This document shows, piece by piece, positions 1-64,000 of a stretch of 64,000 bases of DNA. The notes beneath the pieces are model-generated. The model made no database searches. It had not been told where the DNA came from and was given only the letters and a program-made list of their open reading frames with translations. Made by a program: the position numbers and the translations under genes. Each line of letters opens with the position of its first letter. Within the stretch, counting starts at the first letter, position 1. Origin of the DNA: Dictyophora rubrovolvata (Eukaryota; Basidiomycota; Agaricomycetes; Phallales; Phallaceae); assembly GCA_029959195.1 (NCBI GenBank), contig CP114117.1, positions 558,001 through 622,000 on the forward strand, in the 5' to 3' direction.

Positions 1-353
1 CATGACGTTGAATTAATGAGTTTTATTTTTGAATGATGTCGGGTATATCAAAGGGCATTGCAGCGAACACAATGCACAATCTTTGAGTCTTTACGGAGGA
101 GACGAGTTGCTGAGCGCCCAAAGTCGATCAAGCTTCTTCCGATGCTTAGTCATCGAATCGATCATAAGTTAATGAAGCTGTAGAGTCTGAGCGGCAGCCT
201 CGACAAGGTCTAGTGAGTTGCCGCATTTCAAGTTTCGTTGCTCGCAATATTAATTTGAGGCGTCTTTTGTTTGTCTTGCGTTGTCCCGAAGATCACCGCC
301 TTATTTTGACCGAGCTGTTTCGTACTAGAGCGTTTCTTCTCCTTTGTGCGAGG
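1..353. other. upstream region of the NTH1 gene
   Basis: No supported gene. An in-frame Met at 213 lies upstream of the chosen NTH1 start, but the 47 residues it would add look like untranslated sequence (hydrophobic and Arg-rich, nothing family-like), so I treat this as promoter and 5' UTR. Confidence 0.5.
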
Positions 354-1890
354 ATGAAAAATGCTTCGCTGAGGTCTTATAAGAGTGCTCAAAATCCAAC
401 CGTCACGATATACGAAAAAATAGAAGACATCAAGGGAGAAATCTCTAGACTTTCACCTAGCGCACCCTCGAAGCCACCAACACGAACGCCTTCTCCAACA
501 CCTGTTAAGGTCAAGAATGTCAAGCTCGAAACACACGCCGAAGAGACACTCGAACTCAAAACTCCTCAAAAAAGTAAACCAAATACTCGAAAACGAAAGA
601 AACTTGATGTGACTGCTGCAGGCAATGGCAATGACAGTCCTTCAAATTCGCCTAGGAAAAGCAAAGCCATACGTCTCACTCTTGAAACTCCACATCCCAC
701 ACCTGAAAATTGGGAAGAGGTTTATGCTGCTATCAAAGAGATGCGAAAGCATGGTGGAGCTCCTGTAGATGAGATGGGGTGTCATATGGCAGGCGGACCT
801 GTAGAAGATCCCAAGGTGTGTTTCGTGTTCCTTGGTTAAGTACAAAGGTTCTAAGTTATCGTTATCTTTAAAAGACAAAGCGATTCGTAATACTGATATC
901 GCTCATGCTTTCTTCGCAAACGAAAGATCAAGTCACCCATGTTGCGGTTACGAACCTGCGCCAGTCGTTAGGAGAACTGACCGCTGAAAATCTTGCGGCT
1001 GCGGATGATTCTGTCATTTCTGAGGCGATTGGGAAAGTGGGGTTTTGGAGAAGGAAGACTCAGTATATGAAAATATCCTGCGACCTTTGAAAACATCACT
1101 CATGTTACATGTTTTGCTCTCTTTTGTCAGATATATCAAACAAGCCGCTCAGAGAATATTGGACGAATTTGGTGGCGAGATTCCTGACACACTTGAAGGA
1201 CTTTGTTCTTTACCAGGTATTGGACCCAAGATGGCTTTTTTAGCACTTCAGGTATATTTATGTGTGCAATTCCTTTTGTTTTATTTTAATTGGGGTTTGT
1301 TTAGGTGGCTTGGAATAGGTCAGTCATTCTCGTTTTTTCAGGAGATGGAACGTTACTCAATTGGGTGAATTTGAATACACAGGAACGAAGGTATCGGCGT
1401 TGACGTCCATGTCCATCGAGTGACTAACCGTTTGAAATGGCATAATCCACCTACCAAGGAACCGGAACAGACGAGGTAGGGTGTTGTTCTGTGTGTATCA
1501 CAGTCGTTAACAAGCAAGAAAAAAATTGGGGCAGGCTTAATTTACAATCATGGCTACCAAAAGAACTCCACGGGGACATTAATCCCTTACTGGTGGGCTT
1601 CGGCCAGGTATAAAGGTTTTCCGAATTTTTATTTCTGATCAGAAGTTGATTGTTGTCTTTTTATTTTGCAGACAATTTGTTTACCTGTCGGTCCACGCTG
1701 TGATGTATGCACTTTGAGCAATGGTCTTTGCCCGAGTGCTGTTGTCAAAACCAAATTAAGAACTCGGAAAGAGGCAAAGGCAAAGGCAGAAATTCAAATT
1801 GAATTTGAGGATGATGAACAGTGTTCTACTGAGGAAAACGTCACTGTTAAGACGGAGTGTGAGATTGTTGCAACCGATCCTGGAGGTTAA
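354..1890 (+). CDS. NTH1: endonuclease III homologue, DNA glycosylase/AP lyase
   Basis: Bifunctional base-excision-repair enzyme that removes oxidised pyrimidines and nicks the abasic site. Seven exons (354-815, 881-1062, 1131-1251, 1305-1318, 1383-1475, 1535-1607, 1672-1890) join in frame to 387 aa, all with GT-AG introns. Residues 1-140 form a Ser/Pro/Lys-rich tail with KSKAIRL-like basic patches (likely nuclear targeting). The HhH-GPD core follows: LMLSSQTKD, hairpin motif LPGIGPKMA with the catalytic Lys, VDVHVHR with the catalytic Asp, and an iron-sulfur loop C-x6-C-x2-C-x6-C starting ICLPVGPRC. Exon 4 is only 14 nt and encodes VAWN. The acidic C-terminal tail after the cluster is not conserved. 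All catalytic and cluster residues are present, so the gene looks functional. Confidence 0.93.
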
Positions 1891-2123
1891 ATCGTACATT
1901 AGGAATTGTCTCGAAAGGGATGGTGTTATGTTCCTCCTAATACATTTTGATCTCCTGTCTTCCTCCGTCACAGGCTGATTCATTACAAAGTTGCCATAAA
2001 TTACCTGAATTTCCTTCCTTGCGGTTCACACCCTAATACATAATGTCACTTCATCTATATTATAAGTAAAAGTCTTGTCTAGTATTTGATACCATGATGT
2101 TCGTCTATGCAACCTTCCTCAAA

Positions 2124-3088
2124 TCAATCGATGATAGAAACCTGTGCATGACCATATCCGTATGTATTATCATAAATATCTTCATCTGAATCGTAGTTAG
2201 AGAACTCTTCGTTCATATCATCGGGATCGTCCAGTTCGGGACAATGTTGGTGTGATACGCCCAGTTGGCCATTTTGAATTTGCCAAGTCAAGCCGTACCT
2301 GGAAGAACCGGGATTCATATGCCACATAAACATATGGAAGTTTAGGAATGACGTACTCGTCAGGGTACTTGGGAGGATCTTGGACACCAAGTGCTTTCGC
2401 TATCTTTCGGATCTTTGTATGTCTCTGTAGGTTCTCAACTAGTGAGAAAAGGATCATGAAAAAGAATTTTGTATCATGGTAATCACCCCGACGATTAGAA
2501 TATTAAACAAAGTTGCTGGAGTTTGAGCAGCGGATTTCTGTAGTTTTTTAACCCGTTTAGCCACACATTTTGCATCACCAGCACCACTGTTGAAAAAGCA
2601 TGAAAAAGACTTTTTAATGGTAAAAAATAACACATACCAGTGCGAATCAATTTTCAAGTCGAGTGCTTTTGCAAGGGGCTTGACGGTATCTATAGACCTG
2701 GAACTTTTAACACGGCCATGGCCTGGTGCTGCGACTATATAGCTTATATTCATTCCTGAATGAGGTCCAAATAACTGAAAGGCATGCGTCAGTCAAGTCA
2801 AAGCAATTAAAAAAAACCGAACCCAACAAAGCGCACGTTTAGAATGCATTGTGCTCGTTTGCGGCCCAAACAAGATAGACCTTGCCTACCGTCTTCCGGT
2901 TTCTCGCCATGTCGAATGATGTAGACAATACTGTTGGAATTCTTGGTGTTGAGTTCGTTTGTATCTGGAAGTGTTTCGAACTCGGATCTACCATGATCAC
3001 GTTCGTAATTTACGACGGTATGCAAAGACCATGTCAGAAGAATAGAAAACAAGGGCCACGAGAGAAAGACAAGGAAAAACCGAGACAT
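2124..3088 (-). CDS. histidine phosphatase (phosphoglycerate-mutase-like) family protein
   Basis: The N-terminus MSRFFLVFLSWPLFSILLTW is a signal anchor or signal peptide. Around residue 55 comes IVYIIRHGEKPED, the histidine-phosphatase RHG motif with the phospho-accepting His. Later exons encode a GMNISYIVAAPGHGR stretch, SRSIDTVKPLAKALDL and a C-terminal part IRKIAKALGVQDPPKYPDE, then YGLTWQIQNG and HCPELDD. This is the layout of an uncharacterised fungal branch of the superfamily that lacks a known substrate. About five short introns; the last one (about 2307-2366) restores the frame PDE-YGLTW. The acidic tail DSDEDIYDN is unusual. The substrate cannot be told from the sequence. Met 3088 is preferred over Met 3100 because it starts directly before the hydrophobic segment. 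Confidence 0.75.
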
Positions 3089-3100
3089 AATTATTTCCAA

Positions 3101-3662
3101 GCAAGTGGACGTGTTAGGGTAGGTCTACTAGTACATATATGAAACAGCATTAAGCGGGGCACGGTATTAGCGATGACGAAAAGAGCAAGCCGCTATGAGC
3201 GCTAAAGTTAGTAACTCTAAAACGAACACCGAAGACTTGGCACATGTAACCCCCTCAGTACAAGCTCAATATGTACTCTGTTGCACAAGGTCAAGCATGT
3301 CCTTATGCACATACTGAGGTCGTGTCGACATGAGCGCTGCAATCTTCATACATTCTCGCCCTCGGACCCTCGAACAACATTTCAAATACGGAGACGGACT
3401 CCAGACACATCCTGCAAAACGGACACGGAAATCAATGTAATTATTGTGTAATTACGATGGTTCAGAACAAGCGCCAAGTATCCAATTTAGCAAGAGCAAA
3501 AATAAAATTTTCTATGCGACGTCGGTTTTCGGTCACCGGCCTTAGGAAATGATGATTTAGCCAAAAATAAATTTTTTTTCCACAGGACTATAGAAATAAC
3601 ACCACGGCCAATAAGCCTATGATTTGTGAATCATAATTTCTCACCGCAACCTACCAGTTCTC
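3101..3662. other. divergent intergenic region
   Basis: No ORF with support. It separates the minus-strand histidine phosphatase from the plus-strand dehydrogenase, so it probably holds both promoters. It contains A/T-rich tracts but no clear TATA box that I would annotate. Confidence 0.4.
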
Positions 3663-5288
3663 ATGACAGGTAAACCCATTCATTTTTTGTTGCGGTATGA
3701 AGAGTAGTTTTTTTTTCATGCCATAACCTGCATCAGATTCGGATCTCTCCATCACATCACTATTCAACGTGAAAGGCAAAGTTGGTTAGTATTTGCCATT
3801 TCATTTTTCCACCGCTCACTTGACAATGCAATGTTCAGCTGTCGTCACTGGCGGCGGATCAGGTATTGGGACAATGATTACTAGCGCGCTCGTTCAGAAT
3901 GGAGCGAAGGTGTACATTGCATCTAGAACAGAATCTCAACTCAAAGAGGTATGTATTTTAAAAAGAAAAACATCACTGCTCCGACATCCGCCGACAAATC
4001 CAATCCCATGCTCGAAAGGTTGCCGATGCTCTAAACAAACGAGGACCCGGAACATGTTATTATATCATTGCAGACCTGAGCGTTAGTACTTCAAACCAGG
4101 ATTCTTTCCCGTTCTTTTTTCCCATAATTCAAAAGTCCAAAACAGGCTGCGAGCAACTGGCCAACGCTATCAAAGAGAGGGAACAGAAGATCCATATCTT
4201 GGTCAATAATGCTGGTATGGCATGGGGCGCGACTTTGGAAGAGTACGATTAATTCTGTTTCCTTACATGGCATGGTGTTGGTTCAATTGAATATATATTA
4301 GATTCCAGGAAATGGAAGGATGGGACTACCTCATGGCTGTGAATGTAAAATCAGTATTTTACTGTACGGTGGTTAATCTATCATCCCAAGCTACAAGAAT
4401 TAACCTCACCCCGATTTTACAAGTAACACGAGCGTAATATTTGTGTTATTTTCTAATCTTTTCTCCTCACGACGATAACATGAGAAATATAGATTAACGG
4501 ACTTACTGGCCAAAAATTCCAATAATCAAGATCCCGCGCGTGTTATTAACATTTCGTCCATTGCAGCGTTTGCACCTCGCGTTGAAGGAAACATGACGGC
4601 CCCCGACGGTTATGGAACATGGAGCTGTAAGAGCTTTTCCTAGTACTAGATACGATTTCTTTGATCAACATTTGCAACCCAGATGCCGCGAGTAAAGCAG
4701 CAGGCAGGCAACATCTCTCGTGATCTCGATGAACTGCTTCATCAATGATCATGTTTATAGTCAATCATCTAACCATGAGCTTGGCAACAACATTGACTAA
4801 AAAGTTCATCACGTGTGTTATAGTTGTTTCGTAGCAATGGGTCATTTGAGTTAAAAACATTGCAGAGTTAACGCGATATGCCCAGGGTAAGTCTAAAGAA
4901 CACATTGTACTCAGTCCAAAAACAGAATTTCAGCTTGAGACCTTTTAATACAGAATATTTCAATCCAAAATGACCGCTTGGGCATTCCAGACAAGAGGCG
5001 AGGAATATATGATTACCGGTCAACCTACGGGTGAGCGCAGTAGTACCCTCTATACATATATGTCAATAGTAGTACTGAGAGATAAACAGGACGCCTTGGA
5101 ACACCAAAAGACATAGCTGGAACAAGTAAGTCTCAAACACGAGCCTGCGCAGTCTACCTTGACGAAAGCGGATCTCCTTTTTAGTCCTATTTCTCGTGAG
5201 CCCCGCATCGGCTCATGTGACAGGGGTACATATCGCTTTGGACGGTGGTAAGTTGATATCTACAGGAGGTCCGGGGCCAAAATTGTAG
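3663..5288 (+). CDS. short-chain dehydrogenase/reductase (SDR)
   Basis: Classical SDR, NAD(P)-dependent oxidoreductase. Spliced reading gives MTDSDLS...KGKVAVVTGGGSGIGT (Rossmann TGxxxGIG motif), ILVNNAGMAWG (NNAG), VINISSIAAFAP (catalytic Ser region), SYAASKAAVNHLTMSL (catalytic YxxxK), VNAICPGIFQSKMTAW and a C-terminal HVTGVHIALDGG. Exon 1 is only 7 nt (3663-3669: ATGACAG) and about ten introns interrupt the gene. The catalytic Tyr codon is itself split by an intron. The intron 4704-4760 starts with GC, not GT; only this junction gives AAVNHLT. The 3' end reads straight through a possible 18-nt intron to a stop at 5286-5288. Resembles fungal RhlG/3-oxoacyl-reductase-like SDRs, but the substrate is unknown. 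Confidence 0.85.
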
Positions 5289-5669
5289 TGCCAAAGTTAT
5301 ACATACCCATATACTATATGTTTATCTGGGTGAATGGGGATTATTCATTATTGCAATATGGAGCATATATAGTCTGGGCGTTGTTCTTAATTCATAAAAG
5401 ACACTAACGATCACTGTAGTATGCGCTTCCTGCGTGCGATGTTAGATTTTAGGATGTATTTAGGCTGATTGGGGATATCTGGCGTCAGGTTTGAATCCAG
5501 TAACGGTGCGGTTTATGACGTCTGTGGCAAGTTCATTGGGTTCAAACTTGGGATACATGCTATTGCCTCGCTCTGGAGAGAATGGCAACACGTCGGGCTT
5601 CAGGTGGGGAAGCTTCTGAAGACTGTAAGATGTCAATTCCATAATCCCCTTTCTTTTTGAGTCCTCGTC
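5289..5669. other. gene-free spacer
   Basis: Short overlapping ORFs on both strands at 5460-5660 have no recognisable motif and no splice logic; I see no gene here. Confidence 0.4.
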
Positions 5670-6330
5670 GGAAGGAGAAAGAATAACACCAGGACGATAA
5701 AGGTGAGGAGATACTGTCTATCTCGAGAAAATACCATGAACAAGAAGTTATTACTTGAGTATAATTCAAAGTTGTGTTCAATCCACTTCCGAGTCTAGTC
5801 AGAAACGGAGTGTAAGAGTTGTCCGGGTAAGAGACGGCGGACGAATATGGTGGCTTCAGCCCACTGTTGTTGATATTCAAGTTGGCAAGTTCAGCCTTTT
5901 TTCTAATGCTTATACTTAGTCGATCCAGGATAGCCGGAAACCAAGTTTCGGGTGAGTAGACCGGACTTGGCATGCAAGTTGTCACTCACAATGTTGATAT
6001 AAATACATAAATATTTATTATGAGTAATAAGTGAACTAGCAAGATCACTGATGAGTGTGAATACCAATTATAGTATACTGTTAATCCCACTGACGATATA
6101 GTCCGTTCTCTGTTTTGAGGGATCTTGAGAGGACCAAAAACTAATAAAGGTATTGGTTACATCTGCAAAAACAGTTCCTAGCTGTTTGTCCACATCCTTT
6201 GGAGGAAAAGAGGTGCATGAATGTGAGTGGAGTCTAGCGTTCCTCAGATATAATCAAAAAACATACCGGAGCAAATCCGCCACTGATGAATACGTCCATT
6301 TTCTGTTTATAAATCATCGTCATTAAGGAT
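5670..6330 (-). pseudogene. truncated copy of the 3' part of the secreted-protein gene at 42.5-44.4 kb
   Basis: The reverse complement aligns with 44205-44790. The shared block begins with the short exon ending in Pro, continues through its intron (CCGGTATGTTTT, then ATATCTGAGGAACGCTAGAC), the last exon starting GATGTGGAC, and about 390 bp of 3' flank including a stretch encoding SIRKKAELANLN versus SIRKKAGLANIN. Introns are kept, so this was a DNA-level duplication and not retroposition. The 5' exons (signal peptide and first modules) are missing upstream of 6330. Probably a dead paralogue. Confidence 0.65.
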
Positions 6331-6452
6331 TACTATTAATAGCTTGTCGCAAAAATCCTTATAATGCATTATAAACCTAAAAAAGGTTGTCAGACGCCGA
6401 GGGGGTTTATAATTGGTTTATAATCATTTCAAGGCTCCAATAAACCGCCAGC
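6331..6452. other. AT-rich spacer with palindrome
   Basis: Short spacer holding TTATAATGCATTATAA, a perfect 16-bp palindrome near 6360-6376, and a second partly related TTTATAATTGG stretch. No gene. Confidence 0.35.
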
Positions 6453-7108
6453 TGTTACGTACGGTGGCCCGAAGCTATTCCGGATAGTTCCGAAGAAGTC
6501 CGGACCACGGGGTCAGACAGGAAACGGAGTACTGAAGTACGGGGTGAGGGACTTGGCTTCAACTTATATGTTGCGCCCACTTGCCCAGCTTACAATATCC
6601 CTCGATTTCGGAATACGAGGAAGTATGCAAGTACGTACAAGTCCGACGACATGTGATACGACGACAGAGTACAAGTCCACGTCGTTGAAGACGACATGAA
6701 CGATAAGTACGAGTTGACTCGAACGTTAAGTCCGAGTCAACTACACAATATGGATTAAGAGTACGAGACAGATTAGAGATGAGAGAGTAACTGATTAAAC
6801 TGATTATATTCAGACTGAGGATCCACAGCTGGGGAGCTGGGGTTTAAATACAGGAAGGAGCAGAACTACGGAAATGGGGATAACAACAAATAAGGAAAGG
6901 TGGAAACTGACTAGTGCGAGCCAAGATGATGATAATATAATCTAGGTACCTTGTTACTAAGTGCACGGGACAGAATTCCCCATAAGGAAATTCTGTGATA
7001 CGGGGTACGGACAAGAACGTGGAGTGCGGAATCGGGGGAGTGGGATGGAATAGAGTACGGAGTTCGGATATGTCCAGATTTAGACTACGGGGCACACGGG
7101 GCATGACA
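6453..7108 (+). mobile_element. LTR-like element, family A copy 1 (solo)
   Basis: Starts TGTTACGTACGG and ends GGGGCATGACA, matching the target-duplication-bounded family A copies. It carries the family hallmark GGCTTCAACTTATATGTTGC and a TATA-like GGTTTAAATACAGG. The 5-bp flanks (CCAGC and GGATC) do not match, so it has probably been through ectopic recombination. Very similar to the copies at 21406 and 26698, which suggests recent activity. No internal retroelement region is attached. Confidence 0.8.
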
Positions 7109-7483
7109 GGATCCTAAGCAAAATATATTCTAGGAATAATACTAACTCACCTAGAGGGAGGGGATCCTAAGAGAATAAACTTAGGGATCCCTCCTCTAGG
7201 GCTACTAACTATATACTATGAAAAATGGCAAAGGCCACATGCAGCCTTTGGTTTGTGGACTGGGCGCAGATACGCACTGGTCCCGGACTTTTAGCTGGGG
7301 CCTAGGCCATGGCTCTGATGAGAATGGGCACTCAGCGCCCGTTGAAGGGAAAATGGGAATATGGAAGGAGAGGGAAACGCAAGAGATGGGATAGAATACA
7401 AGAAATATGGAAATAAATAAAATAGACCAGAACTGAAGATAAATGTAGGAAAATAAGGGGACGACGCTAGCATACTCTGACAT
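7109..7483 (+). mobile_element. family C element, 5'-truncated fragment
   Basis: Matches the family C copy at 22414-23350 in reverse complement, from GGATCCTAAGC to the terminal ACTCTGACA. The first about 34 bp are missing at the junction with the family A copy. It keeps the central GGGCCTAGGCC-containing block that is interrupted in the other full copy. Confidence 0.7.
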
Positions 7484-8927
7484 GTGCCCTGAGTTGCCAT
7501 AACAGGTATACTGAGCAGGCTTCAACTTATGTGTTGCGCCACTTACTTGTACGTGCTCAGTAATTTGCTTCACAACACTCCGCGAATAGCAGATATATCG
7601 GTCAGAGGTTCGGGATAGAGTTTGGAGTGAGTGTTATGTATGGTGGCCCGAGGTTATTCCAGATAGTTCCGGAGAAGTCCGGACTGCTGGGTATGACGGG
7701 GGACAGAGTACTGAAGTACAGGGTGAGGGACTTGGCTTCAACTTATATGTTGCGCCCACTCGCCCAGCTTACGATATCCCTCGATTTTGGAATATGAGGA
7801 AGTATGCAAGTATGTATGAGTCTGACGACGTGTGATATGATGACGGAGTACAAGTCCACATCGTCTTTGATGACATGAATGACAAGTATGAGTTGACTCA
7901 AACGTTAAGTCCAAGCCAACTATGCAAATTAAGAGTATGAGACAGACTAGAGATGAGAGAATAACTGATTATATTCAGACTGAGGAACCCCAGCTGTAAG
8001 CTGGGGGTTTAAATACAGGAGGGAGCGGAACTACGGGAATGGGGATAATGACAAATAAGGAAAGGTAGGGTAGACTAGTACGAGCTGGAGGCGATGCCAA
8101 TATAATCTGGGTACCTTATTACTAAGTGATAAGGATACATATCTCCATAAGGAAAATGTTTGATACGGAATACGGATTAAATACGGGTCTCGGAGTTCAA
8201 GGGGTAAACAGGGTACAGAGTACGGAGTTTGGGGTAGTCCGGGTTTGGACTGCGGGGCACGTGGGGCGTGACAGTGAGTCTGGGTTTAGTGGTCAGATTT
8301 TAGAGATAAAAGAATCAAACAAGAATAGCCACAAGTCAGATGACTAGTTTGATTTCAGAACTGAGGAACTAGATACATGATTCAGGGTTATTTATACTAT
8401 GGGAATGTACTAGTTTGTCAGCACTGATAAAAGCAGTTTACAATAACATGCATTTGGAATACAATGAAACAATAAAAACAAATATGGAAAGAGTGGATTT
8501 AGAATACAATCAGTTATTGTATTCTAATTTGGGTAATTCGGATTTAATGGATTATTTTGGAGCAAACATAAACATAACAGATGACATAAGTTTTCATAAT
8601 CTTTGGAGTCGTAATTTGGAGTAATATCGGATCAGTGGGTTTATCGGCAGATCTGGATCTTGACACCGACTTGAAAATGAATGAAGTCCTGAGTTTATAT
8701 GGGAACCTGATCTTGTGCACAGACCATCCTCTTTTTTGTGCGATTCAAGACATTCAGAGATTAGCCGATGAATGAGTTTTTAGCCGATCACAACTCAGGT
8801 GAAGTTGCAGGGCATTCGTTGGAGATGTTACGTGCCAGAATGCGTGTATGAAGTTTGGTGAGGTTAGTGCGAGAGGTAAACAGTAGGCTTCAACTTGCTC
8901 TTGAGTTGCGCCCTCACTGTGCACGTC
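7484..8927 (+). mobile_element. relic of a further LTR-like sequence, distantly related to family A
   Basis: Apart from the inserted family A copy (7632-8273), this stretch repeats LTR-type hallmarks: GGCTTCAACTTATGTGTTGC near 7517 and again GGCTTCAACTTGCTCTTGAG near 8886, plus GAACTGAGGAAC...TTTATACTATGGG, which parallels the GACTGAGGATCC...TTTAAATACAGG order in family A. Boundaries are not resolved and no coding capacity is visible. Old and decayed. Confidence 0.4.
7632..8273 (+). mobile_element. LTR-like element, family A copy 2 (solo)
   Basis: TGTTATGTATGG to GGGGCGTGACA, 642 bp, flanked on both sides by GTGAG (7627-7631 and 8274-8278), an exact 5-bp target duplication. This defines the family ends. 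More diverged from copies 1, 3 and 5 than they are from each other, so it is older. Confidence 0.88.
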
Positions 8928-9790
8928 TGTCATGATCTGATTCATGACATCACTAGCGATACGGACTTCTTATCACATTCCCTTATCGTATCATACTTAA
9001 ACATTATCTTATGACGATCACTTCGCAGATGCTACGACCGGAAGTCTTATCAGACTTCATCGCCGTTTTCATGAAGTCCTAGATGCCATCGCCCTCCTGG
9101 GACTTACAGTAAGCCGCGGATAGACCTTTGGTCTATATTCTAGTCCCAAACCACACATGAGATCATCTATGATGGTCGTAGGTCCTTGTATGTGCTTTCC
9201 CTTTGTTCTTGTTGCCTCATGTTTGCCACATGGCAAACTGACCCTGCATACACTCATGATACTCACGAAATATTATGACATATATATGTTCTCAAGTTCG
9301 TTATCTATTTTGAACTGAGATTCAAACCTCTAGCGTACTTGTATATAAAGCCTTCTATACTTCGTAGCTAGACTTCTCTTCAGACTTAATATTGAACCTA
9401 GTTCAATATCTCAATATAGTCTTCATTTCCCAATAGTGCTTCCGTCATTTCCAAATGCTTTAAATCCAAACCGTCCATAGTGACAATGCCATTCCGGCAT
9501 TGGATCCACTACTTCTTCCATCTCTTGTTCTTCTGCTTTCTAGTCAATGATCTATTCTTCCAGATCATTTTAGACTTCTTAGAGCTTTGGCTCAACAATA
9601 TTCTCCAACGACTTGAAGATCCCAAATGATGTCAAGACAAGTAGAGCCAACGTCCAGAGGACTGTCATGGTACAACCCACTCAGGTTGAGACCACACTCT
9701 ACGACATTACAGTGACATTTGTATTATTATTAAATACGATTATTAATATTTATACATTTGTCGCCGATACCCGAGAATCAGTACTTAACA
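8928..9790 (+). mobile_element. LTR-like element, family B copy 1 (solo)
   Basis: TGTCATGATCTG to GTACTTAACA, 863 bp, alignable over its full length with 24925-25785. Contains a TATA box (GTATATAAAGCC near 9351) and GACTTCTCTTCAGACTTAAT downstream, as in an LTR promoter region. The 5-bp flanks do not match, unlike copy 2. Weak ORFs inside are chance reading frames shared by both copies. Confidence 0.8.
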
Positions 9791-10564
9791 GCATCCATTA
9801 ACTTCAAGTTGCGTGGTTCAGATGACACATTATGATGTCGTTGCACGGGCAATGGGAGAATGCGTGGTATGACCACGTTGCACGATGAATACAAGGGTTT
9901 TGACGACATCGTTCCCAACATTGAGACAAAGGTTTAAGATTTTGAGATGAAATGTCGGCGGCGTCTGCGACACTGCCCGTGATGAAGCGAGAGGTTAAGA
10001 AGAAGAGAAGGTGTTTCAAAGAAGCTCGGTGTAACAAGTAACAAGGCGAAACTTCTATTGATATCAGAATGGAAAAGTAGATACATTAAATCGATCCTTT
10101 TATAGAAATGAAATGTGATGACAAATACGAAAAAGGATGACATGGACAAGTTTGGAAACAGCAACTTCGGGAAGTTGCCCAATAGGGAACGAGCAGAGTT
10201 TCGGGAAGTTAAGCGAGGTTACGTACGCACTAAGCGGGTGTAACAGGAGAAGGGACCTGAAAATAAAGGCACAGGGGAGAAAACTAAGCTCTATACATCG
10301 TGAGATTGAAAATAAATGCAAAATTAATTCCACATTGGGTAAATAAACCTGATTTGAATTATAAACCCCTTTTGATTTTTGTGACAGTCTAGTATTGAAG
10401 TTAAACTATCTCACACCAAACCCTGATGCTACATTTGAGAGCAATGCCTGCAAACTGCTGGAATCACTAGTACTGAGATTAAATATAACATTTGAATGTT
10501 GATTCAACTTGATGATGGTGTCATTAAGACTGAGGAGGAGTGGCATGATACCCTTATCAACAAG
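9791..10564. other. gene-free repeat-island sequence
   Basis: No supported gene. A 216-bp block 10030-10245 has TGTAACA at both ends and a TATA-like CTTTTATAG on the way, so it may be a small LTR-like relic on the minus strand, but no target duplication supports this. Confidence 0.3.
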
Positions 10565-10901
10565 TGTCAGGGCTACTCACTCAGACTAGAGGGAGGGGAT
10601 CCTAAGAGAACAAACTTAAAGATCCCCCTTCTAGGGCTACTAACTATATACTATGAAAAACAGTGAAGGTCGTACGTGACCCTTGGTTCATGGACTGGGC
10701 ACAGACACATGCCAGTCCTGGACTTTAGCTGGGGCCTAGGCCACGGTGCTGATGGGAATGGGCACTCAGTGCCTGTTGTTGCATACCAAAACCTTTCTCA
10801 TTTGGTGATTAGGCTGCTTATCCAAAGCGGACATTCAAATCCTCCCTTCCTAGAAAGTGACTATCAACTTACCCAAATTCCCTTATTCAAATAACAATAA
10901 A

Positions 10902-11351
10902 ATGTTCAATCTTCGTCTCTCATCCACATTCACAATTAGAAATCCTACCTCTTCCCCAGAAGATGTTATCCCTCCGATATTTCGTTATATTCATGATAGT
11001 CCTCGTACTCATGATCTGGATATCAAGACTACATTATTCACTTATTATTCCCCGATGCCTATCCTCCAAATTGACCCTACGACTCTTCTCCCAGTCTACT
11101 CGCACAAGGTTCCTAGAAGTATCCATAAATGTCGAAGTTCAGATATCGTACATCCCTTCTTGGCATTCGGAAGAGAAGTCTACATCGAGAAGGAACTAAG
11201 ATGGTTTACAGTAACTCATATTTATTCTATGCCAGAATCAGCCTTACAAGATTCATACCGTGTCTGGTTAACGACACAAGTTGGGTTAGAATACATGATA
11301 ATGGTTCTGGACATTCATAGTCAATGGATCCTATCATCATGCAATCACTAA
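10902..11351 (+). CDS. ORF1 of two-ORF unit, copy A (unknown protein)
   Basis: Unrecognised family. Matches ORF1 of copy B in the order LDIKTTLFTYYS / LDTQYYIYFTSY, then ILQIDPTTLLPVYS / HLNLDPSTLLPLYP, a WFTVTHIYSMPE / WFVVVNMYTIHI segment, and a final VLDIHSQWI / VFDVPCSWI. No transmembrane helix, signal peptide or known catalytic motif. Rich in Ser/Thr/Pro at the start. A Met at 10857 extends the frame by 15 residues; 10902 is the position that matches copy B. Part of a mobile element that is likely decayed. Confidence 0.45.
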   Translation: MFNLRLSSTFTIRNPTSSPEDVIPPIFRYIHDSPRTHDLDIKTTLFTYYSPMPILQIDPTTLLPVYSHKVPRSIHKCRSSDIVHPFLAFGREVYIEKELRWFTVTHIYSMPESALQDSYRVWLTTQVGLEYMIMVLDIHSQWILSSCNH

Positions 11352-11657
11352 CCGGTCTTAGGATTCTATCGACCTGCCAATCCCCTTCCCAAAGAACCAA
11401 CAAACTCTTCGTCTAACCATAATTCACTTCCCCTATCTCTGACTTCTTCTGATTTAACAATACGCCCTCCTCGATATCAACAAACAATCCGCACTCTTCG
11501 ACGTGTTTGTTCTGGATTTCTAGAACGAGCTTGATCAGTTTGGAACATAATAAAGAACAAAAATAATGTATAAGGGTAAACATCTATTTTAATCATCTGG
11601 TCTCTTTTTATTTCGGAGTTCCAAGTTTCTTCAGCCTTACTCTATCCCTTCACTACC

Positions 11658-12185
11658 ATGATGATCGACCTCACAGCCTCTTACACTATGGCATCATCCA
11701 ATCGCCCACATGGCAATTTCAAAACGGTCATACAAGAATATGTCCTCCGCCGAAAAGGACTAATCAATGTCAACGAAGAAACCTTGTTACCCTTTCATGA
11801 TGGGTACATCCAACATACACTCTACTACAATGATTTAAGGTTACCGCCAATACTTTGTTTATATGATCAATATCATATCAGAGTAAAGGGACATTCATAT
11901 GAACTTGCAGCATATCTACAGATGCATCGAGATGGACAGCTAGCATGGCGACTCATCTTCCAACGATCTGTGCTTTTAGCCAGACAAGTCCTATTCCTTG
12001 ATGCCCCTTTAGACGTGTTCCCGTACCCTCCCAGTTTCTATTCTAACCCTCCCAATCCCCTTACTCCATCCCCTCACTACGAGGCAACTAATTCAGTAAC
12101 ATTTTATTTGCCGACGACTAGACAACCTCGACCGATGGAAGAAGAGGATGTACGACTCATAAAGAGGAGAAGAATAAGAGATTAA
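11658..12185 (+). CDS. ORF2 of two-ORF unit, copy A (unknown protein)
   Basis: Unrecognised 175-aa protein. It shares with ORF2 of copy B the segments HSYELAAYLQMHR / HSYELVWICQFHR, AWRLIFQRSVLL / VWQFIFHRPLLY and VLFLDAPLDVF / FLFMDAPTNVI. It also shares an NEETLLPFH motif with the IDPTTLLPVY motif of ORF1, pointing to an old duplication between the two ORFs. The tail is Pro-rich, then strongly basic (LIKRRRIRD), suggesting nucleic-acid or nuclear association. A CT-rich stretch precedes the ATG, as in fungal promoters. An alternative start is Met 11661 or 11688. Confidence 0.5.
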   Translation: MMIDLTASYTMASSNRPHGNFKTVIQEYVLRRKGLINVNEETLLPFHDGYIQHTLYYNDLRLPPILCLYDQYHIRVKGHSYELAAYLQMHRDGQLAWRLIFQRSVLLARQVLFLDAPLDVFPYPPSFYSNPPNPLTPSPHYEATNSVTFYLPTTRQPRPMEEEDVRLIKRRRIRD

Positions 12186-12426
12186 GGAAATGGAGAAATT
12201 GTTGCTGTGGCAGTATGGTGCGAAAATGGTAAAAAAAAAGGAGAGTATTGCTTTCTTCCAAATTGGGACTGTTTGTGTTTGTTGTACTTCTATTTCCTCC
12301 CTGAAAAATTCCTCGTCGCTTGTTGTTCTCCCCAAATGTAACTCTTCCTCTCTTTTTCTTCTTTCTTTTTCTTTTATTGTGTCATGAAAACGGTTTACAA
12401 TTGCTTATTGTTAAACCTCCTAAAAA

Positions 12427-12495
12427 TTCCAAAAATATTTCTTTTGTTCTAAATGGTATAAATACTGCATGTAAATACGTGTAACAGCAGCAATC
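12427..12495 (+). promoter_or_regulatory. conserved TATA block of two-ORF unit, copy A
   Basis: TATAAATACTGCATGTAAAT followed by GTAACAGCAGCAAT; nearly identical to 19125-19193 in copy B although the flanks have diverged. The conservation of a TATA box and probable start-site region fits a promoter that would drive transcription out of the unit to the right. Confidence 0.5.
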
Positions 12496-13108
12496 TACCG
12501 GAACGGTTGTCTCAAGTTTAGTTCAGTTTAAGTCAAGTTCAAGTCAAGTTTCATCTCTAGTCTATTTCTACGCTCACGTCTATTTCTTTGGATTACTCTG
12601 AGTGAGGCCTCGGAGTATAAACTCAACGATTCATATTGTCATTGAAGCCTTACTAACTTTAAACAGATTATCATCGCTGTATTATCGATGGCATATTGAC
12701 TCACCATTTTATTGCAACTCACATTTATCGTCCCCCTCACACACACACGATCTTAGGATCATCATATTTTTTGTTGTTGTTGGTTTTATATCGATGCACA
12801 CACACTTGCTAAATATCATATTATTCCCCCACCCTCCTTCTTATGAAATCAGCACCAGGACCCACTCCACGGAGACTAGACGGCCTCAAACAAAATATCT
12901 TCGTAGTTTTTCCGATTGTATATATAGCTACGACATTTAGCTATTATCTTCGGATTGTTACACTGTTCAAGAGAGAAAACAGAAAAACAGAGATAATGGG
13001 GAAAATGGGGAATGGGATATAATATGAGAAATGTGAGAATAAATAAAATAAATGAGAACTGATGATAAACATAGAGAAATAAGGAGATGGCACTAGTGTA
13101 CTCTGACA

Positions 13109-13639
13109 AATACGAGATGTTTCTTACCCTCCCTACTTCCCTTGTAGCATTTGAGCAATCATTTAATATGTTCTGAAATACAATGAGGTTTTTAGACAGT
13201 ACATAAATAACCTAACTTTATTAATGACTTACTTGTACTTCTGTAATGAAACATTACAGATAGTGTAGCCCAGCTCTTACAGGTTCACAAGAAAACTGTA
13301 TATTCACAGGTAAACAGTAAGAAAGGCTGCTGGCACCTACAATCTAGTGAAATATCTTCCTTCGTGGCTTCCGGGTGTAAAGTTTCGACAAGTGGCCGAG
13401 AAATAAATAGAGACTTTCAAGCACGCTAAATGTTCCATACAAATACTCCAAAAAAGCTTTTGTAAGTTATGTATGATTCATTTTACCAGTTTTTCAGAAG
13501 AAGTGCATAGAAACAAGGGAAGCTTGAACCTTGCTTTGTGTCAAACAAACTACTTGGAAAATTCTGCGAATTCACCCCATTCATCATCTGATGCTAAATA
13601 GGTAGTTCACGATACTTTATTTAGCAGGAATTAACACAG
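13109..13639. other. gene-free sequence
   Basis: AT-rich, no supported ORF or repeat found. Confidence 0.35.
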
Positions 13640-14473
13640 TAATCAATCTTTCTAAGGAAAGGACCTTGAGTGATTTATCGACTAAAGCCATATAGCTGGA
13701 GGTTCAGATGTGTTTGTTTTTTTTTGGCAATGGCACTTTACCCCGATGTCCAGGAAGAGCTGGATAAGGTTGTTGGGAGAGATAATTTACCTTCTTTCAG
13801 TGATCTTCCCAATCTCCCATATCTCACTGACACACTTGGAAATGAATTGTCACGATGGCATGCTGTGGCTCCGATGGTAGCATCACACCAATTGAAACAA
13901 TATGATGTGATAAATGGGTATTTCATACCTAAAGGAACTAATTGCTTTGGAAATACTTTGGTGAGTTCACATCTTACATCGGTGTTTTTTCAAATTATGT
14001 AATTTCCAAACTTGATTAGGTTTTTCTTCCACTCTGAGAAAGAGTATGGGCCTGAGACCGATAAATTCAGGCCAGAAGGGTTTTTAGATGGTAGTGCTAA
14101 ACTGAAACCAGACTTTGCGTTTGGATACAGAAGATGGTAAGACTGGATGTGACATTGAGATATACTTATACCGCTCAGTCTCAAAATCCCAATTTTAGGG
14201 TGTGCCCCGGCAAAGCATTGGTAGAAAATATCCTCAGCATCATGGTTGCCACCATTTTACATGTTGCAAATGTTTCCGAGCTTGAAGACAAGCTGTTGGC
14301 TGATATTATCAAAAATAACGAATTTTTACTAGGAAGCACTTTGTAAATAATTTGGTTTCATTTATGCTGTATTTTCTTTTTTTTTTTGTAGACGTCCACA
14401 AGATTTCAGGTGTCGAATTGACACGCGACTGGATGTTCAGAACATTTTGAATCAATTTCATACATCTGATTGA
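13640..14473 (+). pseudogene. cytochrome P450 C-terminal fragment
   Basis: Covers only the C-terminal third of a P450. Visible: FFLAMALYPDVQEELDKVVG, the K-helix ExxR as ELSRWHAVAPM, GYFIPKGT, YGPETDKFRPEGFLDG, and the heme loop spliced across an intron as FGYRRWVCPGKA, then LRPQDFRCRI and a stop at 14473. The heme loop consensus FGxGxRxCxG has lost a Gly and the Arg, and everything before the I-helix is missing, so the gene is dead. It lies just outside the left end of the 13-kb transposon. Confidence 0.75.
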
Positions 14474-14749
14474 ATCAAAGGGTGTTTCTATGGTTGTCAA
14501 TGAGAGAGATTATGTGAAGAGTCACTAACATAGTTGCGAATTTGAGTAGTACTCAGTGTTTCCTTTCATCCTTTTGTCTAGAGAATCATATCCTGTTCCT
14601 GCTTATTATAAAATAATAACTTTCACAAGTGCAACCAAAGTGAATAGCAACAAAGAAATCGATTTTCAAAATCGAAACAGACATATTTGATACAAGATTG
14701 GAATGACTAGTTACTACAATTGAGAGTCTGCCTTTTTTCTATGCAAAAT

Positions 14750-14783
14750 ATAATAGTGTCCCACGACTGTCCATAAGCATCCC
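14750..14783 (+). repeat. left terminal inverted repeat of the 13-kb DNA transposon
   Basis: Begins ATAATAGTGTCCCACGACTG and continues TCCATAAGCATCCC. The reverse complement of 27964-27997 reads ATAATAGTGTCCCGCGACTG then TCCATAAGCGTCCA: 31 of 34 positions agree. No convincing target duplication found outside the ends. Confidence 0.65.
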
Positions 14784-14832
14784 ATGACTGTCCATAAGCA
14801 TCCCATGACTGTCCATAAGCATCCCGTGACTA
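14757..14832 (+). repeat. 21-bp subterminal tandem repeat
   Basis: Unit CCCATGACTGTCCATAAGCAT, about 3.5 copies, derived from the terminal inverted repeat itself. Repeated subterminal motifs are typical transposase-binding sites in large DNA transposons. Confidence 0.75.
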
Positions 14833-15660
14833 TCAGTAACAGTTGTGCTCTTCAGCCACATCAGTCCCTGCAATCAACCTTTACGGTCTCCAATCCCTGA
14901 CCCTTTCCTGTCTCCAACCCTGAACACATTCAGTCTCAGGTATGCAACCTTTCTCGTCCCTTAAGTTCCATGCAATTAACCATTTTAGTTGCAATCTTCA
15001 ACCATTTTCGTCACACCTGGGAAGCATAGCCGTCCCATCTTTTGAACCATTTCCGTCCCAACTTTCAATATCTTGACATTCTCTCGATGGATTTGGATAG
15101 TTGTTAGTTTAATAGAGAGCTATTTATTAAGGTAATTTGGGAAAATTATTTAGGAAGCGTGAAACATGTGGTTTTTGGTGTATTTACCATAATTTAAATA
15201 TACCACGCAGTTGCACCTTCAGCTTCATCCAATCCTATTTCTGTTTGAGATATGAGTGATCCATGATTCTAGAACACAATGTCCATGGAAAATCTGCGAC
15301 CCTGCGGCCTTAGATTGTTCAAGCAAGCAATATTGTATATGCATTACCACTCAGCTTATACCCAGCCGGGATTGCTTGCGCTGAAGTATACATGACTGTT
15401 TATCTATAAAGCGGTTTCCCAGGCTACTCATATTTGATTTCTCTAATCCTCTTGTATAGACCCATTCCCCTCTCACATGTTCCATGCCTTGGTTGTGTCA
15501 TCAAACCATCTACTCACAGTGAGTCCACTAACCATTGCATTATTGTTCATAAATCAAAATGGCTTACTTCTATCAGTTCTTGGAGAATATGTGCAAGCAT
15601 TGACATCCTATAATTCCGCGGTTAGAAATCACAGGTTAGAAAGGTGAGTACTATCTATAC
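14833..15660. other. transposon left arm without recognised gene
   Basis: Contains loosely repeated phrases of the CGTCCC / CAACCATTTT type near 14880-15070 (imperfect subterminal repeats) and otherwise no supported ORF. Confidence 0.4.
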
Positions 15661-16143
15661 TCACAATTGTTTTGCTTGCTCATGATGATTATCAGCCGGG
15701 TTTCCATGGAACGTCCACCCTGTCAAATTCCTGTTATCGTTGACTTTTATTTCAAGGAAAATTTGAGATTCAGGATCAATTGGGGTGAAGGTAACTTGAC
15801 TTGGACCCGCAAAAGGGCTGGAAGGCGTAATGCCGGCAATGTTGTTGTTGCTGGTCATGGTGGGCTTATGCTGATGTGGACTGATTGGACTGGCAAACTG
15901 ACTAGAGGAAACACTGTTGACCATCAGCATCTCACTGACCTTGCTTGTTGAGAAGGAATCAGACTCGAGGTCAGAAAAGAGATTTGTTGACTCAGTCTCG
16001 TTGGAAATTACAATGGTTGAGCCAGTCTTGTCAGAAATCGCAATGGTTGAGTCCAACTCATTATCAGAAATTATAATTGTTGAGTCCGAATATACTTGGA
16101 CACTGCTTCTAACCTTTAAACGTAGTTTGAAAAATATCAACAT
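15661..16143 (-). CDS. low-complexity ORF in the transposon left arm
   Basis: A 160-aa open frame of unknown function. The N-terminal half has a repeated STIIISDNE / STIAISDKT / STIVISNET pattern (Ser/Thr/Ile/Asp-rich, about 15-residue period), the middle is SPFAGPSQVTF, and the end is LTGWTFHGNP. It is long for chance in AT-rich sequence and its internal repeat is at protein and DNA level, but no known domain is visible. It might be an accessory transposon protein or part of an exon on this strand. Confidence 0.35.
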   Translation of the reverse strand: MLIFFKLRLKVRSSVQVYSDSTIIISDNELDSTIAISDKTGSTIVISNETESTNLFSDLESDSFSTSKVSEMLMVNSVSSSQFASPISPHQHKPTMTSNNNIAGITPSSPFAGPSQVTFTPIDPESQIFLEIKVNDNRNLTGWTFHGNPADNHHEQAKQL

Positions 16144-17039
16144 CGCGACACATTAATAACATCAGAGGAATGCTCACTGGAGTCATATTCTGGCTCAACG
16201 TATTCAAATATTGTCAAGGGAAAGGTGAGTGCGAATTAGTTTGGCATGGGTAATTGCAAACATTGATTATTATAAGGTGGTTTTTCGGAATTCGGTATGG
16301 ATGCAGATCCTGATCACTGAACATGCTCAATGTTCTATTCAACATGCCACATTAATTTCCGCTCATCGTAATTGCATACACAAGGCATTTCGGGCATAAT
16401 ACGTTTGTGTCCTTGTTAAGAGGGCTGTTCTCCGGTTGATGTATGCCTGTTTAAAAGGGTGGTCAGCGAATTTTACATAACCTTTATTATATATCATATA
16501 TTACAGCACATGTTTTCAGGTTGACTTTGCAGAATGTGTTCAAAATCCTAGTCATGTGGTATATTCCAGGGCTTAGAAATTTGTTGCACGGGCAGTGAGG
16601 TCACAATCTTCGTATTGGTGTGATCCATTCCTTGTTTTTTTCCCAAGAGGCACTGTTTGTTTCTTTTTTTAGATAAATCAAGTTTACATAAATCTCCGTG
16701 ATTCGCATACCCTGCTGAATGTCCGACATGATACCTGACACGTGTTCAGCATCGGAATTGTTTAACACCGCTTAAGACCATGAGGCATTTCTGCCCTGGA
16801 GAGGTCTTGATCGTCCATACCACATGAGTTGCGGTGAGTTTAGTTACTTTGTTCTTTTGCATGGACTTAGAATATTACAGATTTTTTTCATCTCTTCTTA
16901 TGGTCCGCTATCCCATTACTATGCCACATCAACAACAATGCCCTTTCTCAAACCATTTGACCCTGATAATGGCCTACCAGTTTATATGTGCGATTTTTGG
17001 TATGTGTATTTCGTATAACTTCCTCTGCTCTCTTTATTC
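16144..17039. other. transposon arm, no supported gene
   Basis: Only short overlapping frames; a PFLKPFDPDNGLPVYMCDFW stretch near 16940-17000 may be a remnant of a transposon exon but cannot be placed. Confidence 0.3.
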
Positions 17040-17231
17040 ATGACAAGCAAAGAGTCTTCTGAACTCAATGAAACTGTTGCTAGAGGACGTCCTCCAGGCA
17101 GACCCCGCAAGCAATATCGTATAAGTGGACAGAAGGCTGCAAATCTCTCTCTAACGAGGCTGTCATTGGAGTCGCTATCCATTCCATCGCCGAGTATACC
17201 GATGTCGCGCACCAAAATCTATATTTGGTAA
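17040..17231 (+). CDS. short ORF with AT-hook motif
   Basis: 63 aa with RGRPPGRPRK at residues 15-24, a textbook AT-hook (minor-groove binding) core. The rest is Ser-rich. It may be one exon of a transposon protein whose other exons were separated by the insertion that starts shortly downstream. Too short to assign. Confidence 0.35.
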   Translation: MTSKESSELNETVARGRPPGRPRKQYRISGQKAANLSLTRLSLESLSIPSPSIPMSRTKIYIW

Positions 17232-17365
17232 AAATTAGGGTAAATGTTCTGAAGATTCCCTAATCCCACGATATGTCCCTCGGAGCTTGAATTCACTTTT
17301 GCAACTACCCAAAACCCACGTCCAAAACATTTTTTTTTTATCCCAAAAACATTGATACAAAAGAT

Positions 17366-18034
17366 ATGTCCTCACTCCAGATTCACTCTTCTCGTTCCCT
17401 GCTGTCCCTTCACACTCCTTCTATCGATGACTCTGATTGTTTTCGTTTTGTCCCTCCTACTCCTGATGTCAATCTCTGTGATTTGGACACTCAGTACTAC
17501 ATCTACTTCACATCCTATGCGCACCTCAACCTCGATCCCTCCACTTTATTACCACTATACCCGAACCCTATTATTATCGGTCGACATAAAGCTTCGGATC
17601 TGATCTCGTATTCAGATGCGGGCGATAAGAAGGTTTCTTTTGGAATACGATTATGGTTAGAAGGATATGAAGAATGGTTCGTTGTGGTGAATATGTACAC
17701 AATTCACATAGGTCTACTGAACACGGTTACTAGGATATGGGCTACTGCTGAACACGGACATGCATTCTGGCACATTGTATTTGATGTCCCTTGTTCATGG
17801 ATCCGTCGTCGATATCAGCACATGCCAGAACCTGAATTTTTCCTTCCTTTCTACGATTCTGGTACTCCACAATTTCCCATGACTCCAAAACCTCCTATCT
17901 CCACCTTTGATCCTCCCACCAAACCTTCATCACCTTCTTTTCATCCTACAACTCCTGTTTCTACTGTCCCCAAGTTACATCGGCTTTGGAAATTCTGTTC
18001 GGCTATATTTAAGACATCTGAGATAACGCTATAG
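17366..18034 (+). CDS. ORF1 of two-ORF unit, copy B (unknown protein)
   Basis: 222 aa, longer than the open part in copy A. Core motifs: LDPSTLLPLYP near residue 57, EEWFVVVNMYTIHIG near 103, HAFWHIVFDVPCSWIRRR near 135. Then a Pro/Ser/Thr-rich linker and a basic end KLHRLWKFCSAIF. Soluble-looking, no known domain. The ATG follows a poly-T/AT-rich leader, 9 nt after a GATACAAAAG context typical of fungal starts. Homology to copy A ORF1 is clear at protein level but weak at DNA level, so the two copies diverged long ago while keeping the protein, which hints at past selection. Confidence 0.55.
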   Translation: MSSLQIHSSRSLLSLHTPSIDDSDCFRFVPPTPDVNLCDLDTQYYIYFTSYAHLNLDPSTLLPLYPNPIIIGRHKASDLISYSDAGDKKVSFGIRLWLEGYEEWFVVVNMYTIHIGLLNTVTRIWATAEHGHAFWHIVFDVPCSWIRRRYQHMPEPEFFLPFYDSGTPQFPMTPKPPISTFDPPTKPSSPSFHPTTPVSTVPKLHRLWKFCSAIFKTSEITL

Positions 18035-18178
18035 GAAGTACTTCATTTGAATAATCAGGACTAATTAAAACGAAAAACAAGGACTTCTTTATTTTTTTTA
18101 TTCCCCTCTTTTGTTGTCTCATTTCTTTTCTTTTGGAGTCTAAATTAATTCCACCCTTTCTTATCCTTCTCTTCCATC

Positions 18179-18760
18179 ATGAGCCTCATACAACCTCTTG
18201 GCTACGAATCACTTGCCCCCACTTCCTTCCTTCCTTACCCCTTTTATCCTTTCACAGGGATAACTTTGGACGAACGATATGCCAACTTTGAATCAACAAT
18301 ACAGATTTATCGCATCTCTGGTACAAACATCGAGGTAGACAGAAGTACGTTATGGCTGCATTCTCTAGTCCCCATTCAAGAATACCAGGTACCCTACGAG
18401 AAACTGGAATTCCCAGAGAATCCAAAAGTGAACGAAATAATCCATATTAACATACTCGCTCATTCATATGAATTGGTTTGGATTTGCCAGTTTCATCGTA
18501 GCAAACAACCTGTTTGGCAGTTCATATTCCATCGACCACTTCTTTATCATGATGAATTTCTTTTCATGGATGCTCCCACTAATGTGATCGACAATCATCC
18601 TGCCCCTGACTACTGTCCGCTAGAGGTTGATACTTCCCAACCGCTTCCCGAGTACCTTGAGCGGAGACCTTTAGTTCCGTACGATTGGAGCTCTTTAACA
18701 AGAGTTCAACAACGAAATACGCGGATACATATGGCAGTGGCAAACGCACATCGTTTCTGA
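18179..18760 (+). CDS. ORF2 of two-ORF unit, copy B (unknown protein)
   Basis: 193 aa. Shares HSYELVWICQFHR, VWQFIFHRPLL and FLFMDAPTNV with copy A ORF2; the first half is aromatic and Pro-rich (LPYPFYPFTGI). No signal peptide, membrane helix or catalytic motif seen. It starts 145 nt after the ORF1 stop behind a CT-rich leader (CCTTCTCTTCCATC), so each ORF probably has its own promoter. Confidence 0.55.
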   Translation: MSLIQPLGYESLAPTSFLPYPFYPFTGITLDERYANFESTIQIYRISGTNIEVDRSTLWLHSLVPIQEYQVPYEKLEFPENPKVNEIIHINILAHSYELVWICQFHRSKQPVWQFIFHRPLLYHDEFLFMDAPTNVIDNHPAPDYCPLEVDTSQPLPEYLERRPLVPYDWSSLTRVQQRNTRIHMAVANAHRF

Positions 18761-19124
18761 GGTTAAAGGAAGGAGATGAAGATCGAAATCTGAGGCTGTG
18801 AAGCGCTTATCAATGGTGATGTCTATTTTTGGAAAAATTAGTAAGGATGAATAAAATGACCTCCTATTCTCATTGTTTCCTTTCTTGTTTGCTCCTTTTT
18901 CTTTCCTTTTGTACTTGTATTGATTCTAAATCCATTCTTTTGTGTTGCTCCTTTCTTTCTTTTTGTTTTGTCATCACCTTGAAATTCTTTTGTTCGCTCT
19001 TTATAATAGTATAGTCTCACTGACTCATATGCCCCTTTTTTTTTATTTACTTGCTTTTCTCTTTGTTTCTTTTCTTCCTTATTACAAATCCAGCTCACAA
19101 TTACTAATTGTGTTGCCACTCAAA

Positions 19125-19193
19125 GCCCAAAAACATTCTTATTGTTCCAAAACGTATAAATACTGTATGTAAATACCTGTAACAGCAGCAATA
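19125..19193 (+). promoter_or_regulatory. conserved TATA block of two-ORF unit, copy B
   Basis: TATAAATACTGTATGTAAAT then GTAACAGCAGCAAT, matching 12427-12495 at nearly every base. Confidence 0.5.
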
Positions 19194-19560
19194 CCTACGT
19201 TGGTTTGACTCAAGTTTAAGTTTGTGGTTTTTGTTTAGTGTTTTTGGTTTTGCCTCTTGTCTATCTCTATGCTCACGTCTTTACCTTTGGAAAACTCTGA
19301 GACCGTACATTTCGGAGTATAAACTTGCGATCTGAGTTATCATGATTATCATACTTTGCCTCACAAGCAACCCTTGATTTGTTAACAGTAACTGTCTTTT
19401 GGTTGTTGTTGTTTGTTGTTGTTTCCATCACCTCCCCCTTTTTATTTCGCACTAAGCAGCACCTGGACTCGCTCCGTGGAGATTGACTACCTCACTCATT
19501 CTTTTCTTGTGTATTTCACTAGGCATATTATCTTTCCTTTTGTGCATAGTGAAGCTTACA

Positions 19561-20782
19561 CCAAGTATGGTTTTTTATCTTCCATCTCCCATTCCTCATT
19601 CATTCCACTAACAATCAGTATTCTCTGCAGCTGGGCCTTTGTCATATCCCTCAGAATCATCAACCCCATCCATTAATGTTTCTACTAAACCAACACTCTC
19701 TGATATTGAAGTTCTTTCAACGCAGATTGAAATGCAATGACATGCATCGCATTCATGTTGGTTGCAGCCAGCAACCTTGTCCAACAATTCCCGCTTCTTC
19801 TTAAATGCACACAAGCATTCCACTGAATGGTAAGAGGTGGCAGTAGTCCACACCTTGGACCTAGTGTACTGGTTCGATATGCAGGTAAATTAATTAATTA
19901 ATTCAGTTTATGGGATTCTGAATATGGTCTGTTTGTATCAAGATGAATGACTATGGTCGTGCACGGTGGTCAAGCAGTGACCTGATTACCTTTGAATGGT
20001 TCAGACACCCTGGAGATAGTCCTCTAGCTGCGAACACTTGGTGATTCCTCGTTCATTGGGTTGAACCTTCTCCTCTTAGTGATGAAGGCCTGAAAAAAGC
20101 TGTCCTCGCCAAAAAGATTGTATACCGATGGAAATATCATTGCATTGGGACATGTTCTCTAGTCTCACCTACCCCAAACTGTCATGTATTTCATGATTTC
20201 CTCTCTTATCTATCCAAAAACAAGTATTTCCTTTATTCTTTTTTTAGTTCCTGCTTGCTTTAATAATCCTTTATTTGTAATGTATCTTATCTTTCAGGAA
20301 CAGTCAGATGACTTAGTTCCAGGAACCCCTTTATTTTCTTATCATTTCTCTCCACTTCCCTGTCTCACTATAATTTTCCCTGATTCACTATTATTCATTC
20401 ACTTCCTTTTTAAGTAATTTCTTATCTTTCACATGATGTTTCTCTTACTAATGTTTGGAGCTATTTGTACTTGCTCAAGGTGTATAAATAGGGGCTCATT
20501 TTTCTTGTAAATAATCTATCTTGTAACTACTGTTGTGCACCAAAGTGCTTACCAATCAAATTGGTCTTTTTTCCTCTTATCTTTCTCTATTCTCAAGGAC
20601 TTAGTAATAAGTCTCTATCTATCTCTACTAATTTGAACTTAATTCTTAAGTTCAATTCTTCCTTCAAGTGTCTCACCTTCAATAACAGGACTTTTAGTTG
20701 CTGAACAATCCCTAAACAAAACTCTTTTATATTTTATTAGGAGTCAAGTTTATTCTAAATCTAAAACAAATCCCTTACACAA
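19561..20782. mobile_element. transposon interior with an LTR-promoter-like relic
   Basis: At 20476-20695 a TATAAATAGGGG box is followed by TTGTAACTACTGTTGTGCACC and a stretch ending CACCTTCAATAACA, which reads like the promoter and U5 side of another LTR and is loosely similar to the TATA block of the two-ORF units. No partner end or target duplication found. A frame near 19970-20160 (TFEWFRHPGDSPLAANTW, then GLKKAVLAKKIVYRW) may be a decayed transposon exon. Confidence 0.35.
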
Positions 20783-22413
20783 ACAACCCAACACTGTTTG
20801 TCCATCCACCTCCTTGGAGCAGTTTTGAAAAGTCTGAGAATGAGGATCCCATTAAGACTATCACCCCATCAAACCGAGAATCTGGAGAGGACATCCCATC
20901 TGAAGAGGAGGCTCCTAATCAAATCTCTCGTGATCATCGTTATGAGGGGAATGTCAAACTTGTAGTAAGTGATAAAATTTTCAGCATTTGGCATTTGATC
21001 TCTGATTTGAATCATAGCTAGAAATCCGTACTGATAATTTGGGCCTAGTACACATATATCAAAGCGGTACGCATGATGATGCATTGCCTCATAGGCTGGG
21101 TTGGTCTAAGGGAATGCGGAATGAAGTTTTGGCTGCTATAATGATCTTTGGGGCCCAACCTAGGCGAATTTATCAAGGTATTAATACTTATGTTGTTTTT
21201 GAGCTGTTCTCACTGACTTTATTTTTCTTCAGATATTGTATTAACGTACAACTATCCTCAGCGGATCTCCCTTCCACCAGGAACCATGGTCATTTTTCCA
21301 TCGACCTTTCCCATTTATCGCCGTCCGACTAGGAAGCAAGTGCATAACTTGTTACCTGGACTGAGGCGGAGGGGACGTTTGGATGTGGATCCATTTCGTG
21401 CAATGTGTCACACCCCACGTGCCCCGTAGTCCAAATCCGGACATATCCGAACTCCGTACTCTATTCCGTCCCACTCCCCCGATTCCGCACTCCACATTCT
21501 TGTCTGTACCCCGTATCACAGAATTTCCTTATGGGGAATTCTGTCCCGTGCACTTAGTAACAAGGTACCTAGATTATATTATCATCATCTTGGCTCGCAC
21601 TAGTCAGTTTCCACCTTTCCTTATTTGTTGTTATCCCCATTTCCGTAGTTCCGCTCCTTCCTGTATTTAAACCCCAGCTCCCCAGCTGTGGATCCTCAGT
21701 CTGAATATAATCAGTTAATCAGTTACTCTCTCATCTCCAGTCCGTCTCATACTCTTAATCCGTATTGCGTAGTTGACTCGGACTTAATGTTCGAGTCAAC
21801 TCATACTTATCGTTCACGTTGTCTTCGACGACGTGGACTTGTACTCCGTCGTCGTATCACACGTCATTGGACTTGTATGTACTTGCGTACTTCCTCGTAT
21901 TCCGAAATCGAGGGATATCATAAGCTGGGCGAGTGGGCGCAACATATAAGTTGAAGCCAAGTCCCTCACCCCATACTTCAGTACTCCGTCTCCCGTCTGA
22001 CCCCATGGTCCGGACTTCTTCGGAACTATCTGGAATAGCTTCGGGCCACTGTACGTAACATGGATGATTGATAAGTGTAAAACTTCGTTACAGGCCATAC
22101 TCCAATGTAGGTTTTTGTTTGCTTGAGCTCTTATTGTGTATACAAAACTAAAACTATTCTATTTAGTTAATGCTTCTGCACAAGTTTACATTTGCCAATT
22201 CCATATAGTCCAGGCCATCCAGTGTTTGGAAGGTGATAGTGGGCGTGTGGAAGAAGCCCCCCGAATGCCATATTGCTTGACCTACAAAATCATCAGGGCT
22301 TTTTGTAGGCTTCAAAGGTGTCGCACTGATGCTGAATGGCCTACCTTTCGCAAAAGATTCAGGAAAGAGCTATGGGCTGCATGTCATGATGAGGAGGTTA
22401 ATGAGAATGATAT
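20783..22413 (+). pseudogene. Mutator-like transposase relic
   Basis: Readable exons: an acidic NRESGEDIPSEEEAP region; LGLVHIYQSGTHDD and MRNEVLAAIMIFGAQPRRIYQ; YNYPQRISLPPGTMVIFPST; and, after the inserted LTR, WMIDKCKTSLQAI followed by AQVYICQFHIVQAIQ and IIRAFCRLQRCRTDAEWPTF. The CQFHxxQA element is the block after the second catalytic Asp in fungal Mutator-like (MULE) DDE transposases. The first catalytic region is not seen, so a good part is missing around the LTR at 21406-22060, and the 3' part is cut by the family C element. Dead. Confidence 0.6.
21406..22060 (-). mobile_element. LTR-like element, family A copy 3 (solo, reverse)
   Basis: Reverse-oriented: on the plus strand it starts TGTCACACCCC and ends GTACGTAACA. 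Nearly identical in length and sequence to copy 1. Flanks CAATG and TGGAT do not match. It lies inside the transposase relic. Confidence 0.82.
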
Positions 22414-23350
22414 TGTCAGGGTACGCTAGCACTGTCCCCTTATTTTCTTACATTTATCTTTGGTTCTGGTCTATTTTATTTATTTCCATATTTCTTGTAT
22501 TCTATCCCATCTCTTGCGTTTCCCTTTCCTTCCGTATTCCCATTTTCCCTTCAACGGGCACTGAGTGCCCGTTCTCATCAGAGCCATGGCCTAGGCCCCG
22601 TGTTACATACAGTGGTCTGGGACTATCCCAGATGTCTCTGAGAAAGTCCAGACCGCTGGGGACAGGCGGAAGACGGAGTATGGAAGTACAGGACGAGGGA
22701 CTCAGCTTCAGCTTATAAGCTGCGCCCACTCACCCAGCTTTATATATCCCTCAATTTCGGAGTGGCAGGGACTTAGAGAGTACGAGATGAGACTAATAAA
22801 GCTGATATTCAGACTAGAGATCCATAGCTGGAAACTGGGGGTTTAAATACAAGAGGGAACGGAACTACAGGAATGGGGATAAGAATAAATAAGGAAAGGT
22901 AGCATATGGTTGTACACAGCTAGAGGTGATGATTATAAAATCTTTGTTCCTTATTACTAAGAGTCAGGAGCCGGTTTTCCCATAAGGAAGGTGACGGACT
23001 TGAAGTCTGGACAGAGTACTGACAAGTACGGGATGGGATTGCTACGGAGATGCGGGGTGAGTATGGAAATAAGCGGAATGGGATCGGACTTCCAAATTAG
23101 GAAGGTGTGGCATGCAGAGCATGACACCCCGGCTAAAAGTCCGGGACCAGCGTGTATCTGCGCCCAGTCCATGAACCGAAGGCCACGTGTGGCCTTCGCC
23201 ATTTTTCATAGTATATAGTTAGTAGCCCTAGAGGAGGGATCCCTAAGTTTGTTCTCTTAGGATCCCCTCCCTCTAGGTGAGTTAGTATTATTCCTAGAAT
23301 ATATTTTGCTTAGGATCCCCTCCCTCTAGTCTGAGTGAGTAGCCCTGACA
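22414..23350 (-). mobile_element. family C element, complete, with a nested family A copy
   Basis: Ends TGTCAGGGTACG and GTAGCCCTGACA give an 8-bp inverted repeat with TG...CA termini. Without the nested element it is about 406 bp. Similar to the fragments at 7109-7483 and 10565-13108. The flanks GATAT and AGGAC do not match. Likely another LTR family or a small non-autonomous element. Confidence 0.7.
22601..23126 (+). mobile_element. LTR-like element, family A copy 4, nested in family C
   Basis: TGTTACATACAG to GAGCATGACA, 526 bp, flanked by CCCCG on both sides (22596-22600 and 23127-23131). Removing the element and one CCCCG restores GGCCTAGGCCCCGGCTAAAA, matching the uninterrupted family C copy at 7109-7483. 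Diverged and shorter than the other family A copies, so an older subfamily. Confidence 0.88.
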
Positions 23351-24924
23351 AGGACATATTGTGAGTAATCTCATTTTTCATGACTATCTATAAACATATA
23401 TCTTTCAGGTTGCACGACGCCCCCTTGACATGGCATCGCTTGCAGAACATAATGCTCCCCGACCATCTCCTAATCCTGGGAGCCCGCCAGTCGATATACT
23501 ACCGAGACCAGTACAGTCAAGTCCTACCATTCATCCATGCCACCAATTATTGGCCGATCTTCAATTAAAAATCTCGATCAGCCCACACAAATTCGGTGCA
23601 GAACAGATTAGAAGAGTGCTGGATACAGACCATGAACATTATGGAATTACTGGTCAAATTACAGATTCAATAGTGAATGCGTATCCATCATTGATTGCGG
23701 AGGAATGTGAAGCTCTGAAAGGTATCAGACACAGGATACCTGATTTCCTGATCACGGACACACTTATCACAGATGCCATGTCATCCGAGCCAGTATCCAA
23801 CAATTTCAAGCCTCCCGAGAAGAAAATATATTGGTTCCCAAAGGTAAATTCAACCTTGGAATTTTATATGCGTACTAATAATGTCTAACAGTGTAATATT
23901 TTTGAAAAGGACTTGATTCTCCTGCCATGGTTCCTTTCAGCATGCGGCCATCCATCACATTGGGTTTTGGTTACTATCCGCCCAGCCCAACATGAACTGT
24001 GAATGTATGACAGTGCTGCTACAACTATCACATGCAAGCATACTGAGATTTTGAAGGTATGTAACTAATACCACTTCATGCAATTTTTTATTAATCGGTA
24101 TAAAGCGTGTCAGGCGAGTGCTAGAATATGAGCACGGCCGACACTACTCCAGAACTCTGGTGTTCCCTAAAGAATGGGGTGCAAATCAAACCAATTACTT
24201 TAATACGGCAGTGAGAGTCTCAATTTGACATTCATGCAGGACTTATCCATGTAAGATCAGACAATTAGAAACGATCAGCAAACAGATGGGGTGAGTTGTG
24301 GTATATATATGCTGCAATTCTGCAGTGATCTATGTCACGGTAAAGACGAAGAATTCGCTAGAATGCCAGCTAATGGGGTGGTGAAACCTCGTTGTGATAT
24401 TGAGTGTAGATTTGCGAAATTCAAATGTCTGCTGACTCCAACGCAAGAATCATTCGAGGAGACAATGCCTTTGTCTCAAACTGCCACCCTAACCCCAACC
24501 TGCCCTTCCCGCTCAACATCCCACCCAACATCGCCAAACCTCAGACTGGCAGAATTCCCAATGGATGTCACTTCCACTGCTGAAACAAGACACATCGTGA
24601 GCCAATTGCCCAAACTTCCTATCATCAAGCCAACCCCTTTAAACCGATCTTTATTGCATGGCCTGAAAGTTGGCACATGGCATATGTGGAAGCTGCCATC
24701 AGATGGTCTCTTCTATCCTGGACAGGTCAGAATGGTAGATGATGTTAAGCATACATTCAAATATGTGATCCCATCAGAGCTCATTTACAAGGCTGACAGC
24801 ATTGTCTCTGATCACGTCATGGTTGAAACATTTCACTTTTATTTCAATACTAAATCTCTTGGGGATGGGGGTCTCCATTCTTCTCAGGTTCATTTGTTTT
24901 TGTATACATTGATCACATGCTGAC

Positions 24925-25785
24925 TGTCATGATCCAATTCATGACATCACTAGCAATACAGATTCCTTATTATATTCCCTTATCTTATCGTACTTAAACA
25001 TTATCTTATCACAATCGCTTCGTAGACGCTACAACCGGAAGTCTTATCAGACTTCATCACCATTTTCACGAAGTCCTAGATGCCGTCGTCTTCCTAGGAC
25101 TTACAGTAAGCCGCGGATAGACCTTTGGTATATATTCTAGTTCCAAACTGTGCATGAGATCATCTATGACGGTCATAGGTCCTTATGTGCTTTCCCTTTG
25201 TTCTTATTGCCTCATGTTTGCCACATGGCAAACTGACCCTGCATATACTTATGATACTCACGAATTGCTATGACATGTATACATTCTCAAGTTCATTATC
25301 TATTTCGAACTGAGATTCAAACCTCTAGCGTACTTGTATATAAAGCCTCCTATACTTCATAGCTAGACTTCTCTTCAGACTTAATATTGAACCTAGTTCA
25401 ATATCTCAATATAGTCTTCATTTCCCAATAGCGCTTCAGTCATTTCCAAACACTTTAAATCTAAACCGTCCATAGCGACAACGCCGTTCCGGTGTTGGAT
25501 CCGCTACTTCTTCCATCTCTTGTTCTTCTGCTTTCTAGTCGACGATCTATTCTACCAGATCGTTTTAGACTTCTTAGAGCTTCGGCTCAACGATATTCTA
25601 CGACGACTCGAAGATCCCGAATGACGTCAAGACAAGTAGAGCCAACGTCCAGAGGACTATCGTGGTACAACCCACTCAGGTTGAGACCGCGCTCTACAAC
25701 ATTACGGTGACGTTTGTATCATCATTAAATACGATTATTAACGTTTATACATTCGTCGCCGATACCCGAGAATCGGTACTTAACA
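24925..25785 (+). mobile_element. LTR-like element, family B copy 2 (solo), inside an intron
   Basis: TGTCATGATCC to GTACTTAACA, 861 bp, with CTGAC on both sides (24920-24924 and 25786-25790). Removing it and one CTGAC leaves an intron beginning GTTCATTTG and ending CATTCAG, i.e. the element landed in an intron of the Ulp1 gene. Confidence 0.88.
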
Positions 25786-26697
25786 CTGACATTCAGGATT
25801 TTAAGATTGGGATCATACATTGGGCTGCCATTCTTGATAACACGGCCTTGGATTCTCATATGCAAGCATTTGCCCATGGTGCAAGTGAAAGCCAGCTTTT
25901 GAAGCTCCTTAGTCCCACAAAACAGGCAATATTTTCGATTCTAAGAGATAACTTAGCTGTTGCATGAAACATTTATTTACAGAAGACCATGATTCTCACC
26001 ACTCTACACAAGGATTGGTTGGAGTTTCGTTCATCATGGCCCAGTCAAAAACGCAGCCAAATGGCATTTGAGTTTGCGTCGGGACATCTCACACTTCTCG
26101 ACTGGCATGACAAGTTTATTATTCAGCACATAGCCATGTGGGATTTCTTACCATGTGATGAAACCTCTCAGAATATGGATGTGGTTTTAGGCTTTGGCCA
26201 AAGTATCTTGGGTTATCTCTGCCTGGCACATTATCTCGGGATGACACCCGACACTGTTTATTCACTCCACAGGAATAAACAGATTATATGTCCTAGAATT
26301 GTACATGAGGAAGCTTGGAAGACAATTGAGGCCTCTGTAATATATGAAAATCAACAGGATTGGACGTCATTTCGGACCACTCACCGTGCCCTTGATGCAA
26401 TGCTGGAACTTCCCAAACTACAAATTCTGAGTGAAAAACATCTCGTACATTTTCTATGTTCTGCATTCTATTTGAAGAACTTATTGAAATTGATTTCTGA
26501 ATCTAGACAAATTCTAATATAATCACAACCATAGCACACTTGTCTCCCAAACCTGCAACAGCGGAATCTTCACGGTCAAGTTCAATTAATCCAGCAACAG
26601 CTGAATCTTCTAGGTCAAGCTCCATTAACCCAGTGAGTTTGTCATTCATTATATTAATTAAAATGTAACCCATAACCAGGAACCAATAATTTGCAAG

Positions 26698-27422
26698 TGT
26701 TACGTACGGTGGCCCGAAGCTATTCCAGATACTTCCGAAGAAGTCCGGACCACGGGGTCAGACGGGAGACGGAGTACTGAAGTACGGGGTGAGGGACTTG
26801 GCTTCAACTTATATGTTGCGCCCACTCACCCAGCTTACGATATCCCTCAATTTCGGAATACGAGGAAGTACGCAAGCACATACAAGTCCGACGACGTGTG
26901 ATACGATGACAGAGTACAAGTCCGACGACGTGTGATACGATGACAGAGTACAAGTCCGACGACGTGTGATACGATGACAGAGTACAAGTCCACGTCGTCG
27001 AAGACAACGTGAACGATAAGTACGAGTTGACTCGAACGTTAAGTCCGAGCCAAACTATGCAATATGGATTAAGAGTACGAGACGGACTAGAGATGAGAGA
27101 GTAACTGATTAAACTGATTATATTCAGACTGAGGATCCACAGCTGGGGAGCTGGGGTTTAAATACAGGAAGGAGCGGAACTATGGAAATGGGGATAACAA
27201 CAAATAAGGAAAGGTGGAAACTGACTAGTGCGAGCCAAGATGATGATAATATAATCTAGGTACCTTGTTACTAAGTGCACGGGACAGAATTCCCCATAAG
27301 GAAATTCTGTGATACGGGGTACAGACAAGAACATGGAGTGCGGAATCGGGGGAGTGGGACGGAATAGAGTACGGAGTTCGGATATGTCCGGATTTGGACT
27401 ACGGGGCACGCGGGGCGTGACA
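26698..27422 (+). mobile_element. LTR-like element, family A copy 5 (solo), in a coding exon
   Basis: TGTTACGTACGG to GGGGCGTGACA, 725 bp, target duplication GCAAG on both sides (26693-26697 and 27423-27427). Removing it and one GCAAG joins EPIICK to AHNVASK in one frame of the Ulp1 gene. Longer than its sisters because of a 34-bp tandem triplication. Near-identical to copies 1 and 3, so young. Confidence 0.9.
26882..26983 (+). repeat. 34-bp tandem triplication within family A copy 5
   Basis: Three perfect head-to-tail units starting ACAAGTCCGACGACGTGTGA and ending CATGACAGAGT-like TGACAGAGT; other family A copies carry the unit once. A recent slippage or unequal-exchange event. Confidence 0.85.
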
Positions 27423-27599
27423 GCAAGGCACACAATGTTGCCTCCAAGAGTCATACAAAATACTCAAGTTCCCCATCCATGGCCGATGATAATGACAACC
27501 AAGGTAGCCCGCATGACGATCTAAATATTCCAGTGGCTCAGAGACGAGCAAAACGAAAAGCCATGCTCAATCATGCATTCATCAAGAGTGGCATTTAGT

Positions 27600-27963
27600 A
27601 TTTCCTTTTTTTCTAAATAAACCTGTCCACAAAAAATCTATGTTGTATTGTTTCTTTGCGTATGGAATTATATGATACTTACAATTCCCAGTCTCTGATT
27701 ATAAGTCTAAATTACTCATTGATAGGATTTATTCGCGAAGTTGGCCTTACAGAAGGAAATTGGGGCTCTAAAGGCAGTAATTAGCCATTTTAATTTATTG
27801 CCGTCTAAAAATAATTTATATGAATTCTACTGATAAATACAAAAATTTGCGTCTTTGAAACTCGTAAATTGCAGCTGTGGATGAGTAGATAATGAAAGTT
27901 GGGACGCTGCGGGACAGTGTCCGGGACGATGTGGGACAACCGCCGCGGAATTCAGACAAACGG
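27600..27963. other. transposon right arm
   Basis: Non-coding. Its last about 100 bp are GC-rich with repeated GGGAC motifs (GGGACGCTGCGGGACAGTGT, GGGACGATGTGGGACAACC), the mirror of the GTCCC-rich left arm, as expected for subterminal transposase-binding repeats. Confidence 0.5.
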
Positions 27964-27997
27964 TGGACGCTTATGGACAGTCGCGGGACACTATTAT
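27964..27997 (-). repeat. right terminal inverted repeat of the 13-kb DNA transposon
   Basis: Ends GCGGGACACTATTAT. Matches the left end 14750-14783 at 31 of 34 positions in inverted orientation. It ends 12 bp before the Hsp20 stop codon. Confidence 0.65.
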
Positions 27998-28009
27998 GGC
28001 ATGCTTTTT

Positions 28010-28595
28010 CTATTGAATCATAATTTTATTTGGGGTCTCATCCGCTCCCGTTTTAGGGAACCGAACGGTGAGAATACCATCATTCATAACAGCCTTTATT
28101 TCCTCTTCCTAAATGATATGTCATTAGCATGCTATCCATTTGAGTTGCTTACCTTGATGCCATAAGGGATGGGTATTGTTCTAGAGAACCTGCCGTATCG
28201 TCTCTCGCGCAAAGTAAAGCCTTCTTTATCCAGATCAGTCGATAAAGAGCTTTGTCCAGAAACAGAGAGGCGATGACTCCGGAGGTCGAGATCAATGGAA
28301 ACATCTTCCTTCTTCATACCAGGCAGTTCGAAAGTGGCAGTGAGCTCGTTTTTATCTTTTGACTCGTGAAGGTCCATCCTGCAGATTATGTTACTCTCGA
28401 CATTATCTTTAGGTACAAACAATAGGCTTACCTCGGTCGCAGAACTAGGTTTTGCCTCTCGAGTGAAGAATTGTTTCCTTGATTATTGTTCTGGGTACGT
28501 GCATCAAATGCTACGTCGAAAAGCTTCTTGAAGTCGGACGAGGTGAAGAGAGAGTCGTGGAAGCATGGATCGTCGAAGTAGGAGATAATCGACAT
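28010..28595 (-). CDS. small heat shock protein, Hsp20/alpha-crystallin family
   Basis: ATP-independent holdase chaperone that binds unfolding proteins. Three exons (28432-28595, 28153-28378, 28010-28108) join to 162 aa. The short N-terminus MSIISYFDDPCFHD is followed by an Asn/Gln-rich linker, then the alpha-crystallin domain from MDLHESKDKNELTATFELPG (about residue 55) through DVSIDLDLRSHRLSVSG, GRFSRTIPIPYGIK and VMNDGILTVRFPK, the signature beta strands. The C-terminal I-x-I is weak (KIMIQ at the very end). Start 28595 is preferred over 28667 because it follows the TATA box at a normal distance and begins like fungal Hsp16-type proteins. A strong heat shock element upstream indicates heat induction by Hsf1. 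The transposon ends only 12 bp after the stop, so the native 3' region is lost. Confidence 0.93.
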
Positions 28596-28675
28596 TGCGT
28601 TGTAGGTGTTTAAAACGAGAATTGAGTTGAAAGATTTGGAGAATTTCTTGCTGCATTTAAGACGCATCCTGGACC

Positions 28676-28684
28676 TTTTTTATA
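28676..28684 (-). promoter_or_regulatory. TATA box of the Hsp20 gene
   Basis: TATAAAAAA on the minus strand, about 80 bp upstream of the ATG, the usual place for a stress-inducible fungal promoter. Confidence 0.7.
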
Positions 28685-28742
28685 CCTTTCCCGAGTCTGA
28701 CAATTTAGGAAATCTTGGGCTGTAACGCGACGGAAAGTCGTG

Positions 28743-28760
28743 GAAGGTTCATGAATATTC
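28743..28760 (-). promoter_or_regulatory. heat shock element (HSE) of the Hsp20 gene
   Basis: GAAggTTCatGAAtaTTC: four perfect alternating nGAAn units, the consensus binding site for a trimeric Hsf1. Partial HSEs GAAtaTTC (about 28829-28836) and TTCcaGAA (about 28864-28871) lie further upstream. All are 150-280 bp before the Hsp20 start. Confidence 0.85.
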
Positions 28761-29205
28761 AAGAGATCGCTTCGTCTCTGGATTAATCCCAGTGGTCCCG
28801 TTGAAGGCCATGCTCATTAGTGCTCTAGAATATTCGTTATGACTTCACAATAGTTAAAAATAGTTCCAGAAGATTATAGTCGCCAGCGCAATGACAATAG
28901 CTCGGGAAGACGAAATAAAGTTATCTTCTGCTGATTGCTGACCTACACAAAGCCCAGGAGCAACGAAAGTAGCATAAACATGCCGCTCTGCAACTTCGTC
29001 ATTGACTTCCATCACAATAGAACAGAGAGATTGGAATAGGGAAAATTAATAACTGCAACGTTTCAAAGTGCCTCGAAATGCGGACCTTGAAATTTGTATC
29101 CCCGAGAATTGCATCATAGCGTCGGCTTACCCGGCTCTGGTCGCTGAGCTTTTTTCTGAATTTTTTGCATATTGTCTTTGCCGATCGTTTCAGAGTTTAT
29201 GGAGA

Positions 29206-32200
29206 ATGCCTCTTACTCGACGACATGTCAAAAATGAACGTGAAGAAGTCAAAGAGCAATCCAACGACGCGGTTACTCAGAAAATTCAGTCGGAAGTACT
29301 TGAAGTAAATCAAATAGCTCACAAACACGAAAAGGTTTGCAGAGTCCCGCTTGGTCATCTCCTTGCTAACTTGTCGTTTTGTAGAGAAAAGTATGGACTT
29401 CACGTAGATTTTTATTTGCCTCTAGCTTTTCATGTGAGGTGCCTCCTACCTGCCACAAGTGTTTCGTTACTGACTACTCCACTCAGTAGGAGTCATACTT
29501 TGCATTATCATCTTGAGGCCATATCATTCAAGTCTAGTATTCTCACTTGAGCAATATGAACTCTCGCGATTTTCAGAGCTGGATTGGGCGCGCATTGAAA
29601 TAGAATGGGACAGGTTGCGAGGTCAGATTCCAGAGCCGTGGAAATTTCAAGACGATGGACGAGAGTTTCAGGTCGGTGAAGCATTACGGAACCGTGGTTT
29701 AAAACCCGTGCATCCTGTTGTCATGATCCCAGGAGTAATAACAACGGTTGTTCAACATTCGTATCTTTGATAAGTGTCCCACTGATGTTTTAGTGACAGC
29801 ATTTGGTATCATGGACCACCATACCAGAATATAGAAGCTACTTTCGGGAAAAATTGTGGGGAGGCTACAAGTAACTAAACTTGTCATCACTATCCGATTA
29901 TTTCTTTTGGCTTACCTATATTTCTTTGGAGTATGTTTACACAAGTGTTATTGAACCGCGAAAAATGGATGGCGGCTTTGATGCTTGATCCGGAGACCGG
30001 TTTAGACCCTCCAGGAATAAGAGTTAGGGCAGCCGAAGGTATTGATGGAGCAAGCTCCTTTGTATATGGTAAGGATTTTTCTAATATCTCAAAGAAGAAG
30101 TCTTCTTTATGTCTTTAATTCAGGGTATTGGATATGGTACCTGGAAGGTTCCATTGCTTAATTGAACATATTGAAAACATTTATCTAGGGATAAAATTAT
30201 ACAAAATTTGGCAGCTCTTGGTTACAGTGCGGATATGTTTACTATTGCTGGTTACGATTGGCGCCTCTCGTATTACAATCTAGAATTCCGGGATGGTTAT
30301 TTCAGTCGCCTAAAAACTACCATCGAGGAATTCAAGTAAATCCTCTATTATGTGTATTACCTTTTCTTGACTAATTTTCGGGTGTAGACGAAGGTCCGGT
30401 CAGAAGACCGTTCTTTTGGCCCATTCCATGGGATCTACGGTACGTCTTTCTTTAATCCATCTTAGGTTCGTACTTTCCGTATTGAATATTTGATAGGTTA
30501 CGCTGGTATGTCAGTTATTTACCCCTTTAATTTGTTATCAACCAGATTTCAGTATTTGTATGTCAATGTTGCTTCATGTCTTCGCGTAAATATGTTAACT
30601 TCAATTGAAAGTCTGAAATGGGTCGAAGCGGATGGATTTGGGAATGGTGGTCCTCGATGGGTAGAGGTAATGATTTCTTAAAAAAAAGGCAACATTTGGT
30701 AGTAATACCATGTATTGTAGGACCATATCGAAGCATTTTTTTCGGTCGGAGGTACTTTTCTGGTTAGTTTTCCCCACCTCCCGATACGTCCTATCATTAA
30801 TGATTTCTTTACTAGGGTGTGGTTAGTGGACACAATTTCAGAGTTTACAACGCGATTGAATCTTAGTCCTCAGCCGAAAGCCATGTCGGCCTTTCTTTCA
30901 GGGGAGATGAAAGACACGGCTCTGTTAAATCCTGTGGCATCGTATAGTATGTCTAGTCTTATTAGGGCTACTGCCTGTACCTCAGCTGACATTTTCCAAA
31001 AATAGTACTCAATCGATTTTTCTCGAGAGATGAACGTGCTAAACTATTCAGAAGCTGGCCCGGGCCTGCTTCTTTATTGTTGAAAGTACTCTTTCCGAGT
31101 TATTGTTCAGATAATAGCAGTGTTGCTAACCAGATTAGGGTGGAGATGCAATTTGGGGAAACTCGACTAGTGCACCGGATGATAGATCTGATTCTGCTTT
31201 GTCGTACGGCCAGCTTCTATCTTTTCGCGCAGAGCCCGGAGGCTACGATCCACCTTCGAACCTGTCAACGACGGCAGCTTACGAGTTCATTCTTGAACAA
31301 TCCCCAGCATTTTTTAGGGTACGCATACGATTTTCATTGTTTTATGTGTTACAATTTACAGTGTTTGGCTTCTTAGAAAATGATAGAAACCAATTATTCG
31401 AATGGTTTTGAGAGAGCAGAAGAAAATTTGATAAAGAATGATCTTGATCATAGAAAATGGTCTAATCCATTAGAGACACGGTTCGTGTTTTGTTATTTGC
31501 GTGAAAGCTCTTGAGGTCTTAATTCGAATAGTTTACCTTATGCACCTTCAATGAAGATCTATTGCGTTTACGGCCATGGAAAAGAGACCGAGGTAAGAAG
31601 GCGCACATTTGAAATAATACTCATGGGTTCACGTTTGCTTGTTTCAGAGGGGATATTGGTAAGGATAAAATTATTTTTTATTATTATTTTAATGCTGATA
31701 TTTGGGAACTACGATAGGTATACTACCGGATCATTTAGACATGAAGCTCTAAATTATAACGGTGGTGGTGAATGCCACAACGAAACTTGCGGTGCGCCAG
31801 AAGAATTGTCCAATGCCAAGACTTATTGGATAGATACCAAGATTTTCGGTGACGTGAGTAATTGCTGATATACTATTAAGCAATGATTTCTACTTTCGAC
31901 AGGATTCGCGTGGTGTTAGAATTGGCGAAGGGGATGGCACGCTCTCTCTGCTTTCAGAGGGTGCGATGTGTGTTGAGGGATGGAAGCGGCCACGATGGAA
32001 TCCCGCTAATCTCTCTGTCATCACTTACGAGGTAATTGTGCAGTAGAAATTCTTTTCTCGAGGTCATTCTGAAACAATTCTAGTTTCCTCATGACCCCCA
32101 GCCTAATCTCCCTCGAGGAGGTGCCACAACTGCAGAACATATAGTACGTCCAATTGCTTTTCTTCCTTTTGAAAAATTTGAATATAGCTGTCTTTAGGAT

Positions 32201-32323
32201 ATCTTGGGATCTACGGGTCTAAATGAACTTGTATTGATGGTTGCGGCTGGAATTGGTCATGAAATTGAGTCCGTGTTTGTATCCCCCGTCCGAGATTATG
32301 CGGCTAAAATACAATGGGATTAA
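29206..32323 (+). CDS. LRO1: phospholipid:diacylglycerol acyltransferase (PDAT), LCAT family
   Basis: Makes triacylglycerol by moving an acyl group from a phospholipid to diacylglycerol; ER membrane protein with its catalytic domain in the lumen. A basic N-terminus is followed by one transmembrane helix FLFASSFSLGVILCIIIL (joined across the second intron). Then HPVVMIPGVITT (oxyanion region), FREKLWGGYNMFTQVLLNREKW, GASSFVYGYWIWDKIIQNLA, lipase motif LLAHSMGST with the nucleophilic Ser, WVEADGFGNGGPRWVE, AFFSVGGTFLGVPKAMSAFL, GEMKDTALLNP, GGDAIWGN, the catalytic Asp in GDGTLSLLS and the catalytic His in TAEHIDILGS. More than 15 introns; a 6-nt exon (30816-30821) encodes GV. The splicing around 30495-30620 is not resolved. 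Start 29206 fits the cytosolic basic tail; a Met at 29068 is in frame. All catalytic residues are present. Confidence 0.93.
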
Positions 32324-32483
32324 ATAACTGTGAACATTGAAGTATCAATTCACAAATTTGTGTCCTGCTATCGTTGTTTGTTATCCTATATCATTATAAT
32401 TTGTTGGTTCTTTTTATTGACATATATGCATCGAGTTAGTCCGTGATTCGTTAGTCCGCCAGTTCGTCCCTCCCCTGTTCAAA

Positions 32484-32976
32484 GTGTATTCATTGGCGTT
32501 AACCCATCCCGCCGGTGCTATATCATCAAACCCCGTACGTCATAGCTTGCGAGCCATCGGAAACCTCATATCCACCAATGATTTCCGAAATTCACAAATT
32601 GGAGGAAAGAAAGGAACGCTATCAAAAATGCGATTTCCCTCGAATTTAAAGCACTCGATTGGCTTTATAAGACGTTTTCTAATACAAGCGTCCATCGAAT
32701 TATTGCACGGTATGTATCTATGCGTCTAAACCTCACTCAGAAATTGGAGCCAGTTCTTTGTAAATTCTGAAAGTCGCTGGAACAAACACTCCGGATTTAC
32801 GTTATGGTTTGTGTTTGTCTGGATCTCCAATGTGGCTACCCGGAATTCTCCGGTATCAACTCCAGTCTATTCCCGACAATGTGGAAGGAAATCAGCTGGA
32901 TGAGGTGGAATATCGAAGCTATTCTCATATTGCTGAGATAACCCGCAGACTTGACATACATGTTTGCCAAAGTTGA
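32484..32976 (+). CDS. hypothetical protein, possible mitochondrial presequence
   Basis: Two exons (32484-32709 and 32774-32976) splice in frame to about 142 aa. The first exon is Arg/Lys/Ser-rich without acidic residues for most of its length (HSLRAIGNLIS, KHSIGFIRRFL), which looks like a mitochondrial targeting region. Exon 2 contains LRYGLCLSGSPMWLPGILRY and EVEYRSYSHIAEITRRL. I do not recognise the family. The region just after (YMFAKVEPRGAFLTS in another frame, 32960-33000) may be a further exon, so the 3' end is uncertain. Confidence 0.4.
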
Positions 32977-33174
32977 ACCAAGAGGGGCATTCTTAACAAG
33001 TAAGGCAAAAATAAGGAACTTCTGATTTGGGATACTTATAAAAACACGTTGGTGTTATGACTCCTTTGCATCTGGGAGCTTTCTCGGATAGCCGTGGTGA
33101 CCTTAATAATCAGAATACCAAAATATATTAGTCTAGTGCGAAACTGAGAGTAATAGCATTGTAAAAATCAAGTT

Positions 33175-34588
<1,414 letters not shown>

Positions 34589-35066
34589 GAACAAGGAAGC
34601 AAATCAACCGGAATTATCCGAGCGCTCGGCGCTTGACCCAAGCATGCGTCTCCTGCGCAGTGCGGTCTATCTACCAAAGTACTGTTGACAACAACTAAAA
34701 AGCCTTCTTTAAAAAATTGTATGAACTCTTGCCGGTTGACATGCAGTATCTTATTCTTAATTGCGCAGTCAAATCTCTCACAAGGAAACGATTGTTTATC
34801 CGAGCTTGTCATTCGAATAACAAATGCGCTTCCGACTTCAAAGAACTTCACTTGACATATTCTTGAAGGTAAGCCATTTTAAATAGAATCTCAAAACGTT
34901 CTAAAATAAGAGCTGAATCATGCCGTTTGCGTATTGGAAGTGTCTGCAAAGAAGTCTCGCTTTCCAGCACCTGAAGAGTCACCTGTTTCGACCACCCTGA
35001 GGTCTTTTCCAAGTCTGGAGTCCTACATATCGATTCTTTTCGACAAGTTCCATCATCTCACGTAAC
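34589..35066. other. intergenic region
   Basis: A 110-aa minus-strand frame at 34519-34851 is mostly the shadow of the MSW1 leader and shows no family motif. Nothing else is seen. Confidence 0.35.
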
Positions 35067-35355
35067 ATGGATCCGCTTCGGGTCTGTTTTGCAGTATGCG
35101 CATTGCTGCTTCAGGGATTGTCTGGCATGCATGTGAAAAAAAAGTCCACTTAGGAAGTTATTCGTTCAAATTTTGAATGTGCGCGCGAACAAAGTGATCG
35201 TCTTCGCCGATGCTTTCCGTGATATCGCCTTCGGTCTGATTATATATTCAATTTATGCCGTCGCGAAATGGCGGACTCCCAACTTTCAAACAGGGCTCGC
35301 GCTAATAACTACAGTCGATGTATTGTTTTCTTATCAAGGGTTCCCTGCGAATTAA
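35067..35355 (+). CDS. possible small membrane protein
   Basis: Weakly supported. An ATG at 35067 starts MDPLRVCFAVCALLLQGLSG, a signal-peptide or membrane-helix-like stretch, and a GT (about 35127) follows. A second open part (to 35355) has FRDIAFGLIIYSIYAVAKW and a hydrophobic LALITTVDVLF before the stop. Small multi-helix membrane proteins of this type are common in agaricomycetes but have no known role. The intron ends are not resolved. Confidence 0.25.
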
Positions 35356-35555
35356 TTCATGTGCGTACTCTATGTACTCTATTTCGGCCATTCCTTGGCT
35401 CCTATGGTCGATCAAGCCTACTGAATAGGAATTTAGGCATTTTTTAACCGATGCAATTATGTAGCGCCCTTGTCAAAATAAAAGGTTTAATCAAAATATC
35501 CTTTTTTTCCTCGCTGTTCCTCAAACGCGCCCGAGTGACTCCCAACCCTTTTCCC

Positions 35556-37446
35556 ATGATCTCCAAGCACGTTCTTGTGATCACAGTCATTCTTTTTTTC
35601 AGCAGCTTTGCTCACGCAATCGTCGATTATGCCAATGTCTTTATAGATCCCGACTATGTTCTCAGTGAAAACTTTCCGGTGTCGTTGGGAGCTGCGCGTC
35701 TCACCATTATGGAATGGGCTGCGCAGCTCAATTCACAAGGTCCATGGTGTGAGTGTATTCCGCTCTTTTCCATGAGGGAATGGACCTGACTCCAAATTAT
35801 TCTGCTCACTAGCGGTTCTGAACAAATCCGTTACCCCACCTTCTGGTGATAAGCATGACTATATGAGTTGGGCTCCATAGTTTGTTACATTTTTATTATT
35901 ATGAAGCACAAGGTATACTTACTACTCTTTTTTCCGTCCCAAAGCTCATGGCCAAACTGCACCGGTGTTGGAAATACAACTGAACTGACCCCGGAAGAAG
36001 GTAAACTTTCAAAAGTTTTTTTATATTTTAAAAAAACCTTGAGATTCTAAACAATCTCGTAGTCTGGGTGACGTGCCCTTACTACACAAGGGATGGGATT
36101 TTCAATCCGGACGGACGCTTGATTGACGACATTGGTGAATTCAGCGATCTTGCTGACGCCGTCTTATACAACGCGTTGTCATGGGCTTTATCAGGCAAGC
36201 CAACCGCTTTATACGCCATCAACGTCGGTAAGCTCCTCCTACACTAGTCATTTTCTCCCCTCTTCGTTCTTCTGTCCCTGACGATGCATAATAGTTAAAT
36301 TCATCCAAGTATGGTTCCTTGATCCCGCAACATCGATGAATCCGAACCTTAATTACGCTCAAATGTCTCGTGGGCCTCGAGGACAAATTGGAACACATAC
36401 TGGAATTCTGTATGTTCAACGTACTTTTTTAGTGGACTTCGAAGTTTAACTCGGCTACTTCCTTTCTCTTAATCTAGTGATACAAAATGCTTTACCAAGA
36501 TCATCACCGCTCTCTTGATACTGAAAAAAGGGGGCTGCATTCTCTGGACTCCAGATTTAGATGCCCAAATGACCAGTTGGGTCGAAAAATTCGTTCAATG
36601 GCTCGAAACAGCACCTACAGCTCTTCAAGAAGGTCACTCGCCGAAGTACGTATTCCAATTTACTTGTTCTCTTCAAATTAAAACGAACACATGCTTCTGT
36701 GTTTCAGCAATCACGGATCTTTTTACTATACTCAATTGGCGTCGCTTCAGCTTTTCTTAAATGACACCGCCGGAGCATTGAATACCACTACAACCTATTT
36801 TAGTAAGCAATTCCAGGATCAAATTCTTGCGGATGGCGAGCAAGTCGGTATTTCGTCATATGACATGTTTTCAGTCGATCATTAATTTGGGAATATTCCT
36901 TTCAGCCATTCGAAGCCGTTCGTACTCGGCCTTACCACTACCGTGCCTATAATCTTTGCGCAATGATCGTGAGTACCGAAAGATTTCCTTGCCCATATTG
37001 AGAAAAATTAACCTCGTATATAGACGAACGCTCGAATTCAAAACTATGTAAATAAAACCTCTAATGTCTGGAATTGGAAGACAAAATACGGCGCAACTAT
37101 CAAAACTGCATTAGATTTCGCTATCAATGTTCCTCCGTCCATCTCCAACGAAACAGCACACGAAAGTGAGCTGGATCCGAACGTTGCGGCCATCACGGCA
37201 GTATATGGTGATCCAAACGGTCAATATACTGATTTCTTGGCATTCCGCGATGTTAACCACACAGCTCAACCTTATTGGTTTTGGTATCAGTCTCTTGATA
37301 GTCTGGCAGGCACTCCACCGCCAACACCGTCACCAGTAACGCATTCGAGTTCGTTGGGTCGCGAGGGTGTCCTCTCAAATGTCCGTTGGACATTCACGCT
37401 CATTGTTTTGCTTTCTTTTGTCATATCTATCATCGGCTTATCTTAA
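35556..37446 (+). CDS. secreted alginate-lyase-like (chondroitin AC/alginate lyase superfamily) protein
   Basis: Signal peptide MISKHVLVITVILFFSSFAHA. Then the alpha-toroid lyase type: WPNCTGVGNTTELTPEE, WVTCPYYTRDGIFNPDGR, ADAVLYNALSWAL, VWFLDPATSMNPNLNYAQMSRG, and NHGSFYYTQLASLQLFLND, the Asn-His and Tyr region used by PF05426-type alginate lyases. After PFEAVRTRPYHYRAYNL and an Ala-rich region, the end is a Pro/Ser linker and a hydrophobic helix TFTLIVLLSFVISIIGLS, either a membrane anchor or a GPI signal. About nine short introns. It probably cleaves an acidic polysaccharide at the cell wall or in the medium; the real substrate in fungi of this family is unclear (uronate-containing polymers). 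Looks intact. Confidence 0.85.
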
Positions 37447-39532
37447 GAGCATGGACAACACACTCGTTTATATAATCATATATAATAATAGAATTGTAAT
37501 AAAATAATAATATTGGTCGAATGGTTGGATCGGTTGTTTTATCTATCCGGGGTAGATTTCTTCTTTGACGGACCAATGTATTGTTATTAATATCCTGCAC
37601 TGATGACTATTAGTACTATAAAATCCTTATGAACAAGCCCATATATCTCTTTCCTAAGCTGAGTTAATTTCTAGCATTTTTTTACCAGAAGCAAGACAAG
37701 TAGTTCATACGAGCCGGTTATTATGTATTATGTGCATGTGCCTTAGCCTAGTTAGTAGAGATATCATTGAAATGAAGTACGGCACCGATTCCTTTCTTGC
37801 TTTCTTGAGATGTTGATGAACGCACACTCTGTCAATTTGTCCTAAAGCTGAAATTGAGGCCGAAGAGCTTTCATCTCCTGCGTACATGTATGCCAAGTCA
37901 ACGTCGTGTGATGCATAATATGCATATCGCGTCGGGCCTATATGATAATCCAAAATATTTTTGAAAGGAAGTCTGTCTCTGGCGCCAGCCGATTGATTGG
38001 AACGTAATTAGATGCAAATGATGATGATGGAATGCAATACATGACGACAAAGTGACCTTTGGTATTTACTTTGTTATGTTACTGCTAGATAAATCTGCCC
38101 GTTTGGAGTAATGATCGGCGGCTCCTATTCAATCCATCGCGATTTTGGATAGATAAATTGTATATGCGTCACAATTATATGGTTTCAAGTCTAATATTAA
38201 AATCTCCGAGAATTACAGTGATACATACGTGTCGGTTATCCTCCAAAACATTTGAGGGGTTAAAGTGGTACTGCTAGAATATATCTTTGACTAAAAACAG
38301 CCGTCTGATGTGAGTTTCTAAACTTGCTCATGATCAGCAAACTGCCAACTTAGCCTCACTCACTCGGTGTCTCCATCGCACAGCGAACGCAAAGTACCTA
38401 AGGTGGCCAATCACTCCAAAGACTCCAACCGTTCGCTCTGATCGTTTATTTGTTCCAAATCGGACCGACGAAAAGACCATAATCCTTGGGGAAGAGTAGG
38501 GCGAGGAAAGCGAAGGTAATAGTACTAGTCTGACCTCCTTCGTGAGTTGAGCTGCGAAAGTCTTACCAACGTCTTGAAGCATAGCATGATTAGCCTTGTA
38601 CGCGAGCAATTATCTTCGGGATGGGTGACATACCGTATACAAGAGCAAGAAAGGCATTCAAGAAAATCTGTCCAGTTCGTTGTTAGACTAGGATGATGGG
38701 TATGATAATTGGGATACGACTCGGGATCATCTAAACTCACCAAGACCCTTTTGGGACAAGATATCAGTACAAAGTCGTGTCTCAGGGGCTCCAAATTTCC
38801 AGAAGATAATCGCAGGCACCATCGTATTGTTTTTCCTTGAGCCTTTTTTCCCGCTTCCAGCCACGATGAATCGACATGGCTCTGGCTCAGGGTGTGCGAG
38901 CCGGAAAGCAACTGTGAGGAAAAGGCGATATGCATAAATCACATTCACCTGATTAAATGTGTCGAAGCTAGCTTTTGGCAAAAGGCGGTCAATTAATACA
39001 GCTTGGGGAGCATGTTATACCAGGTTACACCCTAGAATCAACGTCTCTTCCTGTCTTCCTGCTTCCGACCTTCACATGGTGGATTTTCCTGTTCCGGCGC
39101 GTCCGCGGACTTGGAGGACATAGATCCTCTTGCTGGTCTGAGAGTGGGACGATTACACTTGCACCCTTTCATCAATATGTTAAATAATAGACGCGTTACA
39201 GGTGTCAAATGCTTTTTCTCTTCAGTAAGGGCCGAAGTGAATGATGACTCAAGCGTTCGCCGGTTTCAACTAATCCATGCAGTGATGATTTTTTGACAAA
39301 TACCTGTAACCTAATTGTCCTAATCCTGCAAATGAATAAATATCATGGCAGTGGGCACTCGTCCCGATATTTGGCTAAGGATGGACTGAGCGCCGGTACA
39401 CGCGATGACGCAGTCGCGTGATTCTTACGTGACGCGCGTGACGTATACAGCTCTTCTGGCTCTCCTCAAACATGGGCTCATATGTCTTTTAAATCTCATA
39501 GGACCACTCGGACATCTTGTCGAAGATAGGCC
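37447..39532. other. 2-kb region without a supported gene
   Basis: 37450-38330 is AT-rich; a minus-strand frame at 37705-37953 has no motif. At 38340-38980 overlapping minus-strand frames (RFIVAGSGKKGSRKNNTMVP, NAFLALVYG) have splice-like GT and AG sites and might be fragments of an intron-rich gene, but I cannot find a consistent reading or a family. Treat as possible gene, unassigned. Confidence 0.3.
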
Positions 39533-41022
39533 ATGTCAGACTTTTTCCAACTACATCGTCGGACCGCTCAACTTGACAAGGTGAATTGGAAAGAAATTAT
39601 TTTAATTAATTGGTAATATATTTGCTTTGCTCCCAGCTGAGAAATTATCCGTTGACTGGTCATTAAAACCAGGAGCTTTGTAGTTTGTCTAGGGTATCCA
39701 AAACCGAAATTGATTACAATTCGATCGTTTGACCATTTCCAAAAGTGTTTTGCTCAACATTCTTGAAATTCTAGAGCCGTTTAAGCGCGAATTCTCTTTG
39801 AACGACAAAACGTGCGTGACAGCTTGATAGTTTATTTGTCAATTGAATTCGGCTCAAAAAAGTCAAATATTACTAGTATTCAATTCACGTGAGCTTCCTT
39901 ATCCCTCGTTTCACTCATTAAGATAACATCTTTACCAGTTATGCGATTCATGAAAGAGTTCCAGTAAGGTAACAAGTACCCCTTTTCAGATATTTCACTC
40001 AAGAGATAGTATTGTAGACCTGGGCTTTGATCGTAACGTCCGGCGTCCTTCCCCTGGTATGTTTGGCTTTGATCAACGCGATATCTGTGCGTTCCCTTTG
40101 GGACCTCCATTCCGCTTCGTTAGGTTGTAAGTAACACCACTCAGAACTTTTCGTACAGTCTTTACCTTTGTTTTGGATAGGCAGTCTTTCCTTCATAATT
40201 ACTGGAATAATCACAAACATCATAAAACTTGCCAGTACGAATTTCAGACATAAAATAAGAATTTTGGCTCATTCAACTGCATCTATGATCTTTTAGCGGG
40301 ACGCCCGCGACCAGGTATTAATTACTTCTTCAAGTTTAAGCTGTCCCGACTAACTTATGATCTTTTCGCACGACAGATTTTATTGACCGTTGTCAGCCTC
40401 GACCTGGATCAATTGATGATCCTATATTCGGGTTGAGTAATGCAAACATTTGCACACAAACAGACAAAAGAATGTTCTTCGACGGATTCAAGAGCTTTCC
40501 TTCCGGACATTCGAGTGGTAATTAATTTGCCTAAAAACTAGACGTACAGTTTATTTATGCCATATCTCCAGTGGCCTTTAGTGGGCTGGGGTTTCTAGCT
40601 TTTTATCTGGTTGGGAAATTGCATGTCTTTCACGAAAAAGGCTGGAATGTTAAAATTCCTATTGTATTATGCCCATTAATTGGAGCAGGTGATTTTTGGC
40701 GTTCTTCTCATTTAGTAAACTGTTTTTTGATTTTTGAGTTTTAGCCTCGGTGGCGATTTCCCGTACCATGGATAATCGTCATCACTGGCATGACGTACTG
40801 GCTGGGTCTATCCTAGGTTTACTCATTGCATTGATATGTTATCGACAACTTTTTCACCCTCTCGCCTCTGCACGTTGCCACGAGGCTTTACCGCCCCGCA
40901 ATACCCCTATGCAACTGCAGATCAGTAACCTCGAAGATGATAGCTCAGTTGAAGAAGGTGCTGAAAGAATACGACTGCAAAGCCCCAGATACTACCGGGC
41001 TGATAGATGTACGGATGTCTAG
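39533..41022 (+). CDS. PAP2-family lipid phosphate phosphatase (DPP1/LPP1 type)
   Basis: Membrane enzyme that dephosphorylates phosphatidate, diacylglycerol pyrophosphate or related lipids. Visible after splicing: MSDFFQLHRRTAQLDK, EPFKREFSLNDKT, YAIHERVP, a helix TWALIVTSGVLPLVCLALIN, FIITGIITNIIKLA, then the phosphatase signature: KLATGRPRP (K-x6-RP), FKSFPSGHSS (PSGH) and SRTMDNRHHWHDVLAG (SR-x5-H-x3-D). The loop between the first two motifs is FIDRCQPRPGSID, typical for the fungal enzymes. The last helix is ILGLLIALICYRQLF and the tail is hydrophilic. About nine introns; the junctions near 39640-39775 are not resolved. All catalytic residues are intact. Confidence 0.88.
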
Positions 41023-41655
41023 TTGGGATTTTTTGCTAATAGAAAAGACTCCTTGATAGATTCTCGAATCTGAGCTGTAATCTGAAAAAAGGGCTGTATA
41101 CGCTCCGGATTCCTATGCCTCTGTTGTACCGTGGTTTTGGATGCGACAAGCGATGACCCCGGGTCAGCTACGACAAAAATAATCCGCAGCACATTACCTC
41201 GGTTGTAAGTCCAATGTCAACCGGCCACGATGGTACGCGCTCGCCCCGGTCATGGCGGGGAGACATGCCGAGACGAGGCTGCGGCTGATGGCGGCGATGG
41301 CGTTGAGAAGGTATGTACTGCCACTACCTCTTTGTCATCGTCCTCGGAACATCTGATATCACACAGCATCCTTTTGGTCTACCTACGTGACAATGTTCCT
41401 CTCTTTTTTGGGCCAACCCTCACAAAGCACCATCAGACCGTTCCATCTTTCCCGAATGAGAATAATCGACTACAGGTGGCAGTGGAAACTGACTTCCCTA
41501 CAGCAGCTGATCTGAACCTTGACACTCTGACCTGGCCCAGTCAGAACCTGTCAGTCTGAGTATATACCAACTCTGTAAGATAGGATTCGTGCGTCCTTAC
41601 GTAATTGTCACAAGTAGCTGTAGTTTTGAAGTACCTGTGTAAAAAATATATACCG
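41023..41655. other. spacer with an unassigned ORF
   Basis: A 109-aa frame at 41230-41559 starts in a GC-rich patch (RPGHGGETCRDEAAADGGDG) unlike its AT-rich surroundings and ends with TDFPTAADLNLDTLTW. No family, no intron signal that improves it; probably not a gene. Confidence 0.3.
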
Positions 41656-41817
41656 CTAATCCCTAAACCCTAACCTCTAAAGCCCTGATCTCTAAAACCC
41701 TAACTTCTAAAGCCCTAAATCCTAAAGCCCTAACCTCTAAAACCCTAATTTCTAAAGCCCTAGCCTCTAAAGCCCTAATCCCTAATCCCTAACCTCTAAA
41801 CGCCCTAAACCCTAAAT
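41656..41817. repeat. interstitial telomere-like array
   Basis: About 160 bp of degenerate CCCTAA-type units (CCCTAAACCCTAACCTC, TAAAGCCCTAA, TAATCCCTAATCCC). TTAGGG is the usual telomere repeat of agaricomycetes. Units alternate between 6 and about 14 bp, with an inserted CTCTAAAG, so the array is old. It may mark a former chromosome end, a fusion point or repair with telomerase. Confidence 0.8.
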
Positions 41818-41826
41818 GTCACACTT

Positions 41827-41854
41827 GGTAAGCGGCATTATCATGCCGCTTACC
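41827..41854. repeat. perfect 12-bp hairpin next to the telomere-like array
   Basis: GGTAAGCGGCAT, loop TATC, ATGCCGCTTACC. Directly downstream of the array, in a spacer without genes. Could be a terminator-like or recombination-prone structure. Confidence 0.6.
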
Positions 41855-42549
41855 TAAAGTGCACTCACGCGAATCCTATCTTACAGAATTGGCATCGCCT
41901 CTGTCGGTCTCTGTCAGTCGCTACCTGGATTTTCGGTTAACCCGTAAGTCTCCAGTCACTACATACCTGGATTTTTCGGTCAATCCGTCATCTGTCAGCT
42001 GCGGTCAGGGCCTTCAGTCTCCATTAGACTTGGGCCCGTTTGGACCCGTTTGGACCCTGCCAGATCAGGCACGGGCGATTTTGCGACACGACTATAAATT
42101 CAACAAGCGATAGAGATACGAGATATACAACCGGCTTTATGAGGCTTTATGCAGTGCCCCTCATCGGTCGCTGGTCAAATATGACCTGCACTATGTAATT
42201 GAAATGCTGTATCATCATGCAATCCCTGTCTTTCCATTGCACAACGTCGCGAACCAAAAACATGGTTGTTGTTTTGTAGACATAAATGGATGCATGGATG
42301 GATACAGCGCTCGAGATACTCTTCAGGCTTGCATGCCTGTACAATTAATGAAAAAAAAAATGAACATTCCATACCGTAACATTTAACATCCCGCATTATA
42401 TTCCGCGTCATATTCCACACCGCAATATTGAACACCACTGCATCTTTGACCATTCCACACCGCACCCGGTCAGGTTCACGCCGAAGTTTCAGGGTTTTTG
42501 AGTATAAGAACAAGAACATTCTCAATACATTATCCCCATTCGTTCGGAT
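41855..42549. other. spacer upstream of the duplicated secreted-protein gene
   Basis: No gene supported. Contains a short direct repeat (TACCTGGATTTTCGGTTAAC versus TACCTGGATTTTTCGGTCAA, 41920-41985). The long minus-strand frame 42175-42747 overlaps the real gene start and has no domain. Confidence 0.4.
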
Positions 42550-44358
42550 ATGCGCCCTCTCAGAGCTCCTTTTGTACTCCTCGCAACGACTTTCGTCACC
42601 ACTGTTTTGGCAACTCACATAAATGTTCCCATTCGGCGAGACTTTACTAATAATAATGTAAGCGTTACGGATCAAAATAATTTTGTTATTGAAACAAATG
42701 TGCTTGTCGTAAGTCTCGTTTACACCTCTATTCTGCTCCCTACACATGAATTAAATTCTTTTCCTCTCTCTCACTCTCCGTCCGGATAAGCAAAACCTCA
42801 ACTGTGATGTTCAAAATATTTCTTCAACCACTAATGAATCGGACATACAAGTAAGCTATTAACATAATTTGGTTGTTATGTGTTGTCTGAAAAATTCATT
42901 GTGTTTCAGAAATTCTTAATTGATTTGGCATCTGTCGAAACCAACGTGAATGCGGTACGCAAAACACCCCTTATTCTCATTCAAAAAAAATGCTTTTATA
43001 ATTGAAACACATACATAGTACACCTTCTTTATGGGGGTAAGAGAACTTGTGTTTGAATAGAAAAAACAGACTAATAAGATCAACAAAGTCATTTGAGCCT
43101 CTCAACGGGAGTGTTGCCATTCAAGCACTCGTGAATAACACTATATCGCTCTTCCTCAACCTTAAGGACACCGCCGGTAGTTTAACTCAACAGGCAAACG
43201 CCACAGTCCGCTTTGGTCCTTTCCAATTCACCAACGTCGTGGCATTGGTCACGGAGCTAGCATCGCGCATTCATGTAAGACAGCTCGGCTTGCTAGTTAA
43301 TAGTAATCCTTGATGATGATGATGTACAGGTTTTCGATCTATTGCTTTCAACAGCATTCACTCCGGTATGTTTTTGAATATATCCGAGGAACGCTAGACA
43401 TCCACATACATGCCTCTTTTTCTCCTCAAGGATGTGTTAGAACGGGTGCAACCTGTTTCTTCAGCTGTGGACAGTGTCTTTAACAATACTATGAACGTTT
43501 TCCAATCCCTCCTTCAAGGCGTAAAAGAGAATACCAGCGTTGAGGACCTACCTCATGCGTTTAATGAAACGAATGCGGCTGTCGTAAGTCTCGCTTACAC
43601 CTCTGCTCTGCTTCCTACACATAAACTGAATTCTTTTCCTTTCTTTTCTTTCACTCTCCGTTCGAATAAGCAAAAACTTGGCAGTGATATTCAGCAAGAT
43701 TTTTTTTCAACCAAACCGCAGGTAGATATTAGTTATTAACAGAGTTAGGCTGTTATGTGCTGTCTAAAAGATTCACTGTGTTTCAGGAATTCTCCCTTGA
43801 TTTTTCACAAGCCGCAGGCAAAGTGTTCGCGGTAAGAGACACCCTCTATTCTCATCCAAAAACAAGATTTCATGCAATTGAAAAAATAGATGAATTTCCT
43901 TATGGATGTAAGAGAACTTGAGTTCTAATAGTGAAAATGAACTGAAATTAATATCAACAAAGATGGTTATTCCCATCGACCAGGCTACTAGTCAAAACCT
44001 CCTGAATACCTCTATCTTACCGTTCTACCGCACGCTTAATGACACCGCCCATAGGTTAACTCGGCAGCCAAACGTTACAGCCGATTTACCTCAAATCGGT
44101 TTTAACCTCTACCTGGCATCGCTCACAGACATGAGAGAAGGCTTTGGGGTAAGATAGTTCAGCTTGCTAATTAAGAGTAATCCTTAACGATGATCAGGCA
44201 GTGAACGGAGCCTTGGAAAGAGGGCTGACTCCGGTATGTTTTTGATTATATCTGAGGAACACTAAACTCACATACATGCCTGTTTCCCCATAAAGGATCC
44301 GATAAAGAATGAGGAGTTCTCAGCTCTTTCCAACGATATACTCGACAACGTTCAATGA
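42550..44358 (+). CDS. secreted protein with internally duplicated exon-intron module
   Basis: Signal peptide MRPLRAPFVLLATTFVTTVLA. The mature part consists of small exons that come twice: FLIDLASVETNVNA / FSLDFSQAAGKVFA, then VNNTISLFLNLKDTAGSLTQQ / LNTSILPFYRTLNDTAHRLTRQ, then short exons ending in TP before DVLERVQPVS / DPIKNEEFSA. Introns are duplicated too (for example GTAAGTCTCGTTTACACCTC versus GTAAGTCTCGCTTACACCTC). N-glycosylation sites (NNT, NDT, NAT) are frequent and the modules look helical, so a cell-wall or surface protein somewhat like HsbA-type proteins is possible, but I do not recognise the family. Stop at 44356-44358. A truncated relative lies at 5670-6330. Confidence 0.6.
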
Positions 44359-44790
44359 AGTGGATACTTTTTTGTAAAGGAATAGAAAACTGATTATGTC
44401 GTCAGTGGGATCGGTAGTTGTACCATAATAATTAGTATTCACATTCGACTGGTTTTCTTCCTATATTATTTATTAGTTATTATGGATATTTATAATTACT
44501 CGCTGAGTGACAGCTTCTACGCCAAATCCGGCCTACTGACTCGACACTTGGATTATCCTGGATCGACTACAAGCATTAGAAAAAAGGCTGGACTTGCCAA
44601 TATCAACAACAGTAGGCACCATATTCGTCCGCGGTCTCTTACCCGGGCAACTCTTACACTCCGTAGACTCGGGAGTGGATGGAACATTACTTGAAATACT
44701 TAATTAATATCTTCCTGTTTATGGTATTTTCCTCAAACCGAGACACATATCCTCACCTTTACTGTCCCGTTAGTATTTATGCCTCATACA
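44205..44790 (+). repeat. source-side copy of the dispersed duplication shared with 5670-6330
   Basis: Last two exons of the secreted-protein gene plus about 400 bp of 3' flank. The flank part (44400-44790) stays alignable, including GGTATTTTCCTC and SIRKKAGLANIN-coding sequence, which means either a past longer gene or a duplicated 3' region. Confidence 0.65.
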
Positions 44791-44969
44791 GCGCATTACT
44801 CCTAAATAAAATGTAGGGATCATAGTTCAACGTTCAATTCAAGTCTCATAGCCTACGTATTAATAGGAGTCGGTAGGACTAGATACTCAGTGTATGTAAA
44901 ACAGAAAACAGGTACAAAAAAGCATTGCCTATCCCATACGAGACAAAAAATAGCGACATCAAATTCCCT

Positions 44970-47195
44970 TCAGTAAGACATCGAATTATCCAAAATCGAC
45001 CTCAAATGTTCCTTCCCTTCCTCTTCATCAACATTCCCAATATTAGGCGCAAGGTTCAAAAGACGACGCTGAGGAACCGCCCCTTTCACAAGTTTTTCCA
45101 AGTCGTTCTTCGTATAACCTACAGCAGTCAGACCTCTTGGCATACCCAATCCGTCGAGGAATTTAGCAATAGCGTCATAGAGAGCATCTCCTATTGAAGT
45201 ATCTGGAATACGGGACATAAAAGGATCGGATATAGTTGTGTCTCTGAATAACGCGAGTGCTTCACGGTGCCTGCTTGGAGACGAAGGTGCCGTAAATCGG
45301 AATACTGAAAAGAAAAAATCAGGACGTGCATTTTAAGCCTTAGTTGAGAACTTACCAGCAGGTCCTGTTAATGCCACACTGACGAATGGAGAGAGATTTT
45401 TTCACTTTTTAGGCTGAGAGGCATTATATGTATGCGTATATGCGTACCTGATTCCATGAGGAATGAGAGGGTTAGGTGTATTATATTCAGGATGACGATA
45501 TTTAGGCCCAGTCTTATTCAAGCCAGAAATCTAGTTTAGGTGAGTACCATCATAACCCAAATAACTTGAACTAGTCATATGACATACAGGATAACTTATT
45601 CCATGACACAAATGTACACCTGCGTGAGCGAAACCAATTCCTGCAAACGTGGTGGCGAGTCTATGCAGAAAATGTCGATAAAAGGCCCGATGATAGTAAA
45701 AATGAGTACATACAACATCTGCCTCTTTGCTTCTTTGTCGTCCTTGTTCTTCGCAATGCGTGGCAGATATTTTATTGATTGTCGAATGGCCCACATGCTG
45801 AATATATCAGAGATATCGTTCCTGCCTTGTAATGCTAGTAGTGAGAGTATTAGAGGCGGGCTGTTTCTATGTGTTCCAGTATTACATACATGGACGTAGG
45901 ATAGGATTTTTGGGGCGAATTCTTTCGGTATACCTACGAAGACTCAAACAGTTTTGATTTTAGGGGGGAATTAATTGACTTACGGAATAGCCGTGTAAGC
46001 TTCTAGCGCATGAAACAGCTTGGGACATAAAGAGATAACTCTTAGTGAATCATTTATTTTTAGGAGAGTGGAATCAAGATCATACCACGTCAAGTCCGGC
46101 GCTGATTTGCACTTGAGTTGGGCACGAGTCTATATTCAAGGGGTCGACGATTGCTAATATAGGACGCAAAGCAGGGCTCGTAATTCCTGTTTTGAAGCTC
46201 TTCGAGGTTATATCGACGACAGCTGAGGGGGTGGATTCGCTCGCTGATCCTGCAGTCCTGTAAAGAAGATGTTAACTAGTGATTGTTTGATTCATAATCA
46301 TAGAAATTACGTGGAAACTGAAAAATAGTTTTGCGTCAATTTTAGAACTTCAACTAAGCTTATAAGAGGTTACACACTAGCGATCAGAGGACGTAGAGCC
46401 TTCTCAACAGGCAGACCCTTTCCAATGGGAGGGCTTGTAAAATCCATTAAATCCGCGTCTTTGTAAACCGTGAAAAGGTTAGCAGCTTTGGTTGTGTCAA
46501 TGACACTTCCTCCACCAACGCTTTATCGTGAAACTGTGTTAATAACGTTTAATTCGACATAACTATTACGCAGCGTACGCGAGGAAATGACTATAGTCCC
46601 CTTTCCGAGACCATTCGACTGCATGACGCCAACTCTCTTCGGTCGGTTCGATAGACACTTCATCATATATTTCATATGGAACGTTGCCTTGAACTTCGAG
46701 GGCGTGGACAACCTGTGGTACATCATTAAGTCAACAATTATGTAGCGTGATCCGTCTTTGACAACTATTACGCTTACCGTCTTCATGGGATGTAACGCTG
46801 CAACGTTCTTATCTGTGAATACGGCAACCTTAAGGAGTGTTACTACCATGCCGCAGGGTTAGATTGGATATCTCACCTTTCTAGGCTTCATATTCGCCAA
46901 ATCCATCGCAACTTCAGCTGTCGCCCCTTCTCCGAAACGTAAGTGGGGAGCAGCGACCTATTAACCCACCAAATTGAGTTAAGTACCAGGCACGAAACTC
47001 AGTTTGAAAGACCACCTCAAACGCATATTCTTTCTCGGGCACATTGCTGATGGGTGTAGCGAGTTTCCTCAGTTGGCTGAGAGGGTTGAAATGGTGATAA
47101 GCTCCGGCGGAGTGTCCATGACATGGACAGGCACCGTGCTGCACTTGATTCATAAGGCGAAATATCGACTCTCTGCTTAGACGGATAGGAGCCAT
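44970..47195 (-). CDS. iron-containing alcohol dehydrogenase, hydroxyacid-oxoacid transhydrogenase type
   Basis: Homologue of ADHFE1, a mitochondrial enzyme that oxidises 4-hydroxybutyrate with 2-oxoglutarate as acceptor. Start at Met 47195: MAPIRLSRESIFRLMNQVQH is a short basic leader, then ACPCHGH as in ADHFE1 (MACPCHAH). Following: SNVPEKEYAFE, KVAVFTDKNVAALHPMK, the cofactor GGGS region in the exon near 46510 (VGGGSVIDT-like on the minus strand), FAGIGFAHAGVHLCHGISYPV with metal-binding His residues, and the C-terminal LGMPRGLTAVGYTKNDLEKLVKG. About ten introns. The preserved His residues and end (LAPN...SMSY) suggest an active enzyme. Confidence 0.9.
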
Positions 47196-50100
47196 AGATG
47201 AAAACAATGACGATAATGAATATGGTAGTGCGAGAAAGAAAAGAGACCAAATGTCTTCGTATTTCAAACGTTGAATGTTCTCATCGAATCGTCAACCAAT
47301 TGTGAACGAATTCGTGATCATCACGTGTGTCTTCGCTTCCTTCAAAGCGTGTAGCTTAAAAGAGATGTTAGACTCGAACCAATCTCTTACTTCCGGCAGT
47401 CGGATATTATAGACCCGAAGCGGGTTCTGATACAATAGCCATTTTTAGTGTGAAGTATCGATACTGGGCTACGAGAGGTTTTGACACCAAGGGTCAAAAG
47501 TCGGTATTTATGCAATTTGAGATAATACGTACACCAAAACCTTCGAAAAACTAGCTCGACCCTTTATTACATCGGCCACAACTTCTTATTGATTAGGGCC
47601 AAATGATTTTTGTCCGAGGATCTGCTGACGAATAGCACTGGCATAACGTGTGGAGTTGATATCCTTCACGAGATCCCGGATGTGTTCCCACTCAGATTAA
47701 GAGGAAATATAGGTGGCCCACTGAAATGACATATCCATATGAAAGGACATTTACATCCCTCTCACGAAAATTTGGCCAAATTTTGCCGAGCCGAGCATCG
47801 AAATCACCGTGGTAGATTGACATTCGACAAAAAAGCACATGTTTTGGTGTCTCGAAAAATTACAGTAAGCATACGCGGTGCGGTAGAAAGGAGTTCTATC
47901 GCAGGCGTTAGATTTTTTGTCGATGAGGAAGCGGTGGAATGTGATCGTCGTGAAAACAGTTTTACAACGTTCTCATAGAAAGCATAAAGTCCTACTATCT
48001 CCTATTATGTCAGAACTTTTAATACATTCGTAAACACCTTGCCCTACCTTACCGTGATCTGTTAATTCAGATTAAATAGCCGATTCTCATTGGAAAAAAA
48101 ACTCCTTACCTGAATTCGTTCAACATTGATGGCTGCTTATACATAATTCTCATCATATAGCTCAATTGAGATTACGACTAGGACAGAAGAATGTGAATGC
48201 AGTCAATTTCTCTAAGGCTGTGCTCCTAAAGGGGTTTTTTTTTGGATCTACACTTAGGTCATAGTTCTGCGCGTATACATTCGACAAATGACTGAATGAA
48301 GAGTAGTAGTGAGCGCGACGGATCTCCCTAAACGTGGTATAGCAGCTGCGCCCGGGACGACTTGTTTCTTCTCGTAAATATCCGCTGGCGTGTAAAGTGG
48401 AACTGTAAATATCATCTCAACTGCTTGGAAGCTGCCAATACGATATACAATATTTGAATTCGGAAGACTCGAAGTTCGGAGTTCGTCATTTCGCTTTATT
48501 ATGTTTCAATCTTCTCTAGAAGTGCCTATGCTTCCTTAATCTTCGGATATAGGTTGTCAAAAAGGCAATATGCAGATATGATGGAAGCAAGTTCGTCCCT
48601 GACTGACGCTGGCGTTTCCGAATAGTTTGGAGAGGTGTTCCCGAATGTGTATGTATATACGCCAGTGGTGGTTGTCGTGAATAGAGCACGGTCCAGGCGT
48701 TGTGACGTCCAAGTCACGCTTGCTTCGCAATTTCGCTTAGTAGACATTCTAGCTCTTGAGAAAAAGCTTCGAATTTGTCACGTTCTTCTTTATCTTTTGT
48801 TGCACGTAGCTGGGAGTGAATTCGGTACCAAGCGCAGAGTGTCGTATCAGAATACCCGTCGTGTGGTTTTCAATTCCGTAGCCTACAGGGCTACGGTACG
48901 ATGAGCCGGAGCGAAGATACTCCACATTGACAAACCATCTTTGAACGTGCTTGAGTTGATCGAATCGGATTTTGCCTCATGCATTCAGGATTATGTGCGG
49001 ATATGGACGTGGACGTGGATGGTCGACGATGATGATGACAACCCGATGAATTGCTTGGAAAGTTTTATGCGTTGACCGGCGACGCAAGGGTAAGTAGGTG
49101 CCTGGATTGTCGACGTCGAATGCGCACATTGCCTAGCGCTGCGCTTAAACCTCTTAAGAAGAGAAGAGCTCTCAGCTAACCAAAGTATAATATTGCCAGG
49201 ACTGGCTTTCCATTATTATGCTCAAGGGGAAGTCTTGGTCTTTCTCGACGTCCTGGTGTTGTATTTGGGCTCAGGGGAATAACGTAAGGGTATGATGATG
49301 AAGCTAAGGTTCGAATCGGGAATCTATGTGCTCCATCTCCACCAGACTTCTTGGAGTTGCGTTTGGCACTCCTCTCTAGTCTAGTCACGGTTCGCCGTCG
49401 CCTGTCCATCTTTTAGGGACGATGAAACATATCGGGATAAATGTACAGGATATCGTCGAAGAAGAGCGTACTTGTTTTGTGAACGATTATCCCTTTGACC
49501 TTGTTCATGCCATTGATAGTTGATGACTATGTACGTTAACGGGAATACGGGGAGAAGGATCCGGTATCTATGACTTTCCGGCGGATTTCACGGTATATAT
49601 GAAAGACGCACTCAGCGGTGAAACTTTTGAAATATAGCTTATCTCCAGCCTGTCAGAGTGCGAGTTGTGTCTCGTAATGATTTTTAGACTGATGTTAATC
49701 TCTGGGAAAATGAAATACACGTTTCAATCCTGGGAGAACCACCTTGTTTAGTTCGGGGTAGTCCTTTGACAATACCATGCATGACCGGGGTGGCCTTTGA
49801 TAAGGTCCAACCGCCGTTGACTATTTTGAGTGAGCGCTGTCTGGCGTATTAGCCCATCACCATTGTGATTAAGCTCGGGGAAAAGCACTAGGGTTTGTTG
49901 CGAGAATCGTGGCACGCGACCGGATCCGGATATCCAGGCCTGACAGAGATTAGAGATGGGTAATTCTCTCTCATACACGAATGCCTGAATAAATTGTTTT
50001 CGAAATATTGCAATCTCCGTTCGGATATGAAGGTCATGTGCGTTTTAAATATATTAAAGAAATGCGCAGCACCTGGGGGAGGAGAGTATAGGTGAGTATC

Positions 50101-50575
50101 CAAGATTGTTTTTCGGTTGGAACTTTTGTCGACACGGGGCACGATGTTTATTATTTTACCCTTCGTCGGTGCCAGCAAGCCTGCAGATTGACCCGATCTG
50201 CATCTGATCTTATCCGGGCCTTAGCCTGTGTGACACGGGCGTCTATTCGTTTCGAATATTCAGCAGAGATTCTCTCGAGCAACTTGTCCTTAAAAACTCA
50301 TAAGAATCCACTCAACATGATCCGGAGAACCGGATTTATACAGAAAAGTCTTTTGTTACTCCTTCTTTTCCAGGGAAAAACATGAGACTGGAGTAACACA
50401 GTGGATACGTGGTCCATACAGATCCACGGACAACATAAGCATCCACAGTGCTACACTGGAGTATGCCTCCTTGAAAAACTGCTCGATGAGTCTCAGCAAG
50501 TCTCAGCCTTAAATTCGACCCTTTCACACCTGCCCGTTCACCTCGTCACCCTCTCTCTCCTCTCAGGCTCTCTTC
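47196..50575. other. 3.4-kb region without a supported gene
   Basis: Only short frames. The best are a minus-strand 73-aa frame at 48526-48747 (EASVTWTSQRLDRALFTTT, Thr-rich) and a minus-strand basic frame at 49176-49409; neither has a motif or neighbouring exons that fit. The last about 150 bp before 50576 (CACCTCGTCACCCTCTCTCT) are CT-rich and form the likely core promoter of the ATPase gene. Confidence 0.35.
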
Positions 50576-53500
50576 ATGTCGACCCCCGCTGACAATCCAG
50601 AGAATAATTCTCTCGCCTCTGACCACACTGTCGACATCGACGTCGAAAGAGGCCAAGTCGGTGTTGACACTCCACAACAGGACACTGAGCCTCGTCGCAC
50701 CGTCGCGTTCCCCGAGGACAACAATGACTACGGCATAGAAGAACGCAAAACTGGCGGGATGAACCGTCCCCGCGGTGCAGAGATGCGGAGAGAATTGACA
50801 AAGGAAGAGAAAGAGCTCGCAGAAGCTGGATATGACCATATCATCGCTGAGAAACACGATGAGCACACTCCTTCAAAGGGTGATGCTCAGGACAAAAAGG
50901 ACCTCGATGGCGGGAAAGTAGACATCACGGAGCATAATCTTCGTCTTGAGGATTTGGAGAACATTCTCTTGACTTCTTTTGTCATCAAGGAGCCCGCCAC
51001 CAGTACTGGTCTTCATCCTAAAGAAGCTGCTGACCGTCTTGTTCGCGATGGCAAGAACATTCTTACTCCTCCTAAGAAAAAGAGCGCATTTAGGAAGGTT
51101 GGTTTCTCTGATCTGTGTCGGATGCCTTTCAAGTTGAATCCCCAACCCTCCCTTTATAGTATCTGGATTGCTTGAAAAACATGTTTAACATCCTTTTGGT
51201 ACGTTTCCCTTGTCGTATCCCTCTTCGGTATCGTCCAAACTTATACACTTCTTCAGATTTTTGCCGGCAGTATGTTCATGTATTTCCCGCCACTCAACGT
51301 ATCTTTTCTAATGCCATATAGTTCTTGAATACGTCTTGCTGGGAATCGACTTTCAGGTACTTTTTTTTCTCCTCATTTTGTCCTTCTATTCGTCTCTCAT
51401 AAACCATAAAGGCCAATTTTGCGAACACCTACCTCGGGGGCATTCTCATAGTCGTAGCATGTTAGTGTTTCCGTTCATATCACATTTCGTTTCATGTCTC
51501 TTCGTTGCGAAACCTATGGCTTTTTTTTTCATGTCACGTTCATTGTGTCCTCCAATCCATTTCACCATCCCCTCACTGTGATTATTGGCGCTAACTCTTT
51601 TCATTTCACCACAGTCCTGAACGGATTCATTGAATTTTATCAGCTTCAAAAAGCGGATGCTATCCTCCAGTCATTCCTTGCACTCATTCCTCCTGCATGT
51701 CGTGTGATCCGGAATGGGACCCTAAGCACCGTTCCCGCCGCAGATGTGGGTCATCGCAATTTTGTCCCATTATTCCTCTCTAACCTCCAATAACAGCTTG
51801 TCAAAGGAGATGTCGTCTACATTGTGAGTCATTTTTGTATTAATTGCATGGCCTCTACGAATGACAACCGCCACCCCCTTGTAGCGCATGGGTGACAAAA
51901 CACCTGCAGATCTTGTCTTGTTCAATGCTTCGGATCTTAAAGTTGATAATTCAAGTTTGACGGGTGAATCGGAACCTCAAGAGCGTCTTTCCTTGCCTGA
52001 TGGGTCTCCTCATCGAGCTGTCGAGGCGGAGAATTTGGTACGTTTGCGGCTGTATTCCTCCCTTTGTAGCAAACTCACTGATTATTCTCCCTGTAGCTTT
52101 TCAATTCTACGCTCATTGTCAGCGGCGAAGGATACGGAGGTGTGTGGATCTGAATTGACTGCTATTGCGTCGCTTCTGAAGTTTTTCTTTGTAGTCGTTG
52201 TACGAACTGGAGACCATACTTTGATTGGTATGTCTATTATTCATGTTTTTTTGGGGGGGGCTGAAGAAAAGAAATGCTGACATTCTACAAAGGTCAAATT
52301 GCGAAATTAACTGGTTCTGAATCAGGAAAGAAGAGTCCCTTGGCCGTTGAAATGTACGTCCCGCCCGGTTATATTCCATGATTTGGGGTCTCATACCCTT
52401 TTTTATAAAGTGGGAACTTTGTTGCTATCATGTCTACTGTTGCTGTCATATTTGCTCTTGTTTTCTTCGGTGTCGGGATTGGTACCGTTTACAGGGGCAA
52501 CGCTGTTGCGACAGTTACTTTTGCTGTGTCCATTCTTGTCGCCTTCGTACCGGAAGGATTACCCAGTGTTGTCACGCTTCTGTAAGGACCGGTGTCCAAG
52601 CTACTTTGAGCAATTGTTCATTGTTGGTTTTTTTTTTGTTAGGCTGTCTATTGCGGCGAAACGCATGGCTGCTCAAAATGTCCTTGTCAAGGATTTGCAA
52701 GGTGTTGAGACACTTGGTGCTCTGTATGTCAAGTCTATCATTTGTTTGTTCTTCGCTTTCTTTTGTTTTATATCAATACGTGTAATTTTTAGTACCCTTC
52801 TTGCTACTGACAAAACCGGTACATTGACTCGGAACCAAATGACCGTCACAAATCTGTGGAATGGTAATCAAATGAGTAGCGCATTCCAGGTATGCCTCAC
52901 CGCGGCGATTTCGCGTCCTCAAATCTCCTTATCTCACGATTCATTATTTTTTCCCCCTAGTCCAACAATGATGCGCAGGACACAGTTCCGTTTTCATTTT
53001 CAACTTCTGGAATGCCTGAGATAGTCGACGTATGCGCGTTGAACTCCAAGATCAAGTTTGACAAGATCGATGTACCATTTGAACAACGCGAGATTCTGGG
53101 GGATGCTACTGAGACTGGACTTGCCCGGTTTGCTGGACGTCATTTGTCGGATTACGACAAACACCATAAGGACCATCCTAAAGTATTCGAAGTACCGTTT
53201 AATAGCACGAACAAGTGGGCTTTGAGTATTGGTGTGTTCTCATTCTCTTTTCACTATTTATTTGCCTATCGTGTTGCTCAACTTTTTTCTTCTTTTCCTT
53301 TTTTAGTCAAGAAAATACATTACGATGGATTCCTTACTGTCATGCTGAAAGGAGCCCCTGAGCGAGTCTTGGCCAAATGTTCAACTTATCTCAAGGAAGG
53401 CGTTCCAACTCCAGTTGACGCATCATTCAACACAGCCTTCGATGACGCATATTCATACATGGCCTCTCGTGGACACCGAGTCATCGCCTGTGCACAGTAC

Positions 53501-55831
53501 AACCTCCCAGGACATCTCTATCCCGAAAACTTCGCATTCACACGCAACCCAATTAACTACCCAGAAACAGGCTACACCTTTGTCGGTCTCGTCTCGCTCG
53601 AAGATCCACCTAAACATGGTGTGCGAGAGGCGATTGGAACGCTCCGACTTGCTGGTATCAAAGTTATGATGGTCACGGGTGATCATCCGAAGACTGCTGA
53701 GGCTATTGCGAGGAAGATTAATTTGATTTTGGGAGATACGAAACAGACTTTGAGTGCGAAGACTGGACGGCCTGTGGAGGAGATTTATGATGATGAGGTT
53801 AGTGCTGTTGTTGTGCATGGAGATGATATCGATGGGTTGCAAGGATTTGAGTGGGATGCGAGTATGTCTTTTTGCTCACTAATTGTAGTTTGAGGGCTGA
53901 TATCCCGTGTTTTTTTTTTAGTTTTTGCGAAGGAAGAGATTGTGTTTGCTCGTACTTCCCCAAAACACAAGCTGGAGATCGTCAAACGTGCACAGGCTCT
54001 TGGTCACATCGTCGGTGTTACTGGTGTACGTATCTTTGTCTTTGCTTCATTTTTTTTTCTTTTTGTTTGAGTTTGGCTCATATCCATTTCATAGGACGGT
54101 GTAAACGACTCGCCCGCACTCAAAAGAGCCGATCTTGGTATCGCTATGAACATTTCTGGTTCGGATGTCTCGAAGGAAGCTGCGAACATGATTCTCCTGG
54201 ACGACAACTTTGCTTCTACTGTTAAAGGTGTCGCAGAAGGTAGATTGATCTTTAACAATCTGAAGAGAGCTATTCAGTACGTTATTTCAGTCTTGATGTC
54301 CATTGATCTTTCTTATTTGGGATTACTAGGTACACTGTTACACATACTACGCCCGAAGTTATCCCCCAACTGTTATATGTTGTTGTTCCCATCCCTCTAC
54401 CCCTTTCCGCCATTCTCATTTTGGTTATTGGTAAGTTATACACGGCGCTAAGACGTGCTGCTTTCATTCCATGCTCACGCCCCCATTTTCTAGACCTGGG
54501 CTTCGAACTCTTCGTCGGTCTTTCTTTCGCCTGGGACCCACCAGAATCCAAAGACGGTCTAATGCGACTCAAACCACGTAAACCAGTTACAGAGCGGTCC
54601 ATCCTTTCTCTTAAGAAACGCGCGTTACGACGTACCAAGACTCTGCGTCGCGATTCAGAGACGCAGACTATCGTGAAGCCCAGTCGGTTTAGACAGACTT
54701 TGACGAAGCTTAGTGCGCCGTTTACTAGATTATGGTGGGAGGATAGATTGGAGAAGACTGAGAATGAGACGCTGGTTGATCTTAAGCTGTTGAGCTATTC
54801 GTATCTTGAGGCTGGTATCATCGAGTCTATTGCTTGGTATGGATTGATTTCGTCTCTTTTTTGATAAATAACGAGTAATACGGGGTTTTTTTTTATAGCA
54901 TCGTCAGCTATTTTGTCGTTTTCTTTAAACATGGCTTTACACCCGCTGATTTGAGAAGAGCACAAAAAGTTACGAGTAAGTTAATATGTTGAGTGTTTGG
55001 CTTTGTCTCAAGGTGCTTATTTTTCTACCTAGTCTACTTCGCGAAGCACAGTCCCAATTTTATCACCAATGGGGGAAAGGTCATCGACGCAAGTGCACAA
55101 CTTGAAGCGTTGGCTCAGGCTCAATCTATATGTACGTCGTGTCCCGTCTTCTCGCGTAGTTCTGCTGCGAGATTGTGTCCACTCATGCTTCCATTATTAG
55201 TCTATCTTGGTATTTTCATAATGCAGTGCTTCAACGTCTTCGCCGTAAAGGCTCGATTCAGGGTACGTGTGCATTCTCTTTCAGGATGCACCAGCACGAG
55301 TCTGATTGGACCCGTTTTAGTTCCCCTTCGGTCGTCAAGTGGTTAAAAACCTCTGGAACTTCGCAGGAATACTTGGTGGCGCATGTCTTGGAATATTCAT
55401 CATATACACACCACCTCTTCATGTCGTATTCGGCGGCTCTTTCCATCTTATTCCACTGTATTGGCTCATCCCATGCGCGTTTGGCTTCTTGTTGCTCGCG
55501 TGGGCTTCGATACGTGTTGTTTTGCTTCGCAAGGGGCTCGAACAGTCCCGTGTGAAGGACATTCAGGGTTTGATGATGTGTACGTTATTTTCCTTTGTTG
55601 TTATTTTTAGAGAGTTTTTTTTGCTGATTATTTTTATCCTGAATTTTGTTTTATCACCTCGGTTGCTTGATTTTTTTTTTCTCATATTGCTTTATTTTTG
55701 TTTTCTTTATTCTCGGATTTGCCATTCCTCCGATGCATACGCGCCCATTTGAACGACAACAAAATTTCTCCACGGTCACGAATACAGTCCCGACGATGCG
55801 TACTATGAGTGTGCGATCACGACAGGGATAA
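50576..55831 (+). CDS. P-type ATPase, Na+/K+-ATPase alpha-subunit type (type IIC)
   Basis: Cation-pumping ATPase of the plasma membrane or an internal membrane. A long acidic N-terminal tail precedes the cation ATPase N-domain ([19 protein letters not shown]). Actuator domain: [16 protein letters not shown] and [10 protein letters not shown] (TGES). Helix M4 has [13 protein letters not shown] (PEGL as in Na+/K+-ATPases), then [19 protein letters not shown] and the phosphorylation site [16 protein letters not shown]. Nucleotide domain: [23 protein letters not shown]. Hinge: [16 protein letters not shown] and [22 protein letters not shown]-terminal helices M5-M10 follow. About 17 introns. Type IIC pumps are best known from animals; fungi keep them patchily and the transported ion is uncertain. 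All catalytic motifs are complete. Start 50576 is the first Met after a CT-rich leader. Confidence 0.93.
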
Positions 55832-56712
55832 CCCGAACCCCTGGTTCAAACGCATGAATGATCGGTTTTGATACATGAACTTGAACGAATGGATGAACGG
55901 GTTGATGATTTAAGATGTATATGTAAATTCATAGTTAGTATTACGTCGTCATGATATAGAGATTCTTTTCAAGATACATATATTTCCTAATCATGATGGT
56001 TTCAATACGCTCTGTTCCTGTGTTTATGAATCGTTCGGAAACGTCTGACGGGAAAAGAACACGAAACGAAAGGCATAGCGTATATTGAAAAAGTCTTTAG
56101 TGATCGATGTATAGAGAAAACACGAAAGTATGTATTAGCGATACGCTAGAGTTACAATTTATTACGAGTGTCTAACTATAAAGGGATCAATACAAGGCCA
56201 ACAATATCCAGATATTATTAGTCTGAAAAGGAGGTATAAGCAAGCATGCAACGTGGCGACCTATTCGATACGAAGCTGATAGTAGAAGTCGAAAATAAAA
56301 GTCGAAGCAGAAGCGAAAGTCGGCGCTGAACAGTCGGAGTCAACAGTCAACGCGTCAATAGCCTGGCATGCAGGGTAGTAGGTACCGATGAAGTTCCGTC
56401 GAGGACTTCCCGGATCCCTTGGTTCGATGACTGGGGAATTTCGAGAAGAAAGACCATGTGGGCGTGGCCACACGGCGTTACGTTGGGTTTGAAAAAATTG
56501 AAATGATCTATTTAAAGGTTTTGCGAGACAACTCGGACAGTGATAGTCGAGTTTTGAGCTTCCATCCTGCGGCCTTGCTCCGAGTCGGGCCTGCCGGTTC
56601 GAGGAAAGATCGTGACTCGATAATGAAAGTGAAATTAATGCCCCTGGCAAAAAAAAAAAAATAGGTTGGTTTTGTTTTCTTGAAGTTGGATAGTGGGGTA
56701 TCAAGCTGAAAA
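55832..56712. other. 3' intergenic region between convergent genes
   Basis: Separates the ATPase from the minus-strand PL14-like gene. A minus-strand 147-aa frame (56261-56704) has no motif and overlaps the 3' end; not supported. Confidence 0.4.
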
Positions 56713-58046
56713 CTAGTATGTTTCAGTTACGACCAATGAAAAGTCTTTAAAGAACACGCTTTGGTCCTGAGAAGGAGCCCAAGATGAATCATGTCCTAAG
56801 AACGACGTTGATAACAAACTTTATAAGAGCTTGAATGAAAGGATAAACATACCACCAGGAAAAACTTGAGCCATTATACCTTGGAATCGACCTTCGGGCG
56901 TCGTGACAAGTGTTAATCCCTTCAAGTCGAACATGGAAACGCCCCCAACGACGACTTCCAACTCGCCATTCTTCTGGCCGTGGTCATTCAGCCTGACACG
57001 TTGAGCAATGGTCTGCCATTTGCCAGGTTGGAATGTCCACGAACCACGACCGACGCTGGCGCCAAACTCATCGTTGCACGTACTGTAAGGGGGTACGCTG
57101 CAGATTTGTTTGTTTTCCGGGAAATCTGGACCATTCGGCAGGTAAGCGTATGCCTCGCCCTTCATTTCTTTACGCCACATGAATCGGACAGAGAAGCATC
57201 CGGGATCTCTACGACCTCCCGAGCAAGTTAGTGCCTCAGAGGCGTTGTTACCACCATCTGTGTGATTGTGAAAAAATGAGGTGGTGCAATTTTATAAAAA
57301 AAAACGCACATAGTCCGGGCAATTTACCACCTTTGACAGCCTCATAATTTTCACTAAACATTAGGCGATAACTGAACGTTATTTCTTTTGCATTAGTCAA
57401 GTGAGTTTCAAGGGGATTCGCATAGAGGTCCAGCCCGACTTGTCCGCTTGGGCCGTTATGGTACTCATATGTACCTATATGTTTTTTAGCCTCCCAATTT
57501 TTATTATCAAACAAAACTATTACCTTTGACCATTTTAGCCTCAAGAGAAGGGGTACCATCCGGAGCAAGAGTGAACCTTGGGGCAGCTATCTTTGAGATT
57601 AACAGTGCATTGAAACTTTCGAGACTGAGAGGTTTAGCATTGCTGATAACACCCGCTGCAGTGGTCCAAAACGGATTTTTCGTGATGCCTTTGGGGAATA
57701 GTGCAGCGAAAAGAGTCGAAATTGGAAACGGCGATGGAATTTTAGGGATATTTGGAAATGGTATTGACGGTATTGGTGTCGGTATAAGGGGTTGCGGGGA
57801 TGGGGACGAGGATGGCTTCAACAGCTTCAAGACACGACTTGTGCTTGAAGGAGTAGCATCACTTGACGTAATGCTTGAAACAGGAGAACTCGAGGGTAAA
57901 ATGGTAGTGGTAGTGGGGGTTTTTGAAATACTGGATTCGCATCGTTTGACCAGTGGGTGGTGAGCTGGTGCAGTCAATACACCGTTCAACACGATGCATA
58001 GAAGAGAAAGTCTGACGAGCCAAAACATCATGAAAGGACTGCTCAA
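56713..58046 (-). CDS. secreted polysaccharide-lyase family 14-like protein
   Basis: Signal peptide WLVRLSLLCIVLNGVLTA, then a low-complexity Ser/Pro/Ile linker (residues about 40-110), then the lyase-type beta-jelly-roll: SLEAKMVKG, VGLDLYANP, EITFSYRLMFSENYEAVKGG and KLPGLY, CFSVRFMWRKEMKGEAYAYLP, GRGSWTFQPGKWQTIAQRVRLN, GVSMFDLKGLTLVTTPEGRF. Removing the last intron gives FPGGHDSSWAPSQDQSVFFK and DFSLVVTETY, the usual PL14 end. Fungal PL14-like proteins are thought to act on glucuronan- or alginate-like polymers. Four or five introns. Start: Met 58046, 58031 or 58028 all keep the signal peptide. The Ser/Pro linker next to the signal suggests cell-wall retention. Confidence 0.82.
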
Positions 58047-58871
58047 AAGATAAGATTTGTCAACAAAACCTGAAAAGACTTAACGAAGAATATAATCTGC
58101 TCACCAGACGGTTGTTATAAAAGAGCGGAAGGTAAGCAGTGCCGGAGAGGAGGAGGAGAAAGGAAAGAAAGGAAACCCACGCACGGTGTAGACGGAAAAG
58201 AAATGGACAAATGACGTTGAGGGAACAATGTTCAACAACAAACAACTTTATAAGATTGAGATGCAAGCGATTGAATGAATGGCTAAGCCGTAACATGCGT
58301 AACAGCTTGAAGATAAGTTGCCGTTAATTTTGAATATTCATTTTAATTGTCGCTATAAGAACTGCCGGGGAAATGGAACCATTGAAGTAGATTTCCTGTC
58401 GCGTGTAATAGTACCCTGCACGCGAGCTTCACTCTTCACTCTTGCACAAGGAAAGAAAAAGCACTGCCACGTTGAATTATATAGAAGAAAATCTAAAAAC
58501 AGTGAAAGCGACAAAGCGGAATACCGTTCCTATTAGAGAATAACAGTGAAAAAAAAAGAAAAATAACTCAAAAAGAGTCGGCGTTGTTGGAGACGACGCA
58601 ACCAGATCAGAAAAAAAAGTCACACTTCGGTCACGTCACAGAACAATGGCGTCCGGACCCGACGCTTAAGTAATGAACAAGCCCTTTGAACAATAGTGAC
58701 ATAAGCAACCCAAACAAAGGGTCGGAGTTTGAATTTGAGCAATTGGCGGAATACAATTAAAGCCATGAACAAGAAGAGAACAAAAAGCAGGACTCTAAAA
58801 GACTTGCTCTGCTGGCCAGGAGTCGCGTCGACCGTTCCTTCTTTGACATCGTCTTTCTTTCTCCAACTACC
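58047..58871. other. divergent promoter region
   Basis: Lies between two secreted-protein genes read away from each other. Contains long purine-rich tracts (GAGGAGGAGAAAGGAAAG, GAAAAAAAAAGAAAAATAAC) and no ORF I would support. Confidence 0.4.
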
Positions 58872-61800
58872 ATGTTATCTCCATTTTCACTGTGGCCCGT
58901 GGCCTTAATCACTGCAGCATGTGGGTCCAATTTCGGCGTCGTCATTCTTAGTTACTTACTGGATATCTTTTCCCCAGTTGCAGCACCTTCAAATACACCA
59001 AATTCAATAGTCTGCGTTGCTGGACAATGTCTGCAGGGCACTTCAAATACTTCTCGTACGTTAACTGTTGTTTGCTGTCGATATCCGACGTAGCTGACAA
59101 TGCATACACAGTCGGGGTAACTTTATCAGTGCCTTCGAATCCATCAATCCTGCTTCTACCGGGACAATATACTTCAACCTCCCAACCTTCCTTATTAAAT
59201 GATGCTCTTACCTCCTCAAGTGCCACTCTAGAGCTACCGCCTGGTTTTTCGAACTCATCAGCAACTTCCGTCACCCCCTCCTTGCCATTCACGGTCAATA
59301 TCCAGCCAGGCATCCTTTCATTCGCACAACCCCTCTATTCGGGTCAATCGACGTTTACCCAAATATCTACGTCTGCGAATCAGTCATCTTCCGCCTTGTC
59401 CTCTGGTTCTCTGCTTATTGGTCCCAATACATACGCCGCTGTTACAAGCTCGAATAGCCGCCTGATCGTATGGGACTCCATTCCTGACTTTTCAAGGCTT
59501 TCCTCTTCTGTCGCGAGTGGTTCTCTTTCCCTCACCGACATCGTATCAACCGCTTGTTCTTCTCCATGTAGCAGTGGAGGTATTTGCACCGCGTCAGGCA
59601 AATGTAATTGCGCGCCAGGTTTTACGGGACAATCATGTGAATCTTGTGCTTCAGGATTCTTTGGGCTTTCTTGCTCTCCCTGTCCATCCGACTGCGAGAC
59701 TTGTGATGATGGCTTGACGGGGACCGGTCAATGTTTGGTACCTAAAGTGAATAATCCGCCGTCCTCATGCAATTGCTTAAACGGCGTTTGCGGGAGCAAT
59801 GGTCAATGTACATGTAACTCTGGTTGGATTAATAGTAGCAACGGTACAGCATGTGCTACCTGTGCTCCGGGCTTCTTTTTGGATTCTAACGGAAATTGTT
59901 CAAGCAAGTTTTCCATGTACCCCCTTTACTTTACCTCAAATATTAACATACTTTAAGTCTGTCAGCTCGGTTGCACCCAGTGCGCTAGCGGCACCGGAGA
60001 ATGCACTCAATGCAAATCCGGTTTCACTCAAAACGCTAACGACAACACCAAATGTGTTCCCATCTCCAGTATTCCAAGTAACTCGCAGCAAGAATGCCCG
60101 GACGGAAGTTTCAATAACAATGGGAACTGCACCTTATGTTCGCCAACATGCAAGACTTGCAGTGGCCCTACGTCGAATGACTGTATAATCTGTAGCGGTA
60201 GTCAATTCATTTCCAACGGACAATGCGTAGGGGCGAATACGAATGGTGTTTGTTCTGGCACAAATCTCATTGCAAACAATCTGAACAATGAGTGCGACAG
60301 TAAGTACTTTCTATTTGCTACGCTTATGACAAGCTCTTAACTAAAAGTCTTTAGGTTGTCCTGCGAAGTGCACGTCTTGCCAAATCCCGAGCTTCAACGC
60401 TGCGTCAACTCCAAACCAAGTTCAGTGCACTGCTTGCTTGCCTGGCTTCGTTCTTTCCAAAAATCAATGCGTCGAACAATGTCCACAGGGGACGTTTTTG
60501 GGTTCCGATAACCTTACCTGTAGTCGTATGTTTGTTTCTTCGTTTTTCGTTAAGAAAAGGTTATCTCACCGCCGTTCTTTTTCTAGCTTGTGACTCCTCT
60601 TGTGGCACTTGTGTTGGCAGTTCAACATTTTGCCTGACATGTACCAATAACAAACTTGCGTCGAACGGAACTTGCGTCTCGTCCTGCTCTTCTTCCTCTT
60701 TCCAGTCGAACGGCGCTTGCTTGTCATGTCATCCCGATTGTGCAACATGTTCCGGCGGCTCCTTCAATCAATGTAGTACTTGTCCTCCGGATAGGCCGGT
60801 ACTTACTTCCGATGGCCGTTGTGTTCCCACATGCGCCAAAAATCAATTCCTAGACCCGACGTCGAACAAGTGCGTCCAATGCGACTCGTCATGCTCCAGC
60901 TGTTCTGGGGCAAGCGCAAGTCAATGTATGGGGTGCTCCAATTCAAATAGTGTCCTCAACGGTGGTTCGTGCGTCGCGGCAACATGCAAATCCAACTCGA
61001 GCGTCGTATCGGGGCTAGGCGTTTGTCTCTCTGACCTTGTCGCGGTGCCCACCAATCCCTCCGCGCCGGCTGCTCTTCCCACATTCACTCCACCACCTGT
61101 CCGTAGTGGTGGCTCCAGTCACCTCGCCTGGTGGCAGATCCTTCTTATGGCGCTAGGGTGCGCATTCATCTTTGTGGTATTCTTGTGGTTGTGGAGAAGA
61201 CACGCTCGCAAGCAACGTGCAAAGCAAACGGCCATGTTTGCGAACAAGATTCAACAACGTGCTGCGTGGCGTACCCGTCTGGCCAATATTTTCAAGGGTT
61301 CCCACACGAAAGGATTCTTCCATCGCGAGAGCCAATACGAAAAGGTCCAACGACTGAGAGAAAAGGAAGCTGCGCGACATGCTCACGAGATGGATAAACT
61401 GGAGCATGCTTATACCAAGTCGTTTACCGGCTCTTCTTCTACTGGTTTAGTAAGGCAGCCGAGCTTGACTAGCATGAACAACAGCCGCAATGACCCGCAG
61501 TTGCTCAATGCTGCGAATCGCAGGTCGGCGTTGTCTCTCTATTCGCAAATGACCGGTTTACCTCGGTCCAGTCCCGAGCCTAAACAGCCTACGCGCGATC
61601 TTGATCTCGAAAGTGGAGGAACTTTGCTCAATTCGCGGTTTTCGGTTACAACTGTCGGGACGTCGGTTTATCAGGCACCACCGGAAGAGCTTCCGCCAAT
61701 GCCACACTTTGCGCCACAGCCTCGTCGATCGCCTTCGCTAGTTGAAGCTCGACAGTATGCGGAAAGTTGTCAAGCTGATGAAGGTGTTCCTTCTCATAAT

Positions 61801-61911
61801 CCCACTACTGCTGCGCCTTCCGCTCAATCGTTTTGGTTGATACCTGTCGATCCTTTGGCACCCAACCATACGGGATCATCGACGGCTAGCAAGAACCCAT
61901 TCAGGCAATAG
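58872..61911 (+). CDS. type I membrane protein with EGF/furin-like Cys-rich repeats
   Basis: Signal peptide MLSPFSLWPVALITA. An N-terminal Ser/Thr-rich domain (about 200 aa, VGVTLSVPSNPSI) is followed by an EGF-like unit CSSPCSSGGICTASGKCNC and a row of growth-factor-receptor type repeats such as CPSDCETCDDG, CTLCSPTCKTCSG, CVQCDSSCSSCSG, each with CxxC spacing. A Pro-rich stem leads to one transmembrane helix WWQILLMALGCAFIFVVFLW and a basic Arg/Lys-rich juxtamembrane part (RRHARKQRAKQ). The cytoplasmic tail has Ser/Pro motifs, a coiled-coil-like EKVQRLREKEAARH region and the end KNPFRQ. It is a fungal surface protein of unknown ligand, possibly a sensor or adhesin. Five introns, including a short one near 58922. 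Looks intact. Confidence 0.88.
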
Positions 61912-63304
61912 TCCCTCGAGATTTGTTTTGTTCGCATGGAGCACTTGGTTTATTTCCCTAATATTTAATGGATCAGATGGACATCAATCGTTTGGATTTA
62001 CATATATGTTTATATCTATCTCACTATCATCTCAATTACCCATGGACTGCTTAATCACGAATTTCTCTTTTGCATGCATAGAGAACTCTTTAACTTATCA
62101 CCCTCTCTACATCTCATGTCTCCGCACCTACCTGTTTAATACTGTAATTCCTACTAGTACAATTATCCAGTTTGCACTCTTTTACTTCTTTTTTAGTTCA
62201 CTGCCTCATCGATGCTTTCGACTTCGTCTCTGGCGAGCCTGTGCAAGCTAGGGACATAACGATCATGTAGCCATTAGTAGTAATGATTGTTGTATCGGCC
62301 AATATAATTCTACCGTTTTTCTAAATTGAAGTTAGAACAGATGCTGCTTTGAGCGGTCTACCTGCAGGTACCTTTGTAAGAACCTTGAAAGGCAGTTTAA
62401 GTTAACCCGCAATGCCACAGCTTTTTTCAAAGTCTTATATCACTATTTGAATTAATTGAATTGGTTATGTCACCGGCTCTGCTGTACAGCGCTCCAATCT
62501 TCAGAGAACCAAAGCCAAGACGGAGCTCCGGGAATTAGTGAAAATTGAAAGTTGTGAAAAAGAGTATCGTTGACACAGCTTGTAGTAGGGTCCAAAATCA
62601 ACGAGGAATGCCTAGAAGAAAATACGGAATTAGGGTATAGTTCATAGGAGTTAGGAGAGCATCGTGGTGGACGGAAACGGCGTCTCCTACACTCAAAGAC
62701 TTCTTGTCAAGGGCTTAGGCCTTAGGGCGGGAGTCCGGGGGTTAGGGCACTAAATAAACATATATATACTTTAATTACGACCTTTTCAGAATAAACGAAA
62801 CAAAAAAAACTCACCGCACACAAATAACCTACCAAATGACGAGTCGAGCAGATCAGCCGAAATGCCAACTACTACCGAGTTAGTCTTCAAACATGGTCAA
62901 TTAATGCTCTTTGACAATGACCGCTTAGAATCAACGCCGAAGATATTTTCAGAGTCTTCAAATACTAAAGCTGATACTTTGGCTAAAGTTCAGCATAATC
63001 CTTTTCGCTGGACCCGGAGGTGGATGTTCGTAGACCGGTGAGGTTATCCGAAGAACTATGTTCGAGCTCTTTTATTAATGTCCATTGTAAGAGGTGACAT
63101 GAAAACTGAACGCAGAAGAGATATGTTCGAAAAGTATATGAGGGGAGATAGTTTGATTGAATGATCCCTGCACAGCCTAAGCGCTGAACGACGCGGCCCC
63201 GCTTTAGCCTTTTCCCAGCTCCCCCACGATAGTAAGCCTCTCGTAATTCATGTTCAATAACTCGCGTGTCTAATAAAGATTCAGGTTATTAATTTTTTAA
63301 AGAC
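61912..63304. other. 1.4-kb region with one very short ORF
   Basis: Mostly non-coding. A 59-aa frame at 62862-63041 (plus) starts MPTTTELVFKHGQ and ends FRWTRRWMFVDR; no family recognised. A CTTAGGCCTTAGGGC / GGTTAGGGC patch near 62705-62750 is only weakly telomere-like. Confidence 0.35.
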
Positions 63305-64000
63305 ATGGCTATAGAACGTATTCCCATTGAAATATGGTATCAGATTATCCGCGAAGCTACCTGGGTCCCATCTTGGGTGCTCAACGGTACACTATACGAT
63401 CCCATCCGACGTATACCTAGAAGACCCTTTCCAAAGCATCCAAAACAAATATACCCGATCTTGCGTCGATTAATCCAAATAAAAATATCGATCGCCTTGG
63501 TCTGTAAATCTTGGAGTCAAGTTTGTTCCGAATTTCTACACGAATTCTTATTTATACATCAAGAAAGGACTATAGTCCGCTTGGTGAACAAGTACCAGAC
63601 GATCGACATGAATCTTCATAAAGTGCTCCGGATAGATTTTTTCCCGTCAAAGGACTCTGGGCATCTGTCTTCCGCTTCCGCGTTAATTTCCATGTGTCCA
63701 TCCCTCCTCGCCGTCGCATTCCATGACCATGTCATTAATATTGAATATCTCGTATTTGAGATTTTGGCAGAATCACAATCATTGTGTTGCTTTGAATGGT
63801 ACATTCCTCAAGAGTTACCCAAGGCAATTACCTCTTCCATCAAAGCTCGAAACTGGTCGTTTTACATCTGTGGACACCCTCGATTCGAGAGGCTCAATAT
63901 ACTTGATGTTTTACGTGATAGCACGGAAGCTTTGTATGATCCGAAATTTGAGCATGTCGAACCCATCCGACATCTGGTTTTGGACGACCGGGTAAATGAG
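63305..64000 (+). CDS. F-box-like protein, partial (runs off the window)
   Basis: Open from the ATG at 63305 to the window end without a stop (232 codons). The start MAIERIPIEIWYQIIREAT plus, after a variable loop, ISIALVCKSWSQVCSEFLH is the F-box pattern of agaricomycete proteins (IPxEIxxxI...A, LxxVCKxW). The following region (FEWYIPQEL, HVEPIRHLVLDD) looks like the irregular repeat part of such proteins. Typically the substrate adaptor of an SCF ubiquitin ligase; these families are large in agaricomycetes. The 3' end lies outside. Confidence 0.7.
   Translation, partial: MAIERIPIEIWYQIIREATWVPSWVLNGTLYDPIRRIPRRPFPKHPKQIYPILRRLIQIKISIALVCKSWSQVCSEFLHEFLFIHQERTIVRLVNKYQTIDMNLHKVLRIDFFPSKDSGHLSSASALISMCPSLLAVAFHDHVINIEYLVFEILAESQSLCCFEWYIPQELPKAITSSIKARNWSFYICGHPRFERLNILDVLRDSTEALYDPKFEHVEPIRHLVLDDRVNE

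Follow-up and report, generated by a model that had tools for sequence, protein, structure and literature searches.

The analysed window, a stretch of 64,000 nucleotides belonging to a 28.24-Mb assembly of 11 contigs, contains a complete insertion, here called unit 1, with the following features (positions are those of the window):

10777..12962, + strand: unit 1 (subfamily u1), complete 2186-bp insertion
10773..10776, no strand: target-site duplication CTGT, left copy
12963..12966, no strand: target-site duplication CTGT, right copy
10902..11351, + strand: ORF1 of unit 1, frame truncated by an in-frame stop at 11349-11351
11658..12185, + strand: ORF2 of unit 1, 175 aa, open
12457..12462, + strand: TATA box of unit 1, in a conserved core, near the start of the part shared with subfamily u3
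12490..12962, + strand: tail of unit 1, R-U5-like, with a putative transcription start
7140..7482, + strand: empty site for unit 1, an uninterrupted host-repeat copy

Unit 1 begins with TGTTGC at 10777 and ends with TTACA at 12962. The discrete insertion proposed in an earlier note on this DNA was confirmed with both ends exact to the base, and the claimed CTGT duplication is present as 4 bp on either side. Joining the two flanks in a script yielded the sequence of uninterrupted host-repeat copies, e.g., the one at 7140-7482 of the window as well as those at many fetched loci, so that the proposed check for empty sites was positive. Both ORFs ascribed to the unit are present, although the first one is truncated.

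A second unit is located further downstream in the window:

17203..19560, + strand: unit 2 (subfamily u2), complete 2358-bp insertion, flanks CCGA / CCAA
17366..18034, + strand: ORF1 of unit 2, 222 aa, open
18179..18760, + strand: ORF2 of unit 2, 193 aa, open
19155..19160, + strand: TATA box of unit 2

Since all 15 fetched u2 copies extend upstream of 17298, the start of unit 2, which reads TGTCGCGCACCAAAA, has to be placed at 17203. The second copy at 17298-19560 described previously therefore needs correction, both in its start and in its assignment, as it belongs to another subfamily, and its flanks CCGA and CCAA represent an imperfect duplication. Both units are members of a larger family. 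A 22-mer of the 5′ end matched 125 genome sites with up to three mismatches (reversed-pattern control, 1) and a 24-mer of the 3′ end matched 108 sites (control, 0), numbers which are not explained by chance. From 99 5′ ends and 100 3′ ends listed, at least 64 complete units with lengths of 2184-2697 bp could be paired. Searches with unit 1 yielded 10 near-complete copies (the window copy counted) among 62 matches and searches with unit 2 yielded 23 copies spanning the full 2263-bp query among 57 matches, while for a third subfamily, u3, near-complete copies account for 36 of the 40 places scored. The youngest copies are up to 99.9% identical. Matches of 516 bp were considered as short solo tails, an idea that was dropped when the eight fetched ones turned out to be complete u3 units.

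Ends of the form TGTCGCGCACCAAAA...TTACA and N-CG-N targets are common to all three subfamilies. The 4-bp flanks were identical in 23 of the 44 units for which both flanks were in hand, had a C/T or G/A change in the central dinucleotide as their sole difference in a further 13, and were otherwise mismatched in eight (8/44). The central dinucleotide of the left flanks was CG in 35/44 cases, TG or CA in 8/44 and another one in 1/44; for the right flanks the corresponding values were 32/59, 26/59 and 1/59, against a dinucleotide background in the window of 4.1% for CG and 13.2% for TG and CA together. The CG-rich centers with a remainder of TG and CA imply that the duplications follow an NCGN pattern with subsequent CpG decay, and a CpG-centered target of this kind allows insertions to be tracked through that decay. 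TG...CA ends combined with a constant short target duplication, features by which solo LTRs are recognized, are thus present in the units, and no terminal inverted or direct repeats were found within a unit. Furthermore, no 5′-3′ end pair closer than 1.8 kb occurred among the 99 by 100 ends listed, as is expected for LTRs. Precise ends, target duplications, empty sites and unlike flanks contradict the view that the units are segmental duplicates of host genes and not a mobile element. This is very improbable, even though some copies lie within large inverted duplications such as the one at C1:875-900 kb (G000; partly L013, L014), which has three unit starts per arm.

Units typically carry the pair of ORF1 and ORF2. 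When the u3 proteins were used as queries, at least 151 (ORF1) and at least 150 (ORF2) genome matches were obtained, fragments included, and for 120 of the 150 ORF1 matches listed an ORF2 match followed 0.3-1.5 kb downstream. Both frames were open in 13 of the 39 units in hand, namely five u2 and eight u3 units and no u1 unit; among the nine u1 copies in hand, ORF1 was open in four and ORF2 in one (the window copy), with none having both. By eye, the in-frame stops in the ORF1 and ORF2 copies listed are mostly TGA, the codon expected where CGA has undergone CpG decay. In accordance with the earlier statement that the ORFs resemble no recognized family, a Pfam profile search with ORF1 and ORF2 gave nothing at E < 0.1 (best E 0.12, for one of seven ORF1 members), a search against the PDB gave no convincing match (best E 1), and a tblastn search of the ORF2 of unit 2 against phage sequences gave no match. 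Structure predictions made with two window sequences each reached mean pLDDT values of 40.5 and 37.2. Comparison of the two proteins with each other by hhalign aligned 57 columns (E 0.00031, score 32.4, probability 39.5%), the best score among 20 column shuffles being 19.4, and this alignment makes a distant paralogy of ORF1 and ORF2 probable.

Mean pS/pN values for ORF1 were 0.68/0.36 between u1 and u3, 0.67/0.53 between u1 and u2, and 0.78/0.50 between u2 and u3, and the claim that the protein motifs are retained despite DNA divergence thus holds between families. Within families, the dN/dS comparison across copies suggested by the earlier note gave medians of 0.27-0.49, values that are biased downward as they derive from open frames alone (24/39 for ORF1 and 19/39 for ORF2), and codon-position counts within u2 were near even (51, 63 and 58 for ORF1; 74, 80 and 92 for ORF2). 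From the use of open frames and from these counts it follows that much of the within-family variation is decay after insertion. The case for selection on the ORFs draws mostly on the conservation seen between families.

A tolerant search located a 40-bp TATA core in the tail of each of the 39 units in hand, and in 37 of them no more than four positions deviate. In most u3 copies the core reads TATATATA. It reads outward, and its distance from the 3′ end is about 500 bp in u1 and u3 and 405-417 bp in u2. The TATA block had been described as kept almost base for base in the second unit; it is indeed common to both units, but at 85% identity over 71 nt. The core also marks a sharp boundary in sequence relationship. 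Over 72 pairs of u1 and u3 units, mean identity was 46.5% (42.0-54.9) upstream and 93.5% (86.3-98.2) downstream of it, while pairs of u1 with u2 and of u2 with u3 showed 48-49% upstream and 55% downstream. As a baseline, ten 338-bp pairs of unrelated sequence gave 36-49%. The degraded relative L096, in a comparison that left out one u3 row, was 73% identical to u2 upstream and 55% downstream, versus 48.6% upstream and 85.9% downstream to u1 (86-87% downstream to u1/u3). The u1/u3 division at the TATA core amounts to a module swap, and L096 shows another one. First-strand transfer between two RNAs predicts that U3 is derived from one molecule and R-U5 from the other, and swaps at the core accordingly allow RNA strand transfer to be tested at the level of sequence. 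Nevertheless, homologous recombination in the TATA core, the sole block in common, would yield the same swaps. As a separate observation on the tails, conserved blocks CGGAGTATAAAC ... CAGCACC flank a stretch of variable length (in a tail alignment without u3, 14/39 units being left out), and these blocks may correspond to a leader intron or to hairpins. An Rfam search of window positions 10500-20000 yielded nothing at E up to 1.

With a probability of about 50%, the reading we regard as the most likely one is that the units are solo LTRs and derive from a retroelement with two genes in its U3. It is favored by the TG...CA ends, the CpG-centered 4-bp duplications, the recurring gene pair, the position of the TATA core and the swaps found there, and weakened by the lack of an LTR pair or inner region, by the 8/44 mismatched flank pairs and by the fact that recombination would explain the swaps as well. 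The LTR would then measure about 2.2-2.4 kb and be present as solo copies, with the upstream 1.65-1.95 kb corresponding to a U3 with two genes, followed by the TATA core and by a last part of 0.4-0.5 kb corresponding to R-U5. Copying would proceed through RNA, with the first strand transfer joining the U3 of one RNA to the R-U5 of another, and integration would be carried out by a Gypsy-type integrase. Recombination between the long repeats would subsequently remove one LTR together with the inner part, a collapse that would be fastest for an element having hardly any inner part. The two small proteins may regulate the copies of the element or help it in trans. The giant LTR with a protein-coding U3 considered in the earlier note agrees with the ends, duplications, TATA position and swaps, although no LTR pair was found; its proposal of a new class of gene-carrying repeat was not established. 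A protein-coding U3 is unusual, and solo LTRs are usually regarded as dead, non-coding remnants. If copies keep two protein genes, a solo LTR can remain a working gene locus, with possible roles in trans-acting help or in the control of the element's own copies. No such unit was described in the titles and abstract beginnings to which the literature survey extended, subscription papers and repeat databases lying outside its scope.

Several known systems share part of this anatomy. Like the units, Gypsy-type solo LTRs have TG...CA ends, short duplications and a TATA box followed by an R-U5-like part, and occur as single copies; in contrast to them, the units have two protein genes in U3 and CpG-centered targets, and no pair or inner region was found. 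MMTV, a retrovirus, encodes a protein, sag, within the U3 of its LTR and is in this respect a parallel to the units, with the differences that the host is another one and that one gene stands against two in the units. To our knowledge, TRIMs carry no protein genes. TRIMs such as Helenus resemble the units in being non-autonomous, with LTR-type ends and solo copies, but in Helenus two LTRs are retained together with PBS and PPT, and fungal Helenus duplications comprise 5 bp (PMC10886601). No arrangement of two LTRs enclosing a PBS and a PPT was seen for the units among the ends listed.

Given that copies are up to 99.9% identical, their parents should be recent. However, no full-length relative with two LTRs, PBS, PPT and gag-pol was found in this genome among the ends listed. 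The integrase core profile rve (PF00665) gave 69 genome matches, none of which (0/69) had a u1/u3 3′ end upstream and a 5′ end downstream on the same strand within 12 kb among the ends listed. When u2 ends were added, two of the 69 were bracketed, both at C8:730-743 kb between u2 and u3, and a pair of like units around an integrase match was again absent (0/69, ends listed). At least 16 pairs of neighboring complete units lay within 15 kb of each other among the ends listed, six direct and ten inverted. None of the six direct pairs listed was near-identical (closest, 90.9% DNA identity). The ORF1 identities of their members to one query were 95/46, 46/97, 98/83, 98/50, 99/81 and 93/99%, the last pair being 90.9% identical in DNA. 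This pair (L038) was rejected as an LTR element, given that identity and no frame longer than 151 aa between its units. The inverted pairs were likewise rejected as a composite element, as the members of the C7 pair each have their own flank pair. Besides the inverted duplication at C1:875-900 kb, inverted pairs of units with equal or near-equal score lie at C7:1931-1941 kb, C4:2490-2501 kb and C10:1383-1399 kb. Flanks matched between units in 9 of 946 5′-flank pairs and 6 of 1711 3′-flank pairs, and no common inner sequence adjoining the units was found in these comparisons. A lone pair aligned in register on either side and had identical duplications, which indicates a shared host-repeat site. 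L059/L060 and L083/L084 comprise two units at the same CCGT site of separate copies of one host repeat with both flanks in register, and unit 1 may sit at a site like theirs.

Since neither a full-length element nor paired LTRs were found, the non-autonomous gene-carrying unit that the earlier note had offered as its other option still stands, albeit without a partner and not as a DNA transposon proper. The 2.2-kb piece would in this case be the whole element, and the Gypsy- or Ginger-like integrase of another element would insert it in the form of linear or circular DNA. We rank this explanation second and consider it possible but doubtful. In its support, no paired LTRs were found among the ends listed, no common inner sequence was seen beside the units, all 60 exact 15-bp 5′ termini belong to units (59 through ORF matches, and the 60th, at C1:3242655, by coordinates as the start of a u2 unit interrupted by u3), and two near-identical neighbor copies have flanks of their own, CCGA/CCGA and CCGC/CTGC. 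In addition, five 5′ ends inspected by eye lack a common TATA upstream of ORF1. Under this explanation the outward promoter would drive ORF1 and ORF2 solely in a circle or tandem, for which the junction promoters of IS3-like circles are a parallel. Against it stand the LTR-type anatomy and the lack of a partner with the same end, as the 11-bp terminus without a following A (TGTCRCGCACCB) was found three times versus eight times for a reversed-pattern control. Lone 3′ ends were also considered as short LTRs of a partner; 12 of the 100 3′ ends listed had no upstream ORF match, and the three of these 12 that were fetched were two cut-off tails and one degraded chimera. A related and still less likely scenario would be a retroelement that exists solely as a single LTR-like two-gene unit, copied through RNA from circles or tandems that place the outward promoter before the genes, with a borrowed integrase inserting the copies at CpG sites.

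A cut-and-paste origin as a Ginger1-like DNA transposon derivative appears improbable. Ginger1 shares TGT...ACA ends and 4-bp CpG-centered duplications with the units, its own being CCGG or CCGT/ACGG, and it has terminal inverted repeats of 40-270 bp and a transposase that it encodes itself (PMC2836005). The units, in contrast, have neither inverted repeats nor a transposase, and their targets are broader (NCGN), with 9 of the 23 perfect duplications fitting CCGG, CCGT or ACGG. No Ginger1-type integrase-like transposase with a protease domain was found within a unit, internally deleted short copies were absent among the ends listed, and the 29 distinct host-repeat sequences across the site showed by eye no doubled 4-bp footprint. 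The lack of terminal inverted repeats, transposase and short deletion derivatives among the ends listed disfavors a DNA transposon proper in general.

Besides the units, some further elements were noticed. A u1 copy at L017 contains, at positions 2694-7532, a 4.8-kb LTR element with a 1437-aa frame, identical LTRs of 219 bp and a short duplication, which is presumably of the Copia type. In the window, a degenerate tandem array of 15-bp, CCCTAA-like, telomere-like units is located at 41643-41807, and broken frames are found at 13670-14346, between units 1 and 2, which we take, on the basis of a motif, to resemble a cytochrome P450 gene.
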